NCBI GenBank assembly: GCA_958295785.1
Contig: OY282377.1
Span: 1,936,394-2,000,393 of the forward strand
Direction: 5' to 3'
Source: an uncultured Latescibacterota bacterium
GTDB taxonomy: Bacteria > Latescibacterota > UBA2968
DNA length: 64,000 bases
Shown here: positions 1 to 64,000 of the stretch, one piece after another
Layout of the letters: every line of letters starts with the position of its first letter
Numbering within the stretch: position 1 is the stretch's first letter
Made by a program: the position numbers and the translations under genes
The notes under the pieces: model-generated
Databases searched by the model: none
What the model saw: the letters and a program-made list of their open reading frames with translations, nothing else
What the model was told of the DNA's origin: nothing

Positions 1-3
1 CCG

Positions 4-397
4 TAATACCAACTTGTGGGTTGCCTTTGATGCGTTGGCTACGCCTGTGCCTACGGCGTGCGGCGACTTCCTTTTTTTCAACAGCAAAAAAAAGGAAGCG
101 AGCGGGGTACAACTGCCCCAGCAGTTCAAAAATGCCGCTCTCAAACGCCGAGGGGTGCTCTGCACAGCGCAAAGCGCTTTTGTAACAGGACGACATGCGT
201 TGGCCTGCGAAGGAAGTTGCAAGATGGCTGTGGGTTGCGAGACGGCCTTGCGCGCTGTGCGCGATGGCTTTATCTGATGGTCTTTTGGGATGGCATTTTT
301 GCAATGGCTTCTCTGAATGACTGCGGAACGTCAAGGGGATCGCTTGATGGCAACATATCGCATCACATTAGGCCAACAGCTATTCAATTTGGTATTA
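4..397 (-). mobile_element. MITE-like dispersed element, copy 1
   Basis: No credible gene lies here. The segment is bounded by imperfect terminal inverted repeats: TAATACCAACTTG at 4-16, and CAATTTGGTATTA at 385-397, which is the reverse complement of TAATACCAAATTG (12 of 13 match). Its reverse complement aligns along its whole length with 47741-48117, including long identical blocks. It contains a T-tract hairpin (67-98) and a second small hairpin AACTGC/GCAGTT near 115-130. It encodes no transposase, so if mobile it would be non-autonomous. The window edge hides any target duplication. The orientation is given relative to the second copy. Confidence 0.75.
67..98. other. Covarying T-tract hairpin inside the MITE-like element
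   Basis: CTTCC followed by seven T (67-78) pairs perfectly with seven A followed by GGAAG (87-98) across a short loop. In the other copy the same place (48032-48063) reads CCGAC plus T8 and A8 plus GTCGG. The stem bases differ at three positions, and each change is compensated on the other arm. This indicates that the structure is conserved rather than the sequence. Confidence 0.7.
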
Positions 398-612
398 GCC
401 CTGCGAACTTTGTTGCAACTTTTTGTCGTTCCAGTGCGTGCGAATATTGAATCCAAAGCACTTTTTGGTCTTTGTTTCAACGCGCTTGGGGGCAAGGCTT
501 TGGCTTTGGATTCAACCCTGAGCGCGTTTCTTTTTTTTGTCAGACATGGGATACAAGAATATGTCAATCAAAACGAAAACCCCAATGCCTGTGTGGAGGA
601 ACTGTGAACAAA

Positions 613-1986
613 ATGAACGTGCTATTCATCGCCGTAGATGATCTTCGCCCACAACTCGGTTGTTATGGTCGGGATTTCGTACAGTCGCCGAACATCGATC
701 AATTGGCCGCAGAGGGCGTCCTCTTCGAGCGAGCCTACTGCCAGCAAGCCGTATGCGCGCCTTCTCGATCCAGCGTTCTGAGTGGTTGCCGTCCAGATAC
801 GACAACAATTTACGACTTACAGACCCCCTTGCGGTCCGCGATGCCCGATATCCTCTCGTTGCCACAGCACTTCAAGCAACACGGATACGAGACGCGATCT
901 ATCGGAAAAATCTATCACCATCGAAACGATGATCTGCAAGGATGGTCTGCCAAACCCCATGTCTCAATGGGTGATTGGAAGGGACGGGGCTACCTGACGG
1001 ACGAAGCGATGGAAGTGATTGAGCGAACAGATGCACAAATGGCTATCGAAGGATCCACGAGACGGGGTATGGGGCCAGCTTTCGAAGCCGCGGACGTTCC
1101 AGACAATGCCTATCACGACGGTAAGGATGCCGATCACGCGATCAAAACGCTCAACGAATTGCGCGATCAGCCCTTTTTCCTCGCTTTGGGCTTTCACAAA
1201 CCCCATCTGCCGTTCAACGCCCCAAAGCATCACTGGGACCTTTACGAACGAGAAGCACTGCCGCTCGCCCTAAATTCCAGCGCACCTGAAAACGTCACCG
1301 AGTATTCTCTGACCGAGTTCGGAGAGCTGCGCGGCTACTTCGGAATGCCGAAAGAAGGCCCGATACCCGAGGACTTAGCGCGCACCTTGGTCCACGGCTA
1401 CTGCGCGTGTGTCTCGTATATGGACGCGCAGGTCGGTCGTGTGCTCGACGAAGTCGAACGGCTTGGCCTTAAAGAGAGCACATTTGTCATCCTGTGGGGA
1501 GATCACGGCTGGAAACTCGGCGAACACGGCAGCTGGTGCAAGCACACGAACTTTGACATTGATACACGCGCCCCAATGATCGTCCGTTCGCCAGAACGCG
1601 GCAAGTCGGGCGCGAAAGCGTCCGGTCTTACGGAATTTGTCGATATGTATCCATCGCTGTGCGACCTGTGCGATCTACCGCTACCCAATCATCTCGAGGG
1701 CCAGAGTTTTGTCCCCTTGATGGAAGATCCTGATAGGACGTGGAAACAGGCGGCTTTCAGCCAGTATCCGCGAAAAGGCGCGATGGGCTACACCATCAAG
1801 ACAGACGATTTTCGCTACACAGAATGGCAATCGAGAGAGACCGCAGAGGTAAAGGCACGAGAGCTTTACGACCATCGAAAAGATGCGGCGGAAAACGTCA
1901 ATGTAGCGGGAGATGACCGGTATGCCGAAACAGTGAGCGAATTGGAGAAAGTGCTAAAAAAAGGTTGGGAAGCCGCGAAGGCGTAG
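613..1986 (+). CDS. Sulfatase, iduronate-2-sulfatase-like
   Basis: A type I (formylglycine) sulfatase of 457 aa that should hydrolyse sulfate esters, probably on a sulfated sugar. The N-terminal metal-binding AVDD lies at residues 7-10. The modification motif C-A-P-S-R has Cys48, Pro50 and Arg52; the cysteine would be converted to formylglycine. A further metal-site pair, Asp297-His298, lies in WGDHG. The opening NVLFIAVDDLRP and the CQQAVCAPSRSS context are typical of the iduronate-2-sulfatase-like branch. A GTG at 604 is an alternative start, but GGAGGA (595-600) lies only three bases before it, and homologous sulfatases begin near the ATG used here. No signal peptide is visible, so it is probably cytoplasmic. 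The natural substrate cannot be read from the sequence. Confidence 0.88.
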   Translation: MNVLFIAVDDLRPQLGCYGRDFVQSPNIDQLAAEGVLFERAYCQQAVCAPSRSSVLSGCRPDTTTIYDLQTPLRSAMPDILSLPQHFKQHGYETRSIGKIYHHRNDDLQGWSAKPHVSMGDWKGRGYLTDEAMEVIERTDAQMAIEGSTRRGMGPAFEAADVPDNAYHDGKDADHAIKTLNELRDQPFFLALGFHKPHLPFNAPKHHWDLYEREALPLALNSSAPENVTEYSLTEFGELRGYFGMPKEGPIPEDLARTLVHGYCACVSYMDAQVGRVLDEVERLGLKESTFVILWGDHGWKLGEHGSWCKHTNFDIDTRAPMIVRSPERGKSGAKASGLTEFVDMYPSLCDLCDLPLPNHLEGQSFVPLMEDPDRTWKQAAFSQYPRKGAMGYTIKTDDFRYTEWQSRETAEVKARELYDHRKDAAENVNVAGDDRYAETVSELEKVLKKGWEAAKA

Positions 1987-2081
1987 TCGTCCAGAACTTG
2001 CCTTTTATCCATAAGACGGTATATTTAATCAACGCTCTGTATGCCTTTTCCCAACTTCCCAACTCATATCGGAATCGACTT

Positions 2082-2903
2082 ATGACCATAAAATATTCTC
2101 TTCGTGAACCCATGGCACCGGGTGCGACTTTGATGGAGAAATTTCAAACGCTCGCGGAACTCGGGTTTTCGGGCATTGAACTCACCGACAGCAGCACCGC
2201 AAATTTTGCAGATGAGATCAGGGCAGCGGCAGATGCGACGGGCATTGTGCCCAATATTTGCTCGGCGCGCAGCGGCAACCGCTTGCTCGACGCACGCCCC
2301 CATGAACGCCGCACAGCCGTACAATCCATTAACGACGCCCTGACCCTGTGTGCTGAAGTCGGCGGCGTGGGCGTGGTTTTTCCGCCGCTTATCGGCATTA
2401 AAATGGGCGGAGGCGAACGCATTCCCGACCTCTCGCCCCTGCACAGCGCGTCTGATCTCGAAAAAGACCTGCTCATCGAAATTCTCAAACGAGATATTAC
2501 ACCGCATGCCGAGGCGTGTGGCAGTCGTCTGGTTATTGAACCCTTGAATCGCTACGAACAGTGGTGGCCCTGCACGGTCGCTCAGGGTGTTGAAATCTGC
2601 GAAGCCGTGGGCAGTCCATCTATTGCCACGATGGCCGATCTGTTTCACATGAACATCGAAGAAGCCAATCTCGCCGAAGCCATCCGCGCAGGGGGCAAAC
2701 ACATCGCCAATGTGCATCTGGCCGACAGCAATCGCATCTTGCCGGGCTATGGTCACACCGACTTTGGCCCCGCGCTCAACGCCCTGTCCGACATCGGCTA
2801 TGAACACTACTGCGGTTTTGAATGCCGCATTCCCCCGGGCGATGCCAAAGCCGAACTCCGAAAGTCAATGGCCTATCTCAACAGCCAATTGAAGAAAAGG
2901 TGA
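2082..2903 (+). CDS. TIM-barrel sugar phosphate isomerase/epimerase
   Basis: A 273-aa protein of the AP-endonuclease-2-like (xylose isomerase-like) TIM-barrel family, which includes D-tagatose 3-epimerase and hydroxypyruvate isomerase. The likely divalent-metal ligands are visible in order: Glu in VIEPLNRYE, Asp in MADLFHMN, His in NVHLADSNR and Glu near the end in GFECRI. It starts at an ATG about 95 bases after the sulfatase stop and on the same strand, so the two may share a transcript and together process a desulfated sugar. That link is inference. The ribosome-binding site is weak. The exact sugar substrate is unknown. Confidence 0.8.
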   Translation: MTIKYSLREPMAPGATLMEKFQTLAELGFSGIELTDSSTANFADEIRAAADATGIVPNICSARSGNRLLDARPHERRTAVQSINDALTLCAEVGGVGVVFPPLIGIKMGGGERIPDLSPLHSASDLEKDLLIEILKRDITPHAEACGSRLVIEPLNRYEQWWPCTVAQGVEICEAVGSPSIATMADLFHMNIEEANLAEAIRAGGKHIANVHLADSNRILPGYGHTDFGPALNALSDIGYEHYCGFECRIPPGDAKAELRKSMAYLNSQLKKR

Positions 2904-3137
2904 TAACGCTGCCTAAAATTCACTACTTCCAACGTCGTGACACCCTTCTCAAGCATCGTTGTAGCCAAACTTGGATGTCGATGGCAGATGCCACGCGCAC
3001 GAGCCATTCCGCCTGTCCAATGAGGCGGCGGTCTCAATGGCGATAGTCAAATTGGCTTTGGCGATTTTCTCATCTTCGCCGCCAACTTTGGCTCGGCGGG
3101 CTGATGCGATAGATCATCAGGACGCGCCACAAAGCAG

Positions 3138-3168
3138 AAGCCCGGGGCCTGAATGGCTCCGGGCTTTT
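3138..3168 (+). terminator. Rho-independent terminator
   Basis: AAGCCCGG (3138-3145) pairs with CCGGGCTT (3159-3166), with an inner GCC/GGC extension and a following T run. It would end transcription from the sulfatase/epimerase pair. Confidence 0.75.
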
Positions 3169-3213
3169 CTGCAAGTGCTATGGCAGATAGGTGGGGCGAA
3201 AAGTGTGCGTCAG

Positions 3214-3244
3214 AAGGGGCGACCCAAAAGGTCGTCCTTTTGTT
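3214..3244. terminator. Probable bidirectional terminator between convergent genes
   Basis: AAGGGGCGACC and GGTCGTCCTTTT pair with one bulge and are followed by TTGTTTT. The hairpin lies directly beyond the stop of the minus-strand Uma2 gene, with A-rich sequence on the other side, so it could serve both strands. Confidence 0.55.
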
Positions 3245-3784
3245 TTAGAATACGTCAGCGAGGGGCAATGTCCAACCGGGTACGACATCGCCGCCGTCGA
3301 TGGTATTGCCTTCTGTGAGCGTCTGAATATCATTGAGGCCGCGATAGATCGTCGCCGTGCGGTTGGACGGATCGATCACAATGACCATCCGCGTGCCTGC
3401 GCGCAACCAATCGAGGGCTTTGTCCGCCGGGCGATCATTTGGCGAAACGACTTCAATGGCGAGGTCTGGCGCGCCGGGGAAAAAGCCCTCTCCGCGCGTG
3501 ATGTCAGCGCGTGCTTTCGATACAAAGCTGGCGTCGGGGGCACGCACTGTATCGGGGGCGGTAGCGATCACAAATCCCGTCTCGGCGGCATAGGTTTCGC
3601 CGAGATCATTGCTTTCGACAAATACGCCCAATCGGATGCCGATCTTTGCTGCAATTCGTCCGTGCTGACTGCTCGCAGGTGCCATCTGGTGCAATGCTCC
3701 TTCGATGAGTTCAAAGCGATAGCCATTGTGCGGCATTGCGAGGAGTTCGTCTGCCGTCATGGTCGCAAGAGTTGGGGTTGTCAT
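3245..3784 (-). CDS. Uma2 family putative restriction endonuclease
   Basis: A 179-aa protein of the Uma2 (PD-(D/E)XK) family. These are common in multicopy families in cyanobacteria, Chloroflexi and planctomycetes, and their natural role is unclear. Visible hallmarks are RFELIEGALH near residues 23-32, an SSQHG block, ETGF, the acidic APDASFV and the core PDLAIEVVSPND (about 106-117), where Asp and Glu-x-Val take the nuclease positions. AAAGGA lies eight bases before the ATG. A decayed copy of the same C-terminus sits just upstream (3799-3838), so this locus once held at least two Uma2 copies. Confidence 0.88.
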   Translation of the reverse strand: MTTPTLATMTADELLAMPHNGYRFELIEGALHQMAPASSQHGRIAAKIGIRLGVFVESNDLGETYAAETGFVIATAPDTVRAPDASFVSKARADITRGEGFFPGAPDLAIEVVSPNDRPADKALDWLRAGTRMVIVIDPSNRTATIYRGLNDIQTLTEGNTIDGGDVVPGWTLPLADVF

Positions 3785-3798
3785 CGCTAATCCTTTCT

Positions 3799-3838
3799 AT
3801 TTTAGAATACGTCAGCGATACGACATCGCCGCCGTTGC
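3799..3838 (-). pseudogene. Relic of a second Uma2 gene (3' end only)
   Basis: Read on the minus strand, this stretch repeats the last codons and the post-stop sequence of the intact Uma2 gene: GGDVV followed by the bases for the terminal ADVF region and TAGAATACGTC-type flank, with an internal deletion. The shared block is TTTTAGAATACGTCAGCGA on the plus strand, at 3242-3260 and again near 3801-3819. It abuts the stop of the phosphoesterase gene. Confidence 0.6.
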
Positions 3839-3840
3839 CT

Positions 3841-5154
3841 TCAATAAACCTTGTCGTCATCGTCTCGCTTTTCGAGGGTATTTTTATTTTTTCGGCGTTC
3901 AGGAGACCCAGGGCCGCGCTCGATGAGTGTGTTGGGTTCGCCCTGTTGTTTGACCAGATCAAACGCATCGTAGAGTTCGCCAACCGCGGTCATCGCGCGG
4001 TAGTGCAAGGTGTTGCCCGAAACGGAAATGACTTGATAGAGTTGCGTGTTTTCCGCGCCGCGCGTCATCCAGCGGTCTTTTCTGAGGTCGGACTGTTTGG
4101 GGCCGCTGACCGAGACCACATAGACCGTGCCTTTGGTGGTGTCGCGCACGGTCACGCCGTTGCCGATGTTGTGGCCTCTGGCATAGGTATGGTCGTGCCC
4201 TTGAAGCACCATATCCACGGCGTATTTGTCGAAAAGGGGTTTCCACGCTTCGCGCAGGTCTTTGTTGTCGCGGCCTTTAGACGCCGAATAGACCGGGTGG
4301 TGAAATGTGACAAAGGTCCACGGATTGGGGTTGGTTGCGAGCACCTGTTCCAGCCATGGGGTTTGGTCTTCAATGCGTTCGTTGGAATTGAGTGAGATGA
4401 TGCGCGCGCCCTGATAGTCCGTGTAATACGTCGTTTCCGCAAGCCCTGTTGGCCCATTTTCGGGCAGGGTAAAATGCGGACGCCACAAAGTGGAAAGACG
4501 GCGTTTGCCCGCATCTTTGTCGTATTCGTGATTCCCCGGCGTAGGTATGCTGGGGATTTTTGCGTGGATCCAATCGCCTGCTTTAAACCATTCCTGCCAT
4601 TCGCTGTCCCTGTTGGGCTTGTTGACCAAGTCGCCCGCGTGGATGATAAAATCGGCATCGGGTGCGTCGAGCATGGCGGTGCGAATGGTGCGCGCCCAAA
4701 GCGCGAGCAAATTGTTTTGCGCGTCGCCAAAGTAGATAAAGGTGAAAGAATCGGGTTTTGCCGAGGCCGTGCGAAATTGATACCACGAACTCCAGATTTT
4801 GCCACTGCCCACGCGATAGGCATAGTGCGTATTGGGTTTGAGGCCCTCGAATGTGACCGAATGAAAATGCGCGGCATAGCCATTGCGTGTCCATTTTTCC
4901 GTGCGCGCTTCTTCGCGCTTGGCCCATGTGACAAAATTGGGCGACGCATCGGCTTCTGCGATCTGCCCCTCGGCCTTTGTGATGTGCGTATCGGTGCGCC
5001 AGGTGACCGATGCCGCGGTGGCGGGATCGCCCGACCAGTTGAGGACAATGCGGTCGGGAATTTGCGTGGGCACGGAATTGACCGCCGCGCGGTGATAGTC
5101 ATGCGCGCAAGCCGCCAGGCATGCGATCAAAAGCAGAAAAACGAGACGGGCCAT
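3841..5154 (-). CDS. Purple acid phosphatase-like metallophosphoesterase lipoprotein
   Basis: A 437-aa protein with a lipoprotein signal, MARLVFLLLIACLAAC (lipobox LAAC), so it should be anchored in an envelope membrane. A fibronectin III-like segment follows (about residues 30-125), then the calcineurin-like phosphoesterase domain with the full metal-ligand series: GDAQ, GDLV, GNHE, a His in FHHPVY, and GHDH. This order matches bacterial purple acid phosphatases, which release phosphate from esters outside the cytoplasm. The start is the ATG behind TTGGAGAAC. The C-terminal tail is lysine- and aspartate-rich and ends next to the Uma2 relic, so the last residues may have been altered by that rearrangement. 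Confidence 0.87.
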   Translation of the reverse strand: MARLVFLLLIACLAACAHDYHRAAVNSVPTQIPDRIVLNWSGDPATAASVTWRTDTHITKAEGQIAEADASPNFVTWAKREEARTEKWTRNGYAAHFHSVTFEGLKPNTHYAYRVGSGKIWSSWYQFRTASAKPDSFTFIYFGDAQNNLLALWARTIRTAMLDAPDADFIIHAGDLVNKPNRDSEWQEWFKAGDWIHAKIPSIPTPGNHEYDKDAGKRRLSTLWRPHFTLPENGPTGLAETTYYTDYQGARIISLNSNERIEDQTPWLEQVLATNPNPWTFVTFHHPVYSASKGRDNKDLREAWKPLFDKYAVDMVLQGHDHTYARGHNIGNGVTVRDTTKGTVYVVSVSGPKQSDLRKDRWMTRGAENTQLYQVISVSGNTLHYRAMTAVGELYDAFDLVKQQGEPNTLIERGPGSPERRKNKNTLEKRDDDDKVY

Positions 5155-5252
5155 GTGTTCTCCAAATGCGAAGGTGGAATCGACATTTCGCGTGTAAAGA
5201 TACAATACCCTGCAAATTATCAAAAGTGCAAAAGAAGCGATCAAAAAAAAGT

Positions 5253-5326
5253 GGTCAGTCCACTCCGCCACCCCTAAAATCGAGACGTGAAACCGTAGGG
5301 GCGGTGCCCCCGTGCCCGCCCGAAGA
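5253..5326 (+). repeat. 74-bp direct repeat, copy A
   Basis: This segment recurs at 5351-5424 with a single base difference. It starts with GGTCAGTCC, related to the heptamer family, and ends with a GTAGGGGC-family palindrome, so it is a composite of two dispersed repeats duplicated as one unit. Confidence 0.85.
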
Positions 5327-5350
5327 TTTGAGAAGCCGTCAGCAGTCAGC

Positions 5351-5424
5351 GGTCAGTCCACTCCGCCACCCCTAAAATCGAGACGTGAAACCGTAGGGGA
5401 GGTGCCCCCGTGCCCGCCCGAAGA
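5351..5424 (+). repeat. 74-bp direct repeat, copy B
   Basis: The second copy of the composite unit, differing only where GGGGCGG became GGGGAGG. That change breaks one base pair of the inner palindrome. The spacer between the copies is 24 bases. Confidence 0.85.
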
Positions 5425-5507
5425 GACGAAAAGCGAGCGGTCCGCCCATCCCCTTGCCGCGTGCGTCCCTCGCTCCACCCGTGCGACAAGGCTTGCTGCG
5501 GTGTGCA

Positions 5508-5547
5508 TTGACATTGAACCATTTTGGACTAAATTCCAAAATAGTTC
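5508..5547 (+). promoter_or_regulatory. Promoter with overlapping 13-bp dyad operator
   Basis: TTGACA (5508-5513) is followed after 16 bases by TAAATT (5530-5535). GAACCATTTTGGA (5516-5528) and TCCAAAATAGTTC (5535-5547) form an inverted repeat matching at 12 of 13 positions and centred on the -10. Related half-sites recur downstream: CCAATTTGGA, and GTTCAAAATGGT overlapping the start codon. The arrangement resembles an operator for a repressor acting on the AAA/DUF4143 gene. Confidence 0.65.
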
Positions 5548-5571
5548 AACCAATTTGGAGGACAGTTCAAA

Positions 5572-6738
5572 ATGGTACACTATGATCGGCGTCTAAAAAT
5601 CGATTTGCCCGGCCGACAATCGGCATTTTTGTGGGGACCGCGCAAAACGGGCAAATCCACCTATCTCAAAGCGGCCTTTCCCAACAGCTTGGTCTATGAT
5701 TTTTTGAAGACAGATCTGATGCTGGATTTCAACCGGCGGCCGGCCCTGTTGCGCGAGCAACTTTTCGCACAGCCCGATGACGTGTTGGCGCGTCCGATTA
5801 TTTTGGACGAGGTGCAGCGCGTGCCGCTCGTGTTGGACGAAGTGCATTGGCTCATCGAAAACAAGGGGTTGCGTTTTATCCTGTGTGGGTCCAGTGCGCG
5901 AAAGCTCAAGCGGGGACGGGCGAATTTGCTCGGCGGGCGGGCGTGGCGATACGAGATGTTTCCGCTGGTGACAGATGAGTTGCCCGATGGCGATGTGGAT
6001 CTGTTGACCATTTTGAATCGCGGGCTGATTCCCGATCATTTTGCCACCGCGCAATACCGCCGTTCCCTGAATGCCTATTTGCAAGATTACTTAAAAGAGG
6101 AGGTTTTTGCCGAGGGGTTGACGCGCAATATCCCGGCATTTTCCCGATTTTTTGACGCGCTTGGGTACACGCACGGCGAGTTGACCAATTTTTCCAATAT
6201 CGCACGGGAGTGCGGCGCGAGTTCCAAAACCGTGAAGGAGTATTATCAGATTCTCGTGGATACGCTTTTGGGGCGCGTGGTCGAACCCTTCAAAAGACGC
6301 CAAAATCGCCAAGTTATTTCCAAAGCGTCCAAGTTCTATTTGTTCGATGTGGGGGTGGCTGGCGCGCTTGCGAAACGGCATTTGCAAGACGCGCACGGCG
6401 CGATTTTTGGCAAGGCATTTGAGCACTTTATTTTGACCGAACTGGCGGCACACGCTTCTTATGGCGCGTTGAATTACGACATTCATTTTTGGCGCACCAA
6501 GTCGGGGTTGGAGGTCGATTTTGTGCTGGGCAATGGCGAGGTGGCCCTCGAGGTCAAGGGCGCGAGTCGGGTAGATAACAAAGCCCTTCGGCCCTTGCGC
6601 GCATTTATCGAGGAATACGCGCCCAAAAAAGCCCTCGTGGTTTGCAATGAAACCGCAGAACGCAAGGTTGGCCCCATTCGCATTGTCCCATGGAAAATAT
6701 TTCTGCAATCGCTATGGGCAGACGAGGTGATTTCGTGA
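5572..6738 (+). CDS. AAA ATPase with DUF4143 C-terminus
   Basis: A 388-aa protein of the AAA_14/DUF4143 family. The Walker A motif GPRKTGKST lies at residues 22-30 and Walker B is IILDEV with Asp79-Glu80; a sensor-like FILCGSS follows. The C-terminal DUF4143 part ends with the nuclease-like pattern LEVDFVL...VALEVKG. The family is widespread and multicopy. A DNA-related or mobile role is often suspected but has not been established. GGAGGA (5557-5562) sets the ATG. The promoter carries an operator-like dyad. The 3' end overlaps the convergent deaminase gene by 27 bases. Confidence 0.88.
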   Translation: MVHYDRRLKIDLPGRQSAFLWGPRKTGKSTYLKAAFPNSLVYDFLKTDLMLDFNRRPALLREQLFAQPDDVLARPIILDEVQRVPLVLDEVHWLIENKGLRFILCGSSARKLKRGRANLLGGRAWRYEMFPLVTDELPDGDVDLLTILNRGLIPDHFATAQYRRSLNAYLQDYLKEEVFAEGLTRNIPAFSRFFDALGYTHGELTNFSNIARECGASSKTVKEYYQILVDTLLGRVVEPFKRRQNRQVISKASKFYLFDVGVAGALAKRHLQDAHGAIFGKAFEHFILTELAAHASYGALNYDIHFWRTKSGLEVDFVLGNGEVALEVKGASRVDNKALRPLRAFIEEYAPKKALVVCNETAERKVGPIRIVPWKIFLQSLWADEVIS

Positions 6739-8079
6739 GGGGCGCAGGCGGCCCAATCGAAACCGCCGGGGATCGCCGAGGCGGTTTGCCAGGGCTTTGG
6801 GCGTCCAGTTGGTGTGTGCGAGCACCCAGTCGATTTCGCGGGCGAGGGGGCTGTCGAAGATGCCGGGGTCGTCTGCGCCGATAGCGAGGTTGACGTCTGA
6901 TTTGAGGAAGGTGTGGATGGGGTGATGCGCGGGGTCGGGCACGCCGCCGATGCGGAGGTTGGAGGTGGGGCACGTTTCGATGACCGTGCCCAAGCGCGCG
7001 AGGCGGTTTAAGACGAATTGCTGGCGGTTGCGGATTTCCGCGAGGCGTTGGGGCTTGTAGGGGCGTTCGACAAGGTCGTCGGATGCGCGATTTTTGAGGG
7101 TTTGTCGTTCGGCACGAAGCGCGGGGGCGTTCACTTGAATACCATAAGCCGAGAGCGCGGGGGCGTAGTTGAGGTCGTAGGCGATTTGATCGAGGCGTTC
7201 GCCAACCCGTTCTTCGACGTGTGCATCGGGGCGGCGGGCAATGGCTATTTCTGGATCGAGGCCGAGTGCGATGGCATGACCCAGGCGCCGCGCCCCCATT
7301 TCGGCGGCTTCGTGGCACCAGCGAATCGCGCTTTCGAGGGATTTGTCAAAATAGCTTTCGCCGACGTGATAGGTGATTTCAAGGGCGCGTTGGGGGCGTT
7401 TCCGGTTGTCTTGGTGGATGCGTTTGAAAAGTGCGCGGTTGTTTTTGGGGGGATAGCCTTCTTCCACATGGGCAAAGTCAATGCCGACGATGGTGGGAAT
7501 GAGTTCGGGATTTTCGTCGAGGAGTTCTCGCACCCATTCGCAGTCTTGTTGCGCGGCCCAGCGGCGCAGGCTGATGATGTAGCGTGCGGTTGTGTTGCCT
7601 TGCGATGCGCGTGAGAGGATTTGGGCACTAATGCGGTGAAAGTCGAGGAACGCATCTCGCGTTTCAGAACTACAGCCACAGCGGTATTCGACAAAGGTGA
7701 TGCCCTCTTTGCGATGCCTGTTGATTGTGCGTTGAAGCGCGTTTTTTATCAGTTCCTCTCTTTTCGGGGGATGTCTCAAGAGGCTGATGACGAGGTTGAA
7801 TTTGGCTTGGAATCGCCCGAAGTCGCCCCCGTCTTTTTGCGTGTAGATGTAGTATTCCCTCAATTTATCCAGCCCCGCGCTTGGGTCGGACGCGGCATCG
7901 CGAAAGAGCGCGATGGGATCCGGGCGCGTGCCATAAGCTCTTTCGTACGCGTCTGTAAAAAGCCGCCAGTCGATGTCTTCGCAAAAATCTTTGCCGAGCG
8001 CGATGAGGTCTTCGGCGGTCAGGCATCCACCGGGGTGAACGTGGAGTTCGCAGGTTCTGGCGAAATGGAGTAGGGACAT
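6712..8079 (-). CDS. Adenosine deaminase-like amidohydrolase
   Basis: A 455-aa member of the adenosine/AMP deaminase branch of the amidohydrolase fold. Zinc ligands appear as His13-x-His15 in ELHVHPGG, a later His in ITYHVGES, the RLGHA His and the Asp pair in GADDPG. TCPTSN, typical of adenosine deaminases, precedes that pair. The protein is longer than usual bacterial adenosine deaminases (about 330-350 aa), with extra residues between the HxH motif and the catalytic region, so the substrate may not be adenosine. The start was set at the ATG in front of SLLHFARTCELHVH; upstream codons in the same frame have no family similarity. Confidence 0.82.
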   Translation of the reverse strand: MSLLHFARTCELHVHPGGCLTAEDLIALGKDFCEDIDWRLFTDAYERAYGTRPDPIALFRDAASDPSAGLDKLREYYIYTQKDGGDFGRFQAKFNLVISLLRHPPKREELIKNALQRTINRHRKEGITFVEYRCGCSSETRDAFLDFHRISAQILSRASQGNTTARYIISLRRWAAQQDCEWVRELLDENPELIPTIVGIDFAHVEEGYPPKNNRALFKRIHQDNRKRPQRALEITYHVGESYFDKSLESAIRWCHEAAEMGARRLGHAIALGLDPEIAIARRPDAHVEERVGERLDQIAYDLNYAPALSAYGIQVNAPALRAERQTLKNRASDDLVERPYKPQRLAEIRNRQQFVLNRLARLGTVIETCPTSNLRIGGVPDPAHHPIHTFLKSDVNLAIGADDPGIFDSPLAREIDWVLAHTNWTPKALANRLGDPRRFRLGRLRPSRNHLVCP

Positions 8080-8314
8080 GATGGCGTTTCCGTGAGATTT
8101 TGTCGCATGAAGATCAGGCGTGTCGTATATGGTAATGGAATTTGCAGGTTGAAACAAGAATCCATTTGGGGGTGACACGGGGGAGGGTATCGGATTTGAA
8201 GCGGGGGCAATTCGACAAATTTTCAGTGGAAAGTTGATGTCCTTTCTCAATGCGTTCAAAAGTCGCCGAGGATGCACGGGTTTATGTCCTTTCGGATTCG
8301 GGGTCATTCACCGC

Positions 8315-8343
8315 TTGACGCATCTCGCCATTTGTGATATTTT
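8315..8343 (+). promoter_or_regulatory. Sigma-70-like promoter
   Basis: TTGACG (8315-8320), a 17-base spacer and TATTTT (8338-8343) lie about 40 bases before the small membrane protein gene at 8382. Confidence 0.5.
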
Positions 8344-8381
8344 GGGGGACGAGCGAGATAACCGCGCAAATGGAGGCTTAT

Positions 8382-8609
8382 ATGATCCCACAATTGTTGA
8401 TTTTTTTTGGTGCTGTGGTTTATCTGGGTTGGGCGTTTATGCGATATTGGAAACGGCGCAATCGCAAAGACAAAGACACACCGTTTATCGAAGTGGTCAA
8501 AGAGGATCCCAAGCTGTATCGCTGGCGGGCAAAAAAGAAACGAGAAGCCGAGGCCGAGCGCGAATGGCGCAAGCGCGTGCAAGATGAGATCGAAGATTTG
8601 ACAAAATAA
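8382..8609 (+). CDS. Small single-pass membrane protein, unknown function
   Basis: A 75-aa protein. One hydrophobic helix (about residues 3-22) is followed by a strongly charged tail, KRRNRKDKD...KKKREAEAEREWRKR, likely helical and cytoplasmic. GGAGG at 8372-8376 lies five bases before the ATG at 8382, which decides the start against two earlier in-frame ATGs. I do not recognise the family. A sigma-70-like promoter sits directly upstream, and the next small membrane protein begins 43 bases later. Confidence 0.65.
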   Translation: MIPQLLIFFGAVVYLGWAFMRYWKRRNRKDKDTPFIEVVKEDPKLYRWRAKKKREAEAEREWRKRVQDEIEDLTK

Positions 8610-8652
8610 ATTCTGCGTATCTTTTGTGGATAAAGGCCAAACAGGAGGGCGA

Positions 8653-9045
8653 ATGTGGGAAAGTAACCGCGATTTTGCAGATTTAACAAGGCGTGGGGTT
8701 TGGTATGCCATTCTTTACAACCTGCTTGCTGTCATTGCCGTTGTCATCAGTGTTTTGAAATTTGGTTTTAATCCGTTGCCAAGCCTACAAAGCATGAGTG
8801 ATTTGGTGAGTTTCATTGCGTTGTTGGCATTCATTTTTTCGATATGTGGAGAACTATTTATGTTGTTTTATCATTTGTTTCAGCAAGCGAGACAGCTTCA
8901 AATTGAAGAAGCGCGTCAACAAGGGCTTGAACAGGGGCTTGAACAAGTGCGTCAACGTTTTGACCAAGTGTTTGCGGGTGACAAGGACGCCCTGGAAAAA
9001 CGCGATATGCTTTTCAATGGCGTAACGGGGACAAGTCAGAAATAG
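8653..9045 (+). CDS. Two-helix membrane protein, unknown function
   Basis: A 130-aa protein with two transmembrane helices (about residues 18-36 and 52-76) and a C-terminal coiled-coil stretch rich in Gln and Glu (QARQLQIEEARQQGLEQGLEQ). GGAGGG (8643-8648) sets the ATG at 8653. The EQGLEQ repetition resembles tails seen in many uncharacterised bacterial membrane proteins. A strong terminator lies downstream at 9213-9250, so this gene and the previous one may form a two-gene unit. Confidence 0.7.
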   Translation: MWESNRDFADLTRRGVWYAILYNLLAVIAVVISVLKFGFNPLPSLQSMSDLVSFIALLAFIFSICGELFMLFYHLFQQARQLQIEEARQQGLEQGLEQVRQRFDQVFAGDKDALEKRDMLFNGVTGTSQK

Positions 9046-9212
9046 GCTATATCGCGTACAGGGTGCGCGTTTTAAGCGCGTTCAATGGCTGGACATATTG
9101 GATTAGCTTTTGGCATTTTAGCTGTGTGTATGACCCTTGCACTTGCTATCTCGAAACAGGCGTTTTGGCGCTGGCCTATCGCCTGTTGGGTTCCTTTTTT
9201 TCCCGCAGCACA

Positions 9213-9250
9213 AAAGCCCTACTTTCACATTGGGAGTAGGGCTTTGTTTT
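9213..9250 (+). terminator. Rho-independent terminator
   Basis: AAAGCCCTACT (9213-9223) pairs perfectly with AGTAGGGCTTT (9235-9245) and is followed by GTTTT. It closes the small-membrane-protein unit before the dipeptidase genes. Confidence 0.85.
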
Positions 9251-9327
9251 ATGTTTTGCTTGCACCTGAGCGATTTGCGTAGTACGTTACGCGGAAATGT
9301 TATGGACCCGTTGAAGGAGTGTTGGAT

Positions 9328-10455
9328 ATGCGCGAACTTATGATTATTGACGGGCATCTCGACATGGCGTATAACGCGCTGTTTTACCGGCGAGACCTCA
9401 CGCAGCCCATCTATACATTGCGCGAGCGCGAAGACAGCGTGGTGGGGGGGTTGTCCGATCATCCGGATTCGCTGGAACAGCGGCGGGGGCCACAGGCCAA
9501 GCGGTTCACGCCCACGGTTTGTTTGCCCGAGATGCGAAAAGGGCGCGTGGGCATCATGCTGTCCACCATTATGTGCCGCGTGCAAAATCCGCAGGACAAT
9601 ACGCACAATGCGGTGCGGACGCAAGACGTGGCCTACGCGCGGGGGCAATCTCATCTGGCCTACTATCGCGCGTTGGAACAGCGCGGAGAAATTCGATTTA
9701 TCAAGTCTGTCGCCGATCTCAACGCCTGCGTTGCCGATTGGGAAAATCCATCGTCCCACACACCCGTGGGGCTTATTTTGTCGATGGAAAGCGCGGATCC
9801 GATTCTGGGGCCCGATCAGGTGGGCGACTGGCATGCGGCCGGGTTGCGCTCCGTGTCGTTGACGCATTTTGGCGCGAATACGTACGGGCACGGCACGGGG
9901 ACGGTGGGCGGGTTGTATCCCCCGGCGTACGCGCTGATGGACGCCCTGGCCGAGACCGATATCGCGCTGGATCTCACCCATGCGGCGGATCTCACCTTCT
10001 GGCAGATTTTGGCGTATTGGAAAGGCCCTGTGCATGCCAGCCATTGCAATTGCCGCGCCTTGGTGCCGGGGCAGCGACATTTGTCGGACGATATGATCCG
10101 CGCCATTGCGGACCGCGGGGGCGTGATCGGCCTGGTCTTTGCCGAGCAGATGTTGTCTCCTGCGTGGCATTGGGGCGACCCGCGCACGCACTATGCCGCG
10201 GCGACCCGCCCAATGCGGGCCGTGCTCGAACACATCGATCACTTATGCGAACTCACGGGCAGCACCGCGCATGTGGCTTATGGCACGGACCTCGACGGCG
10301 GGTTTGGGCTGGAGCTTTCGCCCACCGATTATCACACCATCGCCGATTTGCAACGCTTTTTGTCGCTCATGCGCGAACACGGGTACGGGGAAGACGACAC
10401 AGCCGGGTTTGCACATGGAAATTTGATTCGGTTTTTCACCGCGGCTTGGCAGTGA
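9328..10455 (+). CDS. Membrane dipeptidase (peptidase M19)
   Basis: A 375-aa protein of the renal dipeptidase family, a zinc amidohydrolase that cleaves dipeptides and sometimes D-amino-acid-containing ones. Metal-site residues are His10-x-Asp12 (DGHLD), Glu in SMESADP, His in LTHAADLTFW, the HASHCNCRAL histidine, and the terminal Asp in GTDLDGGFG. GAAGGAG at 9313-9319 supports the ATG at 9328. No signal peptide is present, unlike the mammalian enzyme, so it probably acts in the cytoplasm. The next gene is a paralogue with the same motif series, indicating a tandem duplication. Confidence 0.88.
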   Translation: MRELMIIDGHLDMAYNALFYRRDLTQPIYTLREREDSVVGGLSDHPDSLEQRRGPQAKRFTPTVCLPEMRKGRVGIMLSTIMCRVQNPQDNTHNAVRTQDVAYARGQSHLAYYRALEQRGEIRFIKSVADLNACVADWENPSSHTPVGLILSMESADPILGPDQVGDWHAAGLRSVSLTHFGANTYGHGTGTVGGLYPPAYALMDALAETDIALDLTHAADLTFWQILAYWKGPVHASHCNCRALVPGQRHLSDDMIRAIADRGGVIGLVFAEQMLSPAWHWGDPRTHYAAATRPMRAVLEHIDHLCELTGSTAHVAYGTDLDGGFGLELSPTDYHTIADLQRFLSLMREHGYGEDDTAGFAHGNLIRFFTAAWQ

Positions 10456-10480
10456 TTGAAGATTACTTGCTGCGGCACCA

Positions 10481-10516
10481 CCCCTACATTTTCGGGCGAG
10501 CACGGGGGCATCGCCT
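10481..10516 (-). repeat. GTAGGGGC-family repeat
   Basis: Reverse-orientation copy of the dispersed palindrome. Read on the minus strand it is GGCGATGCCCCCGTGCTCGC and flanks, between the two dipeptidase genes. Confidence 0.7.
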
Positions 10517-10556
10517 CTGCGATTCGTCTATTCGCGCTTTTTTGTGAGGATATTCC

Positions 10557-11621
10557 ATGTTCATCGTCGACAGCCATTTAGACCTCGCCTTCTGCGCCAT
10601 TCAGGTCAACCGCGACCTCACGCAACCCGCGGCAACCGTGCGCGTACACGATTCGGACGCGACCACGCGCAGCTTTGGGTCGTGTACGACCACATTTTAC
10701 GAGTTGCACAAAGGCCATGTGGGAATTGTGTTTGGCACGGTGATGTCGCGCATTGACCACAAGGACCGCTGGACGCGCACGGGCATGTGGGATCAGACCC
10801 AGTGTTATGGCGTTGGGATGGGGCATCTCGCGTTTTATCGGGCGATGGAACGGCGCGGGGTCATTCGGCAGATTCACACGGTTGCGGATTTGGACGCTTG
10901 TGTCGCGGCACCTCCCGCGGCAGAGACGCCCATCGGTCTGGTGCTAACCATGGAAAGCGCGGATCCGATTCTCGATCCCGAGAATGTCTCCGAATGGCGC
11001 GATTTGGGCCTGCGAATGGTGAGTCTGTCGCATTATGGCGTGAGTTCCTATTGCCATGGAACCGGGACCGAAGGCGGCTTGCTGGACAGGGGCAAGCCCT
11101 TGCTCGACGCGCTCAAAGCAGCGGACATTATTGTGGATTTGACCCATACGACCGATCAGGCGTTTTGGGAGATTCTCGATTATTACGACGGCCCGGTGGC
11201 GGCAAGCCATCACAATTGCCGCGCACTCACGCCCGGGCAGCGGCAGTTGACGGACGATATGATCCGCGCCATTGTCGCACGCGGTGGGGTGATCGGCGCG
11301 GCGTTTGATGCGTGGATGCTCGATCCACACTGGCGGCGCGACATCCCCTGTTACGATCAGACCACGCAGGCCACACTCGAGACCGTGGTCGATCACATCG
11401 ATCACGTCTGCCAACTCGCGGGCAACGCCAACCACGCGGGCATCGGCAGCGATCTCGATGGCGGGTTTGGGCAAGAACAATCGCCGCGCGATCTCAACAC
11501 CATCGCCGATTTGCAAAACCTGTTGCCCATCTTTGAACGACACGGATACGCCCAAGCCGATATTGCGAAGGTCTTGTCCGGGAACTGGGTGCGACTGCTG
11601 AAATCCGTGTGGGGGACGTAA
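10557..11621 (+). CDS. Membrane dipeptidase paralogue (peptidase M19)
   Basis: A 354-aa second M19 enzyme, 101 bases after the first. The same landmarks occur in the same order: His7-x-Asp9 (DSHLD), TMESADP, a zinc-site histidine in LTHTTDQAFW, ASHHNCRAL and GSDLDGGFG. The shared DDMIRAIVARGGVIG and TIADLQ blocks show close paralogy. GAGGA lies eight to nine bases before the ATG. The first gene's HASHCNCRAL is here AASHHNCRAL, a change near the active site that may alter preference. Confidence 0.87.
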   Translation: MFIVDSHLDLAFCAIQVNRDLTQPAATVRVHDSDATTRSFGSCTTTFYELHKGHVGIVFGTVMSRIDHKDRWTRTGMWDQTQCYGVGMGHLAFYRAMERRGVIRQIHTVADLDACVAAPPAAETPIGLVLTMESADPILDPENVSEWRDLGLRMVSLSHYGVSSYCHGTGTEGGLLDRGKPLLDALKAADIIVDLTHTTDQAFWEILDYYDGPVAASHHNCRALTPGQRQLTDDMIRAIVARGGVIGAAFDAWMLDPHWRRDIPCYDQTTQATLETVVDHIDHVCQLAGNANHAGIGSDLDGGFGQEQSPRDLNTIADLQNLLPIFERHGYAQADIAKVLSGNWVRLLKSVWGT

Positions 11622-11743
11622 GAGAGCAGAGGCAAGACGCGAGATGTGATCCACGAAGGGGCACGCAGGCCGAGCGTGTAGGGTATTTCAACCGATACGG
11701 CGCCAGCGTCTCCTGTGGGGTTTATGACCACAAAAGGCGAACG

Positions 11744-11773
11744 TGTAGGGGCGATGCCCCTGTGCTCGCCCAA
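11744..11773 (+). repeat. GTAGGGGC-family repeat
   Basis: GTAGGGGCGATGCCCCTGTG plus CTCGCCC. The inner GGGGC/GCCCC hairpin and the outer GGGCGA/TCGCCC pairing are mutually exclusive alternatives. Confidence 0.75.
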
Positions 11774-11976
11774 AGATACGAGAATTGCGGCTCGGGGAAA
11801 GCCAGTCGCCATTTTGTCCTCTGTTTCTGATGCGAATTGGGCGGAGACCCTGGCGGCTGTTCGTCGCGTGAGTGCGATTCAAACCGCTGACAACTAACCA
11901 CTTTCAAAAGGAAGGCAAAATGTTCAAATAGACCGCGAAATCCAAGCCATGCGAAAGTCACTGGATTACTTACGTT

Positions 11977-12010
11977 GTGCTTGCGCGTGCTGACTTCCGT
12001 CAGAATGACG
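11977..12010. repeat. REP-like palindrome
   Basis: GTGCTTGCGCGTGC followed by CTGACTTCCGTCAG and AATGACG. The core CTGACTTCCGTCAG is a hairpin. At 13720-13752 the same frame of conserved bases surrounds CCGGCTTTCGCCGG, so the hairpin sequence differs while the pairing is kept. Confidence 0.7.
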
Positions 12011-12058
12011 GAGGCACTAACCGCTGACAACTAACCGCTTTCAAAATGGTTCAAAAAT

Positions 12059-13627
12059 ATGAAAAAAATCAAAACACTCGAATTGTTGGTCAAAATTGGG
12101 GTGGTGTTCCAGATCGCTGTAATCAATACTTCTGTCTTGGGTTATACGCCCTCGCCCTTGCATGATGCGGCACTCAGTAATGCCGTTGATGAGGTTAAGG
12201 TCTTGCTGGATAAAGGGGCAGAGGTCAATGCAAAGGACAGCAATGGCGACACGCCCTTGCATGCTACGGCGTATGGGGATGCCGTTGATGTGGCGAAGGT
12301 CTTGCTGGATAAAGGGGCAGAGGTCAATGCACAGGACGACCGAGGCCAAACGCCCTTGCATTATGCGGCGTTAGGGAATGCCGTTGATATAGCGAAGGTT
12401 TTGCTGGATAAAGGGGCAGAGGTCAATGCAAAGCGCAGCGGTGGCCAAACGCCCTTGCATGCTGCGGCGGGTGAGAATGCCGTTGATGTGGCGAAGGTCT
12501 TGATAGAAAAAGGGGCAGAGGTCAATGCACAGGACCGCAATGGCCTAACGCCCTTGCATTTTGCGGCGTATGAGAATGCCGTTGATGTGGCGAAGGTCTT
12601 GCTGGATAAAGGGGCAGAGGTCAATGCAAAAACCATTGGGGGCCAAACGCCCTTGCATGATGCAGCGTTAGGGAATGCCGTTGATATGGCGAAGGTTTTG
12701 CTGGATAAAGGGGCAGAGGTCCATGTAAAGGACTATAAGGGCAAAACGCCCTTGCATGATGCGGCGTATGTGAATGCCGTTGCTGTGGCGAAGGTCTTGA
12801 TAGAAAAAGGGGCAGAGGTCAATGCAAAGCGCAGCGGTGGCCAAACGCCCTTGCATGCTGCGGCGGGTGAGAATGCCGTTGATGTGGCGAAGGTCTTGCT
12901 GGATAAAGGGGCAAAGGTCAATGCAAAGGACCGCGATGGCCTAACGCCCTTGCATTTTGCGGCGTATGAGAATGCCGTTGATGTGGCGAAGGTCTTGATA
13001 GAAAAAGGGGCAGAGGTCAATGCAAAGCGCAGCGGTGGCCAAACGCCCTTGCATGCTGCGGCGGGTGAGAATGCCGTTGATGTGGCGAAGGTCTTGATAG
13101 AAAAAGGGGCAGAGGTCAATGCAAAGAACGACTACGGCCAAACGCCCTTGCATTTTGCGGCGTATGAGAATGCCGTTGATGTGGCGAAGGTCTTGATAGA
13201 AAAAGGGGCAGAGGTCAATGCACAGGACCGCGATGGCCTAACGCCCTTGCATTTTGCGGCGTATGAGAATGCCGTTGATGTGGCGAAGGTCTTGATAGAA
13301 AAAGGGGCAGAGGTCAATGCACAGGACCGCGATGGCCTAACGCCCTTGCATTTTGCGGCGTATGGGGATGCCGTTGATGTGGCGAAGGTCTTGATAGAAA
13401 AAGGGGCAGAGGTCAATGCACAGGACGACCGAGGCCTAACGCCCTTGCATTATGCGGCGCGTGAGAATGCCGTTGATGTGGCGAAGGTCTTGCTGGATAA
13501 AGGGGCAGAGGTCAATGCACAGGACAGCGATGGCGAAACGCCCTTGGATATAGCGGTGAAGGAGGACAGTGCCCCTGAAATGTTAGAGTTGTTAAAACAG
13601 CATGGTGGGCACAGTAACGAGGATTAA
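12059..13627 (+). CDS. Secreted ankyrin-repeat protein with near-identical repeats
   Basis: A 522-aa protein. An N-terminal hydrophobic segment (about residues 9-28) looks like a signal peptide or anchor and is followed by about fifteen 33-residue ankyrin repeats of the form TPLHFAAYENAVDVAKVL. Ankyrin repeats bind proteins; the partner is unknown. At DNA level the 99-bp units are almost identical, and a two-unit block beginning KRSGGQTPLHAAAGEN recurs as units 4-5, 8-9 and 10-11, showing recent expansion by dimer duplication. There is no obvious ribosome-binding site before the ATG. The protein ends in a short capping helix (PEMLELLKQHGG). Confidence 0.85.
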   Translation: MKKIKTLELLVKIGVVFQIAVINTSVLGYTPSPLHDAALSNAVDEVKVLLDKGAEVNAKDSNGDTPLHATAYGDAVDVAKVLLDKGAEVNAQDDRGQTPLHYAALGNAVDIAKVLLDKGAEVNAKRSGGQTPLHAAAGENAVDVAKVLIEKGAEVNAQDRNGLTPLHFAAYENAVDVAKVLLDKGAEVNAKTIGGQTPLHDAALGNAVDMAKVLLDKGAEVHVKDYKGKTPLHDAAYVNAVAVAKVLIEKGAEVNAKRSGGQTPLHAAAGENAVDVAKVLLDKGAKVNAKDRDGLTPLHFAAYENAVDVAKVLIEKGAEVNAKRSGGQTPLHAAAGENAVDVAKVLIEKGAEVNAKNDYGQTPLHFAAYENAVDVAKVLIEKGAEVNAQDRDGLTPLHFAAYENAVDVAKVLIEKGAEVNAQDRDGLTPLHFAAYGDAVDVAKVLIEKGAEVNAQDDRGLTPLHYAARENAVDVAKVLLDKGAEVNAQDSDGETPLDIAVKEDSAPEMLELLKQHGGHSNED

Positions 13628-13901
13628 GCCTGCCGTGCTTCGCGTCGATTATAGGCTTTGCCTGTGCCTACGAGGAAGGGGAGGATCACGTCTTCCCTAA
13701 TGAATAAAACCGCTTCAGCGTGCTTGCGCGTGCCGGCTTTCGCCGGAATGACGATGGGCGGCGCGGTGGAGGCGCACAGGGGAGGGCGGACAGCGTGTGG
13801 GTTTTTAATCCGCGTCATCCCTTAATCCGCGACAATCCGCGATTCAGACAATGGGGCGGGGCGGACTGACCACTGACCACTGACCACTGAAGGAGACGAA
13901 C
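13628..13901. other. Intergenic region with REP palindrome and CTGACCA heptamers
   Basis: No gene is visible. A REP-like palindrome lies at 13720-13752, and GACCACT/CTGACCA heptamers are repeated three to four times at 13865-13890, directly before the GGAG of the sulfatase gene. The heptamers recur, fewer in number, at 23911-23930 and 45200-45217. Confidence 0.65.
13720..13752. repeat. REP-like palindrome
   Basis: GTGCTTGCGCGTG, then the hairpin CCGGCTTTCGCCGG, then AATGACG. It is the sister of the copy at 11977-12010. Confidence 0.7.
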
Positions 13902-15362
13902 ATGCCAGAGCGTCCAAATTTGTTGTTGATCACAACGGATCAACAGCGCGGGGATTGTTTGGGATGCGACGGGCATCCGGTGCTGGAAACGCCGTATCTC
14001 GACGAATTGGCCGAACAGGGGGCGCATTTTCCCCATGCCTATACATCGGTGCCGTCGTGTACGCCTGCGCGTGCGGGGATTTTGACCGGCATGGATCAAT
14101 GGCATCACGGGCGGTTGACCATGACCGGGGGCGATGCGCTGGAATATCCGGCGACCTTGCCCGGGGAACTCGCCAAGGCGGGCTATCACACGCAAGCCGT
14201 GGGCAAGATGCACCACGCGCCGCAGCGCAGGTTGTACGGGTTCCACCACATGGTGTTGGATGAAAGCGGACGGCGCATGGGCGATTTCATCAGCGATTAC
14301 CACCTCTTTTTTGAGCAGCACAAACAGGGCGCGTATGGCTATCGCGATCACAGCATAGATTGGAACTCGTGGATGGCGCGGCCGAGTCACTTACCCGAGC
14401 ATTTGCACCCCACGCATTGGACCGCGAGCGAGGGGATCAAGTTTTTGCAACAACGCGACCCGACCAAGCCGTTTTTCATGTGGCTCTCGTTTGCGCGCCC
14501 GCATTCGCCTTACGACCCGCCCCAAGCGTATTGGGATATGTACATCGACAATGAAAATATTCCCAAAGCCGCAGTGGGGGACTGGGCCGCGGAATTTGAC
14601 CACAAGATCGCGGATGTCAACGCGCCGCGCACGCATCGCACAGACGCGGAAACGCACCGAGGGCGTGCGGGATACTACGGCAATATCACATTTATCGATC
14701 ACCAAATCGGGCGCGTGCTCTACGAGTTGCGCCGCCACGATCCGCACACCTATCGCAATACGATGATCATTTTCACCTCTGATCACGGCGATATGATGGG
14801 CGATCACCACCATTGGCGCAAGACCTACGCATATCAGGGGTCGGCGCGCATTCCGTTTGTCGTCAAATATCCCGATACCTGGCGCGACGTGGCGCGTGGG
14901 GTGAAGTACGACCATCCCATAGAGTTGCGCGACGTCATGCCCACCATGCTCCACGCGGCCGGGGTGGATATACCCGCGTCTGTGGATGGACAGTCCCTGT
15001 TGGACATTGCACGCGGCCAGGCCGATAGATGGCGCGAGTTTGTGCAGGGCGAGCATACGACGTGTTATACCCGAGAACACGGCATGCAATACGTCACGGA
15101 CGGGCATGAAAAGTACATCTGGTTTCACCACACCGGGGAAGAACAGTTTTTCAACTTGGATGACGATCCGCTGGAATGCCGCGAGTTGTCCAAAGACCCA
15201 GCCTATGCGGACCGCGTGGCCCTGTGGCGCGGGCGGTTGGCACTCGTGAATGAAAATCGGGGCGATCCGAGAGGGCAAAATGGCGAACTCGTGCCGCAGG
15301 TGGATGGCGCGCTGTCCCTGTCGCCGAATTATCAAAAATGGAAAGACGCCGCCCGACAGTAA
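13902..15362 (+). CDS. Sulfatase (arylsulfatase-like)
   Basis: A 486-aa formylglycine sulfatase. Metal-binding Asp13-Gln14 lies in LLLITTDQQ; the C-T-P-A-R motif has Cys53, Pro55 and Arg57; Asp294-His295 lie in SDHGDMMG. GGAG lies eight bases before the ATG. There is no signal peptide. It belongs to a different branch from the sulfatases at 613 and 49458, so the three probably act on different sulfate esters. The gene sits alone between repeat-bearing spacers. Confidence 0.88.
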   Translation: MPERPNLLLITTDQQRGDCLGCDGHPVLETPYLDELAEQGAHFPHAYTSVPSCTPARAGILTGMDQWHHGRLTMTGGDALEYPATLPGELAKAGYHTQAVGKMHHAPQRRLYGFHHMVLDESGRRMGDFISDYHLFFEQHKQGAYGYRDHSIDWNSWMARPSHLPEHLHPTHWTASEGIKFLQQRDPTKPFFMWLSFARPHSPYDPPQAYWDMYIDNENIPKAAVGDWAAEFDHKIADVNAPRTHRTDAETHRGRAGYYGNITFIDHQIGRVLYELRRHDPHTYRNTMIIFTSDHGDMMGDHHHWRKTYAYQGSARIPFVVKYPDTWRDVARGVKYDHPIELRDVMPTMLHAAGVDIPASVDGQSLLDIARGQADRWREFVQGEHTTCYTREHGMQYVTDGHEKYIWFHHTGEEQFFNLDDDPLECRELSKDPAYADRVALWRGRLALVNENRGDPRGQNGELVPQVDGALSLSPNYQKWKDAARQ

Positions 15363-15420
15363 GATGGAAGGAGGCCGCCAACCCCACCTCTCGAGTTGTC
15401 CCAACGCACGAGACCGGTCA

Positions 15421-15450
15421 CCGTAGGGGCAGGCCCCTGTGCCTGCCCGT
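15421..15450 (+). repeat. GTAGGGGC-family repeat
   Basis: A variant copy, GTAGGGGCAGGCCCCTGTG plus CCTGCCC. The centre GAT is replaced by AG, but both pairing options are kept (GGGGC/GCCCC-like and GGGCAG/CTGCCC). Confidence 0.7.
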
Positions 15451-15520
15451 GTAGCCGATCTCGAGACAGACCTTCACACAGGCGACCACTGATCGCGAAA
15501 ATACGAGAGATGAGGATGCG

Positions 15521-16012
15521 ATGACCGAAAAATACTGGCTTGTAAAATGCGAATACGATGTGTGCTCGTTTGAAGAACTGGGCAATCGACCCAATGGCAT
15601 AGGGTATTGGCGCGGAGTACGCAATTATCAGGCGCGCAATTTTATTCGCGACGGCATGCAAAAAGGCGATTCGGCACTTTTCTATCAGTCGAATTGCAAA
15701 GAACCCGGCATTGCGGGTCTCGTGGAAATCGCACGCGCGGGGTATCCCGATCCCTCGCAATTTGACGCCGATAACCAGTACTACGACCCGAAAGCCTCAA
15801 AAGACGACCCGCGCTGGTTTTCTTTTGATGTGCAATGGGCCAAGGCATTCGAGCCTTATGTGAGCCTGAAAGACCTCAAGAACAGTCCCAAACTCAAAGA
15901 GATGAAGGTGGTGCAGCGCGGGCAGCGGTTGTCCATTCAACCGGTGACAAAACGGGAATTTGACATCGTGTGCGAAATGGGCGGGCATTCGGTTTCATAC
16001 AGAAAAAAATAG
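15521..16012 (+). CDS. EVE domain protein
   Basis: A 163-aa protein made of a single EVE domain (PUA-like fold), the family of human thymocyte nuclear protein 1. Known EVE proteins recognise modified bases in DNA or RNA. It opens with the characteristic KYWLVKCEYD and carries WRGVRNYQARNF, QKGDSALFYQSN, GIAGLVEIARAGYPD and FDVQWAKAFEPYVSLKDLK. Its length matches the family. The start is the ATG after GAGATGAGGATGCG. The next gene begins 61 bases downstream on the same strand. Confidence 0.9.
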   Translation: MTEKYWLVKCEYDVCSFEELGNRPNGIGYWRGVRNYQARNFIRDGMQKGDSALFYQSNCKEPGIAGLVEIARAGYPDPSQFDADNQYYDPKASKDDPRWFSFDVQWAKAFEPYVSLKDLKNSPKLKEMKVVQRGQRLSIQPVTKREFDIVCEMGGHSVSYRKK

Positions 16013-16073
16013 CCGCACCATCGTTGTACTTCGTCACCGCTTCTACCTTTACGATTTTATGCAGGAGAATCCC

Positions 16074-19000
16074 ATGTCCCGCCGCGATGCTCTATGGATT
16101 ATATGTTTTCTGATCGCAGGTGCGTTCGGTCTCACCTGTTATATCCAATTCTATGACCGCGCCTTTCCGGTTGCCTCGCTTAACTTTCGCTTGGACCGCG
16201 AACAGGCATCTCGCGCCGCCGAAGCGTATCTTCACAATCTGGGTTACGACCTCGCAGAGTACGAAAGTGCCCAGGCCTTTTCGCACGCTGGCATGCAACA
16301 AGTCTTTCTCGAACGCACCTTGGGCCTTGCGGAGGCCAATGGCCTCGTGCGCGACTGGGTCTCGGTGTGGTATTGGCACATCCGCTATTTCAAACCGCTT
16401 CAAAAAGAAGAACTGCGCGTCCGCATCGATCCCGGCGGGCGCGTCGTGGGGTTCACGCACAGCATCCTCGAATCCGATGCAGGCGCCAGCCTGTCGGAAG
16501 AAGACGCCCGCGCCATCGCCGAAACCTTTCTCACCGATATCCAGGGCTTTCAACTCGACGCCTACGACCCCATCGAAACCTCGAGCAAGAAACGCCCCAA
16601 CCGCATGGATCACACCTTCACCTACCGCAAAAAAGGCTTTGTCGTGGGCGATGATGGGCACTATCGCTTGCACGTCACAATCAAAGGCGACAAAGCGGGT
16701 TCTTTTTCCGAATCCCTCAAAGTGCCCGAAACCTTCTCGCGCAATTACCGGGAACTTCGCTCGCGTGCGGGCCTGATCACCAACATCGCTGCGGTTTTCG
16801 ATTTTGTGCTGATCATTGCAGGGTTTGTCGTCCTCATCCGCAAATATCGCCAGCGAGCATTGATATGGCGCGCGGCCCTCGCGCTGGGCATTCTCGTCGC
16901 GATCACCAGTTTTCTCGGCATCATCAACGCCTATCCGCTCACGCGCTTTGGGTACCACACCACGCAGTCCTATCCCTCCTTTTTGATCTCTTTCCTCTTC
17001 TACGGCCTGATGGGGGCGGTTTTCGCCGGCGTGATGGTCACCTTGTACGGCACGGCCGGGGGGGCTGCCGCGCGCGATGTGCCGGGCTGGACCAATCCCC
17101 TTGCCCGCTTGTCGCTGCGCGGCTGGCGATCCGCGGGTTTTGCGCGTGCCACCCTGATCGGTTACGGCCTCGCATTTGCCCACTTGGGCTACGTCACCGT
17201 GTTTTACATTTTGGGCAATGACTATTTGGGCGTTTGGGCACCCGCTGCCATGACGCAATACGACAATGCGTATAGCACCTATTTGCCGTGGATCTATCCC
17301 CTGCTGATCGGGCTTGTCGCCGCGACATCGGAAGAATTTCTCTTTCGCTTGCTCGCCATTTCCCTGCTCATTCGCTATCTGAAAAAACCCTGGCTGGCCG
17401 TTCTCATCCCCGCTGTGGTGTGGGCGTTCCTGCACGCCAATTATCCGCAGGAGCCCATCTATATTCGCGGCTTGGAACTCACGGTTGTCGGCGTCATTTT
17501 CGGCGTCGTGTTTTTGCGCTATGGGGTTTGGGCCACCATCATTTCGCACTATGTGTACAATTGCTTCTTGGGCGTTTACCCCATGTTGCAATCGGACAGC
17601 CTCTATTTTCAAGTCTCGGGCATCCTGGCCGTCGCTATCGTCTTCATCCCGGCCATTCCCGCTATTTTCGGCGCGATCACGGGTCGCTATCCAGAACGAG
17701 AAGAACCCGAAGCAGAGTCCGAACCGCTCCCGCAGTCGGCAGAGCCTGAAATTTTGCGGCCCGAACCCGAACAACCCATTGACCGCAAAACCCCTTGGGA
17801 CTACCTCATTTCCCAAAGGGGGCTCCTCGTTTTTGGCCTCCTCGGCCTCCTCGGTTGGTCGATCTATTTCACCGTTACCCCGCCAAAATTCGCCGAATAC
17901 GCCAGGGAAAACATCGTTACGCGGGATCGGGCCATCCAAGCGGCAGAGGCCATTCGCCAAAAACTCGGCTTTGACCTCGAAGGCTATCAACGCACCGCCT
18001 CGTTTGTCAGCCACCTCAGTTCCAACGATCTCACGCATCTCATTCGCAACATCGACTTGGCGCGCGCAGACACGCTCGTCGCCGAACACACAGAATCGTG
18101 GCACTGGCATGTGCGCTGGTTCAAACCCCTGGAAAAAGAAGAACTCACCATCAGCATCGACGGGCAAGGCGAGTTATCGCACCTCTCGCATGCCATTCCC
18201 GAAAACGGGGCGGGGGCAACGCTCAACACCGAAGCCGCACAGAAAATTGCCGAGGCTTTTTTGGCGGAACACCTCAAGCGCGCGGTCGCAGATACCGCGC
18301 TGTACAAACGCCTTGAAGCCCAGTCGCAAAAGCGCGAAAACCGAATGGACCACCACTTTGTGTGGGAGCGCGCAGACATCAAAGTCGGCGAAGGGGAATT
18401 TCGCATCGCGGCTTCTGTACAGGGCGATCAGATCGGCCGGGCAAACGCGACCTACAAAGCACCCGAAGCATTTATGCGCGCATTGCAAAAAGGCACGGTC
18501 AAAGATACCGTCGTCTCTATCATCGCCACCATCGCGGTCATTGCCACCATCATTCTATCCATTTTTTACTTTTTGCGCGCCTATCGCAATGGACAGGTCA
18601 ACTGGCGCTTGCCCATTTGCGTGGGCATTTTGATCGGCGTATGTGGTGCAATGGACACGCTCAACAAGTTGCCCACGCTCTACGCGGGTTACAACACCAG
18701 CGACACCATGAGTGCGTTTCTCAGCAATACGATCATCGGTTGGGTCATCATGCTGGTCGTTCTGTCTGTCATGGTGTGTTTGGTCTGCGCGCTTGGCGAC
18801 GCGATCTTTCGCGGGGAGCGCCCGAAAGAAATGCAATTTGCCAACTATATCGACATACTCCGCCTCAAAACACAGAGTGCCGCGCTTTGGTGGCAGGTCG
18901 TCTTCCTGGTCCTCTGCTATTTTGGGATCAGAAGGGGCGTGGACATTTTTACCTCTTATATGCACCTCACCTACCTCGGCGACTACCTCAAGGCGAGTGG

Positions 19001-19454
19001 TGGCACGCCCTCTAGCATCAACACGTACCTCCCCGCCCTCGGCGAACTCGTCCAAGAAGCCCAGGGCCTGCTCTTTATTTTTCTCTTTTTGATCATCCTG
19101 TTTGTTTGGTGGCGCGTGATCGGCAACCCAAAGCTGATGATTCTCTGCGCGTTTCTCGTTCTCATTTTTCTATTCGTTGTCTCGCCTGCCCAAGACTTTT
19201 ACCACGCGGGCATTCTCCTGGTCACACATCTTCCAATCTGGCTGATCGCGGTCTTTCTCATTTTGAAGTACATCCGCTTCAACCTGCTCTTTTACGCGGT
19301 GATGGGTTGGTGCTCCATTGTTTTTGTGGGCATTCGCTACCTCGAATACGATCCCGCTGTCTGCCAGACCAACGGCGTTCTCATGATCCTCTTCGGCCTC
19401 ATCCCCCTCCTTCTCGCCCTCCTCGCTTGGCACAAAGAACGCACTACAGGATAA
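16074..19454 (+). CDS. Duplicated PepSY-like/CPBP membrane protease fusion
   Basis: A 1126-aa multi-pass membrane protein built from two similar halves joined by a charged, proline-rich linker (about residues 540-570). Each half starts with a helix and PepSY-like soluble repeats: VWYWHIRYFKPLQKEELRV in the first half and SWHWHVRWFKPLEKEELTI in the second. A membrane block follows in each. The first half contains a CPBP (CAAX protease/bacteriocin-processing) glutamic intramembrane protease core: EEFLFR with Glu420-Glu421 and Arg425, then WAFLHAN and ISHYVYN. In the second half these positions read EAQGLLF and lack the Glu pair, Arg and histidines, so that half should be inactive. CAGGAGAA sets the start. 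A terminator follows immediately. Confidence 0.82.
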   Translation: MSRRDALWIICFLIAGAFGLTCYIQFYDRAFPVASLNFRLDREQASRAAEAYLHNLGYDLAEYESAQAFSHAGMQQVFLERTLGLAEANGLVRDWVSVWYWHIRYFKPLQKEELRVRIDPGGRVVGFTHSILESDAGASLSEEDARAIAETFLTDIQGFQLDAYDPIETSSKKRPNRMDHTFTYRKKGFVVGDDGHYRLHVTIKGDKAGSFSESLKVPETFSRNYRELRSRAGLITNIAAVFDFVLIIAGFVVLIRKYRQRALIWRAALALGILVAITSFLGIINAYPLTRFGYHTTQSYPSFLISFLFYGLMGAVFAGVMVTLYGTAGGAAARDVPGWTNPLARLSLRGWRSAGFARATLIGYGLAFAHLGYVTVFYILGNDYLGVWAPAAMTQYDNAYSTYLPWIYPLLIGLVAATSEEFLFRLLAISLLIRYLKKPWLAVLIPAVVWAFLHANYPQEPIYIRGLELTVVGVIFGVVFLRYGVWATIISHYVYNCFLGVYPMLQSDSLYFQVSGILAVAIVFIPAIPAIFGAITGRYPEREEPEAESEPLPQSAEPEILRPEPEQPIDRKTPWDYLISQRGLLVFGLLGLLGWSIYFTVTPPKFAEYARENIVTRDRAIQAAEAIRQKLGFDLEGYQRTASFVSHLSSNDLTHLIRNIDLARADTLVAEHTESWHWHVRWFKPLEKEELTISIDGQGELSHLSHAIPENGAGATLNTEAAQKIAEAFLAEHLKRAVADTALYKRLEAQSQKRENRMDHHFVWERADIKVGEGEFRIAASVQGDQIGRANATYKAPEAFMRALQKGTVKDTVVSIIATIAVIATIILSIFYFLRAYRNGQVNWRLPICVGILIGVCGAMDTLNKLPTLYAGYNTSDTMSAFLSNTIIGWVIMLVVLSVMVCLVCALGDAIFRGERPKEMQFANYIDILRLKTQSAALWWQVVFLVLCYFGIRRGVDIFTSYMHLTYLGDYLKASGGTPSSINTYLPALGELVQEAQGLLFIFLFLIILFVWWRVIGNPKLMILCAFLVLIFLFVVSPAQDFYHAGILLVTHLPIWLIAVFLILKYIRFNLLFYAVMGWCSIVFVGIRYLEYDPAVCQTNGVLMILFGLIPLLLALLAWHKERTTG

Positions 19455-19487
19455 AAATAGCCCCTCCACAAGGAGGGGCTATTTCGA
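19455..19487 (+). terminator. Rho-independent terminator
   Basis: AAATAGCCCCTCC (19455-19467) pairs perfectly with GGAGGGGCTATTT (19472-19484) across four bases, starting one base after the upstream stop codon. Confidence 0.88.
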
Positions 19488-19580
19488 TGAATTTAGTTGC
19501 TTTTAAGCGCGCACTTTTCTTTTTTATTCTCGCTTGGTTTTTGCGATAGGAAAATGAAAAAGCCCCGCGCATTCGCCTGA

Positions 19581-21077
<1,497 letters not shown>

Positions 21078-21110
21078 GCGACCGCAAGAGAAAAGATGCG
21101 CGGATAGAAA

Positions 21111-21140
21111 CGTAGGGGCGATGCCCCCGTGCTCGCCCGA
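21111..21140 (+). repeat. GTAGGGGC-family repeat
   Basis: GTAGGGGCGATGCCCCCGTG plus CTCGCCCGAA, in the convergent gap between ilvC and the quinoprotein gene. Confidence 0.75.
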
Positions 21141-21204
21141 AAAGGCAAGATGGAAGACGAACAATCCCGCAACAGTATCTCGCATCTCGCCTTTTGTGGC
21201 CTTC

Positions 21205-22437
21205 TCACCGCTCGCCTGAGCGCAAATCCAAGCAGATCATTTCGGTGTGGTTTCGCAGATAGAGCAGGCCATGGGCCAGCGAGGGCGCGGTCCAGCACCG
21301 CGGGGACAAAACTTGGGCACTGGCAATTTCTCGGTACGCTTCTGGCGTGGCTTCCACCAGGGCCAGTTTGCCCTGTTCGCCCAAGACGATCAGGTGGTCG
21401 TCGGCAAAAATGAGCGAGCCTTTTTGAAAGCCGCGTTTGCGCCATTGCTCCTGCCCGGTATCGGCGGTAATGCACTTGAGAATGGCGTTGTCAAAGCCGT
21501 AAAGATAGCCCTGATGATGAACGGATGTGGCAAAGTGGTTTTTCATGCTGCGGTTGCGCCACACTGTTTTCACGGCAATCTGCCCGTTTTGCGAAATGAG
21601 CTGGATGACTGTCGCGCCTTTGCCATAGCCCGAAGAGATGAAAATTTTATCGGGAGCGAGAAAGAGGGGCGTGGCGGCATTGACATTGGGACCCGTTTCC
21701 CAGGGGTGGCGCCACAGGAGTTGACCGTCTTTGGGCGCAACACCGACCAGGCCGGTAGCTGGAAAGAAAACGATTTGCCGGATATCAGATACAGTGATGG
21801 CTATTGGCGAAGCATAAGAAGGCGCGTCGTCCTGAGAAGCCCAAGCGATCTCGCCGGTGGTTTTATGAAATGCAATAAAGGACCTGCCGGCGACACCCCC
21901 TGCTTCTACGATCAGCAACTCGCCTTCTATCAAAGGGGAAGTCGAAAAGCCCCAATGGGGCGGCTCGCTTCTGTATTCGGTCTGAAAAACGTGAAACCAC
22001 GCTGTTTTGCCATCGTCAACATCGAGCGCGTAAAGCTGTCCATTTGCACCTAAAAAAAAGACCTGATCCGCGTCAACCGCGGGGGTAGCGCGGGGGCCGT
22101 TGCCACCCTCCCAGTCTGAAAACTTGCTACCGGTTTTAACCCGCCAGCGTTCTTTTCCAGTCGTGGCGTCCAAACAGACCGCATATTCATCTTCGCCTTC
22201 TGCAAACATCGTATAGACCGCGCCCTGTGCAACGGCAATGCCCGAAAAGCCCTCGCCCAGCGGTGTTCGCCAAAGAACTGGGGGGATGGAATTAGGCCAG
22301 TCTTTTTGCAATCCCGTTTCAGAGGAAACCCCATCGCGGTTGGGGCCGAGCCACTGCGACCAATCAGCGGCAAACCCTATGCCCGTCAAAACAGCAGAGG
22401 CAAAAAGCAAAACCATGGAAAAGATCAGGTGGTGCAT
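21205..22437 (-). CDS. Secreted PQQ-like beta-propeller protein
   Basis: A 410-aa exported protein. The signal peptide MHHLIFSMVLLFASAVLTG ends near GFAA/DWSQW, and the mature part begins WSQWLGPNRDGVS, the usual opening of planctomycete/FCB outer-membrane PQQ-like propellers. Repeated blade motifs are seen (LDATTGKERWRVKTG, LDVDDGKTAWFHVF, FHKTTGEIAWASQ, VAPKDGQLLWRHPWE). These proteins usually act as scaffolds or binders, not dehydrogenases. The gene starts 10 bases after the ankyrin gene stop, so the two are probably cotranscribed. GAGAGG precedes the ATG. Confidence 0.82.
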   Translation of the reverse strand: MHHLIFSMVLLFASAVLTGIGFAADWSQWLGPNRDGVSSETGLQKDWPNSIPPVLWRTPLGEGFSGIAVAQGAVYTMFAEGEDEYAVCLDATTGKERWRVKTGSKFSDWEGGNGPRATPAVDADQVFFLGANGQLYALDVDDGKTAWFHVFQTEYRSEPPHWGFSTSPLIEGELLIVEAGGVAGRSFIAFHKTTGEIAWASQDDAPSYASPIAITVSDIRQIVFFPATGLVGVAPKDGQLLWRHPWETGPNVNAATPLFLAPDKIFISSGYGKGATVIQLISQNGQIAVKTVWRNRSMKNHFATSVHHQGYLYGFDNAILKCITADTGQEQWRKRGFQKGSLIFADDHLIVLGEQGKLALVEATPEAYREIASAQVLSPRCWTAPSLAHGLLYLRNHTEMICLDLRSGER

Positions 22438-22447
22438 GAAAACCTCT

Positions 22448-23680
22448 CTATTCAAAATTTTCCGCCCGCGCCAGTTCACGGGCTATCGCCTGGTGGCCTT
22501 TTGCCTTGGCCCACATCAGGGCCGTAATGCCATCTTTGTCTTGGAGCGCGACATCGGCACCGCCTTTTAAGAGCGCGTTGACAGCGTGGGCATGCCCTTC
22601 AAATGCGGCGGCCATCAGCGGAGTGCGCCCCTCCCGGTCGGGCGCATTGACGTTTGCGTCCAGCGCCAATAAAAACGCGATCCGCTCGGTTTGCCCGTCC
22701 CATGCCGCACCCATCAAAGCCGTATCGCCCAGGTGATCCCTCGCGTCGAGATCCGCGCCACCTGCCACGAGTGCCCGTGCGGTTTGGCGGTGGTCATACA
22801 ACATAGCCCGCATCAAAGGGGTTTCACCGACACTGCCTCGAATATTGGGAATCGCGCCTTTTGCCAGAAGAGCATTGACCGTCTCGGTATAACCTTTGAA
22901 AGCGGCCAGCAGCAAGGGGGCATCGCCCAGTTTGTCTTTGATATTTGGGTCAGCACCCGCATTTAGGAGATCGTTGACAATATCCGTTTGGCCTTCAACT
23001 GAAGCCCAGGTGAGGGCCGTTCGGTTGTCCTTGTCTTTGAGGTTGGGATCTGCACCATGTTCGAGGAGAACGCGCACGGCAAAGGTGTGTCCGGCAACGA
23101 TGGCACTCATAAGCACCGTGCGACCGTCGTTATCCTGCGCGTTGACATCTGCACCCGCATCTATCAGCACCTGAAGCGTCGCGACATGACCTTCTACTGC
23201 GGCGGGCATTAACGCGGTCGCGCCGTGGGCGTTTTTCAGATGGAGATTCGCGTCTTTTGTCAGCAACAGTTTGACGATATCCGCATGCCCCTCAAAGGCG
23301 GCGGACATCAACGCGGTGGCCCCGTGATCGTCCTGAATATCGGGATTGACCTCGCCCGACAAGAGGGCCTGCACAGCCTGGATATGCCCCTGAAAAGCCG
23401 CGACAATCAAAGCCGTCTCCCCGCTCATCCCCTTGGCATTGGGATCGGCCCTGTTTTCAAGGAGGGCATTGACAATGTCCGTATGCCCCCCTCTGGCTGC
23501 GACCATCAGGGCCGTGGTACCGTATTTATCCCGAACATTTGCATTGTCTCCGGCTTTCAAACGCGCCTGCACACCCGACCGGTCCCCCTTTGCCGCGGCC
23601 TCGAGAAGTTGGGAACCGCTGGCATGCACCGCTGCGGAAAGGCAGAGAAAAAAAGTAAAAGTAAAGGCGACTTTGTGCAT
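22448..23680 (-). CDS. Secreted ankyrin-repeat protein
   Basis: A 410-aa protein. A signal peptide (MHKVAFTFTFFLCLSAAVHA) is followed by about twelve ankyrin repeats running to the end, each of the type TALMSAAFEGHADIVKLLL. Unlike the ankyrin gene at 12059, the repeats have diverged normally, so this is an older array. It lies 10 bases upstream of the propeller-protein gene and probably forms an operon with it. The start was chosen at the Met opening the hydrophobic leader. The ribosome-binding site is weak. Confidence 0.84.
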   Translation of the reverse strand: MHKVAFTFTFFLCLSAAVHASGSQLLEAAAKGDRSGVQARLKAGDNANVRDKYGTTALMVAARGGHTDIVNALLENRADPNAKGMSGETALIVAAFQGHIQAVQALLSGEVNPDIQDDHGATALMSAAFEGHADIVKLLLTKDANLHLKNAHGATALMPAAVEGHVATLQVLIDAGADVNAQDNDGRTVLMSAIVAGHTFAVRVLLEHGADPNLKDKDNRTALTWASVEGQTDIVNDLLNAGADPNIKDKLGDAPLLLAAFKGYTETVNALLAKGAIPNIRGSVGETPLMRAMLYDHRQTARALVAGGADLDARDHLGDTALMGAAWDGQTERIAFLLALDANVNAPDREGRTPLMAAAFEGHAHAVNALLKGGADVALQDKDGITALMWAKAKGHQAIARELARAENFE

Positions 23681-23850
23681 TTTATTGTCTTGGAAATTGG
23701 AAAAGGAACGATCCCTGCCCATCCCCACCGTCGAGTGGTCGGTGGCCTGTCCCCGCCGCGCGCCCCGGAAGGCGGCTTGTTTTGCTACCCGCTAAAACTA
23801 AAAAGTGAACTGCAAAAAGTCAAAGGAGATTCGGATGTATGAATCTGTGA

Positions 23851-23930
23851 ATCGGGCGGGCACGGGGGCGTCCCTACGATTCACTTTTTGGATGGGTGGC
23901 TGTGCGGGGCGGACTGACCACTGACCACTG
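23851..23930 (-). repeat. Composite repeat: GTAGGGGC family plus CTGACCA heptamers
   Basis: A reverse palindrome copy (23851-23880), then TTCACTTTTTGGATGGGTGG, then GGACTGACCACTGACCACTG (23911-23930). The first two parts recur at 26901-26955, so the two ends of the downstream membrane gene are flanked by related repeats. Confidence 0.75.
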
Positions 23931-23944
23931 ATTTTGAATAGCGA

Positions 23945-26815
23945 TCAGGGAATGGGAATGTTGAGGCGGAAGGTCTCGGCCAGCCACTGATAGTAGAAAC
24001 GCTGCGCGGTATCTCGCAATATCTCGTCTTTCCATCCATTGGCGAGGCGTTCGGCTTCTGCCGTGTTGCCGCCCATGCACAGGGCGTAAAGACGCAGGTA
24101 GCGCAACGCAGGGTCCGCAGACTGGGCGCGTTGGTAGTAGCGGGCAGATAGCGGATAGTCGCGCTCGACCAAGGCGCGGGCAGCCAGATAGGGAAGATAC
24201 GGCGTTTCCGCGTCACCTGCTTTGAGGCGGGTATCCACGGCATAGAGCAAATCATCCTGAATGTGGAGATGCCACAGCGGAAGCGTGCGGAGGTCGGTCT
24301 GCGTGAGGAGGGTGTGGAGCGCGGCGATGCGCGTGCCGCGATCTGGCGTCTCGTTGCTCTGGGGAATCAACGAGGCTTCGAGAAGGCGTTGCGCTTCAAA
24401 ATAGTCGAGGGTGCGCGTTCGCAGCACAGGAGGCCATGCCTTGCGAATAAAGGCACTATTTTTAAACCGCTCGCGGGTAAGCAGGGGATTCATCCAGCGG
24501 GCGTAGAAGTCGCGGTGGGGTTCGCGGTTAAAAAAGCCAACGGAAAGGCGTTTGGGATAGTTATCGACCAAAGGCGGGGTATTGTGCGTGAGCGCGTTGA
24601 GGTGGGCCGCATCGGACATGAACAGGGCGCCGAGTTGCTCGGCGCGCTCCAGACCGAGGGCGCGAAGTTCGGAACGCATGACCGGGTCGCGCCACTGTTG
24701 CCCAAAGGCGGCTTCAGATGGGGGATATGGGGCATTGCGAGAGCCGACGAGCATCCAGTTGAAACCCGCACCGGCCCAGAGGGAGGCGTCTTTGAACACA
24801 TTGCAAAACGCGCGAATGATGGCTTTTGCGTCGTCGGGTGTGAGGTGGTGAACCGGAAGCCAGTACGTGCATAAGCCACCTTCTGAAAGGCGGTTGTAAA
24901 TGATCTGAAAATATTCCTGCGAATAGAGATTGACCACCCCGGCTCGCCTGGGCGGCGGCGGTTCGCTGGTGATGAGATCGTAGCGGTTTTGCGCGGTTTG
25001 CAAAAAATGACGCCCGTCGTCAATATGCACGCGCACCCGGGGGTCTTTCAGGGGTTGTGTCTCTGGATCGGGATAGACGATGCGATTCATGTCGAGCACA
25101 TCGCGGGAAATATCGACCACGTCAATGCGGTCAAGCGCGTGCGTATCGGTCAGTGCCTTCGCCGTAGAACCCACGCCAAAGCTGATGAGCAGGGCACTTT
25201 TGATATCCGGATGCAGGGCCATAGGCCAGTACGCGAAGAGCTTCATATAGCGGCGGTTGACCAAACTGCTGGAAGCCATTGAAAAGCCATCGGTGAGCAT
25301 CTGATAGGCAACGGGCACGCCAAAATAAGAGCCTTTCAAATAGATGATGGTTTCCGTGCGGCCCTCGCGCGTGCCGGCGATTTGCCATGTATCGGGATAG
25401 CCAAAACGCCGTGCGACAAAGGGGAAGTACGCGTTCTCCATGCGACCAAATGGAAAGGAGATCACGGTGATCAGGTACGCGCCCAGCAGGCCGTAATACG
25501 CCCGGTATTTTCGCACGCGAACAAGGAGTGAACCCCGCGTTTTCAGGCGCGCGCCCGATACGAGCAAGGCGACAATGCAGTAGCAAAGAGCCAGAATAAG
25601 AGTGGCGCGTTCCATGCCCAAAAGCGGTAGCAGCACAAACCCCGTAGCGAGAGCCCCGATGCCGGCACCGATGGTGTTGGCAAGGGCGAGCAGGCCAGCG
25701 GCGTGCGTATCGGGCGAAATGTGGCGGTTGAGCGCGGCGCCGGTGAACGTAAAAAGAATGCCCGAAAGAAGGGATACGGGGAACATCAGAGCCACACATA
25801 GCGTTAGAATTTGCGGTATTTTGCCAATCGAACCCATTCCAAAAGGCGCCACCACATAGCCAAAAGCATTGTAAGTGACGACGGTGAGGATGCCAGAACA
25901 GAGGGCCAGAGCAGGCAATGTGCGAAATGCCTCGGGATTGCGCCGCAACCACCGGGCGGCTATTCCCCCCCCTATGCCGATGCCCGTGAGCACCACGCCC
26001 AACATCGCGGCAAAAGCAAGTGTGGTCGCGGGCACAAAAAGGTGGAGGAAGCGAAACCAGACCACTTCCAGAGCCAACAGAACACCCCCCGATAAAAAGG
26101 CAACACCCAGCAATTGCCACGCTCTCAGGGTTAGACGCCGCTCCGATTGTGGGGGGCATGTCTCGGGCTTACGCAAAAAATACGGGGCAATAACGAGCGC
26201 GGCCCCGGCGGCGATAAAGTCCAACAAGGCGGCGACCCAAGCCGTGCCCTGAACGCCGACCCATTCGATGATCGCAACCTCTCCGGCGACAGCACCTGCC
26301 ACGGCCCCCAGCGTGTTACAGGCATAGAGGCGACCGAGCGCGATGCCAAACCCCGACGCGTCATCTTGCCCAGACGCAGACAGACGCAGTGCGCGAACCA
26401 AAATGGGCAGGGTAGCCCCCATGGCTGTGGTGGGCGCGATGAGAAGGGCAAAACTCAACAGCAAGCGCAGGGAATTGAGCAGCAGGGGATGGTCGAGGAA
26501 GCCGGCGAGAAAGGCAGATAGACCGGCATTCAGCGCGGGCAAAATCCACACAATGACCACGCCTGACAGGGCAATGACAATTTCCAACAGCGCATAGACG
26601 CGCACGGGCCGCACAATGCGGATGCCCATGCGCGCCGCAAGGCCATTGCCCAAGGCCAAGCCGCCCATAAATGCGGCCAGCACCAAGCTGGATGCGGTAA
26701 CGCTGTTGCCAAAGGTCAGCCCGGCTTGGCGAAACCACAGGGTTTCAAACAGGAGAGCACTCGCGCCCGAAAGGAAAAAGATGGCGCACAAGATGGGAGA
26801 TAAAAGGCGGGTCAT
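23945..26815 (-). CDS. Multi-pass membrane protein fused to spermidine synthase-like domain
   Basis: A 956-aa protein. The N-terminal two-fifths to one-half holds roughly 13-14 hydrophobic helices, opening with the SGASALLFETLWFRQ signature of the MFS-like moiety found in fused spermidine synthases. A Rossmann methyltransferase-like spermine/spermidine synthase domain follows (ISFGVGSTAKALTD, IDVVDISRDVLDMN, VRVHIDDGRHFLQ, YDLITSEPPPP, LYSQEYF). Here SEPPPP replaces the usual DxxDP catalytic acid loop, so polyamine synthase activity is doubtful. The C-terminal 200 residues look like helical repeats. The start is the ATG behind GTGGAGA; a TTG eight codons earlier is less likely. Confidence 0.78.
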   Translation of the reverse strand: MTRLLSPILCAIFFLSGASALLFETLWFRQAGLTFGNSVTASSLVLAAFMGGLALGNGLAARMGIRIVRPVRVYALLEIVIALSGVVIVWILPALNAGLSAFLAGFLDHPLLLNSLRLLLSFALLIAPTTAMGATLPILVRALRLSASGQDDASGFGIALGRLYACNTLGAVAGAVAGEVAIIEWVGVQGTAWVAALLDFIAAGAALVIAPYFLRKPETCPPQSERRLTLRAWQLLGVAFLSGGVLLALEVVWFRFLHLFVPATTLAFAAMLGVVLTGIGIGGGIAARWLRRNPEAFRTLPALALCSGILTVVTYNAFGYVVAPFGMGSIGKIPQILTLCVALMFPVSLLSGILFTFTGAALNRHISPDTHAAGLLALANTIGAGIGALATGFVLLPLLGMERATLILALCYCIVALLVSGARLKTRGSLLVRVRKYRAYYGLLGAYLITVISFPFGRMENAYFPFVARRFGYPDTWQIAGTREGRTETIIYLKGSYFGVPVAYQMLTDGFSMASSSLVNRRYMKLFAYWPMALHPDIKSALLISFGVGSTAKALTDTHALDRIDVVDISRDVLDMNRIVYPDPETQPLKDPRVRVHIDDGRHFLQTAQNRYDLITSEPPPPRRAGVVNLYSQEYFQIIYNRLSEGGLCTYWLPVHHLTPDDAKAIIRAFCNVFKDASLWAGAGFNWMLVGSRNAPYPPSEAAFGQQWRDPVMRSELRALGLERAEQLGALFMSDAAHLNALTHNTPPLVDNYPKRLSVGFFNREPHRDFYARWMNPLLTRERFKNSAFIRKAWPPVLRTRTLDYFEAQRLLEASLIPQSNETPDRGTRIAALHTLLTQTDLRTLPLWHLHIQDDLLYAVDTRLKAGDAETPYLPYLAARALVERDYPLSARYYQRAQSADPALRYLRLYALCMGGNTAEAERLANGWKDEILRDTAQRFYYQWLAETFRLNIPIP

Positions 26816-26900
26816 AGAAATCTCCACAGTACGCGACAAAACGCATAGCTGCGAATCAACGGAGAGGGGGACAACTGCGATAGCAGTTCATCGTATCGCC

Positions 26901-26955
26901 CATTCGGGCGGGCACGGGGGCACCGTCCCTACGATTCACTTTTTGGATGGGTGGT
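26901..26955 (-). repeat. GTAGGGGC-family repeat with shared flank
   Basis: Reverse palindrome followed by ACGATTCACTTTTTGGATGG, the same flank as at 23871-23897. The 320-base gap 26816-27135 otherwise holds nothing recognisable apart from the ribosome-binding site of the next gene. Confidence 0.7.
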
Positions 26956-27135
26956 TGGGCGGGGTTCTTCTATAGTTGCAATGACAAAATCAAAGAACGC
27001 CTTTCTGAAAAATCTGTCAAGGGCTATCGCTATCGGGTTGAAACCGCGCTTGTTTTGTGTTATTTTAGTCAGCGGTCAGCAAAACAGGTATCGCTAATCC
27101 CGCTTGCAGTTTCTCAAATCCAAAGAGGATCGATC

Positions 27136-30100
27136 ATGCGCTTTGTGACAGTATTGTTGGGGGTGCTGGTCGCGGTTTGTGACCTTCGCGCCAGCGAGAC
27201 AGACCTGCCCCCGCGCGGAGAAGGGGCGGTGGCTTTTGAGATCGATGTGTGCAGTTTTCGCTATCGCGGGCGCGAGGGGTTTGAAGAGATCACGTTGCGC
27301 TTTCCCGTGGCGCAGTTTGCGTTTTTGCGGCGGGATTCGGGTGTGTATCTCGCGCGCTACAAACCGTCGCTGCGGGTCTTAAACGCGGATGGCGAGGTCG
27401 TGCGACAAGTGGAGGCGGAAAGCCAACTGACAGCCGAATCCATTGAGGCCACTGTCGATACGGACCGCACGGTGTACGATATGGTGCAAGTGCGCTTGCC
27501 GGCGGGGCGCTATCGCGGGGAACTGACCCTCAGCGATATGCAGGCCGACCGGTCGGGGTTGGCCGTGTTTTCGCTGGCGGTGCCCGCTTACGACCCGGGC
27601 GTGGCAGGCATGAGCGATTTGTATTTGTCTTCCGGGTTCAACCCACGAGGCGCGGGCAAAGCCCTCGAGATGTTCCGCAAAGACGACCGCACGGTGCTGC
27701 CCAACCCGTCTCGGCAATACCGCAGGGGCAAACCGCTCTACGTGTATTTTGAGATCTACTATCTGGGCTATCAGCGCCATCGCGTAGCCATGCAAGTGGA
27801 AGACCGATACGGGCATCGCATTTGGCGCGATCAGCGGTCTTTTCCGGGCTATCGCGGCGCCGTCGAGTTCGCCGAGGGCATCCCCACCCATGATCTGTTG
27901 CCGGGCGTGTACACGCTGCGGGTTCGAGTGACCGCGGGACGGGATACCCTCACATCGGCCCGAAAATTTGAGGTGATGGGAGACGCGCTCGTTCCCGCTC
28001 ATGGCTTTGACGATCAGCGGTCAGAGATATCGGGGCGGCTGTTAAAGCAATTTGGTGGCGCCGAGATCGAAGCCATCTACGCGGGATTGGGACGGGCAGA
28101 CCGGGCCGCATTTCTCTACGGGTTTTGGCTGGATCGCAACCCGCTCGTGGCGCGGGCCTATTACAACCCATTGCTCGGCTTTGGCGCGTTGCCCAACTTG
28201 GACGGGGCACTCCTCGCGGCGATGGGCAGGCGCAAAGAAATGGCAAAATACATCGATCCGCGCTATGCGGCGCGACAAGTGCCGCCCGATACGGCGATGG
28301 CGCGAGCGGCCCTAGAGGTGATCGACGCCCTCCTCGAAGCAGATGGCAGCGATTTGATGGGGCGCGCCGCGCAGGGGTATGCCTATTTGTTTGCGAGTAA
28401 TGTGCCTTATGCGGAGCAGGCGTTTAAGGACGCGCTGAACGCGGGCGGGGTGTTGCCCGAAGCCTACAATGGCGCGGGGCTGTCCCACATTGGGCGCAAG
28501 CGATGGGATGAGGCAGTCGCGGCATTTGATCAGGCCCTCGCGCTTCGGCCCGACGATCAACCCGCACGGGTTCACCGCGCTATGGCCCGGTTGCTCGGAG
28601 GCAAACAACGCGCGAAAGACGCTTTGAAGGAGGCCATAGAAGTCCATCCGCATCACCCCGAGTTGCTGTATTTGCTCGGGCGGGTGTTTGAGCGCGAGGG
28701 CGAGGATCAGGCCGCCGAGAAAGCCTATACCCGGCAGAGCGCGATGAACCCGATGCACGCGCGGGCGCGCTTCGGCTTGGCGCGAGTCTATTTGAAACAA
28801 GGGCGAGATGCACGGGCGACGCGCTTGTGGCGCGACCTGATGGACACGCGGCCCGAACTGCGCGCGGAATGCCTCCCCCTGCTTTTGGGCGCGTATCAGC
28901 GGATGGGCGAAACAGGGGAAGCGCAAAAAGTGATGGCGGAGTATTTACGCACGGTGGATGGCGAAACGCGCATCCTCTTGCAAGACATTCGCACCGTGGC
29001 AACCCCGCAAGAGGCCGCGGCTTACGACGCATTGTCGCCCGATCAGCACGCGGATTTCGTTCGGATGTTCTGGCAGCGGCGCGACCCCACGCCGGCCACG
29101 CCGGGCAACGAGCGGCTCGTGGAGCACTATCGCCGGGTGTTGTACGCGATGCGACATTTTTCGAGCGGGCGCGCGCCGTGGGACAAGCGCGGGGAGATTT
29201 ACATTCGCTATGGCGAACCCGCGCACAAGAGCCGCGCGGGCGACATACGCTACGAGATGGACGCCGATGTCGTGCGGGTGAAAGAACGCCTGTGGATGGG
29301 CATGCCAGTAGATGGTCGAAAGGAGATTATCGCGCGGATGGGCCGGTTGCGGACCTCCTCGCAAGATGTGGTGATCCAAGACGAGTTGGGTCTCGATGTG
29401 ACGGTGAACGATTTCGAGGCCATAGATTTTGAATTGAACCCCAACCGCACCCGTTTTGGGGCCACATCCTACAATCAGGTCAGTACTGACCGCTACCAGC
29501 CCACCGTGGAACTCAGCGGCTATGATCGAGGGGCGAGCGAGCGCACAGTGCGGGGCTATCCGCTCTATCCCATCGACAGCAGCACGCTCTGGGAGTATTG
29601 GATTTACCCGGAAGTGGTCGGCGGGATCGAGGTGGTCTTCACGGCTTTAGATCGCAAGGGGAACTACATCTATCCCGATATCCCGCAGGGCAGGAGCGAG
29701 TCGCATTTTAATATGGGGCTGTGGACCGACCGGCGACCCGACCGACAGGTCGCCGCGGCCATCCGAGCCCAGGCAGAGCGGATGCCTCCCTTTAATAATG
29801 CGTTGGATTTCCATTTTGATGCGGTCGATTTTCAAGGGCAAAACGAACGCAGCCGCCTCGAGGTGTATTGCGGCGTGCCCGTGATCAATTTGCCGGACAG
29901 CGTTCAGGCGAGCGGCATGTTGGAACGCGGCATTGCCGTGTTTGACAGCACTTGGCGACCCATCTATCGCAAGATGGCTCTCTTGCCTTTTGCGGTGGAT
30001 GCGACGGATTCGCTGGGCGCGGGCGATCTCGCTGTCGATCAAATCGCGCTCAATCTATCGCCCGGCGCCTATCATCTGGGGGTGGAAGTACGCAGTCCGC

Positions 30101-30606
30101 AAGGCAATTTGCGCGGGGCTTATACGCGCGCCTTGACAGTAGAGCCCTATACGGGACCGGGCCTGATGCTATCCGATATCGAAATGGCCGGTTTGGTGGT
30201 GCGGGATTCTTTGTCAAAAGTAAAAGGCGGGCACAAGGTCGTGCCCATGCCGTCCAAAACCTATTTGCCCGGGCAACCCGTGACGATTTACTACGAGGTC
30301 TATGGGTTGACATTTGACGAGGTTGGTCAGACGCGCTATCAGATGGATTACAAAATTTCGCCCCGCAAGGGCAAGCCCCTGGCCGTGACGATCTTGCGTG
30401 CAGTCGGCAGACTCTTGGGCATTGAACAGAAGAAGGTGGTGACGATTTCCTACGAGCAGGTAGGGATGGAGAAAACCGAGTACAATTATCTGGAGATCGA
30501 CATAAGTGGATCAGAGGCGGGACGCTATGAACTGGAGGTGGCTGTGACGGATTTGAATGCGGGAACGAGGGTAGCCAAGGATGTGATATTTCTCATTGCT
30601 AGGTAG
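27136..30606 (+). CDS. GWxTD-domain TPR protein (first copy)
   Basis: A 1156-aa exported protein. A signal peptide (about 1-22) precedes an N-terminal beta-rich region to about residue 300. TPR-like helices follow (about 390-620, e.g. AYNGAGLSHIGRKRWDEAVAAFDQAL), then the GWxTD domain: FWQRRDPTPATPGNERLVEHYRRV and PWDKRGEIYIRYGEP at 681-695. The last third resembles the GWxTD C-terminal beta domains. GWxTD proteins occur in FCB-group bacteria; their biochemical role is not settled. AGAGGAT precedes the ATG. It shares its GWxTD and C-terminal parts with the gene at 40904, pointing to a duplicated, later interrupted locus. Confidence 0.82.
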   Translation: MRFVTVLLGVLVAVCDLRASETDLPPRGEGAVAFEIDVCSFRYRGREGFEEITLRFPVAQFAFLRRDSGVYLARYKPSLRVLNADGEVVRQVEAESQLTAESIEATVDTDRTVYDMVQVRLPAGRYRGELTLSDMQADRSGLAVFSLAVPAYDPGVAGMSDLYLSSGFNPRGAGKALEMFRKDDRTVLPNPSRQYRRGKPLYVYFEIYYLGYQRHRVAMQVEDRYGHRIWRDQRSFPGYRGAVEFAEGIPTHDLLPGVYTLRVRVTAGRDTLTSARKFEVMGDALVPAHGFDDQRSEISGRLLKQFGGAEIEAIYAGLGRADRAAFLYGFWLDRNPLVARAYYNPLLGFGALPNLDGALLAAMGRRKEMAKYIDPRYAARQVPPDTAMARAALEVIDALLEADGSDLMGRAAQGYAYLFASNVPYAEQAFKDALNAGGVLPEAYNGAGLSHIGRKRWDEAVAAFDQALALRPDDQPARVHRAMARLLGGKQRAKDALKEAIEVHPHHPELLYLLGRVFEREGEDQAAEKAYTRQSAMNPMHARARFGLARVYLKQGRDARATRLWRDLMDTRPELRAECLPLLLGAYQRMGETGEAQKVMAEYLRTVDGETRILLQDIRTVATPQEAAAYDALSPDQHADFVRMFWQRRDPTPATPGNERLVEHYRRVLYAMRHFSSGRAPWDKRGEIYIRYGEPAHKSRAGDIRYEMDADVVRVKERLWMGMPVDGRKEIIARMGRLRTSSQDVVIQDELGLDVTVNDFEAIDFELNPNRTRFGATSYNQVSTDRYQPTVELSGYDRGASERTVRGYPLYPIDSSTLWEYWIYPEVVGGIEVVFTALDRKGNYIYPDIPQGRSESHFNMGLWTDRRPDRQVAAAIRAQAERMPPFNNALDFHFDAVDFQGQNERSRLEVYCGVPVINLPDSVQASGMLERGIAVFDSTWRPIYRKMALLPFAVDATDSLGAGDLAVDQIALNLSPGAYHLGVEVRSPQGNLRGAYTRALTVEPYTGPGLMLSDIEMAGLVVRDSLSKVKGGHKVVPMPSKTYLPGQPVTIYYEVYGLTFDEVGQTRYQMDYKISPRKGKPLAVTILRAVGRLLGIEQKKVVTISYEQVGMEKTEYNYLEIDISGSEAGRYELEVAVTDLNAGTRVAKDVIFLIAR

Positions 30607-31012
30607 GGGTGTCTGCGGGGCTGTCTCTCGAAGATGGACGCCTCCGCTGTTGCGGGCGATTGGGGCGGAAGCAGACGCGATGTGCGTGCCTGAAAGCGTT
30701 TATTTTTTTCTTGACTTTCTGGCCTCATTGCATAATGATTTTCATTGCAGGATGATTTAGCACTTTTGTATAAGCGCGTTGGGAAAAAAGCGCGATACCC
30801 AATCCGGTTATCAGAAGTTGTGCAAAATCCACATCAAAAGAACGCAGCGCGTCACAGACCCACGGGAAGATGGTCGAAAAGGAGGTGATGTCAGAGGATA
30901 TTTTTTCGTTGATAGTTTCTATCTTTAGATAGAGAAATCGGCTTTTGGAAAGGGCCAAAAAATCTTTCCCTCGTCTTCCCCCATGTTGGGAAGAAACTAT
31001 AAGGAGGAGTTT
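30607..31012 (+). other. Long leader of the TonB receptor gene
   Basis: No gene is visible. A promoter with a Fur-box-like dyad lies at 30711-30749. About 260 bases of leader follow, containing small stems (TTTCTATC/GATAGAGAAA near 30930, and CTTCCC/GGGAAG just before the ribosome-binding site). I could not fit it to a known riboswitch. Confidence 0.5.
30711..30749 (+). promoter_or_regulatory. Promoter with Fur-box-like dyad
   Basis: TTGACT (30711-30716), 16 bases, TAATGA (30733-30738). CATAATGATTTTCATTGCA (30731-30749) covers the -10 and matches the classical 19-base Fur box GATAATGATAATCATTATC at 13 positions by eye, with the dyad AATGA/TCATT. It precedes a TonB-dependent receptor gene, so iron control is plausible. 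Confidence 0.45.
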
Positions 31013-34000
31013 ATGAATCGTTTTAAGGCATGGTTTTACACCTTGCTCGCCATAGCCCTGGGGTTTGGGCTGGCACCTCGGGTCGATGCGACCACCACGG
31101 GTAAAATTTCGGGTCGCATTACCGATGCCAATACCGGCGAACCCCTGCCGGGTGCCAATGTGGTGATCGCCGGCACGCGGCTCGGGGCGACTGCCGATGT
31201 CAATGGCGAATACTTCGTCATTCGCGTCACTCCGGGCGTGTATGAAGTCGCGGCATCGCTGGTGGGTTATCGCGCCGTAACGCAACGAGACGTGGCGGTC
31301 TCGATTGACCGCACCACGCCTTTGGATTTCGCACTCAACGAGACCACAGCGGAATTGGCAGAGATCACCGTGACAGCAGAGCGGCCACCCGTTGAGATGG
31401 ACGTGTCTTACACGCAGGTGATCTTGTCCGCCAAAGAGATCGAGTCCCCGCCGGTGGGGCCTCGGTTGCGCGATGCGTTTGCCACGCAGGTGGGTATAGA
31501 CACCGACAATTGGGGGTTGAATATCCGCGGTGGCGATGAGACCGAGATCGTTTATATGGTTGACGGTGTGGGGCTGAAAGACAGCCGCGATAGCCGTCCG
31601 TATTCCTCGTTTTCCAAGACAGCACTTCAGGAAGTTCAGATTCTGAAAGGCGGATTCAACGCCGAGTACGGCGATGTACGCAGCGGCGTGATCAACGTGG
31701 TGAACCGCGAGCCTCGCGCTTGGATCACGGGTGGAGACCTGCGGTGGAGTCCTGCGGCAAATAAGTATTTTGGGCCGACCATGTACAGCACCGATAACTG
31801 GTGGGATGTGGGGCGGTTTCAAAGCATGACGTCGACCGCTGACCGAGACGGCGACGGCAATCCGGATTTCGCTGGCTGGAATCAGATATTTGAAGACAAG
31901 GGCGGGCCTGCCGGCGAATGGAAAGCCGGCGTGTTTGAAGACGTGATTACAACGCCTGCCCAAGCCAAGGGAATCTGGGATTTCCAGCATCGCAAGTTGG
32001 GCATCGTGAACGAAGCCAGTGGCGTAGGGCCTTTTGAGCAAGATGCGGATTATACGTATCAGCAGAACTTCGACGCCAAAGAACGCGATTCGGATTATAC
32101 CTACGACGTGACCATTGGCGGTCCGCTCGTTCGAGACAAAGTGTCGTTCTTGCTTTCCACGCGCCGAGAAAAGTCGGCTTATACGTGGACCATGGCCGTC
32201 CCCAACTATCGGGACGACACATGGCAGGCCAAGGCGATTTGGACGCCCACGGCGACCACCAAGCTGTCTTTGGGCTTTTTGCGTGGCTGGTCTCAGGGCG
32301 CGAAGTACGGGAACTTTTTGGGCCAATTTGCTCGCACGCCCGCTTTTGAAGTGAGCAATCTGCGTCCGCGGAACATTTTTGCGATGGGGTCGGGCAGCAA
32401 CATCGAAACCATAGATCGCAATTTTGGGACTCTGACGTGGACGCACACCTTGTCTCCCAGAACGTTTTACAACCTGACAGTGCGCGTGGGCAAGGCCAAC
32501 TTCCAAGCTTCGTGGCAACCTTTGCAGAAGCGCGGTGTGCCCGCCGCAGCGGTATATCCAGATGGCCGCATTGAAGAAGTCAACGAGAACAACTACCAAG
32601 CGGCGCAGGCCGCCGGCGCTGTGATCCTGGACGAAGCCCCCAAGGGCTTTACGTACAAACCCGGCACCTTTGATCTCTTGGGTGCTTACCGCATGCGCGG
32701 CGGTGACGGCAACCCGGCACGTTCGGGCGACTGGTCGCACACCTGGGAAGACGACTACACCTTTGACATCACGTCTCAGGTCACGCCGAACCATCAGATC
32801 AAAGCGGGCATTCAGGTGCATCACTTCTTTTTGCGCGAGATTCGCGGTTTTGCCTCTTCCGTGCAAGACCCGACCTTAGAGGATGTCAATTTCCTGCCGG
32901 GCAATATCGACGATCCGCCCAACGTGGAAGTCACAGATACCGCAGATTTCCACAATTACTGGGTCCGCACGCCTCTGTACGGCGGCGTGTTCTTGCAGGA
33001 TCGCATGGAGTATCGGCAAGTTGTGGTCAACGCGGGCCTGCGCTTGGACTTCCACCGGCCAGATAGGTACTTCGATGTGCCCAACGAGGCGCATGCCGAG
33101 TGGATGGGATCCAATGCCGTGTTGCTCTATTCCAAAGCAGAGGCCGTGCGCCCGCCCACAAAGTGGAAATTGAGTCCCCGCGTTGGCGTGTCGCATCCGA
33201 TTACAGCCGAGAGCAAGCTGTTCTTCAACTACGGTCACTTTGCCCAGATCCCGACCTCTGTTGACTTGTACCAGACGCAGAGCGGCCTGGGCGAGCCCTT
33301 AGAGCAGTTTGGCAATCCGTGGCTGGAAATGCCCGTGACCATTGCATACGAACTGGGCTACGAGCGGAATTTCGCCAACCAGTACTTGTTCAGCGGCACG
33401 GTGTTTTTCAAAGACATTGAAAAGGATACGGAACGCGGACGCATGTATATCCAAAATTCCACAGGCCGCAGCACGCGATTCCACATGAACGGAAATGTGA
33501 AGGATATTCGCGGTTTCGAGTTGTCGGTTCGCAAGGCGCGCGGGCAATTTGTAACGGGCTTTTTGTCCTACGAGTTCCGCGCCGAGCGCAAGCGCGTTGT
33601 GCGCTGGGAGCGCATCTACGACGCGCAGACCGTATCGACAGCGTCCTATCGCTTAATCGAGGGCAACCCGGCCGGCGCCAACCCGCGCTTCAAGGGGCGA
33701 CCGGTCTTGAAGTTTGGCCTGAATTTCCGCACGCCGTTGGATTACGGAAGCGATCAGCGCATGTGGAAGGGCGGCTGGGAAGCCAACCTGTATTACCGCC
33801 GTCAGGCAGGTGCGTGGTTCAACTACAATCCGTCCAATGACGTGGCCCTTCGCAATGTGGATAATGCACAGTGGCAGGCGATCAATCTTCTGGATTTGCG
33901 CTTTGCCAAAACATTTGACGTAAAGGCGGCGCCAACGCTCTATCTGGAGATTCGCAACCCGCTCAACTTCAAAAATATTTCCACGACTTCTACGGCGCGG

Positions 34001-34213
34001 GTATGGGATACGCGAACCCATCTCGGTACCAGTTCGGGCAATAATTTTCAGACGTATATGGAAGCATTGGGCTGGACCGTGGATGCGAGCGGCAATTTGC
34101 AAGAAGGCGACAAGCCGGGCAAAGAACTGGATGAAAGTGTGATGAGGCAACGGTCGTATCTGTTCTATGTCAATCCGAGGGATATCCACCTCGGCGTGCG
34201 TTGGTCCTTCTAA
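31013..34213 (+). CDS. TonB-dependent receptor with carboxypeptidase-regulatory N-terminus
   Basis: A 1066-aa outer-membrane protein. A signal peptide (about 1-27) is followed by a carboxypeptidase D regulatory-like domain (GKISGRITDANTGEPLPGAN to about residue 110), a plug domain (about 120-225, with GGDETEIVYMVDG and LKGGFNAEYGDVRSGVINVV) and a 22-strand-type barrel ending in an aromatic residue (HLGVRWSF). This is the layout of Bacteroidetes-type receptors, though a SusC identity cannot be claimed. AAGGAGGAG lies five bases before the ATG. The secreted and PorV-like genes follow on the same strand, suggesting an operon for surface uptake or secretion. Confidence 0.9.
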   Translation: MNRFKAWFYTLLAIALGFGLAPRVDATTTGKISGRITDANTGEPLPGANVVIAGTRLGATADVNGEYFVIRVTPGVYEVAASLVGYRAVTQRDVAVSIDRTTPLDFALNETTAELAEITVTAERPPVEMDVSYTQVILSAKEIESPPVGPRLRDAFATQVGIDTDNWGLNIRGGDETEIVYMVDGVGLKDSRDSRPYSSFSKTALQEVQILKGGFNAEYGDVRSGVINVVNREPRAWITGGDLRWSPAANKYFGPTMYSTDNWWDVGRFQSMTSTADRDGDGNPDFAGWNQIFEDKGGPAGEWKAGVFEDVITTPAQAKGIWDFQHRKLGIVNEASGVGPFEQDADYTYQQNFDAKERDSDYTYDVTIGGPLVRDKVSFLLSTRREKSAYTWTMAVPNYRDDTWQAKAIWTPTATTKLSLGFLRGWSQGAKYGNFLGQFARTPAFEVSNLRPRNIFAMGSGSNIETIDRNFGTLTWTHTLSPRTFYNLTVRVGKANFQASWQPLQKRGVPAAAVYPDGRIEEVNENNYQAAQAAGAVILDEAPKGFTYKPGTFDLLGAYRMRGGDGNPARSGDWSHTWEDDYTFDITSQVTPNHQIKAGIQVHHFFLREIRGFASSVQDPTLEDVNFLPGNIDDPPNVEVTDTADFHNYWVRTPLYGGVFLQDRMEYRQVVVNAGLRLDFHRPDRYFDVPNEAHAEWMGSNAVLLYSKAEAVRPPTKWKLSPRVGVSHPITAESKLFFNYGHFAQIPTSVDLYQTQSGLGEPLEQFGNPWLEMPVTIAYELGYERNFANQYLFSGTVFFKDIEKDTERGRMYIQNSTGRSTRFHMNGNVKDIRGFELSVRKARGQFVTGFLSYEFRAERKRVVRWERIYDAQTVSTASYRLIEGNPAGANPRFKGRPVLKFGLNFRTPLDYGSDQRMWKGGWEANLYYRRQAGAWFNYNPSNDVALRNVDNAQWQAINLLDLRFAKTFDVKAAPTLYLEIRNPLNFKNISTTSTARVWDTRTHLGTSSGNNFQTYMEALGWTVDASGNLQEGDKPGKELDESVMRQRSYLFYVNPRDIHLGVRWSF

Positions 34214-34224
34214 ACTCGACACCT

Positions 34225-34261
34225 CTTCCGGTTTCTTCCGCTCGAGGGAGAAACCGGGAAG
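34225..34261 (+). promoter_or_regulatory. Intercistronic hairpin
   Basis: CTTCCGGTTTCT (34225-34236) pairs with AGAAACCGGGAAG (34249-34261) with one bulged base. A T7 run comes only about 12 bases later. It may stabilise the 3' end of the receptor message or partly terminate, giving unequal expression of receptor and downstream genes. Confidence 0.5.
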
Positions 34262-34296
34262 GTTTGCAATCTGTTTTTTTCAGGAGATAACCTGTT

Positions 34297-36453
34297 ATGA
34301 CGAGACGATACGTTCCCCTTCTTCTGGCTCTGGGATTGCTGGTCTCTTACGGGAGTGCGTTTGCACAAAATCCGGGACGGAACTGGGGCACACACTGGCC
34401 GGGCGGTCTGAACGAGACGCGCACCAACCCGGATATCAACTACTTGGTGGCCCGAAACTGGGGGCTGAGGGTTGCGATTCTCACGGATGATTTCAATGTG
34501 CCGAGCTACTTCGCGCATTTTCCAGAACTCGCCAATACCACCATTCCCAAGTTTGTCAATGACGGCACAGATGACTTGGCCGACATTTCGAGTTCTTTCT
34601 TCAATGCGGTCGGCAAAGGTTCTCCCAAGGGATTTCGCATTCCCCCACCCTTGTTGCTTCAGGATGGCGTGGAGATCAAGCGAGAGACATGGACGGTTTT
34701 TTCAGACCGCTTCGATGGATTGCCAGCCGACTCGTATGAGGCCGTGATTCCCGGGCTGGGTTCAGACGTGTATCACGAATCTCAGCGCGTCCACACCGGC
34801 GGCATTCACTCAAGGATCCAGTCGTGGCGATGGGCAAATACCGAAGCCCAGGATATTATTTTTCAGATTCATACCTATACGTATCCGGAAACGCCCCGCG
34901 TGCCCGATGTGCGAACCGGCGAGCGCGGCACAGACCTCAGCCCGGAAACCCGCGACAAGAATCCGATGCTGAAGAATTTTCACCTCGGCTTCCACTGGTT
35001 TATGCAGGCGGCCAATCGCGGGCCATCTGGCGGTTCCCACATTACGCCGACTTTCGGAAATGATTCGCGCCCCTTCGAGGCGGGGATCCAGCACGGGATT
35101 CTCGACGAGGTCAACAACTGGGATGATGAACTCAAGCTGATGTATTCCTACGATGGCGACGCCACAGACCGCACCGGCACGCGCGCCGATGGCGATGACC
35201 GCGGCGAACCCGCGCCTGCGACCGGCGCAAAGCTGGACGAGATCCGCGAGGCATTGGTTGACGCGGGCGAGTTTCTCGAATCCGAATACAAAGGCCGCGT
35301 GTTCTTGCATGTGGATAAGACGCCGGTGAGCGATCCCAATACGCTTTCCGACAACTGGCTGGACGATATGAATGAGCCCGACCCGGAGATGCGCCAACCG
35401 CGCGTCGCCCGCTGGGTGCCAGACGCCAGTTGGATAACCACAGACAGCGCGGAGATGGCGGCAGTACACGACTTTTACACGCAGTCGAATGTGTTTATGA
35501 GGGATGATCGCGTTGAAAGCGTGGCGACTTCCACGGCTTCTCAACAGGGCTATTGGGAGTGGATGGTGACGTTTGGCCCCTGGCCCGAACTGAATCCCGG
35601 CGAGAGCATTCACATTGTGTCGGCTTGGATTGTCACGGGTCCGTCTATCGCAGAGAACAAGCGGATGGGCAAGATGTGGTCTGAAGGCGACATTTCGTTT
35701 GTCGAGAAGGAAGCCTTCCTCGACAGCGGTTTGGACTCGCTAGAGGCGGCGGTCGCTGTGGCCCGCAAGGCATGGGATGCGCGGCAAGTCCACGCGACTG
35801 TCGGCTTGCAACCGGTTTTGCAACCCACGCCAGATTGGCCAGCGCGGTTAGAAATAAACTCAGGTCCGGATCAGAACGAACTCACTTGGGCTGCGGTTCC
35901 CGGCGCGGCCGAATACCGGGTTTATCGCATGGCCGGGTTCGAGACCAAGCCCCCGGGCAGGCGGGATGTTTTCACGGTTAGCGGCACGTCCTACAACGAC
36001 AACACTGTGATTCGCGGTACGCGGTATTACTACGCGGTCACAGCCGTGGATGCCAATGGCCTGGAGAGCAGCTTTTTCGCCACGCGCACCCTGGGCGATG
36101 GCGTGAGTCCGTTCCGCGCACCCGCCCGAGATATTACCAGTGTGCGGATTGTGCCCAATCCATTCCAGATTCAGGGCGGCGAACTGGAGCAAGGGGGATA
36201 TAATTTTACCGGGCAACCCAACAAGTTGCTGTTCGTGAACCTGCCCGCGAGCGCGATCATCCGCATTTTCTCGATAACCGGCGATCTGATTCAGGAGATC
36301 GAGCACACGGCGGGTTCTGGCGACTTGTCGTGGGATCTGACGATCAACGACAACAACCAGTTCTTGGTGTCGGGGATTTATTTTGCACATATTGAGAGCA
36401 GGGACCCCCAGGTTCCGGGCTCTCATATCGAGAAATTCATCGTGGTTCGCTAA
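34297..36453 (+). CDS. Secreted protein with fibronectin III and T9SS-like sorting domain
   Basis: A 718-aa protein. The signal peptide MTRRYVPLLLALGLLVSYGSAFA is followed by a large region of unknown fold (about 25-520), a fibronectin III-like domain (about 530-610, NELTWAAVPGAAEYRVYRMAG...GTRYYYAVTAVDANGLES), and a C-terminal domain of about 90 residues (VRIVPNPFQ...IRIFSITGDLIQEIEH...GIYFAHIES...EKFIVVR). That last domain is the FlgD-like/type A sorting pattern used by type IX secretion substrates. The receptor lies upstream and a PorV-like gene 15 bases downstream, supporting a shared surface function. The catalytic or binding role of the main region is unknown. Confidence 0.83.
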   Translation: MTRRYVPLLLALGLLVSYGSAFAQNPGRNWGTHWPGGLNETRTNPDINYLVARNWGLRVAILTDDFNVPSYFAHFPELANTTIPKFVNDGTDDLADISSSFFNAVGKGSPKGFRIPPPLLLQDGVEIKRETWTVFSDRFDGLPADSYEAVIPGLGSDVYHESQRVHTGGIHSRIQSWRWANTEAQDIIFQIHTYTYPETPRVPDVRTGERGTDLSPETRDKNPMLKNFHLGFHWFMQAANRGPSGGSHITPTFGNDSRPFEAGIQHGILDEVNNWDDELKLMYSYDGDATDRTGTRADGDDRGEPAPATGAKLDEIREALVDAGEFLESEYKGRVFLHVDKTPVSDPNTLSDNWLDDMNEPDPEMRQPRVARWVPDASWITTDSAEMAAVHDFYTQSNVFMRDDRVESVATSTASQQGYWEWMVTFGPWPELNPGESIHIVSAWIVTGPSIAENKRMGKMWSEGDISFVEKEAFLDSGLDSLEAAVAVARKAWDARQVHATVGLQPVLQPTPDWPARLEINSGPDQNELTWAAVPGAAEYRVYRMAGFETKPPGRRDVFTVSGTSYNDNTVIRGTRYYYAVTAVDANGLESSFFATRTLGDGVSPFRAPARDITSVRIVPNPFQIQGGELEQGGYNFTGQPNKLLFVNLPASAIIRIFSITGDLIQEIEHTAGSGDLSWDLTINDNNQFLVSGIYFAHIESRDPQVPGSHIEKFIVVR

Positions 36454-36468
36454 ACAAGGAGGATGATC

Positions 36469-37587
36469 GTGAAAAAGTACATTTTGATCGCGCTCTGTGC
36501 ATTGTGCGTGGGCCTGATGCCGAGCGATGGATTTGCCCAAGGGAGCGTCGCCACCGACGTGACCGACAATTTCGATGGCCGCACCCGCGAACTGGATCCG
36601 GTCGTTCCGGGGTTTGAAGAAGCCGCGCCCACGTTTATCAAGTCCGGGCAGGCCGGATTTGCATTCCTGTCCATTCCCACAGACGCTCGCACCGCAGCTT
36701 TGGGCGGGGCCGGCGTGGGGTTGATCGGCAGCGGGGCGTCCATGTTGTACAACCCGGGCGCGCTGGCCTTCATGGAGGGTCGGGAAGCGTATGTCACGTA
36801 CGTGGATTGGCTCGTGGATACCAAGAGCTACGTGGCGGGCGTTGCCGTCAATGTGCCGGGCAGAGGAACGTTCGGGCTTTCAATTGTGAACTACGATGCT
36901 GGCAATTTTAACCGCACGTCTATCGATCCAAACCCCGCGGGGCAAGGGTACAAAGACGAGGGCACGTTCACGACCAGCAATTACGCCATTTCCGGCGCTT
37001 ACGGGCTTAAAATTACGGACCGGTTTTCAGCAGGTGCCACCCTCAGATTTGCCCATCAGGACCTGGGTACTGGGAATATTTTTCTCGGTGGCAGCCAGCA
37101 GACAGTCGATAATTCCAAAAATGCCTTTGCCTTTGATCTCGGCACGTATTTCAATACGGGCTTCCGCAATACGGTGATGGCGATGAGCGTGCAAAACTTC
37201 AGCACGGAGGTCGTTTATCAGCGGGAGCAGTTTGAGTTGCCTAGGAATATCCGCTTGGGCTTGCTCGTCGATGTGATTTCGATGATGGGCAACACGCCCG
37301 TGCCGCATCACTTTGACTTGGCCTTAGACGTGAACAATCCCATTGATTTTGACGAGCGCATTCACATCGGCGCGGAATATACGTACCGCGCTGCCGGTGC
37401 CTCGTTTGGGTTTTCGCTGCGCGGTGGGTACAAGACCAACCACGATACAGAGAGTTTCTCCTTTGGTGGTGGGTTGCAGTTTAAGACCGAAGGCGGGCAG
37501 GGCGCGAAGGTGGATTATGCTTACAAGGCATTTAACACCGCTTTCTTCAGCGCGGTGCATATCCTCAGCGCTGCGGTCACTTTCTAA
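36469..37587 (+). CDS. PorV/PorQ family outer-membrane protein
   Basis: A 372-aa beta-barrel protein of the PorV/PorQ (UPF0164-like) family. PorV is the outer-membrane shuttle that receives type IX substrates in Bacteroidetes. A signal peptide ends near DGFA/Q, and the family's DARTAALGGAGVGLIGSGASMLYNPGALAF block follows. The start is decided by AAGGAGG at 36456-36462: the GTG at 36469 is six bases away, while an ATG at 36463 directly touches the Shine-Dalgarno. The last seven codons lie inside a 155-bp sequence duplicated at 38582. It probably works with the sorted protein encoded upstream. Confidence 0.85.
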   Translation: MKKYILIALCALCVGLMPSDGFAQGSVATDVTDNFDGRTRELDPVVPGFEEAAPTFIKSGQAGFAFLSIPTDARTAALGGAGVGLIGSGASMLYNPGALAFMEGREAYVTYVDWLVDTKSYVAGVAVNVPGRGTFGLSIVNYDAGNFNRTSIDPNPAGQGYKDEGTFTTSNYAISGAYGLKITDRFSAGATLRFAHQDLGTGNIFLGGSQQTVDNSKNAFAFDLGTYFNTGFRNTVMAMSVQNFSTEVVYQREQFELPRNIRLGLLVDVISMMGNTPVPHHFDLALDVNNPIDFDERIHIGAEYTYRAAGASFGFSLRGGYKTNHDTESFSFGGGLQFKTEGGQGAKVDYAYKAFNTAFFSAVHILSAAVTF

Positions 37588-37649
37588 CATCAGAGGTCGG
37601 GATACGGCGAGGATTTGCCCTTGCCTGCCCGCCCTGTGAACAGAAGCAC

Positions 37650-37685
37650 AACGGCGGAGGGACGCAATGTCCATCCGCCGTTTTT
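37650..37685 (+). terminator. Rho-independent terminator
   Basis: AACGGCGGA (37650-37658) and TCCGCCGTT (37674-37682), with inner GGAC/GTCC, followed by T5. It ends the receptor-secreted-PorV transcript. The same structure is repeated at 38664-38699. Confidence 0.88.
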
Positions 37686-37691
37686 CATGGC

Positions 37692-37720
37692 TTGACAGGG
37701 ATAAGGGGAAGGGGTATTGT
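37692..37720 (+). promoter_or_regulatory. Sigma-70-like promoter of the PIN cassette
   Basis: TTGACA (37692-37697), a 17-base spacer and TATTGT (37715-37720), about 35 bases before the first cassette gene. It is duplicated with the same hexamers and spacing at 38706-38734. Confidence 0.65.
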
Positions 37721-37756
37721 ATTTGTCCAATGCCCAAAAATCAAAGGAGACAGGTA

Positions 37757-38170
37757 ATGGGTATTTCGATCATTGATGTGTTGGAAACTGAGTGCGACGA
37801 ACTCGCGTTGGTGCAAGGACGACTCATGGAGGTGAACTGGGCTTGCGGCACAGCAGAGTTGCACCGCGAGCATGGGACGGTTGTGCCGTTGCGTTTTGAA
37901 CCTGCGCTAAACGACGCCATGCGTCGGCTGGCAATGCAGCACGTCGAGATCAGGGGGCGTGGTCGCTTTAACGACAATGACGAATGGGACATGGTTTGTG
38001 TCGATCAGATAACCGGCACGCGAGCATGGTCAAAGCCGTTCGACCTCGAGGCATTTCGCAACGATCCCAACCCAAAGGTATTCGACGCCAATAAACTGGT
38101 CGCCATTGACCTAACAGAAGAAGAGTGGGAGGCGTTTAACCGTGCGATATGCGAAGGACGCGATGCTTGA
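37757..38170 (+). CDS. Putative antitoxin partner of PIN toxin, unknown family
   Basis: A 137-aa protein that I do not recognise. The sequence is acidic and suggests a small beta-barrel first half (ALVQGRLMEVNWACGTAELHREHGTVVPLRF, VEIRGRGRFNDNDEWDMVCVDQIT), then a short helical C-terminus ending EEEWEAFNRAICEG. AAAGGAGA lies just ahead of the ATG at 37757; upstream in-frame ATGs fall within the promoter repeat and are rejected. The stop overlaps the start of the PIN gene (TGATG), the usual antitoxin-toxin order and coupling. The antitoxin role is therefore inferred from context only. Confidence 0.6.
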   Translation: MGISIIDVLETECDELALVQGRLMEVNWACGTAELHREHGTVVPLRFEPALNDAMRRLAMQHVEIRGRGRFNDNDEWDMVCVDQITGTRAWSKPFDLEAFRNDPNPKVFDANKLVAIDLTEEEWEAFNRAICEGRDA

Positions 38171-38583
38171 TGCTTACAATTTCTTCACCTATAGTTCTCG
38201 ATACCAGCGTCGTCTCAATATTCATGCGTCAAGAGGAGTCGGTTGCTTACTACCAAAATTGGACCCTGGGTCGACGTGCTGTCATTTCGTTTCAGACGCT
38301 GGAAGAGTTGTGGTTTGGCGCCTATAAAAGAGGCTGGGGCGACAGGCGGATAAATGATCTCAGGCAAAGTCTTGACCAATATGAGGTGGTGTGGCCCAAT
38401 TCTGATTTGGTGCGTATCTCTGCACACCTGCGTAGCGAACGGGAGCGTGCGGGACGCAGGCTAAATACAGGGGATGCGTGGATTGCCGCGACAGCACTGT
38501 TGTTAGAGTGTCCGCGCGCCTCAGATGATCGCGACTTCTCCAGCATTTCAGGCCTCGTGTTCATCACAGCACCGTCACCATAG
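38170..38583 (+). CDS. PIN-domain toxin, VapC-like
   Basis: A 137-aa PIN-domain protein, expected to be a Mg-dependent RNase. The acidic residues are in place: Asp11 in VLDTSVVSIF, Glu45 in QTLEELWFG, Asp102 in NTGDAWIAATALL, and Asp119/Asp122 in SDDRDFSSISGL. The start overlaps the preceding stop by one base (TGATG). The stop codon TAG at 38581-38583 runs into the second 155-bp repeat. Relatives of this type are VapC-like tRNA or rRNA nucleases; the target here cannot be told. Confidence 0.88.
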   Translation: MLTISSPIVLDTSVVSIFMRQEESVAYYQNWTLGRRAVISFQTLEELWFGAYKRGWGDRRINDLRQSLDQYEVVWPNSDLVRISAHLRSERERAGRRLNTGDAWIAATALLLECPRASDDRDFSSISGLVFITAPSP

Positions 38584-38735
38584 CGCTGCGGTCACTTTCT
38601 AACATCAGAGGCGGGATACGGCGAGGATTTGCCCTTGCCTGCCCGCCCTGTGAACAGAAGCACAACGGCGGAGGGACGCAATGTCCATCCGCCGTTTTTC
38701 ATGGCTTGACAGGTACGAGGGGAAGGGGTATTGTA
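38582..38735 (+). repeat. 155-bp direct repeat, copy 2
   Basis: Second copy of 37567-37721. It repeats the last codons of the PorV-like gene out of context, the terminator (38664-38699) and the promoter (38706-38734). Here the promoter points into the 3' end of the opposing TIR-like gene, so it would make antisense RNA. Confidence 0.92.
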
Positions 38736-38789
38736 CAAATATCGAAAATAGATGGAATTTTTACCAGGGATTTGCTTGAAGCCAGCCAA

Positions 38790-39359
38790 CTACAAGTCTT
38801 GATCGAGGTTTAGACTTGTACAAAGCTGTGGCAGATCAGTGAAAAAAAGAGCATATCGGTCAAATATCCTTGAACCCCCTGGAATAATGACATCTCTTTC
38901 GGTGGTCGCGCTTCTCAACCAGTCTCTGACAACCGTTATTGTCCTGCGAATATCGCCACTGTGTGATCTAATATCTTGCCCTGCAATATCAGAACAGTAT
39001 TGTTGATAACGATATGGCTCTTTATCGAGTATCAGACATATCTTCTCTCGTTGCCTACCTTGACCAAATCTTCGCGCTCCTAAAAAAACACCTAACTCCA
39101 ACGGCATGTTGAATCTTGGGAGTGCCGAAGTGGGGTCAATTTCTGTTCTCGAAATATCGTGAATGCCAAACTTACATTCTTGAATAATGTCAAAATTTTT
39201 TTCAATTCTTACTTGTGCGCTATCATCCACTTCAAGAGCACACCGCGCCTTAAACCCACAATCGTGTACTGCAAAAATGATCGCATCAAAAAGTGCAGCA
39301 TAACCCGGGTCAAAGGGGCAATTGAGAAAAACATTTTGTTCGTATTCGGAAGATGGCAT
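38790..39359 (-). CDS. TIR/nucleoside deoxyribosyltransferase-like protein
   Basis: A 189-aa protein. I recognise an uncharacterised bacterial family with the run NVFLNCPFDPGYAALFDAIIF (residues 9-29), CGFKARCALEVDD (34-46), a KFGIHDISRTE block (63-73) and LPRFNMPLELGVFLGAR (80-96), then SDIAGQDI and a conserved VRDWL. The alternating beta/alpha pattern and the Glu88 in MPLELG recall the TIR and nucleoside 2-deoxyribosyltransferase folds, where such a Glu attacks the N-glycosidic bond of nucleosides or NAD. That function is inference. AAAGG precedes the ATG. A 54-aa gene ends six bases upstream. The region is visibly AT-richer than its neighbours, suggesting transfer. Confidence 0.65.
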   Translation of the reverse strand: MPSSEYEQNVFLNCPFDPGYAALFDAIIFAVHDCGFKARCALEVDDSAQVRIEKNFDIIQECKFGIHDISRTEIDPTSALPRFNMPLELGVFLGARRFGQGRQREKICLILDKEPYRYQQYCSDIAGQDIRSHSGDIRRTITVVRDWLRSATTERDVIIPGGSRIFDRYALFFTDLPQLCTSLNLDQDL

Positions 39360-39365
39360 CGGCCT

Positions 39366-39530
39366 TTACTTGTTCGGATGCAGAGTGGGAGCACTTTTAA
39401 GTATCTCGTATTTTATCTTCAGTCCTGCTGGACGATTTTCTTTTAGTTTTTTGGCTACCACTTCAACCTGCTCTCGGCTTACAGAGACAGATTTCTGGGC
39501 GTCTTTAATCACTCTTCGGCTTTTAGCCAC
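39366..39530 (-). CDS. 54-aa basic protein, operon partner of the TIR-like gene
   Basis: A short gene starting at GTG (39530) behind a near-perfect ribosome-binding site, AGGAGGTGATT (39534-39544). It encodes a lysine-rich helical protein opening MAKSRRVIKDAQKSVSVSRE and continuing with VEVVAKKLKENRP. Its stop is six bases before the ATG of the TIR-like gene, so the two are almost certainly cotranslated. I do not recognise it. A small DNA-binding or antitoxin-like regulator is possible but unproven. Confidence 0.65.
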   Translation of the reverse strand: MAKSRRVIKDAQKSVSVSREQVEVVAKKLKENRPAGLKIKYEILKSAPTLHPNK

Positions 39531-39717
39531 GGCAATCACCTCCTAATTTTTTGAAATATCAAAAGCGGATTTTTCAAATATACCTCTAAATTCTTATTCA
39601 TCAAGTTCAATCACCCTTCAATTTTGCCAAATTTTTTGGGGAATTACATACTTGCCAACCCTAACCTTTCTTGTTATATTTATCCAAGTTACAAGTTACG
39701 AATGAACAAGGGGGTGT

Positions 39718-40662
39718 ATGATGGCAAAGCAGCTTAGTTTCGTCGCGTTCACACAGAAGTTTGCCACGCCTGAAGCGTGTATTTTGCACCTTGAAAAGAT
39801 CCGCTTTAAGGATGGCGCGTCTTGTCCGCATTGTGGTAGTATGGGAAAAATCTATCGTCGTTCTGATTTGGCGTATAGGTGCTCGGATTGTGGGCGTAAT
39901 TTTCATATGATTTACGGAACGATGTTTGGCAAGTCTAAAATCAAGATGTTGCCTAAATGGTTCGCGGCAATATGGATTGAAACGAACCACTCAAAAGGTA
40001 TTTCAAGCGTTCAGTTGGCAAAAATGATCGGTACAACGCAAAAGACCGCTTGGTTTATGCTTCAAAGAATACGAAACGCTTTTGGCAACAAAGACGGTGA
40101 TGATGATGATTTTCTGTCTGGTATCGTTGAAATTGATGAAACCTACATCGGTGGGAAAGAAAAGAACAAACATAAATCCAAAAAGTTGAATGCGGGTCGC
40201 GGAACAGGAGGTAAATCGGTTGCTTTCGGAATGCGGGAAAAAGGGGAAGATGGTGAGGCAATGGCGGTTCATGTACAGGACGCAAAAGTGGCAACATGAC
40301 ACGAGAAGATGTTGAACCGGGTATTGACGGGCGCAACTATTCATGCAGACGAGAACCGCGCATACGGCGCATTGAGGGATGATTACGAAGTGGAACAAAT
40401 CAATCATTGTGCCGACGAATATGAACGCGATGGGGTCCATACAAACGCCATTGAGAGTTTGTGGGCACGGGTTAAGCGTGTCTATATGGGTATTCATCAC
40501 CACTGGTCAGACAAACACATGCAAAAGTACCTGAATGCTTGCGTGTTTCGCATCAATCGAAAAAAGGTTGATACCTTAAGTCGTGTTGATGAGATGTTGA
40601 ATATGGCGATGGGCGCCCGGTTGACTTACAAGCAACTTATAGCCAGTGAGGCGGTTGCATGA
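39718..40662 (+). pseudogene. IS1595 (ISXO2-like) transposase, nonsense-interrupted
   Basis: About 314 codons in one frame. The N-terminal zinc-ribbon (CPHCGSMGK...YRCSDCG, residues about 40-61) is followed by the DDE-type core IVEIDETYIGGKEKNKH, then HADENRAYGAL and HTNAIESLWARVKR, the usual acidic triad region of ISXO2-like transposases. A TGA at 40297-40299 stops translation after DAKVAT, and reading resumes in the same frame with no other lesion. The IS ends are intact, so the copy is recent but probably unable to move itself. AGGGGG lies just before the ATGATG start. Confidence 0.9.
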
Positions 40663-40869
40663 ACAACCTTTATGGCACAAGCGGGCGATATGGAAGTCAA
40701 CGGGACATCTTATCCACGCATGCAAATGTGATCCGTTCCTGAAAGACGCGAAGGAAAACGTTTTGAAACGTTAGATGTTAGGGGCAGGCATGCCCAAAAT
40801 CAGAGGTCGCTTGCATTCAACACCAAAAACCCGGGATTACTTTAACAAGAAGATTTAGGTTGTCAAGTA

Positions 40870-40875
40870 TATAAT
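40870..40875 (+). promoter_or_regulatory. TATAAT -10-like box in the IS right end
   Basis: The right terminal repeat reads GTATATAATTCCC outward, whereas the matching left end has GTATGTAATTCCC on its outward strand. The single change creates TATAAT 29 bases before the GTG start of the GWxTD gene. No good -35 is visible at 16-18 bases, so an outward promoter is only a possibility. Confidence 0.35.
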
Positions 40876-40903
40876 TCCCATTTTTTGGAAAGGGACGCGA
40901 TAG

Positions 40904-43810
40904 GTGAAAATTCTCCAACTCATATCCATGCTGCTTTGCGTTTTTTGCGGCACAATGCCCGCGGAGGGCGCGACGGTCTTGCTTGAGGATGGCACCGTGC
41001 TCAAGGGCGAGATTGTGTCCGAATCAGAGACAGAGGTCGTGATCAAGACGTCGATGGGTGAACTCAAGGTGGCGAAGTCGCTCATTAAGATGATAGAACA
41101 ACCCTCGCGCAAGGTCACAATTTTGCTCGCGGATGGCACGGTGCTCAAGGGCGAGATTGTATCCGAATCGGAAACAGAAGTCGCAATCGAGACGTCTATC
41201 GGCGAATTGCGGGTGGAACGGACGCTCATCAAAATGATCGAGCGAGAAGGGGAAGCGCGAGAGGCCGATAGGCAGATCGCCGAAGCGGAATTGCAAGCGA
41301 GTTTTGGGGAATTTGAAGATCAAGTGGCGGGTTTGATTTTGAAAGAGGTGGCCGATGCGGATACGGCTGCTTTTTACAAGGCATTGGATCGCAAAGCCAA
41401 AGGGCCATTTCTGGCGCGGTTTTGGCGGGGGCGCAATCCGCTGGTGCTGAAGTACTATTACGATTACCACTTTGGACGCCGCCATGTGACCGTATCCGAT
41501 GCGTATTTTGAGCGCGGGGATCTGATCCCCAAAAAATACACCACCCGAGCGCAGGCCCCAGATGAAAAGCAAGTCGCCGAGGCCGCCCGCATTTGCGACC
41601 GCATGCTGATTCTACACGCAGACGATGCGGTGGCGATGTGCGCGCTGGGCTATCTGCGCTTGGAACGAGACGATGTGAAGGTGGCCGAAGCACTCTTCTT
41701 GGACGCGATTAAAAAAAACAAAAAGTTCGTGGAAGCGCGCAATGGGCGGGCACTCGCGGCGTTGAAGATGCCGGGGCAAAAATCGCGGGCATTGCGCTTG
41801 TTTCGGGAAACCTGCGCGATGGACGAAAATTATGCGGCGGCCCACTACAATCTGGGGATGTGCCATCTGGCGATGGTGGGCATGGATCGCGTGGATCTGG
41901 ATTACTATTTTGGCAAGGTGACAGAGCGTTTTCCCAACCACTATGACGCCTATTTCAAGTTGGGGGTGTTTTACGAGTCCCTGCACTATTACGACAAGGC
42001 GATGAAAGCCTATTCGCGTCAGGTGGCGGTGAATCCCTCTCATCCCTTGACGCCTGCACGCTTGGCGCATGTGGCGATGCGCCTGAAAGCCGCGGGCGAG
42101 GAAACCTACAGCTTGGACGAATTGCAGGAAATGGCAAAGACAAAGCCGAAAGACTATCTGCCCCTGCTGGCGCAGACTTGTATTGAACGCGGGGATTTTG
42201 CCCAGGCGCAGGCGGCTTTTGGACGCTATTTTCAGTTTTTGGACCCGACGGAACGGGCGTATTACCAAGCCCTGTCGCTGGTGGCCCCCGCCGAAGTGCT
42301 GTCCAAGATGAAGGGCGCGTTTGGGCAGTCCCTGTCCCGGCTTCGGAAAGTTTTTTGGCTGGAGGTCGATCCCACGCCGACCACGCCGGTGAATGAACGC
42401 CGCGTGGAGCATTACCGTCGGGTGTATTTCGCGCGCTCAAATTTTGCCGAAGGCCTGGAGGAATGGCACGGCAGAGGGTGGGATCGCCGAGGCGATGTGT
42501 ACATTCGCTTGGGGCATCCCGACCATCGGAGTTGGTCGGATTATCTGGTGTTCGAGACCGACGAAAAGGTGGCGAAAGTAAAGAACCGCCTGAATATGAT
42601 CGCCGCAACCGCCTTGGATGAAGTGTTGCCGACCAAGCATGTACACGGGCAGTCGAGCGCGTCTTATGGCTATGGCGCCGGCCCCGAGACCGCCGACTTG
42701 CGGGGCGTGCCGACTTTTCCGGTGCCGCGCAGGCGCAGTGTGATGCGCGATGGATCGGAGTTGGGTTACAAGTGGGAATCGTGGATTTACGCTGAAATCG
42801 GCGGGGGAATCGAGATCACATTTTTGGATCCCACGGGCAGCGGTTTTTTTGATTTCGCGCCCATTCCCCCCAATTCGCCCAACCACGCGCTGTGGTCTCG
42901 CCTCGCGCCCGAAAGGGTGGTCGCCCAAGTCGTCAACCGCACGCCTTCGGTTTATCGGCATGACTACGGCGGCGACCCCATGGACTTTTACATGTACGCG
43001 GCGAATTTCCGCGCCTCCGAGCAAGAGGCCGATACGAATGTGGAAGTGTATATGGGCGTGCCCATCGCGGCATTGACCCCCGCGTCTCAAGGCGGAAAGT
43101 CTTACGCGATGCTCAACCGAGAGGTCGTGGTCTATGACCGATCCCTAAAGCCGGTTTTTCGAGACAGCGCGCAGGTGACAAAAGCCGTAAACGGGCAGGT
43201 GGAAAAGGAAATGCTGATGGTGGATCAGGTACGCGCTTCCCTGCCTCCGGGGCAATACTTCTTGACCGCTCAGGTGCGCGACCCCATCAGCCGAAAAATT
43301 CAGGCGCACAAGATGTATGTCACCGTGCCATCTTTCAGCGGTGACGCGCTATCGTTGAGCGATTTGGAATTGGCCGGGCAGATTGTCGAGGAAAAAGAAT
43401 CCACGCCGGCCGGGAAATTTCAAAAGGGTGACTTGCAAGTGGTGCCCCTGCCGTCCAAAACCTTTGCGAAGGCGCAGGCGGTTTATCTCTATTACGAAGT
43501 CTATAACTTGACTCGAGATGCGTTTGGGCAAACCCGCTACCGCGTCGAATACGCGCTTACAGGCGTGCAGAGCGCGGGTTCTCGCCTGATTCGAGGGCTG
43601 GGCAAATTGTTGGGCCAAACCCCGCAAGCCGATGGCGTGCAGATTTCTTATGAGCATACCGGAACGACCACATGGGAACCCCTCTACATCGCGCTGGACG
43701 TGCCGCAAGATAGCGAAGAACACTTGGAAATCGAGGTGGTGGTAACGGATTTGAACGCCCCGAACCAGCCCATTGTACGCAAGCGGGTTCAGTTTGCGGT
43801 GGGCAATTGA
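40904..43810 (+). CDS. GWxTD-domain TPR protein (second copy)
   Basis: A 968-aa exported protein starting at GTG (SD GGAAAGGGAC). Signal peptide about 1-22. Two tandem 47-residue modules follow (TVLLEDGTVLKGEIVSESET and ILLADGTVLKGEIVSESET), an internal duplication with SHOCT/DUF-like beta strands. TPR-like repeats (about 200-440) precede the GWxTD domain (VFWLEVDPTPTTPVNERRVEHYRRV, GWDRRGDVYIRLGHP at 525-539). The C-terminus parallels that of the copy at 27136, including VVPLPSKTF and YYEVYNLTRDAFGQTRYRV. Its promoter region was hit by an IS1595 insertion. Confidence 0.82.
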   Translation: MKILQLISMLLCVFCGTMPAEGATVLLEDGTVLKGEIVSESETEVVIKTSMGELKVAKSLIKMIEQPSRKVTILLADGTVLKGEIVSESETEVAIETSIGELRVERTLIKMIEREGEAREADRQIAEAELQASFGEFEDQVAGLILKEVADADTAAFYKALDRKAKGPFLARFWRGRNPLVLKYYYDYHFGRRHVTVSDAYFERGDLIPKKYTTRAQAPDEKQVAEAARICDRMLILHADDAVAMCALGYLRLERDDVKVAEALFLDAIKKNKKFVEARNGRALAALKMPGQKSRALRLFRETCAMDENYAAAHYNLGMCHLAMVGMDRVDLDYYFGKVTERFPNHYDAYFKLGVFYESLHYYDKAMKAYSRQVAVNPSHPLTPARLAHVAMRLKAAGEETYSLDELQEMAKTKPKDYLPLLAQTCIERGDFAQAQAAFGRYFQFLDPTERAYYQALSLVAPAEVLSKMKGAFGQSLSRLRKVFWLEVDPTPTTPVNERRVEHYRRVYFARSNFAEGLEEWHGRGWDRRGDVYIRLGHPDHRSWSDYLVFETDEKVAKVKNRLNMIAATALDEVLPTKHVHGQSSASYGYGAGPETADLRGVPTFPVPRRRSVMRDGSELGYKWESWIYAEIGGGIEITFLDPTGSGFFDFAPIPPNSPNHALWSRLAPERVVAQVVNRTPSVYRHDYGGDPMDFYMYAANFRASEQEADTNVEVYMGVPIAALTPASQGGKSYAMLNREVVVYDRSLKPVFRDSAQVTKAVNGQVEKEMLMVDQVRASLPPGQYFLTAQVRDPISRKIQAHKMYVTVPSFSGDALSLSDLELAGQIVEEKESTPAGKFQKGDLQVVPLPSKTFAKAQAVYLYYEVYNLTRDAFGQTRYRVEYALTGVQSAGSRLIRGLGKLLGQTPQADGVQISYEHTGTTTWEPLYIALDVPQDSEEHLEIEVVVTDLNAPNQPIVRKRVQFAVGN

Positions 43811-43827
43811 TAGGATGAGATAAAGTA

Positions 43828-43969
43828 ATGACATCAACGCAAGAACTGACAGCCATCGAGAAAGTTGATTTCCGCATAGAAAGACGATAGTCGCTGGATC
43901 GTCGAGATCGTCGAACTGCCCGGCGCGCCCCTTGAGGAAGCCATTGCGAACTCGCCCCGCGCTTCTTGA
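43828..43969 (+). pseudogene. HicB-like antitoxin relic
   Basis: ATG opens MTSTQELTAIEKVDFRIER; then, after an apparent two-base deletion near 43887, the reading continues as DDSRWIVEIVELPGAP LEEAIANSPRAS and stops at TGA. The core RWIVEI.ELPGA...EEAIA is the signature of HicB-like (DUF1902) antitoxins, here lacking the AYGxT linker residues. No HicA partner is present. It sits between the GWxTD gene and the convergent TPR-parvulin gene. Confidence 0.5.
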
Positions 43970-43975
43970 ACAGCC

Positions 43976-45010
43976 TCAATAGATGCGTTTGATGATGTGA
44001 TAGCCCGCCGCGGTTTTGACCGGGCCGCCGACCTGACCGGGTTCGATCTCTTTCACCGCTTGCTCAAATTCGGGCAAGAGCGCACCGGGCAAAAAGGCGC
44101 CGAGGTCGCCCCCGTTTCGGCCCGATGCGGGATCGATGGAATAGAGCCGCGCCAGCGTTTCAAATTTGGCGCCCGAGGCGAGTTGCGCGAGCAGTTGACG
44201 GGCATCCGATTCGGTTTTGGTGAGAATGTGATGGGCGCGCATTTCCCCGGCTTCGCGCGCGCTTTGGGCCTCTTTGAGGCGCGTTTTGGATTCCCGGAGA
44301 TTTTCTTTTGCGAGTAGGTGATCGGGTCGTAGCCGAATGGCGGTTTGAAAGTGTCGGATGGCGGCTTCGATTTCGCCCAATTCGAGGTACGCACTGCCCA
44401 TGTTGTTGTACGCATCGGCAAAATTGGGCTTGTACCGGATGGCCTTCTCATACTGCGGGAGGGCGTCCCGATACCGCCCTTCAAACGTGTAGAGCAGGCC
44501 CAAGTTGTGGTGAACATCGGCGTAATCGGGTTTGAGCTCGAGGGCTTGTCGGTAACTGATTTCGGCTTCTGTGTGGTTGCCGGCCATGGTATGCGCCGCG
44601 CCCAAGTTGTTGTGAATTTCGTGGTTTTCCGGATCGTATTGAACGGCGCGTTGGTACGCGGCAACCGCGCTGTCGAGTTGGCTCTCAGCGAGATATGCCA
44701 CGCCCAAGTTGAAGTGGGCTTCGGCAAAATCGGGTTTGACGGCAATGGCTTTTCGATAGTGCGCGATGGCGTTGGCATATTGGCCTTTTTCCACGTAGAG
44801 ATACCCCAGATTGTTGCGGGCGTCAAAAGCATCGGGGCTGAGGGCGAGAATGGCTTTGTATTCTTCGATAGCCGAGTCGATTTTGCCCTCGTGGCGATAT
44901 TTTTCGGCCCGTTCAAAGTGGATGCGGACCTGGCGTTCGGTGCAGCCCAAGATCAGGATGCACACGAGCAAATAGCAGATGCGTGGGATCGGGATTATCA
45001 TTCGCGCCAT
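43976..45010 (-). CDS. TPR lipoprotein with C-terminal parvulin domain
   Basis: A 344-aa lipoprotein: the signal MARMIIPIPRICYLLVCILILGC carries the lipobox ILGC at Cys23. About seven canonical TPR units follow (residues 30-245, e.g. DAFDARNNLGYLYVEKGQYANAIAHYRKAI). A parvulin-type prolyl isomerase segment ends the protein (about 257-344: AHHILTKTESDA, RNGGDLGAFLPG, GYHIIKRIY). The combination suggests a periplasmic or outer-membrane folding or assembly factor for proteins such as the neighbouring barrel and GWxTD proteins. An ATG three codons later is an alternative start. Confidence 0.85.
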   Translation of the reverse strand: MARMIIPIPRICYLLVCILILGCTERQVRIHFERAEKYRHEGKIDSAIEEYKAILALSPDAFDARNNLGYLYVEKGQYANAIAHYRKAIAVKPDFAEAHFNLGVAYLAESQLDSAVAAYQRAVQYDPENHEIHNNLGAAHTMAGNHTEAEISYRQALELKPDYADVHHNLGLLYTFEGRYRDALPQYEKAIRYKPNFADAYNNMGSAYLELGEIEAAIRHFQTAIRLRPDHLLAKENLRESKTRLKEAQSAREAGEMRAHHILTKTESDARQLLAQLASGAKFETLARLYSIDPASGRNGGDLGAFLPGALLPEFEQAVKEIEPGQVGGPVKTAAGYHIIKRIY

Positions 45011-45223
45011 AGCGTCACCACTCACAAAATGCCAATTTCGCGCAGAACGCGCAATGAGACAGGCGTTTTCACACACTCCAAAAAAATAGCGCGTTTTTGC
45101 TTTTTGGACAACTCAAAATAAGCGTAGAGCGCAGGGATTGCCTTTCCGCTTCCCTTTCCCGTCTTCCGTCTCACCTTCGGACGGGTGGATGTGCGGGGAC
45201 TAACCACTGACCACTGACGATTT

Positions 45224-47743
45224 ATGAAACTCCATTTTTTAGGCGGTGCCGACGAGGTCGGCGCATCGTGTACGTTAATCGAAATCGAGGGCCGTCGCAT
45301 TCTGGTGGATGCGGGCATTCGGATGGGTGCGGCGCACGGGTCGCAGTTGCCCAATTTTTCGGTCTTGGACGACGTGGGCATGCCCGAAGCCGTGCTGGTG
45401 ACACACGCGCATACCGATCACACGGGTGCATTGCCCGTATTGGCGCGCAATTTGTCCGCCGGTGTGAAAGTGTATGCCACGCCTGCGACAAAGGCCATTA
45501 CACAGGTGTTGTTGTCCGATGCGGTGAAATTGATGGCACAGCGCGGGGAACGAGACGGCGAGTTGCCCCTCTATCCGCCCGAAGCGATTGATATGGCATT
45601 GGGGCGCTTGGAGGACGCGCCGTGGTTGACCACCGTGCCGATTTGCGATGGTGCGTTGACCGCCACATGGATTCCGGCCGGGCATATCTTGGGCGCGGCA
45701 ATGATCTATATTGAGGGCGTGCGCGAGCGCATTTTGATGACGGGCGATGTGTCCGTTGCCCATCAACTGACCATTCCGGGCATGGTCGTGCCGCAGTGTC
45801 GGCCCGATGTGATGGTGATGGAATCGACTTATGGCAACCGCCAGCACGCGGATCGCAGCCAGCAAGAGACCGCGCTTGCACTGCGCGTGGCCGAAGTGAT
45901 TGAATCGGGTGGCAAAGTGTTGATCCCCGCCTTTGCCGTGGGGCGTTCCCAAGAGGTCATTTTGATTTTGGCGCGGGCCATGCGGCGCAAGCAGATTCCC
46001 GAGTTTCCCGTGTTTGTCGATGGCATGGTGCGGTCGGTCAATGCGGTGTATTCGGCGTTTGGCGATGATCTTTCGCCGCCGGTGCGCCGCAGGGTAAAAC
46101 GCGGTGAGGAGATTTTTTATTCCAAGGCAATAGGCGCGGTGGCTTCGCCTGCTGATCGGCGGCGCGTTTTGTCCGGGCCACCGTGTTGTATTGTGGCGTC
46201 TTCGGGCATGTTGGTCGGCGGCGCGTCGAGTTATTACGCCGAGGGTTTGGCGGGCGATGCGGCGAATCTGATCGCCATTACGGGGTATCAAGATGAGGAA
46301 TCGCCCGGGCGCGCGCTGTTGAATTTGATGCGGGCAAAAGCGCAGGATGAGCGCGTCCTCACCCTCAATGGACAGCGCGTGCGCGTGGCGTGCAAGGTGG
46401 AACCCTATTCGCTTTCGGCGCACGCAGATGGGGGCGAATTGACGGGCCTGGTGCAAAGCCTGAAACCGCGTACCTGCTTTCTCGTACACGGCGATGCAGA
46501 GGCGCGACGGGAATTGTCGCAATCGGTTGATGTTTATGTGCGAGATGGCGTGCAACTGCCTGAAAATGGCGGCGCGTATGCTGTGGAGATTTTGCGGTCA
46601 AAGCGACAACGCGGTTATGGCCGGCGCGTTTCCCGAGCCGGCATTGCGGGCGACAGACCCCTGAATGAAGATACGCTTGCTGACGTGCATGCCTATTGCA
46701 TAGAAACCGGGGCCAAGGGGCCATTTCGCATACAGGAACTGACCGAGATGTGGTTCGGCACGGAACTGACCACGCCGGCAGAGGTGGAGGCCTTTCGGTT
46801 GTTGTTGGCGTATTCGCGGGAATTTTTTGACCCCGACCATCATCGCCCGTATTTGTTCCGCCCCAAAGAGACGCCGAGTGCAACGCATGGGCCGATGGAG
46901 ATGAACGAAGCACGCGCGCATATTATGTCGGCTTTTCCGCCCGAGGCCGGGTTGTTTAAGTGCGGCGCGTATATGGATGTCGGCGCGTATGAACTGGCCT
47001 TTCACTTTCCGGATGTGGTTCGAGAACAGTATGGCGAAACATTTGCCAAGGTGGAGCGAGAAACCGGCTGGTCGATCAGGGTGCGGGAAACGCCGCATCA
47101 GGAGCGGCTCTTTGAAGAAGCACAAGCCGCAGTGCCCAAAGGCGCGACGGTGTTGAAAGCCCCGGCACTGCGCTTGGATCAAAAAGCGGTGATATTAACC
47201 GTTGCCCTCTCGAAAAATCTGGCCGATGATTGGACGCGGATCAGCCGCGACGCAGCAACGTGCTTTAAGGCCAAAACGGGGTTTGACTTGATATGGAGTG
47301 GATTGGGAGATGCAAAAACAGAAGATCAAACCCCGAAGCCGGATGACGCATGGGAGATCAACAAAGCCTACGCCGAGATTCGAAAGGCATTTTGGGACCA
47401 ACCCCACACGCCGTTGAAGATGGGACTTCGGGGCGATTCGCACATTGAGGCGGCGTTTATTTCGCCCGCGGTGGGCAATCGCTATCGCGCATTGCTCGAC
47501 CGAGTGGGCGAGAAGATCGGCTGGGAGATTCGGGTGCGCCCCTCGGCCAATCAAGCTCTCATTGCCCGAGAAGCACGCGCAATCACCCCGCAAAAATGCG
47601 TCGTGCGCGGCGGCCCGAAATTTTATACAATTGAAAATCGCGTGGTGGTGCCCGTGGTGACTGCGCCCGAAGATGCGGACATTCGCGCAGCAGCATTTGA
47701 AGAAAACACGGGCTTTGCCATCACTTGGGAAGATAAGAAGTGA
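45224..47743 (+). CDS. Beta-CASP metallo-beta-lactamase protein with duplicated C-terminal tail
   Basis: An 839-aa protein. The N-terminal 460 residues are an RNase J/CPSF-like MBL-beta-CASP enzyme: HAHTDH (His61, His63, Asp65, His66), GHILGA, MTGDVS, the motif A-like ESTYGN, GKVLIPAFAVGRSQE, SSGM, SAHADGGEL and the final FLVHGD histidine. Such proteins cut RNA, or sometimes DNA. A C-terminal part of about 380 residues is not normal for the family; it includes a tandem pair of modules (about 590-705 and 740-839) sharing GWxIRVRxxxxQ and TGFxIxW. The start follows a heptamer repeat with no strong SD. The stop TGA overlaps the first base of MITE-like copy 2. Confidence 0.85.
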   Translation: MKLHFLGGADEVGASCTLIEIEGRRILVDAGIRMGAAHGSQLPNFSVLDDVGMPEAVLVTHAHTDHTGALPVLARNLSAGVKVYATPATKAITQVLLSDAVKLMAQRGERDGELPLYPPEAIDMALGRLEDAPWLTTVPICDGALTATWIPAGHILGAAMIYIEGVRERILMTGDVSVAHQLTIPGMVVPQCRPDVMVMESTYGNRQHADRSQQETALALRVAEVIESGGKVLIPAFAVGRSQEVILILARAMRRKQIPEFPVFVDGMVRSVNAVYSAFGDDLSPPVRRRVKRGEEIFYSKAIGAVASPADRRRVLSGPPCCIVASSGMLVGGASSYYAEGLAGDAANLIAITGYQDEESPGRALLNLMRAKAQDERVLTLNGQRVRVACKVEPYSLSAHADGGELTGLVQSLKPRTCFLVHGDAEARRELSQSVDVYVRDGVQLPENGGAYAVEILRSKRQRGYGRRVSRAGIAGDRPLNEDTLADVHAYCIETGAKGPFRIQELTEMWFGTELTTPAEVEAFRLLLAYSREFFDPDHHRPYLFRPKETPSATHGPMEMNEARAHIMSAFPPEAGLFKCGAYMDVGAYELAFHFPDVVREQYGETFAKVERETGWSIRVRETPHQERLFEEAQAAVPKGATVLKAPALRLDQKAVILTVALSKNLADDWTRISRDAATCFKAKTGFDLIWSGLGDAKTEDQTPKPDDAWEINKAYAEIRKAFWDQPHTPLKMGLRGDSHIEAAFISPAVGNRYRALLDRVGEKIGWEIRVRPSANQALIAREARAITPQKCVVRGGPKFYTIENRVVVPVVTAPEDADIRAAAFEENTGFAITWEDKK

Positions 47744-48117
47744 TATTAAATTGATTTTCTATTGGCCTGATGCGATATGCGACCCGCAAATGATTCCCTT
47801 ACCGTTCCGCAGTCATTCAGAGAAGCCATGGCAACAAGGCCATCCCAAAAGACCATCAGACAAAGCCATCGCGCACAGCGCGCAAGGCCGTCTCGCAACC
47901 CACCTCCATATTGCAACCCACTTGGCAGGCCAGCGCATGTCGTGCTCCTACAAAAGCGATTTGCGCTGTGCCAGCCTCTCGGCGCATGAGAGCGGCATTT
48001 TTGAACTGCTAAGGCAGTTGTACCCCGCTCGCCGACTTTTTTTTGCTGTTAAAAAAAAGTCGGTCGCCGCACGCCGTAGGCACAGGCGTAGCCAACGCAT
48101 CAAAGGCAACCCACAAG
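47741..48117 (+). mobile_element. MITE-like dispersed element, copy 2
   Basis: The homologue of 4-397 in inverted orientation. The left end TGATATTAAATTG (47741-47753) matches the TIR TAATACCAAATTG at 9 of 13 positions. The right TIR is missing after CCCACAAG at 48117. Identical blocks include CAGTCATTCAGAGAAGCCAT and CGCACGCCGTAGGCACAGGC. It carries the covarying hairpin at 48032-48063 and AACTGC/GCAGTT near 48013-48029. It encodes no gene. The left end supplies the stop codon of the upstream MBL gene. Confidence 0.75.
48032..48063 (+). other. Covarying T-tract hairpin (copy 2)
   Basis: CCGAC plus T8 (48032-48044) pairs perfectly with A8 plus GTCGG (48051-48063). Flanks GCTCG and TCGCCGC are the same as in copy 1, while the stem base has changed coherently. 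Confidence 0.7.
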
Positions 48118-48241
48118 GAGGCAGAACCAAACGCTTGAGACAAGCAAGGCATGATCTCTACGGAACGTCTGTTCCTCATTTCTCATTCCTCCCTTCAAAA
48201 AACGATCACGGATTAAACGGATGGCGCAGATGAAAGCCAAT

Positions 48242-48271
48242 CGTAGGGGCGCGGCCCCATGCCCGCCCGCA
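48242..48271 (+). repeat. GTAGGGGC-family repeat
   Basis: GTAGGGGCGCGGCCCCATG plus CCCGCCCGC, just before the ribosome-binding site of the reductase gene. The remainder of 48118-48286 has no recognisable feature. Confidence 0.7.
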
Positions 48272-48286
48272 GAAAGGAACAATAAA

Positions 48287-49420
48287 ATGAGTACATATCC
48301 AAGTCCATTTGCGCGTCCAATGCCGGGCGTGCGTATTGTGGAAGGCACGCCGGCGATTTCGAGGCCGAGCAAAGAAGAGGTCGAAGCGTTTCCAGCAGAG
48401 GCCGTGAAATTGCTGAATCGCAATCGCAACGCGCAGCAAGCTGTCGCAACGCGGTATGATGTGAAATGGGCAAAAGGGCGGCATTTTGTAATTGCCGGCG
48501 GAACCGGATTGGGCATTGGTTGTGCGGTGGCAACCGCTACGATGGGGCTTATTGCAGAGCGCGGAAGTGTGACCGTGATCGCCCGGGATTTGTCAAAGTC
48601 CTTGGGCTATGCGACGGGCAAAGAGATGGAGAATTGGGCAAAAGATGCCGGCATTGGCGACCGGTTTTGCTGGCTCAACGGTGGGATGGGGCTTGAAGGA
48701 AAGGCGTTGCACGCGATTGTGGATGCGCTGCAAGGGACGGAGGCCCAAGATGTCATTTATATCAACGCGGTTGCAGCCGCCAGTTCCGGATTGCTGCCCG
48801 ATCAGCCGCCCGTGTTTGTAAAAGATGTCGATGCAGAGGGTTTGTTCCAATGGCAATTGACGCCCTTGCCCGACCGCGCGATTGAAGCGACCCGATTTGT
48901 GATGGGCGATATGGCCGTGCAATTTACAGACGCGCTGATGGATTCGGGGATTTCCGTGGCGGTGACGGCGTTTTGCGATTGGCGCGGCAGTTTGGACAAA
49001 CCGAGCCGCGATCCAAAGGCCGTTGAATACGGGCGCCAGGGCGCGTACTCCACGAGTTTGTACTTGCCCAAAGACGCGCTTCAAGCGGCGACCTCGGCGG
49101 CTTATGGCACAGATCGAAAAGTGGTGGATGTGTTTTTTCCCGTGATGCGTACGCGCGCGTTGCCATTTATCCCGGGCGGCACGACAATGTCTTATGTGTA
49201 TGACAAACTCATGGAAAGAGCGGGTATTCGGCGCGTGGATGTGCCCGAGTTGGGCTTGGGCATGTTGGATGCGATTGGCAAAACACTGGGGAACGACGAC
49301 TTCAACCCCTTTCCGAGATTGGACGCGCACGAAATGCCGCTGGACATGTGGTTCTATGAGGTCGTCAAGCAATTAAACACAGACGAAGCGAGTCCGTTTT
49401 ACTACAAAGGATGGTTTTAG
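48287..49420 (+). CDS. NAD(P)-dependent reductase, FabV/trans-2-enoyl-CoA reductase-like
   Basis: A 377-aa protein with an N-terminal extension and a Rossmann start FVIAGGTGLGIGCAVATATMG (about residues 67-88). From memory, block order follows FabV/TER enoyl reductases: VIYINAVAA, then VMGDMAVQFTDALMDSG, a Tyr/Lys-bearing stretch EYGRQGAYSTSLYLPKDAL, and VMRTRALPFIPGGTTMSYVYDKLMERAG. However, the FabV Tyr-x8-Lys spacing is not exact here and the C-terminal half is shorter than usual, so the assignment is to the fold family, not to the reaction. AAAGGA precedes the ATG. A sulfatase gene follows after 37 bases, likely cotranscribed. Confidence 0.6.
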   Translation: MSTYPSPFARPMPGVRIVEGTPAISRPSKEEVEAFPAEAVKLLNRNRNAQQAVATRYDVKWAKGRHFVIAGGTGLGIGCAVATATMGLIAERGSVTVIARDLSKSLGYATGKEMENWAKDAGIGDRFCWLNGGMGLEGKALHAIVDALQGTEAQDVIYINAVAAASSGLLPDQPPVFVKDVDAEGLFQWQLTPLPDRAIEATRFVMGDMAVQFTDALMDSGISVAVTAFCDWRGSLDKPSRDPKAVEYGRQGAYSTSLYLPKDALQAATSAAYGTDRKVVDVFFPVMRTRALPFIPGGTTMSYVYDKLMERAGIRRVDVPELGLGMLDAIGKTLGNDDFNPFPRLDAHEMPLDMWFYEVVKQLNTDEASPFYYKGWF

Positions 49421-49457
49421 CAGATGGGGAAAAGCATCCGCAACACAGGAGATCTTC

Positions 49458-50702
49458 ATGGCTTCCGATAAACCAAATATCATTCTGATTCTGGCCGATG
49501 ATTTGGGCTATGAATGCCTGGGCTGTTATGGGGGCGAATCGTATCAAACGCCCGTGCTCGACGGTTTGGCCCAAGGGGGAATGCGGTTTGACCATGCATA
49601 CGCCCTGCCGCTGTGTACGCCCACGCGCTTGCAGTTGATGACGGGCAAATACAATTTTCGCAACTGGCGCGCGTTTGGCGTGATGGATCCCCACGAGCGA
49701 ACCTTTGGGCATCTGATGAAAGCGGCCGGCTATCAAACGTGCATTTCGGGCAAATGGCAAATGTACAGTTACAATCCGCCAGATTTTGAACCCGAGTGGC
49801 GCGGGAAAGGCCAGCGACCCGAAGCGTCGGGGTTTGACGAATATTGTCTTTGGCACACCGAACACACCGAGGACAAAGGGTCGCGCTATGCGGATCCGGT
49901 GATCCAACAAAATGGGGAATACTTGACGGATACAGCGGGCGAGTACGGGCCTGATATTTTTGCGGCCTATATTTGCGATTTTATCGAACGGCACAAGGGC
50001 GATCCGTTTTTTGTCTATTACCCCATGGCACTGACCCACGGCCCGTTTGAACCCACGCCCCACAGCGCGATTTGGTCTAAAAATCGGCGCGATAGCGGCG
50101 TGAAATATTTTGCAGATATGGTCGCGTACACGGATGTGGTGACCGGGCGCATTGTCGATAAGTTGGACGAACTCGGTTTGCGAGAGAATACATTGCTCCT
50201 GTTTTTGGGCGATAATGGATCGCCGCGTCAGGTCACTTCTGTCATCAATGGCCGCGCGTTCCAAGGGGGCAAGGGGCTTTCGACCGATGCGGGCACGCGG
50301 GTGCCCCTCATTGCCAGTTGGCCGGGCGCGATCCCCCCGGGTGCTGTGTGTGGCGATTTGATCGATTGCAGCGACTTTTTGCCCACGATGATGGCACTGT
50401 CCGGCGCGTCTTTGCCCGAAGACGATGTGTTTGATGGCGTGTCGTTTTTGCCGCAGTTAAAGGGCGAGGCAGGCGCGCCGCGCGAGTGGATTTTTGCCCA
50501 CCACGATCCGCTTCCCGGATGGGGCAAAGAGGGCTATTACTTGCAACGCTGGGCGCAGGATAGGCGCTGGAAACTCTACGACACGGGCGACCTGTACGAC
50601 GTGGTGGCAGACGAATTGGAAGAACACCCCATCGCCGATAGCAGTGCAGAAGCCGAGGCCGCGCGCCAAAAATTACAGGACGTGCTGAATCGCATGCACT
50701 AA
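49458..50702 (+). CDS. Sulfatase
   Basis: A 414-aa formylglycine sulfatase. DKPNIILILADDLGYE carries the metal pair Asp14-Asp15; C-T-P-T-R has Cys53, Pro55 and Arg57; LFLGDNGSP and GGKGLSTDAGTRVP are standard later motifs. There is no signal peptide. It follows the FabV-like reductase by 37 bases. Of the three sulfatases in the window this is the shortest and the most like the arylsulfatase A/choline-sulfatase neighbourhood; the substrate is unknown. Confidence 0.88.
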   Translation: MASDKPNIILILADDLGYECLGCYGGESYQTPVLDGLAQGGMRFDHAYALPLCTPTRLQLMTGKYNFRNWRAFGVMDPHERTFGHLMKAAGYQTCISGKWQMYSYNPPDFEPEWRGKGQRPEASGFDEYCLWHTEHTEDKGSRYADPVIQQNGEYLTDTAGEYGPDIFAAYICDFIERHKGDPFFVYYPMALTHGPFEPTPHSAIWSKNRRDSGVKYFADMVAYTDVVTGRIVDKLDELGLRENTLLLFLGDNGSPRQVTSVINGRAFQGGKGLSTDAGTRVPLIASWPGAIPPGAVCGDLIDCSDFLPTMMALSGASLPEDDVFDGVSFLPQLKGEAGAPREWIFAHHDPLPGWGKEGYYLQRWAQDRRWKLYDTGDLYDVVADELEEHPIADSSAEAEAARQKLQDVLNRMH

Positions 50703-50784
50703 CCCGTATCAACGAGTGCCCCAGGGCCGGTGATCAGCTATCAGCCCCTGCTACCCCATTCCCCCGTGCGGGCGCAACCCCATC

Positions 50785-50815
50785 TTCGGGCGAGCACAGG
50801 GGCATCGCCCCTACA
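50785..50815 (-). repeat. GTAGGGGC-family repeat
   Basis: A reverse copy reading GTAGGGGCGATGCCCCTGTG on the minus strand, followed by CTCGCCCGAA. It lies in the convergent gap after the sulfatase. Confidence 0.75.
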
Positions 50816-50821
50816 CACTTT

Positions 50822-51883
50822 CTAAAATTTTTGTGCGACGAATATATCGGCGCGGCGGCCGAGTACAGCGATATTTTTCAGGTGTTCGATTGTCGTGAGA
50901 TCGGTTGGGGCCAGCGCGGTTTTGAGCGCGTTCCATTCGCTGGTGAGAATCGCAACCAAGCCGTTGGGGCGCAATACGCGGTCAATTTCCGCGAGGGCGG
51001 ATCGATAGAGCGCGTGGAGTTCAGAAGGCGATCCCATCTGGCGGCCCCAGGGCGGGTTCGTGGCAATTTTATCCACAGACCAATCCGGCAAGGGCAAGCG
51101 GCGTGCATCCCAGTGAAAAATCTCGCGCGGTTTGTGCCGGTCGCCGAAATTTTCGCGCGCGTCCGCAACGGCTTGTTCGTCGATGTCGCCGCCGCGAATC
51201 AGGGCATAGCGGCCCGCGAGTGCGCGTTCAATGGCGATGGTGCCCGCGCCGCACATGGGGTCGAGGAAAATGTCTTGGTCTTCTGGGTGGGTGAGCAAGG
51301 CGAGTGCCCGCGCGATGGTGGGGCGCAAAGACCCGGGGCGGTTGGCACTTTTGTACGTGCGGTGGCGCGTGGTGTGGTCGGTCAGGCGCAAGCCCAGGCG
51401 AATGTGCGCGCCGGTTTGTTGCAACCAAAATTCCAAATTGGCATTGTCCGGCACGAGCCGCCATTTGGGAAAGCGGCGGCGGATGGCGCGTTCAAGGGCG
51501 TTCTGCATCTGGCTGCGGCGGTACGATTGCCACGGTTGCATGGCGGCTTGAACGATGACGCGGTATTTTGTGCGTCTTTTGGGCAGGCCGTTGAATCGTT
51601 TGTGGAGGTTGAGGGCCGAGTTCAGTTCGGGCATTTCGTCCAGCGCGTTGAGATCGTCGCGATCTCCGCTGAGTGGGATGTCGGCGAGCCAATAAAAGAT
51701 GTCTTCCACCGTGCCGAGTTGGCGCAATGGTAGAGGATCGCCGCGCCAGTTGAATTGCACGAGGTCGTAATCCCGCACGCGGCTCGTCCGGATGTTGGAC
51801 AGGCGGTTGCCAAAATAAAATCGCAGTTCCCGCGTGGTGATCTGCCCAATGCCTTTGAAGGAGGTGGTGTATAGCGTTGTCAT
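50822..51883 (-). CDS. THUMP-type RNA methyltransferase (RlmL/Trm14-like)
   Basis: A 353-aa SAM-dependent methyltransferase. The N-terminal region opens YTTSFKGIGQITTRELRFYF, like ferredoxin-like/THUMP domains. The UPF0020 catalytic domain follows: FLDPMCGAGTIAIERAL (SAM motif), GGDIDEQAVADARENF, and the target-base motif TNPPWGRQMG. This family methylates the exocyclic nitrogen of guanine in tRNA or 23S rRNA. The gene starts six bases after bioD, probably as the third gene of that operon. Confidence 0.85.
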   Translation of the reverse strand: MTTLYTTSFKGIGQITTRELRFYFGNRLSNIRTSRVRDYDLVQFNWRGDPLPLRQLGTVEDIFYWLADIPLSGDRDDLNALDEMPELNSALNLHKRFNGLPKRRTKYRVIVQAAMQPWQSYRRSQMQNALERAIRRRFPKWRLVPDNANLEFWLQQTGAHIRLGLRLTDHTTRHRTYKSANRPGSLRPTIARALALLTHPEDQDIFLDPMCGAGTIAIERALAGRYALIRGGDIDEQAVADARENFGDRHKPREIFHWDARRLPLPDWSVDKIATNPPWGRQMGSPSELHALYRSALAEIDRVLRPNGLVAILTSEWNALKTALAPTDLTTIEHLKNIAVLGRRADIFVAQKF

Positions 51884-51889
51884 GGTATT

Positions 51890-53946
<2,057 letters not shown>

Positions 53947-53951
53947 GGTTG

Positions 53952-53964
53952 TAATACCAAATTG
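53952..53964 (+). repeat. Solitary MITE-end sequence
   Basis: TAATACCAAATTG, identical to the reverse complement of the right terminal repeat of the element at 4-397. The element body is absent here. It sits six bases before the bioA start codon (minus strand). Confidence 0.6.
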
Positions 53965-53976
53965 ATTTTTTTATCC

Positions 53977-54951
53977 CTACTCACTGCGAACCACTGCTCG
54001 GGCAACGCGGGGACGGCGCAGTTTCCAGATCATGCCATCGTAAATAAAGTGCATAAAAGACGTGCCGTAAGTGAAAACGAGAAAGGCCATAAGGGAAAGC
54101 GATTTGAGGCCGAACAACGCGCCGCTGACCACGACGATAAAGCCCGCGGTGTAGAGAACAATGCGATTGCCCGCGCGCGTTAGGATGGGCGATGCAAAGG
54201 CGTCTTGTTTTGCTTTGTTGCGAACCGTGAGCGCGACCAAGGCGATGTATTCTGCGGCGTGGCTAAAGCTGGTGGCGATGAACAAGGCGTCTGTGGACAG
54301 GATGGGGACAACGCCATACATGAAGGCGACAGAAGCCAAAAAGAGGAGTTTGGGAGGGTTGATTTGCGGGCCTCGCCATTCGCAGATCAGCCACGCGATA
54401 GTCGCGCCGATAGCCGCTGCATAGATCGCCTGCGACGCGATGGGGGGAAGCGGCGTGCCGATGAGCGTGTGCAGATAATGCATGACGCGGCCTTCGACAT
54501 CGGCCTGAAACGCGAACATATACCCAAAGCCCGCTATGCCCCAGAGATAGGACGTCCACGCGTCGAGGTGTTTGTTGCCCCATTGCCCCTTGCCGGAATA
54601 AATACGCAGGATGCCGTATTTTTGGCGCACGAAGTGAAAGTAATTGAAGAGATACCAGAAGGCGAACATTTCGGGTTCGTCAATGCGAAAGTAATAACAC
54701 AGGGCGACGAACCCGATGCACAGCACTGGGGTAACGACGTAGATCAAGCGCCGCCGTTCAAATTCAATGCGGTCGAGATAGACCAGGGGAAAGGTGAAAT
54801 AGCGGTGGGCAACAAATGACGTCACCGCAATGAGGCGGAAGGTTTCGCTGTGTTGGGGAAACAGAGAAGGGGCGGCAAATAACGCCAGCCATCCGAGGGA
54901 AATGCAGGACAAATCGACGGATGGAGAAATGATCCAATGAGATTTTTTCAT
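53977..54951 (-). CDS. Multi-pass membrane protein, unknown function
   Basis: A 324-aa protein with about eight hydrophobic helices and no soluble domain. Possibly informative charged or aromatic stretches are FVAHRYFTFPLVYLDR, YLFNYFHFVRQKYG and ATSFSHAAEYIALV, with scattered histidines near helix ends that could bind metal. I do not recognise the family with confidence. The start ATG (54951) overlaps the formamidase stop as ATGA, so the two are translationally coupled and may act together, for instance in handling the released product. Confidence 0.7.
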   Translation of the reverse strand: MKKSHWIISPSVDLSCISLGWLALFAAPSLFPQHSETFRLIAVTSFVAHRYFTFPLVYLDRIEFERRRLIYVVTPVLCIGFVALCYYFRIDEPEMFAFWYLFNYFHFVRQKYGILRIYSGKGQWGNKHLDAWTSYLWGIAGFGYMFAFQADVEGRVMHYLHTLIGTPLPPIASQAIYAAAIGATIAWLICEWRGPQINPPKLLFLASVAFMYGVVPILSTDALFIATSFSHAAEYIALVALTVRNKAKQDAFASPILTRAGNRIVLYTAGFIVVVSGALFGLKSLSLMAFLVFTYGTSFMHFIYDGMIWKLRRPRVARAVVRSE

Positions 54952-55910
54952 TGCAGGGTTTGGAGAACGCGCTTGGGAATTTTGCACACAAACGTATAGG
55001 CGGGGTCAAACATGTTGCCCATGTCGTATTCGATGGCTTGCCCGAGCAGCACATGCACGGTGCGCTCGTCCAGTCCAAAGTCCGATGTGAGCCAGCGGAT
55101 CATTTCCGTGGTGGCGTGTTCCACGCACTGATCCAGCGGACGGGCATTGCCCACGGTGAAGATGTGCGCGTCGTTTTCACCCCGAGGCCAAGCGATGGTT
55201 TTGCCTTTGTGGAGGTGAATGGTGAAGGTGACGTCAAAAGAGATTTCAATGCCCGTGCCCACGATTTCACCGTCGCCTTGCAGGGCGTGCCCATCGCCAA
55301 TGTGAAAGAGCGCGCCATGGGCAAAAACGGGCAAATAAACGGCGGTGCCCTGGTTGAAGCGTTTGTAGTCCATGTTGCCGCCGTGCGTGGATGAGGTGGC
55401 GGTCGAGATGGCCTGGCCGCGCGGGGGCGCGACGCCAAAGCATCCGGGGTGCGGATTGAGCGGCAAAATTAGGTCTTTTAATGGACTTGTGGTGGGCGTG
55501 CCCTGACCGAGCGATGTGTGGTCGCGGTCGCAAGAGACTTCCGCCGGGTGTGCCGTGCGGTTTTCAAAGTCGATTTCCCATAAGACGCGGGCGATGTCGT
55601 CGTCAAATTGGGGGACATAGCCCGGGTCGAGCACATTGGGCGCGATGCGGGCCGAGGTGTAGCCATGAGAACGGTTGGGCATCAGATAATCAAACATAAC
55701 CGAAATCGAATCCCCAGGCTCTGCGCCTTCAACGTAAAAAGGCCCGGTCTGAGGGTTGCCGCCTTCGGTCACTTGCGCGCCGTTTTTGTCTTTGCCGCCC
55801 GCGCAAACCGTGGTGGTCGAGACCGTGTCCCCACTCGCAATGGCGAGGACGGGTTCGTGCGACCCGATGGTCGTGTGGTAATGCGTGGGGGTGAATTTGT
55901 GATGTGCCAT
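54948..55910 (-). CDS. Acetamidase/formamidase
   Basis: A 320-aa enzyme of the FmdA/AmdA family, which hydrolyses formamide or acetamide to ammonia and the acid. Recognisable blocks are YVEGAEPGDSISVMF, HPGCFGVAPP, THGGNMDYKR, GTAVYLPVFAHGALFHIGDGHALQGDGE (the glycine/histidine-rich active-site block) and the acidic EISFDVTF. GAGGAGC precedes the ATG. It is coupled to the downstream membrane protein gene by a four-base overlap. Confidence 0.9.
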   Translation of the reverse strand: MAHHKFTPTHYHTTIGSHEPVLAIASGDTVSTTTVCAGGKDKNGAQVTEGGNPQTGPFYVEGAEPGDSISVMFDYLMPNRSHGYTSARIAPNVLDPGYVPQFDDDIARVLWEIDFENRTAHPAEVSCDRDHTSLGQGTPTTSPLKDLILPLNPHPGCFGVAPPRGQAISTATSSTHGGNMDYKRFNQGTAVYLPVFAHGALFHIGDGHALQGDGEIVGTGIEISFDVTFTIHLHKGKTIAWPRGENDAHIFTVGNARPLDQCVEHATTEMIRWLTSDFGLDERTVHVLLGQAIEYDMGNMFDPAYTFVCKIPKRVLQTLQ

Positions 55911-55956
55911 ATCTGCTCCTCAAAATAACGGATTGGCCCAAGTATTGCCGCAGTCG

Positions 55957-56043
55957 CTATTGCTGAATCAACTTATCGCATTCGGCGTGTGTTCCAATCC
56001 AAAACCAGATCAAATCCTCATCAACTTCAACGTTCCCGAACCG
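55957..56043 (-). pseudogene. 3' relic of a RelE/ParE-type toxin gene
   Basis: On the minus strand the frame reads RFGNVEVDE DLIWFWIGTHAECDKLIQQ and stops at TAG. The ...IWFWIGTHAEyDKL ending is characteristic of a group of RelE/ParE-like toxins. No N-terminal part or antitoxin is present, and codons upstream run into the AAA gene without similarity. The rest of 55911-56078 has no feature. Confidence 0.5.
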
Positions 56044-56078
56044 AGATGAACTGTTGATGCAGTTGATTCGCTGTTGAA

Positions 56079-57623
56079 TTACTGCGATAGCAAATTGCGC
56101 CAATCGCGTATCTCATCCTCCAAGTCAGTGGCAAAATCGATGATTTCGCCGCGTTCTTCTGTGTTTTGCCGCGCGACGAGACGCGCGATTTCGGTCTCGT
56201 GTTTTTGCAACCGCTCTGCCAAAAATTGCAACTGACCTTTTTGACGCGCCGATTCCGAGGTCGTCGCGCCAGATAGGATCGATTCGGCTTCTTGCATGGT
56301 GTTTTCCAACTGCGCTTGCCCAATCGCCAGCAATGCGCCGTATTCAGAGGTGTTCTCTTTGATCGCGTTCCACAACCATTCCTCTGGATGAGATTCCCCC
56401 GGAAGAAAAAGAATGTTCACATTCTGGGCGGCACGCCGAATCGGCCTTTCCAAATTTCTCGCATCGCCATCCAACACAAAGACAAAATTTTGCAACTGCT
56501 GAATCCGCGCCAAGGTTCGCGCATGCGCGGGGAACTCATACTTGCCCGTGTTCTTGCCAATAAATAAGTCCTCGGGACGCAGATCAATTTTTTGGCTGAG
56601 GGCATCCACGACGCCTCGAATCATAAATTCCGCAATGTCGTCCTCACACAAAACCGATAATTTGTCCTTGGATTGCCCGTACATTGCTCTCTGCAAAATG
56701 TCCCTTAGAGGAACTTCAACTTTGACATCGTGTCGCTCATCCCGCCGCAGAAAAACTCGTCCTTCCATCGGGACGCTGTCCAACACCACCGGGCTGTGCG
56801 TGGTGACAATAATCTGAAGTTTTTCCCTGAGCGATAATCGCTGTAAGTGCAACATGAGTTGTTTTTGGATATAGGGATGCAGGCCCGTTTCCACTTCGTC
56901 GATCAAGACCAACGCATTGGTCAAAGAAGAGATTTCCATAGACATCCGAAAAACGGACCGCTCCCCCGAGGCCATGTGGAACTCGGAATACGCGCCGCCA
57001 TTTTTTAATTCTGTAAGCAACAAGTCTCCGCGTCCTCGGCTCTTTTTGGCTTGTTGCACATATTCGTAGTCAAAGGGAAGAATCCGCTTTGCCAGCACCA
57101 ACAGACCGGGATTGACTTTGTCAATGGTGTGGTTCAGTCGATTAATTTGCAACATACTTCGCACTTCAGACGGATTGGTAAAATTGGATAATGTTCGCAA
57201 ATACACCGTCCGCTCGGGCTGTGTCGCGCCTTTTCGCCCAAAAAAACTTCTGTTCCACGCTTTTCCCCGGCGCCACACCATGTTCATGCGTCTTCCATTG
57301 TCTCGATAGGCATATTCCAATTCTGTCTTATTCATGGCATCCATTTTGCCGACTGTAAAACTGGGAAATAACGCCGTTGGAACATAATTTTTACTGCCCG
57401 CGCCCGGCATTTTGTAAGCGCAGGCACAACCAAATAAGACCGTGGATTTGCCGCAGGCATTTTCGCCGGCCAGCACCGTAACCGGAAATTCCAGAGGCAC
57501 GCGCAAATCGGTAATCCCCCGCAGGTTTCGGATGGCGATTTCTTCCAAAAATGTTTGTCGATGCGGTTTATCGCCCCGCAACTGATCCCAAACGCGCTTT
57601 AACTCATTGTCAATGAGGGACAT
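56079..57623 (-). CDS. OLD-like AAA ATPase with TOPRIM-type C-terminus
   Basis: A 514-aa protein. The ABC-like ATPase has Walker A GENACGKST (53-61), the signature-like MASGERS (218-224), Walker B LVLIDEVETGLHP with Asp242-Glu243, and the H-loop VTTHSP (His276). The C-terminal part begins KLSVLCEDDIAEF with Glu327 and has FVFVLDGD (Asp385, Asp387), the acidic pattern of a TOPRIM nuclease as in OLD and GajA proteins. No GajB or AriB partner is adjacent, so a defence role is only a possibility. AAGGAG lies seven bases before the ATG. Longer upstream extension was rejected because it overlaps the next gene. Confidence 0.8.
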   Translation of the reverse strand: MSLIDNELKRVWDQLRGDKPHRQTFLEEIAIRNLRGITDLRVPLEFPVTVLAGENACGKSTVLFGCACAYKMPGAGSKNYVPTALFPSFTVGKMDAMNKTELEYAYRDNGRRMNMVWRRGKAWNRSFFGRKGATQPERTVYLRTLSNFTNPSEVRSMLQINRLNHTIDKVNPGLLVLAKRILPFDYEYVQQAKKSRGRGDLLLTELKNGGAYSEFHMASGERSVFRMSMEISSLTNALVLIDEVETGLHPYIQKQLMLHLQRLSLREKLQIIVTTHSPVVLDSVPMEGRVFLRRDERHDVKVEVPLRDILQRAMYGQSKDKLSVLCEDDIAEFMIRGVVDALSQKIDLRPEDLFIGKNTGKYEFPAHARTLARIQQLQNFVFVLDGDARNLERPIRRAAQNVNILFLPGESHPEEWLWNAIKENTSEYGALLAIGQAQLENTMQEAESILSGATTSESARQKGQLQFLAERLQKHETEIARLVARQNTEERGEIIDFATDLEDEIRDWRNLLSQ

Positions 57624-57634
57624 TTCCAACTCCT

Positions 57635-58546
57635 TCAAGCGATCATCCGAATTTTGTTTGGGGCTCGCCACGCGCTTTCCCATGATTTTCCGCGGTCGCG
57701 GCTGGTGTACAGGGTATGATCGACAGCGGCTAAGGCGCGACCGCATTTTGAAAAGGCGATGTGGAAGGTGTCGATGTTGTGCGAGACGGTTTCGGGAAAG
57801 CCCCCCGTGACGTGTTCCCAGGTTTTGCCCGCGTTGTCCGAGCGGTAGAGTTGACCGGCGGCGTCTCCGTGTGGCCCTTTGCTGACCGTCGCCAGCACGC
57901 AATCTGGATCGCGGGGATGCACGGCGATGGCGCGGCCGTAATAATAGGGAAAGCCCTCGGCGCGGTGCGACCATGACCGGCCGCGGTCATCGCTCACATA
58001 AACCGCGCGTGCGGTGTTGGCATACACGCGATTGTCGGCCTGGGGCGAGGTGGCGACCTGGTGTACATCGTCGTGCAAGTCGGGCGTGACGGGTTGCCAT
58101 GTTTCGCCCCGATCTGGCGAGCGCATGATGCTGCCGACGTGAATATCGGCATAGACCCAGCCATCGGTTGTTTTGGCAAAGCTGCGAACATCGGGCGGGC
58201 CGCCCCAGGGCGTGTACCATTTGTCGCGCACCGAGAGGCGGTCAAAGGATTCAACGCGCTCGGTTTTGCCATCTTTACACGCATAAACACGGGATTCGCC
58301 CGTGCCGATGAGCAAGTGGAGGGGGGATTCGTCGAGCGCGATCAGGCATTCGATATCCCGTTCAATACCGGTGGCGAGGGTTTGGGCACTCGTTTGGGTG
58401 CAAATGAACAAGTCGCCGTTTTTGAGGGCGATAACGCGGGTGTCGCTACCTTGGGCAATGGCGGCAATATCGCCTTCAAAAATCTGTGTGGGCGCGGGAC
58501 GCGCTTCAGAAAGGGTATGCGCGGTTCGTGATGTGGCAATCAACAT
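57635..58546 (-). CDS. Asp-box (BNR-type) beta-propeller protein
   Basis: A 303-aa protein with at least four sialidase-like Asp boxes of the form SxDxGxxW: SPDRGETW, SDDRGRSW, SDNAGKTW and SRDRGKSW. Such propellers occur in exo-acting glycosidases, VPS10-like proteins and photosystem assembly factors. No catalytic residues of sialidases are evident, and there is no signal peptide. GGAGGC precedes the ATG. The gene ends 11 bases before the OLD-like gene on the same strand. Confidence 0.75.
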   Translation of the reverse strand: MLIATSRTAHTLSEARPAPTQIFEGDIAAIAQGSDTRVIALKNGDLFICTQTSAQTLATGIERDIECLIALDESPLHLLIGTGESRVYACKDGKTERVESFDRLSVRDKWYTPWGGPPDVRSFAKTTDGWVYADIHVGSIMRSPDRGETWQPVTPDLHDDVHQVATSPQADNRVYANTARAVYVSDDRGRSWSHRAEGFPYYYGRAIAVHPRDPDCVLATVSKGPHGDAAGQLYRSDNAGKTWEHVTGGFPETVSHNIDTFHIAFSKCGRALAAVDHTLYTSRDRGKSWESAWRAPNKIRMIA

Positions 58547-58733
58547 AGCGAGCCTCCATGTTGTGGGTTTAGACGCAATGTAATGGATCAACCCCGCCCT
58601 GTAAACCCCAAAAGAACCATTTCCCGATTCCGCTAAGAAACTTGACAAATGGGGAAAAGTTGGATTATTTTTGATATTATTTCAGCACACAACCACCGTA
58701 GGTGCGCTTGGGATTCGGGGATGGGAACATGGG

Positions 58734-58814
58734 GAAAAAGTCCGTATTCTGCGCGGCCTGAACGCCGCGAGTGTGGATTTGGTGTATTTGAATCCGCCAT
58801 TCAATGGCAAGGGG
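58734..58814 (+). pseudogene. Relic of an N4/N6 DNA methyltransferase
   Basis: This in-frame stretch reads GEKVRILRGLNAASV DLVYLNPPFNGKG, which is the start of site-specific DNA methyltransferases (usually DNLEVLRGL..ESVDLIYLDPPFN). NPPF matches the catalytic (D/N)PP(Y/F) motif. Nothing else of the enzyme remains. The frame runs on without a stop into the coiled-coil gene at 58821, so a fused product from a TTG at 58671 cannot be excluded. Confidence 0.55.
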
Positions 58815-58820
58815 AAAACG

Positions 58821-59027
58821 ATGACAGATGAAAAATTCATTGACCGAGAAGCGCGGGAACGTATTTTGAGACTCGAGGGCATCATTGAGGAAATCCGCAC
58901 GCGGCTTTCAGCACTTGAAAGTGAATTGCGAGAAATGCGCCGGGAGATCAACAGCGTAAAGCACGCGATTTGGGCGGGGTTGGTGTTCGTCATTGGCCTG
59001 CTGGTTAAAATCGCATTTTTCAACTGA
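58821..59027 (+). CDS. Small coiled-coil membrane protein
   Basis: A 68-aa protein. A charged helical stretch with heptad spacing (REARERILRLEGIIEEIRTRLSALESELREMRREI) is followed by one hydrophobic helix (AIWAGLVFVIGLLVKIAFF) at the C-terminus. AAGGGG lies before the ATG. No function is recognised. It follows the methyltransferase relic in the same frame and precedes the dioxygenase gene by 55 bases. Confidence 0.6.
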   Translation: MTDEKFIDREARERILRLEGIIEEIRTRLSALESELREMRREINSVKHAIWAGLVFVIGLLVKIAFFN

Positions 59028-59082
59028 AAGGCGTTATTGAGCCCATCAATTGACCAATCGATTCTACGCGAGGAGATAGGGC

Positions 59083-59928
59083 ATGCAAAACTGGCAACCG
59101 AAGGATAAACAGCTGCGGGATTGGCGAGAAAAGGGATTTTTCATCGCGCGCGATGTCGTGCCAGAAAGCGTCGCGTTTGACATGCGCGGGGTCATCAAAA
59201 ACGAGTTGCTCAAACCCGAACCGAGCGGGCGTCCCGATTCCGATCCGATGGACCCGATGGGCGATACCCCAGAGGCACAGGCCATGCGGTTTCGGAAATT
59301 GGGCAATTTTTGCGTGGAATCCCCCCTGATCTGGCACACCTTCCACACGGGCGAGGAGATGCTGGCTATGGCGCGATATTTTTTGGGGGATGATATCATC
59401 GTCAAATTCAACAGCGTGTTTGTCAAGCCGGCAAAAACGGGCAGCGCGACGCCGTGGCACCAGGACAACGGGCTTTGGCGCGATGGGGAAACCGAGCCGT
59501 TCAATGCGTGGATGGCCCTCGATCCGGCGACGTGCGAAAACGGGTGTATGCAGTTCGTTCCCGGCAGCCACAAGGGCGAGATCGTGCCGCATGTCATGTA
59601 TGAAGACAGCATTCACGGCGAGTTGCCCCGCGAACTCGTCAAAGCGCGGATCGCGCAATGCGGCACAGAACACATCGAACTCGACCCGGGCGATGTGGTC
59701 TGCTGGCACAGCAGCCTGTGGCATTACAGCCCGCCAAACCCGAGTCCCAACAGCCGCATCGCCATTGCGGGCGTGTGGACGAATCCAACCATCAATGCCG
59801 GGCGCGTGCGTCCCCTGCATCGCTGGGGCATGAAAAACAGGGCGCGATGCACGGCATTCCCCCCGGAAATTGTCGAAATCGAAAACGGCGAATTGCACCA
59901 GCCAAACCCCCATCCCAAAGCCGGGTAA
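59083..59928 (+). CDS. Phytanoyl-CoA dioxygenase family protein
   Basis: A 281-aa Fe(II)/2-oxoglutarate-dependent oxygenase of the PhyH family. The metal triad is His126-x-Asp128 (TPWHQDNG) and His214 (LWHYSPPNPSPNSR), with Arg225 placed to bind 2-oxoglutarate. MQFVPGSHKGE is the usual preceding block. GAGG lies eight to nine bases before the ATG. The permease gene starts three bases after the stop, and a second PhyH gene follows it, so the three look like one operon: oxidation of a small imported substrate. Confidence 0.88.
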   Translation: MQNWQPKDKQLRDWREKGFFIARDVVPESVAFDMRGVIKNELLKPEPSGRPDSDPMDPMGDTPEAQAMRFRKLGNFCVESPLIWHTFHTGEEMLAMARYFLGDDIIVKFNSVFVKPAKTGSATPWHQDNGLWRDGETEPFNAWMALDPATCENGCMQFVPGSHKGEIVPHVMYEDSIHGELPRELVKARIAQCGTEHIELDPGDVVCWHSSLWHYSPPNPSPNSRIAIAGVWTNPTINAGRVRPLHRWGMKNRARCTAFPPEIVEIENGELHQPNPHPKAG

Positions 59929-59931
59929 AAA

Positions 59932-62148
59932 ATGAACCAAAAGACGGTCATAGAGCGTTCAATGGGCCTGGTGGGCGCGATCGGCGTGGGCATTGGCGCC
60001 ATTGTTGGCGGCGGCATTCTCGCGCTTGCGGGCGTGGCTTTTGCGACCACGGGGCCGGGCGCGCTCGCGGTGTTTGCGGCCAATGGGGCAATCGCCGTGC
60101 TGACCGCGTTGAGTTTTGCCGAGATGTCGAGCGCGTTTCCCGAATCGGGCGGGACTTATACCTATGCAAAAAAAGTGTTGTCCGTGCGCTCGGCTTTTGC
60201 GTTTGGCTGGGTGGGTTGGTTTGCGTCCATTGTCGCAGGCGTGCTCTACGCGCTGGGGTTTGCGTCTTATGCCGCGATTGCACTGCAAGAGTGTGGTCGT
60301 CTGCTTTTCGGCGCGGCGCCAAAATGGCTCGGCGGAAACGCGGTGGTGACGGCATTGGCCGTAGGCGCGACAGCGTGTTATGCGTTTGGCCTGATTCGCA
60401 AAAGTGCGGGCGGCGGCAACTGGATCAATTTTGGAAAAATGGCGGTTTTTGCCGTGTTGATCATCGGGGGCGCGTGGGCACTCATCGGAAGCAGTTTGGG
60501 GGATATGCGCGCGAGTCTGACGCCGTTTTTTACCCAAGGGGCCGCGGGATTTTTTCAGGCGATGGGCTATACGTTCATCGCATTGCAGGGGTTTGATCTC
60601 ATCGCCGCTGTTGCCGGCGAGGTTCGCACGCCCGAGCGCACGTTGCCGCGGGCGATGTTGCTGTCTCTGGCCGCTGCTTTGTGCATCTATTTGCCCCTGC
60701 TTTTTGTGATTGCAACCGCGGGCGTGCCGCCGGGCCAATCCATTGGCGGCTTGAGTGCCGAGCATCCCGAGGTGGTCGTCGCGCTGGCGGCGCGCCATTT
60801 CTTGGGCGAAACCGGCTTTTGGCTGGTGCTGATCGCCGCGATCTTGTCCATGCTGTCCGCGCTACAAGCCAATTTGCTGGCGGCTTCCCGCGTGGCCCTC
60901 ACGATGGCGCGAGACCGCACCCTGCCCGCGCCCATTGGCGAAGTGCATATCCGCTATCGCACGCCCATCACCGCCATAGGCGTCAGCGCGCTGACGATGG
61001 TCATTTTGCTGTTGGTCGTGCCCGACGTGGCCGCGGCGGGCGCGGCGGCGAGTTTGATCTTTCTCATTTCTTTCGCGCTCACGCATTGGACGAGCATTTT
61101 GGCCCGCACGCGGCGGCAAACGCCCGCGCCATTCCACACGCCGTTTTTCCCCCTCATTCCCGTGGTCGGGGGGGTGTGTTGCGCGGGATTGGCCCTTTTT
61201 CAGGCCGTGTCTGTGCCAACCGCGGGGTTGATCTCGGCGGTGTGGTTGGGCTTGGGCGGGTTGTTGTATTGGGCCTTGTTGGCGCGCCGCGCACGGGTTG
61301 TCGATGCGTCTGCCGAGGCCCTCGACCCGCAACTGCTGCAAATGCGCGGTCGCAGTCCGCTGGTGCTCGTGCCCGTGGCCAATCCCCAAAATGCCGCTGC
61401 GATGGTGGCGGTTGCCCACGCCTTGGCGCCGCCCGGGGTGGGGCGGGTGTTGTTGTTGTCTGTGGTGGCCGCGCCCGGCGAGGGATGGCAGGCGGGCGAA
61501 TCCCCGCGGTCCTTGCGCGATACACAGGCCGTTTTGCGAGAAGCAGTGACCGCCTCGTTTACAGCGGGCTTATCGCCCGAGGCGCTGATGACCATTGCGC
61601 CGCAGCCCTGGCCCGAAATTGTGCGCGTGTCTCGCGTGCATCGCTGCGAGAGTTTGTTGCTCGGCTTGAGCGATGTCAACAGCGCGTATTTGGAAGACCT
61701 CATCAGTTCTGTGGCCTGCGATGTGGTGGTGTTGCACGCGCCTTCGGGTTGGCACATGGCGCATGTGCATCGGGTGCTGGTGCCCACGCGCGGCATGGGC
61801 GCGCACGACAAATTTCGCGCCCGTTTGCTGGGCAGTTTGTGCCGCACGGGCGACCGCGAGGTCACATTTTTGCAGGTGTTGCCCGAGCGCGAAGGCGAGT
61901 TGCAGTGCGAGCGCGCACAGCGCAGGCTGGCGCAATTTGCCGATGAGGAAGTTCCCAACCGCGCGGCGGCCTTGGTGGTGCGCCACGACAAACCGCTCGA
62001 AGAAATTGCGCGCCGCGCAGATCATTTCGACTTGGTGGTTTTGGGATTGGAGCGCATCGGCAAAAATCGCCGGCGATTTGGTCAACTGGCCCCTGTGCTC
62101 GCGCAACGAATCAACTGCGCCACAATTATGATCAGCAGGCGAGATTGA
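59932..62148 (+). CDS. APC-family permease with two C-terminal universal stress domains
   Basis: A 738-aa fusion. Residues 1-445 form an amino acid-polyamine-organocation permease with 12 helices, opening GLVGAIGVGIGAIVGGGILALAG, the classic helix-1 substrate site, plus ESGGTYTY. Two universal-stress-protein-like domains follow (about 460-600 and 605-738, e.g. SPLVLVPVANPQNAAAM and VHRVLVPTRGM, ending DLVVLGLER and INCATIMISRRD). These may sense nucleotide or energy state and gate transport. It sits three bases behind one dioxygenase gene and 12 bases ahead of another, implying uptake of their substrate. Confidence 0.88.
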   Translation: MNQKTVIERSMGLVGAIGVGIGAIVGGGILALAGVAFATTGPGALAVFAANGAIAVLTALSFAEMSSAFPESGGTYTYAKKVLSVRSAFAFGWVGWFASIVAGVLYALGFASYAAIALQECGRLLFGAAPKWLGGNAVVTALAVGATACYAFGLIRKSAGGGNWINFGKMAVFAVLIIGGAWALIGSSLGDMRASLTPFFTQGAAGFFQAMGYTFIALQGFDLIAAVAGEVRTPERTLPRAMLLSLAAALCIYLPLLFVIATAGVPPGQSIGGLSAEHPEVVVALAARHFLGETGFWLVLIAAILSMLSALQANLLAASRVALTMARDRTLPAPIGEVHIRYRTPITAIGVSALTMVILLLVVPDVAAAGAAASLIFLISFALTHWTSILARTRRQTPAPFHTPFFPLIPVVGGVCCAGLALFQAVSVPTAGLISAVWLGLGGLLYWALLARRARVVDASAEALDPQLLQMRGRSPLVLVPVANPQNAAAMVAVAHALAPPGVGRVLLLSVVAAPGEGWQAGESPRSLRDTQAVLREAVTASFTAGLSPEALMTIAPQPWPEIVRVSRVHRCESLLLGLSDVNSAYLEDLISSVACDVVVLHAPSGWHMAHVHRVLVPTRGMGAHDKFRARLLGSLCRTGDREVTFLQVLPEREGELQCERAQRRLAQFADEEVPNRAAALVVRHDKPLEEIARRADHFDLVVLGLERIGKNRRRFGQLAPVLAQRINCATIMISRRD

Positions 62149-62160
62149 AAGGAGAAGATT

Positions 62161-63003
62161 ATGGATGCGAAAAATGGGTTGCAATACTGCGCGACAGAAG
62201 CGCAACTCCGGCAATTTAACGACGAGGGCTATTTGGTGGTCGAAGATGCGCTGGCGCCCGAGATGCTGGCGCGGTTAAATGCGGCCGTGGATAGGGTGGA
62301 GGCGAAAAAGCGCGCGGCCCAAGGACTGAAGCCCGACGCGCTGTTGAGCGCGTTTCGGACGGTTGTGGAAGACGATGCGTTTTTGGATTTGCTGGACAAT
62401 CCCAAGACGTTTCCGCTGTTGTGGGATATTTTGGGGTGGAATATCCAACTCTATATTTCCCACCTGATCGCGTATCCGCCCGAGCAAAAGGGCAGCGCGA
62501 TTCGCAAGGGCGGTTGGCACCAAGACGGCGGGCGGCCCGTGCCCGAGATGGAGCGCCCCCACCCGCGGTTGTCCCTGAAGATCAGTTACTGGTTGAGCGA
62601 TGTGGATACGCCAGAACACGGCGCGATGGAAATCGTGCCACAAAGCCACAAGTTGGATGCAAAACCCGAGGGGTGCGATTCTGGCGAGGGGGTGTTGCCC
62701 GTGTGCGTCAAGGCGGGAACCGCGGTGTTGTTTGACCGCAGGATGTGGCACAGGCGAGGGGTTAATACGTCCGATGTAACGCGCCGCGTGCTGTTTTTCG
62801 GGTACAGTTACCGCTGGTTGCGGGGGTTGGATTACAATGTGATCCCCGAAGAGGTGCTGTGCAAATGCGATCCCATCCGGCGGCAGTTGTTGGGCGATGG
62901 CGTGGATATCAAAGGATGGTGGCAACCCACAGAAGCCGATGTGCCGCTCAAGGGATGGCTGCGCGAGCACCGAGGCGAGGAATATCTAAAGGCATTGGGA
63001 TAA
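62161..63003 (+). CDS. Phytanoyl-CoA dioxygenase family protein
   Basis: A 280-aa PhyH-family oxygenase. His120-x-Asp122 in GGWHQDGG and His197 in RMWHRRGVNTS form the iron triad, with Arg208/Arg209 for 2-oxoglutarate. MEIVPQSHKLD precedes the distal motif. AAAGGAG lies six bases before the ATG. It is only distantly similar to the dioxygenase at 59083, so it probably catalyses a different step on the same transported compound. Confidence 0.88.
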   Translation: MDAKNGLQYCATEAQLRQFNDEGYLVVEDALAPEMLARLNAAVDRVEAKKRAAQGLKPDALLSAFRTVVEDDAFLDLLDNPKTFPLLWDILGWNIQLYISHLIAYPPEQKGSAIRKGGWHQDGGRPVPEMERPHPRLSLKISYWLSDVDTPEHGAMEIVPQSHKLDAKPEGCDSGEGVLPVCVKAGTAVLFDRRMWHRRGVNTSDVTRRVLFFGYSYRWLRGLDYNVIPEEVLCKCDPIRRQLLGDGVDIKGWWQPTEADVPLKGWLREHRGEEYLKALG

Positions 63004-63031
63004 TCCGATTGACTTGGGAAGCGTGATAGCG

Positions 63032-64000
63032 ATGTTGAAGCATCTTAAAATACGGAATTTTCGCATTTTCAAAGCGTTGGAGATTGACCGGTTGGGTCGC
63101 ATTAACCTCATCGCTGGCAAAAACAATGCCGGTAAGACCAGTTTGCTCGAGGCAGTTTTTCTGCTAGCTGGCGCGGGAAGTGCACAGATGGCGATAAATA
63201 CCCATGTGATTCGCGGCCTTGATCCCGTCATTCGAGTCGTTTCAGCGGCTGGGGAAACCGCTTGGCAACAGCCGATCAATGAGACCTCTTGGAAGCAACT
63301 CTTCTCCGATCTGAACATGCACAGACCCATCGAGATCGAGGCGCATCATACGTCGCATGGTCAATTGGCCCTTGAAATCGCATCGGAGCGACCACACATC
63401 GCCGAGTTTTCTCTGGATCGCACTGGGGGAATTTCGATGACGAACCTCCCCGAAGAACGCACGCTCACCTTTCAGTATCGAGGCCCCAAAGGCAAAAAAA
63501 TAAAAAACCATATACGGGTGAAGGAACATGGATTTGAGATCGAAAAGCCGATCACAAATGTCCCGTTTATTGCGACGATTCTCCTATCTCGAATCAGAAA
63601 TACCCAAGAAGATGCCATGCGCTTGGGGATGTTGAGAAAACAGAAACGCGGCGAGATGCTCTTAAAAGCACTTCAGGTCATCGAGCCCAATCTGCAAAGT
63701 ATCGAAGATAATTCTGCCAGCGGTGTACCGATGATTTGGGGCGATATCGGGTTGTCCGAGTTGGTGCCGCTGCCGGTGATGGGCGAAGGCATGATCCAAA
63801 TGGCCCGGCTTATTTTGGCCATATCCTCTGTGCCAGATGGCGTGGTTTTGGTAGATGAAATCGAAAATGGGCTTCACCACGCCGTATTGCCCGATGTTTG
63901 GCGCGTCATCGATGAAGCGGCCGGGCAATTTCGCACGCAGGTCTTTGCGACCACGCATAGTTTTGAATGTATAGAAGCGGCGCATCACGCGCTTGGCCCT
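63032..64000 (+). CDS. AAA ATPase (OLD/RecF-like), truncated by window end
   Basis: The first 323 codons are visible and run open to the window edge. MLKHLKIRNFRIFKALEI is the usual RecF-like opening, Walker A is GKNNAGKTS (29-37), and near residues 280-300 comes VVLVDEIENGLHHAVLPDVW (Walker B with the D-E pair). An H-loop, FATTHSFE, follows. The ribosome-binding site is weak (28 bases after the dioxygenase stop). Whether a TOPRIM domain follows cannot be seen. It belongs to the same broad class as the protein at 56079 but is not a close copy. Confidence 0.82.
   Translation, partial: MLKHLKIRNFRIFKALEIDRLGRINLIAGKNNAGKTSLLEAVFLLAGAGSAQMAINTHVIRGLDPVIRVVSAAGETAWQQPINETSWKQLFSDLNMHRPIEIEAHHTSHGQLALEIASERPHIAEFSLDRTGGISMTNLPEERTLTFQYRGPKGKKIKNHIRVKEHGFEIEKPITNVPFIATILLSRIRNTQEDAMRLGMLRKQKRGEMLLKALQVIEPNLQSIEDNSASGVPMIWGDIGLSELVPLPVMGEGMIQMARLILAISSVPDGVVLVDEIENGLHHAVLPDVWRVIDEAAGQFRTQVFATTHSFECIEAAHHALGP

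Follow-up and report, generated by a model that had tools for sequence, protein, structure and literature searches.

A toxin-antitoxin pair bracketed by long direct repeats of a gene border in a Latescibacterota chromosome

The cassette and repeats behind the PorV-type gene

We analysed a 64,000-nucleotide stretch, here called the window, from the genome of an uncultured Latescibacterota bacterium (GenBank assembly GCA_958295785.1, contig OY282377.1, positions 1,936,394 to 2,000,393 of the forward strand). Behind the gene of a PorV-type outer-membrane protein lies a toxin-antitoxin (TA) pair between two direct repeats, followed by two further insertions and the gene of a TPR protein. The features, numbered by their position in the window, are:

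36463-37587, + strand: PorV/PorQ-family outer-membrane protein gene, 3' end inside repeat copy 1 (NCBIfam PorV_fam, E=2.5e-50)
37567-37721, + strand: repeat copy 1, with the PorV-type gene end, a hairpin terminator and a promoter (by alignment; single in ten relatives)
37650-37685, + strand: intrinsic-terminator-like hairpin and U run of copy 1 (by folding; stem core kept in 11 genomes)
37692-37720, + strand: promoter TTGACA-17-TATTGT of copy 1 (both hexamers invariant in 11 genomes)
37757-38170, + strand: putative antitoxin gene, 137 aa, outside known families (with homologues that precede PIN genes at other loci of the genus)
38170-38583, + strand: PIN-domain (VapC-type) toxin gene (Pfam PIN, E=6.4e-16; junction compared with four homologues)
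38582-38735, + strand: repeat copy 2 (by alignment with copy 1)
38664-38699: intrinsic-terminator-like hairpin and U run of copy 2, counterpart of that in copy 1
38706-38734: promoter TTGACA-17-TATTGT of copy 2, counterpart of that in copy 1
38790-39539, - strand: two-gene block, inserted separately and not bracketed (it also follows the single repeat in two relatives, G005 and G006)
39627-40888, + strand: IS1595-type element, ends placed by eye, outside the bracket (Pfam DDE_Tnp_IS1595)
40904-43810, + strand: TPR-protein gene, downstream of the repeat's promoter in most relatives

The two direct repeats were aligned over 155 columns with 97.4% identity, with three mismatches and one one-base gap, and a search of the whole genome, a complete single-contig chromosome of 5.66 Mb, returned matches to the repeat at these two sites only. 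A preliminary description of the locus had given exactly these positions and had placed the end of the PorV gene, a strong terminator and a TTGACA-17-TATTGT promoter within the repeat. All three were recovered, the terminator by folding and the promoter by a scan. The hairpin was missed by a simple terminator scan and was recognised by its fold (-22.9 kcal/mol, z -5.3), with the U stretch directly after it. In an alignment of 11 genomes the best-conserved stretch of the PorV intergenic region was made up of the hairpin stem, the T run and the promoter hexamers. Judging by this conservation of the core across the genus, PorV transcription probably ends within copy 1 and the TA pair is probably expressed from the promoter of this copy, and the earlier proposal that copy 1 insulates and drives the cassette is plausible.

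Only the two TA genes were found between the repeat copies, and a recombinase gene is absent there. The most likely start codon of the toxin gene, ATG at 38170, overlaps the stop codon of the antitoxin gene. Copy 2 had been described as beginning at the toxin stop, which is right for the location and can be refined: the stop codon (TAG, 38581-38583) is completed across the junction, with T from the cassette and only AG from copy 2.

NCBIfam VapC models matched the PIN toxin, but only below their cut-offs. For the putative antitoxin no family match was obtained in Pfam, PADLOC or NCBIfam, and its structure model (mean pLDDT 39) was too poor for use. In several congeners the protein is extended at the N-terminus (242 aa in L069). 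The arrangement resembles VapBC type II systems in that a small gene is directly followed, and overlapped, by the PIN toxin gene, and in the presence of several paralogous loci. It differs in that the upstream protein has no match to a known antitoxin or DNA-binding family and has an N-terminally extended form in several relatives. We do not claim membership of VapBC, because the upstream partner is outside the described antitoxin families and the toxin alone is VapC-like.

Empty sites and the order of insertions

Each of the ten other genomes of the genus has an orthologue of the PorV-type gene, with one repeat copy and no TA pair at the locus. The preliminary description had named such empty sites as the thing to look for, and had named diverged double copies in every relative as evidence of an old simple duplication; the copies are single in all ten. 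In a more distant clade the repeat was recognisable only as its hairpin-promoter half. In most relatives the promoter of the repeat runs straight into the TPR gene (40904 in the window). Two genomes, G005 and G006, have a two-gene block behind the single repeat (about 81% DNA identity), and the same block is found behind copy 2 in the window. The locus in G005 (L013) reads PorV, repeat, two-gene block, TPR, with both the TA pair and the IS1595-type element absent.

The family of the two-gene block is not known, and the PorV border seems to have been used repeatedly as an insertion spot. In the IS1595-type element the transposase is open in two pieces, and the element ends shortly before the ribosome-binding site of the TPR gene.

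Copies 1 and 2 have nine substitutions in common that are absent from the five nearest relatives, while the differences between them amount to three substitutions and one base. These relatives have 88-89% identity in the PorV-type protein, and the comparison is one between species, not strains. Because both copies carry the nine private substitutions and differ so little from each other, the duplication is, as judged from the alignment, recent, later than the divergence from the nearest relatives and built from sequence of the own lineage. The data fit an order of events in which PorV-repeat-TPR was the starting state, the two-gene block was gained next in some lineages, and the TA pair with its duplication and the IS1595-type element were gained last, in either order, in the lineage of the window.

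It had also been proposed that recombination between the copies would delete the TA pair and restore the host locus. This does not hold for the ancestral PorV-promoter-TPR arrangement, because two further insertions lie downstream and part copy 2 from the original gene; deletion would leave PorV-repeat-(two-gene block)-IS1595-TPR.

Bracketed cassettes at other loci

The suggestion that the genome may hold other cassettes bracketed by duplicated host terminator-promoter segments was borne out in part. Further bracketed cassettes were found, with a duplicated unit that is not always a terminator-promoter segment; it can also be the 3' end or the start of a gene, or a leader. In the own genome a MazE/AbrB-type antitoxin and PIN pair lies between 133-bp copies in which a CysH-like gene ends and the following TA pair begins, and an antitoxin-PIN pair together with an IS lies between 153-bp copies that reach from the end of one gene into the next. 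An N6/N4 methylase gene (L124) is flanked by the end of an LplA-like gene in two 47-bp copies; the second copy and the methylase gene are both absent in ten relatives. An array at L095:5828-10638 consists of a PIN gene, a leader, an AlbA_2/Schlafen-type gene, a leader, an AAA ATPase gene, a leader and gatC, the three leaders being copies of the gatC leader of 134-178 bp. One gatC leader copy is present in G009, where the ATPase is absent.

In the second complete genome, G008, hisB and gmhB are separated by an antitoxin-PIN pair, with a 112-bp duplication of 98.2% identity, and the four relatives checked in which hisB and gmhB are adjacent have one copy and no TA pair there. The same genome has a Phd-type gene within a duplicated gatC start. 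The duplications at these other loci (47, 112, 133, 134-178 and 153 bp) are unrelated in sequence and different at each locus. The duplicated unit usually spans a gene border, and the neighbouring genes retain an intact copy.

Closely similar DUF2281-type/PIN cassettes, whose ends are the same, lie between hisB and gmhB in G008 and behind gmhB in G004 (L233:3888-4618 (-), L264:2700-3242). Since one antitoxin-PIN cassette has identical ends at two junctions in these two genomes, the cassettes do, to judge by their ends, move as units. Homologues of the window cassette elsewhere in the genus, including a second homologue in the own genome, are mostly without flanking repeats, and a long duplication is thus not obligatory.

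The frequency of bracketing was determined in sampled stretches of the own genome (1.58 Mb, about 28% of the genome). Three of 15 PIN genes were bracketed by a locus-specific repeat pair, as compared to 3.3% of random gene-sized intervals (P 0.012), and six of 15 were bracketed or adjacent to one, as compared to 7.5% (P 0.0005); both P values apply to the 28% sample and count two neighbouring PIN genes with one common repeat pair as independent. Adjacent genes alone made up three of 15 versus 4.3%. We take the enrichment of PIN genes as an indication, not proof. In G008, 3/26 PIN genes were bracketed versus none in a 300-kb control, one of the three being a hairpin before paralogous TA pairs that was discounted.

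Some repeats or regions near PIN or methylase genes are of another kind or were left out of the series. A PIN locus (L092) was excluded from the series, as its 111-118-bp repeats belong to a MITE-like element that has inverted ends and more than 50 further matches in the sample. The copies of this element are at L092:2422-2532, 3948-4063 and 5951-6068, with the inverted ends TAAGAAGCCCTAACA, and the further matches were counted in the sampled 1.58 Mb. A short GC-rich dispersed repeat (CGGGCGAGCACGGGGGCATCGCCCCTACG) with more than 100 matches in the sample was seen at L096:9051-9100 and L097:1454-1516. A 43-bp pair at 5.22 Mb in G008 was rejected as a target duplication, since it is a hairpin that precedes two paralogous TA pairs. 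At L134 a methylase region lies downstream of a topoisomerase-like gene and is present there in five relatives too, and at L079 and L072 repeated pieces of AbrB/PIN genes surround the cassette in a heavily rearranged form.

Origin of the duplication and relation to known systems

We consider it highly probable, from the comparison with the relatives, that the TA cassette was inserted behind the PorV-type gene in the own lineage and that the 155-bp target was left in two copies. The main rival to this reading is that a circular DNA with the TA pair and one repeat, originating in a different strain of the same or a close species, recombined homologously with the resident single repeat. The four differing positions between the copies could then be a strain difference instead of later mutation, and the three gatC leader copies that part different cassettes resemble such exchange. 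However, given the shared private substitutions the donor must have been of the same lineage, no congener has a homologue of the TA pair beside the window repeat, and the origin of the first repeat-flanked cassette is left unexplained. As the source of the bracket at the PorV locus we regard the circle as unlikely; recombination of this type could act in later spread.

An improbable account is one in two steps, with a tandem duplication of the 155-bp unit and a later insertion of the TA pair between the copies. Tandem duplications are common in bacteria and such a course is compatible with all sequences examined, but no genome with two tandem copies lacking the cassette was found, and the coincidence would be needed anew at each of the several loci, with their different targets, where the bracketed anatomy recurs. 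The antitoxin-PIN cassette with the same ends at two junctions in two species could point to a dedicated site-specific mobile element, with a recombinase acting in trans on the target and the cassette ends. Against this stand the targets without a common sequence, the differing duplication lengths and the absence of a recombinase gene from the bracket, which make such an element very improbable. Direct repeats are a recognised cause of misassembly, but an assembly or chimera artefact is hardly credible for copies that differ at four positions in a single-contig genome, with similar structures in an independent complete genome.

Insertion with duplication of the target is thus the reading that we prefer. 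The cassette is a compact unit of a ribosome-binding site, the antitoxin gene and the PIN RNase gene, with almost nothing past the stop codon. For its arrival we favour a one-step duplication at a DNA break, through repair synthesis or through template switching, without a dedicated recombinase, because no recombinase is carried, the targets are unrelated and the repeat lengths range from 47 to 178 bp. The chances of this proposal appear to us about even. The copies could have arisen from filled-in staggered ends or from copying that resumed 155 bp upstream. Once in place, copy 1 would end PorV transcription and then start the TA mRNA. Recombination or slippage between the copies could remove the TA pair and return the locus to the state just before its arrival; a toxin that persists longer than its antitoxin would work against such loss.

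A wider generalisation is offered tentatively, as possible but doubtful. The genus may gain TA, methylase and defence-type genes largely by recombinase-free repair that duplicates about 50-180 bp of gene-border DNA, each insertion sparing both host genes and carrying its own deletion handle. A border that is used again, such as the gatC leader with its three copies, would then build integron-like arrays run by homologous recombination.

The cases bear on the question of how chromosomal TA pairs can move where no mobile element carries them. In this genus the reference chromosome is complete, insertions can be dated, and empty sites and several parallel cases are at hand, so that the junctions can be studied as a series. 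The findings suggest a route by which such genes may enter bacterial gene borders with the neighbours unbroken, and they link TA pairs with restriction-modification genes, whose mode was described in 2000.

The locus is unlike a transposon or integron, as there is no own recombinase in the bracket and the repeats are host sequence, specific to the locus. In the minimal mobile elements of Neisseria, homologous recombination in the flanking DNA exchanges small accessory genes that lie between fixed host genes; the likeness lies in the small accessory genes between host genes, and the difference in the target duplication, which is not known from those elements. IS elements and composite transposons also stand between direct duplications, but those of IS elements are a few bp long (8-10 bp for IS1 and 4 bp for IS5; PMC3031569), whereas the bracket here is without a transposase and the IS1595-type element lies outside it. 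Transposed genes of Arabidopsis (PMC2869330) are likewise flanked by direct repeats of host non-transposon sequence, often at an orthologous empty site, but in a eukaryote and without TA cargo.

The closest likeness is to insertion with long target duplication, as described for restriction-modification genes in Helicobacter (Nobusato et al. 2000, with Furuta et al. 2010 as a further source, both as relayed in PMC1643837, PMC3874152, PMC3031569 and PMC4978471). In a 2013 review the mode is given for restriction-modification systems, and the duplications are put at around 100 bp. In both cases a polymorphic unit lies between direct repeats of a host target of around 100 bp and of variable length, the event is recurrent within one genome, and the empty genome keeps a single target copy, as do 10/10 congeners here. 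A DNA-methylase cargo is also found, at L124 of the own genome. The single-copy empty site, the host-derived variable repeat and the near-identical copies are thus all present at the PorV locus, whereas the cargo there is a TA pair and not a restriction-modification system, a cargo that is typical of the mode and not strictly defining. Further differences are the phylum, Latescibacterota as compared to Helicobacter, and the comparison of species here in place of strains. In the open literature we found neither long target duplication for TA pairs nor TA pairs at empty sites with direct repeats, which is weak evidence. The preliminary description had seen at this locus a neat integration mode by duplication of a host intergenic unit; the insertion was, on our reading, accompanied by such a duplication, but the mode is not a new one. 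The anatomy matches the mode already described, and what appears to be new here is the TA cargo, the phylum and the recurrence.

What the first reader, a model, noticed from the sequence alone, without database searches (positions are those of the whole stretch)
38790..39544. Two-gene AT-rich unit: 54-aa basic protein plus TIR/deoxyribosyltransferase-like effector
The small gene was hidden by its length and GTG start, but has a near-perfect ribosome-binding site and lies six bases before the effector gene. The effector has the conserved NCPFDPGY, IHDIS and FNMPLELG blocks and a possible nucleophilic Glu88. TIR-like NAD or nucleoside hydrolases with a small partner are typical of phage defence or abortive systems. 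The pair sits among other insertions and is the best candidate here for an undescribed system.
Basis: partly seen in the sequence, partly recalled or inferred. Interest (0 to 1): 0.68.

Follow-up and report, generated by a model that had tools for sequence, protein, structure and literature searches.

The report
TIR-like effector with swappable small partner
The two genes are real and belong to an unnamed family, scattered across many bacterial phyla, in which a predicted NAD- or nucleotide-splitting protein almost always sits beside a tiny basic partner whose short shared motif is found fused to several known immune-signalling domains, so it looks like an undescribed modular defence (or toxin-antitoxin) unit, though the copy here has lost its tail.

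Summary
In detail: a 54-aa basic gene (pI 10.4, perfect ribosome-binding site) ends six bases before a 189-aa TIR/NDT-like gene with Glu88, at 40.5% GC in a 56% GC window. The effector has no Pfam, NCBIfam, PADLOC or PHROG match, yet at least 567 loci encode relatives. AlphaFold (pLDDT 90) gives the fold of DNPH1, SPARTA TIR and plant TIR; Asp68 and Glu88 are invariant in 75 sequences. The partner is general: of 128 non-redundant full-length effectors, 102 have an HMM-recognised same-strand neighbour (84 share the window's ~35-aa basic motif, 18 have DUF2188 only); 20 more are assigned by eye. A motif model trained on upstream genes alone found downstream ones in Poribacteria and hit 0 of 4,622 control ORFs. 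There the motif is fused to DUF2188, GIY-YIG-like, CBASS CD-NTase or ThsB-TIR domains: one effector, exchangeable partners, one docking motif. I read it as a modular immune or abortive unit in which the motif protein binds and controls an N-glycosidase. Docking, activity and the sign of control are untested. The window copy carries a 28-nt deletion that removes the conserved C-terminus and may be inactive.

The parts
39366..39530 (-). 54-aa basic partner (start GTG 39530, stop 39366-39368); motif AKSRRVIKDAQKSVSVSREQVEVVAKKLKENRP near its N-terminus
   Evidence: only ORF in the window that matches the motif HMM (5.6e-8; the window copy may have been in the training set)
39535..39544 (-). Shine-Dalgarno AGGAGGTGAT of the small gene
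38790..39359 (-). TIR/NDT-like effector ORF, 189 aa, truncated; Asp68 and Glu88 in the predicted active-site motif
38797..38798 (-). junction of the 28-nt deletion relative to L002/L003; frameshift and early TAG (38790-38792)
38761..38796 (-). out-of-frame remnant of the conserved C-terminus (LVVGWLQANPW)
   Evidence: and direct reading
39540..39610 (-). short leader conserved with L002/L003 (ttgat(g/a)aat...), then unrelated sequence: upstream limit of the shared cassette

Best explanation
The two genes are one member of a modular two-component unit. The large protein is a TIR/NDT-superfamily N-glycosidase, most likely acting on NAD+ or a related nucleotide, with Glu88 as nucleophile. The small partner binds it through a ~35-aa basic motif (short strand plus amphipathic helix) and controls it, while the rest of the partner decides when. 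Where the partner is only motif plus a basic tail, as here, the trigger may be nucleic acid. Elsewhere the same motif is attached to DUF2188, GIY-YIG-like, CD-NTase or ThsB-TIR modules, which fits sensing of infection followed by metabolite depletion or abortive growth arrest. Shown: the pairing, the motif, its fusions, the fold, invariant Asp/Glu, purifying selection. Inferred: physical docking (model only), NAD+ as substrate, infection as trigger, and whether the partner inhibits or activates. The window copy, without its C-terminus, may be uncoupled or inactive.
For: Fold: pLDDT 90.3; best VIA-align Z 14.4 DNPH1, 13.5 SPARTA TIR, 13.1 RUN1 TIR, 12.4 AbTir and MilB. D68 and E88 invariant in 75 sequences. 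Weak PF10137 CAP12/Pycsar TIR in 6 of 17 relatives (best E 0.004, below the curated cut-off where it is shown). Partner: 102 of 128 by HMM, 20 more by eye. Motif model trained only on upstream genes finds downstream genes in Poribacteria; 0 hits in 2,760 composition shuffles and in 4,622 control ORFs; motif and effector genomes coincide in Poribacteria, 40/3/4/34, Fisher p 6e-15. Fusions: CD-NTase (PADLOC Cyclase, E to 1e-131; PF21654), ThsB_TIR 1e-22, DUF2188 (PF09954; the DUF2188-only partner L008 matches PADLOC candidate PDC-S16), GIY-YIG weak. One relative is fused to an FGE-sulfatase domain. Read-through model: motif helix with block pLDDT about 94 beyond a disordered linker, and a DSSP bridge at residue 6 whose only apparent partner is effector residue 272. 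Intact effectors without a partner are rare (6 of 128).
Against: No activity, interaction or phage data. The docking model rests on about 15 paired rows and gives no PAE or coordinates; helix confidence alone is not proof. Scans of flanking genes against PADLOC were inconclusive for defence-island clustering. CD-NTase and ThsB fusions were seen only in Poribacteria. Effector copies are rare in viral contigs (11 loci) and absent from phage records. The window copy is truncated.
Confidence: 0.5

Rival explanations
1. Type II toxin-antitoxin module: the motif is the toxin-neutralising segment and the variable domain a DNA-binding autoregulator. The unit persists by addiction, with phage defence as a side effect at most.
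For: Small upstream plus larger downstream gene, overlapping or a few bases apart; small partner highly basic, effector acidic; third partner type looks HTH-like (L134, L170-L172, L179); effectors almost never lack a partner while orphan motif genes exist; patchy distribution, plasmids, many broken copies.
Against: CD-NTase and ThsB-TIR are signal-making enzymes, not DNA-binding regulators. GIY-YIG-like and DUF2188 are not known repressors. Does not exclude the best explanation: a brake plus sensor would be both.
Confidence: 0.3
2. Small CBASS: the effector is activated by a cyclic nucleotide made by a CD-NTase.
For: Five distinct Poribacteria loci have motif-CD-NTase proteins, four of them next to a full-length effector; distant resemblance to CAP12 TIR.
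Against: Only 4 of 128 non-redundant units have a CD-NTase; the effector is one domain without a SAVED or STING receptor; near-identical effectors pair with a plain motif protein (L029 versus L039).
Confidence: 0.08
3. Housekeeping nucleotide hydrolase (DNPH1/NDT-like salvage) with an unrelated small neighbour.
For: The top structural neighbour is DNPH1.
Against: Patchy: 12 of 64 genomes of the phylum, 16 of 297 in the phylum of G068; empty sites in congeners; strict co-occurrence with the motif partner.
Confidence: 0.07
4. In this genome the unit is a recent pseudogene; only its relatives are functional.
For: 28-nt frameshifting deletion removing a conserved C-terminus, with out-of-frame remnant; the read-through model of a relative places the motif strand at that C-terminal end.
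Against: The remaining core folds confidently, the small gene is intact, and dN/dS over the remaining codons stays low. A sequencing error cannot be excluded.
Confidence: 0.45

Closest known systems
TIR / nucleoside deoxyribosyltransferase (DRHyd, DNPH1, MilB) N-glycosidase superfamily
   Same: Fold (Z 12-14) and Asp...Glu-Leu-Gly motif
   Different: No family model matches the window protein; conserved signature NCPFD...GIHDISR...RFNMPLELG and C-terminal helices of its own
CBASS with TIR effectors (CAP12)
   Same: Some partners are CD-NTases; weak PF10137 matches
   Different: No STING or SAVED receptor; CD-NTase carries the docking motif; most units have no CD-NTase
Retrons with an NDT-like effector (gene class listed in PMC12548924)
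   Same: NDT-like toxic effector controlled by a partner complex
   Different: No RT or ncRNA in the window; the partner is a short protein motif
Effector-associated domains (Kaur 2020, PMC7159879)
   Same: Small exchangeable adaptor linking effectors to varied cores
   Different: EADs work by homotypic copies on both proteins; here the motif is on the partner only
PADLOC candidate PDC-S16 (DUF2188)
   Same: The DUF2188-only partner of the distant effector clade (L008) matches it at 2e-34
   Different: PADLOC lists the small protein as a single-gene candidate; the effector beside it has no model

Membership tests
TIR/NDT N-glycosidase superfamily | flavodoxin-like alpha/beta fold of the superfamily | tested here: met
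   Z 14.4 DNPH1, 13.5 SPARTA TIR, 13.1 RUN1; Foldseek itself weak (best E 7e-4)
TIR/NDT N-glycosidase superfamily | conserved Asp and catalytic Glu in the E-L-G motif | tested here: met
   D68 and E88 invariant in 75 sequences; equivalence to DNPH1/MilB residues inferred from motif position, not from superposed coordinates
TIR/NDT N-glycosidase superfamily | NADase or nucleotide N-glycosidase activity | not testable with these tools
   needs an enzyme assay
Known TIR families (Pfam TIR, ThsB, CAP12; PADLOC) | match above the curated cut-off | tested here: not met
   window protein: none; six relatives match PF10137 weakly, best E 0.004; L098: 14.8 bits against a cut-off of 24.7
CBASS | CD-NTase in the operon | tested here: not met
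   absent beside the window unit; present in 4 of 128 non-redundant relatives; own genome has two DncV-like genes elsewhere
Retron | reverse transcriptase and ncRNA next to the effector | tested here: not met
   no RT among neighbouring ORFs; no Rfam match in 37000-41500
Type II toxin-antitoxin | small gene plus toxin gene in one operon | tested here: met
   six-base gap here; other relatives range from small overlaps to tens of bases
Type II toxin-antitoxin | small protein neutralises the toxin | not testable with these tools
   needs expression tests
Effector-associated domains | same domain on both core and effector (homotypic) | tested here: not met
   motif HMM matches partner ORFs, not effector ORFs

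The most novel reading that the evidence does not exclude
A widespread, undescribed modular immune system: one single-domain TIR/NDT N-glycosidase effector plugs, through a ~35-aa docking motif, into interchangeable sensors or signal-makers (basic nucleic-acid binder, DUF2188, GIY-YIG-like, CD-NTase, ThsB-TIR, an unknown ~600-aa protein), so that direct control of the effector by protein contact replaces a second-messenger receptor.
Probability: 0.4. Interest if true: 0.87.

Novelty: new variant of a known kind. Interest (0 to 1): 0.72.

Why it matters
If right, a large family (at least 567 loci, more than a dozen phyla) with no matching model in Pfam, NCBIfam, PADLOC or PHROGs becomes a testable class of defence or toxin-antitoxin unit. 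Its partner was overlooked because it is 40-90 aa long and basic. The exchange of signal-making domains on one docking motif would show how immune sensors and effectors are rewired, and it gives a first function to test for DUF2188.

Tried and rejected
Viral contigs with the single protein: no relative; with the alignment 11. Phage records: none. PDB by sequence: nothing significant. Defence-island test (PADLOC families hit: 115 for 120 flanking ORFs, 40 for 114 random ORFs, E<=1e-10): per-ORF counts are not given, the control genomes are only partly matched, and several hits are generic helicases or methyltransferases, so left as inconclusive. The idea that the 124-nt repeat beside the unit is a REP-like mobile element was dropped: only two copies in the genome. 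Papers: nothing on DUF2188 or PDC-S16 in defence. The first random-region control was empty by construction (those loci were not yet in the file) and was redone properly. Low-complexity basic composition as the source of motif hits: rejected, 0 of 2,760 shuffles.

Full report
Observation. On the minus strand a 54-aa ORF (GTG 39530, stop 39366) with Shine-Dalgarno AGGAGGTGAT precedes by six bases a 189-aa ORF (39359-38790). The small protein has pI 10.4 and net +9, the large one pI 5.1. The unit is 40.5% GC in a 56% GC window. In the genus the unit lies between a PorV-like outer-membrane gene (36463-37587) and a GWxTD-type gene (40904-43810) in three of eleven genomes (G000, G032, G033); in other congeners the two genes lie close together with no effector detected between them (L255-L260, L264). 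Effector and neighbouring GWxTD gene diverge in parallel (82% and 80%), so presence in a common ancestor with losses is plausible; transfer is not excluded. dN/dS against L002/L003 is 0.11-0.12 (effector) and 0.23-0.25 (small gene).

Damage. Against L002/L003 the window effector lacks 28 nt at 38797/38798. The frame shifts into a stop, and the C-terminal segment present in nearly all full-length relatives (...DELTFNDY..V..WL) is lost; it survives out of frame. The other relatives are about 200-215 aa long.

What the effector is. No library matches the window protein. Relatives: 12 of 64 genomes of its phylum, named Latescibacterota in GenBank titles, 17 plasmids, all alphaproteobacterial, at least 567 loci in the GTDB contigs, 44 of 84 genomes in the phylum of G064 (Poribacteria by the locus titles), 16 of 297 in the phylum of G068 (Acidobacteria by its title), 11 viral contigs, no phage record. 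AlphaFold on a 75-row alignment gives pLDDT 90.3. VIA-align ranks DNPH1 (14.4), SPARTA TIR (13.5), RUN1 TIR (13.1), AbTir and MilB (12.4). Foldseek alone is weak, with many flavodoxin-like folds. D68 and E88 are invariant among 75 sequences, at the positions expected for the NDT/DNPH1 catalytic pair; this is inferred from sequence, not from superposed coordinates. One relative (L098) is fused to an FGE-sulfatase domain.

The partner. Reading upstream of each relative showed a small basic ORF with its own ribosome-binding site in most. Many share a motif near R-x-[IV]-K-x-P-P-K-x-G-x-V-x-R-x-x-I-x-x-A-V-x-x-V-x-x-x-R. An HMM built only from upstream genes recognised a gene placed downstream of the effector in Poribacteria, which no training row came from. 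Among loci fetched through the effector every motif hit at E<=0.01 lies beside an effector or an effector fragment; the 16 others come from the motif-directed fetches. Controls: 0 of 2,760 shuffles, 0 of 4,622 ORFs from 20 random regions, and one hit in the window, the small gene itself, which may have been in the training set. In 81 Poribacteria genomes effector and motif coincide 40/3/4/34, p 6e-15.

Census. Of 128 effectors non-redundant at 95%, 84 have a motif neighbour and 18 a DUF2188-only neighbour by HMM. By eye 15 more carry motif variants and 5 carry a third, HTH-like small basic protein; these 20 are my judgement, not a score. Six have none. Placement downstream is a single change on the tree; partner type changes at least 19 times, and near-identical effectors carry different partners (L029 with CD-NTase, L039 without) (FastTree, many weakly supported forks).

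Fusions of the motif. DUF2188 (L030, L034, L045, L046, L102), GIY-YIG-like (L042, L048, L052, L057, L077; the Pfam match in L077 is just under cut-off and L052/L057 have none), a GRDAKTGRF module (L040, L054, L064), DncV-like CD-NTase (L029, L137, L140, L151, L185; PADLOC Cyclase to 1e-131), ThsB-like TIR plus winged helix (L146), and an unknown ~600-aa protein (L059, L073, L076). The DUF2188-only partner of the distant effector clade (L008) matches PADLOC's candidate PDC-S16.

Docking. Because small gene and effector of L061 are in frame, I modelled a read-through (stop read as Gly) with about 15 paired rows. The motif helix has block pLDDT about 94 beyond a linker below 50, and DSSP reports a bridge at motif residue 6 for which the only other unpaired strand residue is 272, at the effector C-terminus. 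This suggests docking at the region the window copy has lost. No PAE or coordinates were available, so it is a hint only.

Mechanism. Best reading: an N-glycosidase effector controlled by a motif-bearing partner whose second module senses the trigger. Fusions to CD-NTase and ThsB-TIR, both signal-makers of known immune systems, favour immunity; the near-obligate pairing and the HTH-like partners keep toxin-antitoxin alive. These two readings overlap if the partner is a brake.

Limits. No biochemistry; flanking-gene defence test inconclusive; literature search limited to open papers; absence of a report there is not proof of novelty.

Noticed in passing
37567-37721 and 38582-38735: A ~154-nt direct repeat (98-100%, the 124-nt part present only twice in the genome) holding a terminator-like palindrome flanks a PIN-domain toxin gene (38149-38583) and its 167-aa neighbour: a duplication made by insertion of that pair beside the PorV-like gene.
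   Followed up: partly
39718-40662: IS1595-family transposase split into two ORFs by a stop (39718-40299 and 40309-40662), next to the small gene; not detected at this site in L252/L253.
   Followed up: partly
L222:921-3335 (-): An 805-aa ORF that by eye looks CAP12/TIR-like lies downstream of an orphan motif-GIY gene, perhaps a different effector using the same motif.
   Followed up: no
L059:5605-6885, L073:5605-7434, L076:5612-7426: Motif fused to a conserved ~430-610-aa protein without any significant Pfam or PADLOC match, next to the effector.
   Followed up: partly
L170-L172, L179, L134: Distant effectors with a small basic HTH-like partner (PTxEEFxxxLGLSKxR) instead of the motif or DUF2188.
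   Followed up: partly
Poribacteria genomes: Many broken or split effector copies, several with one in-frame stop, beside intact copies in the same genomes.
   Followed up: no
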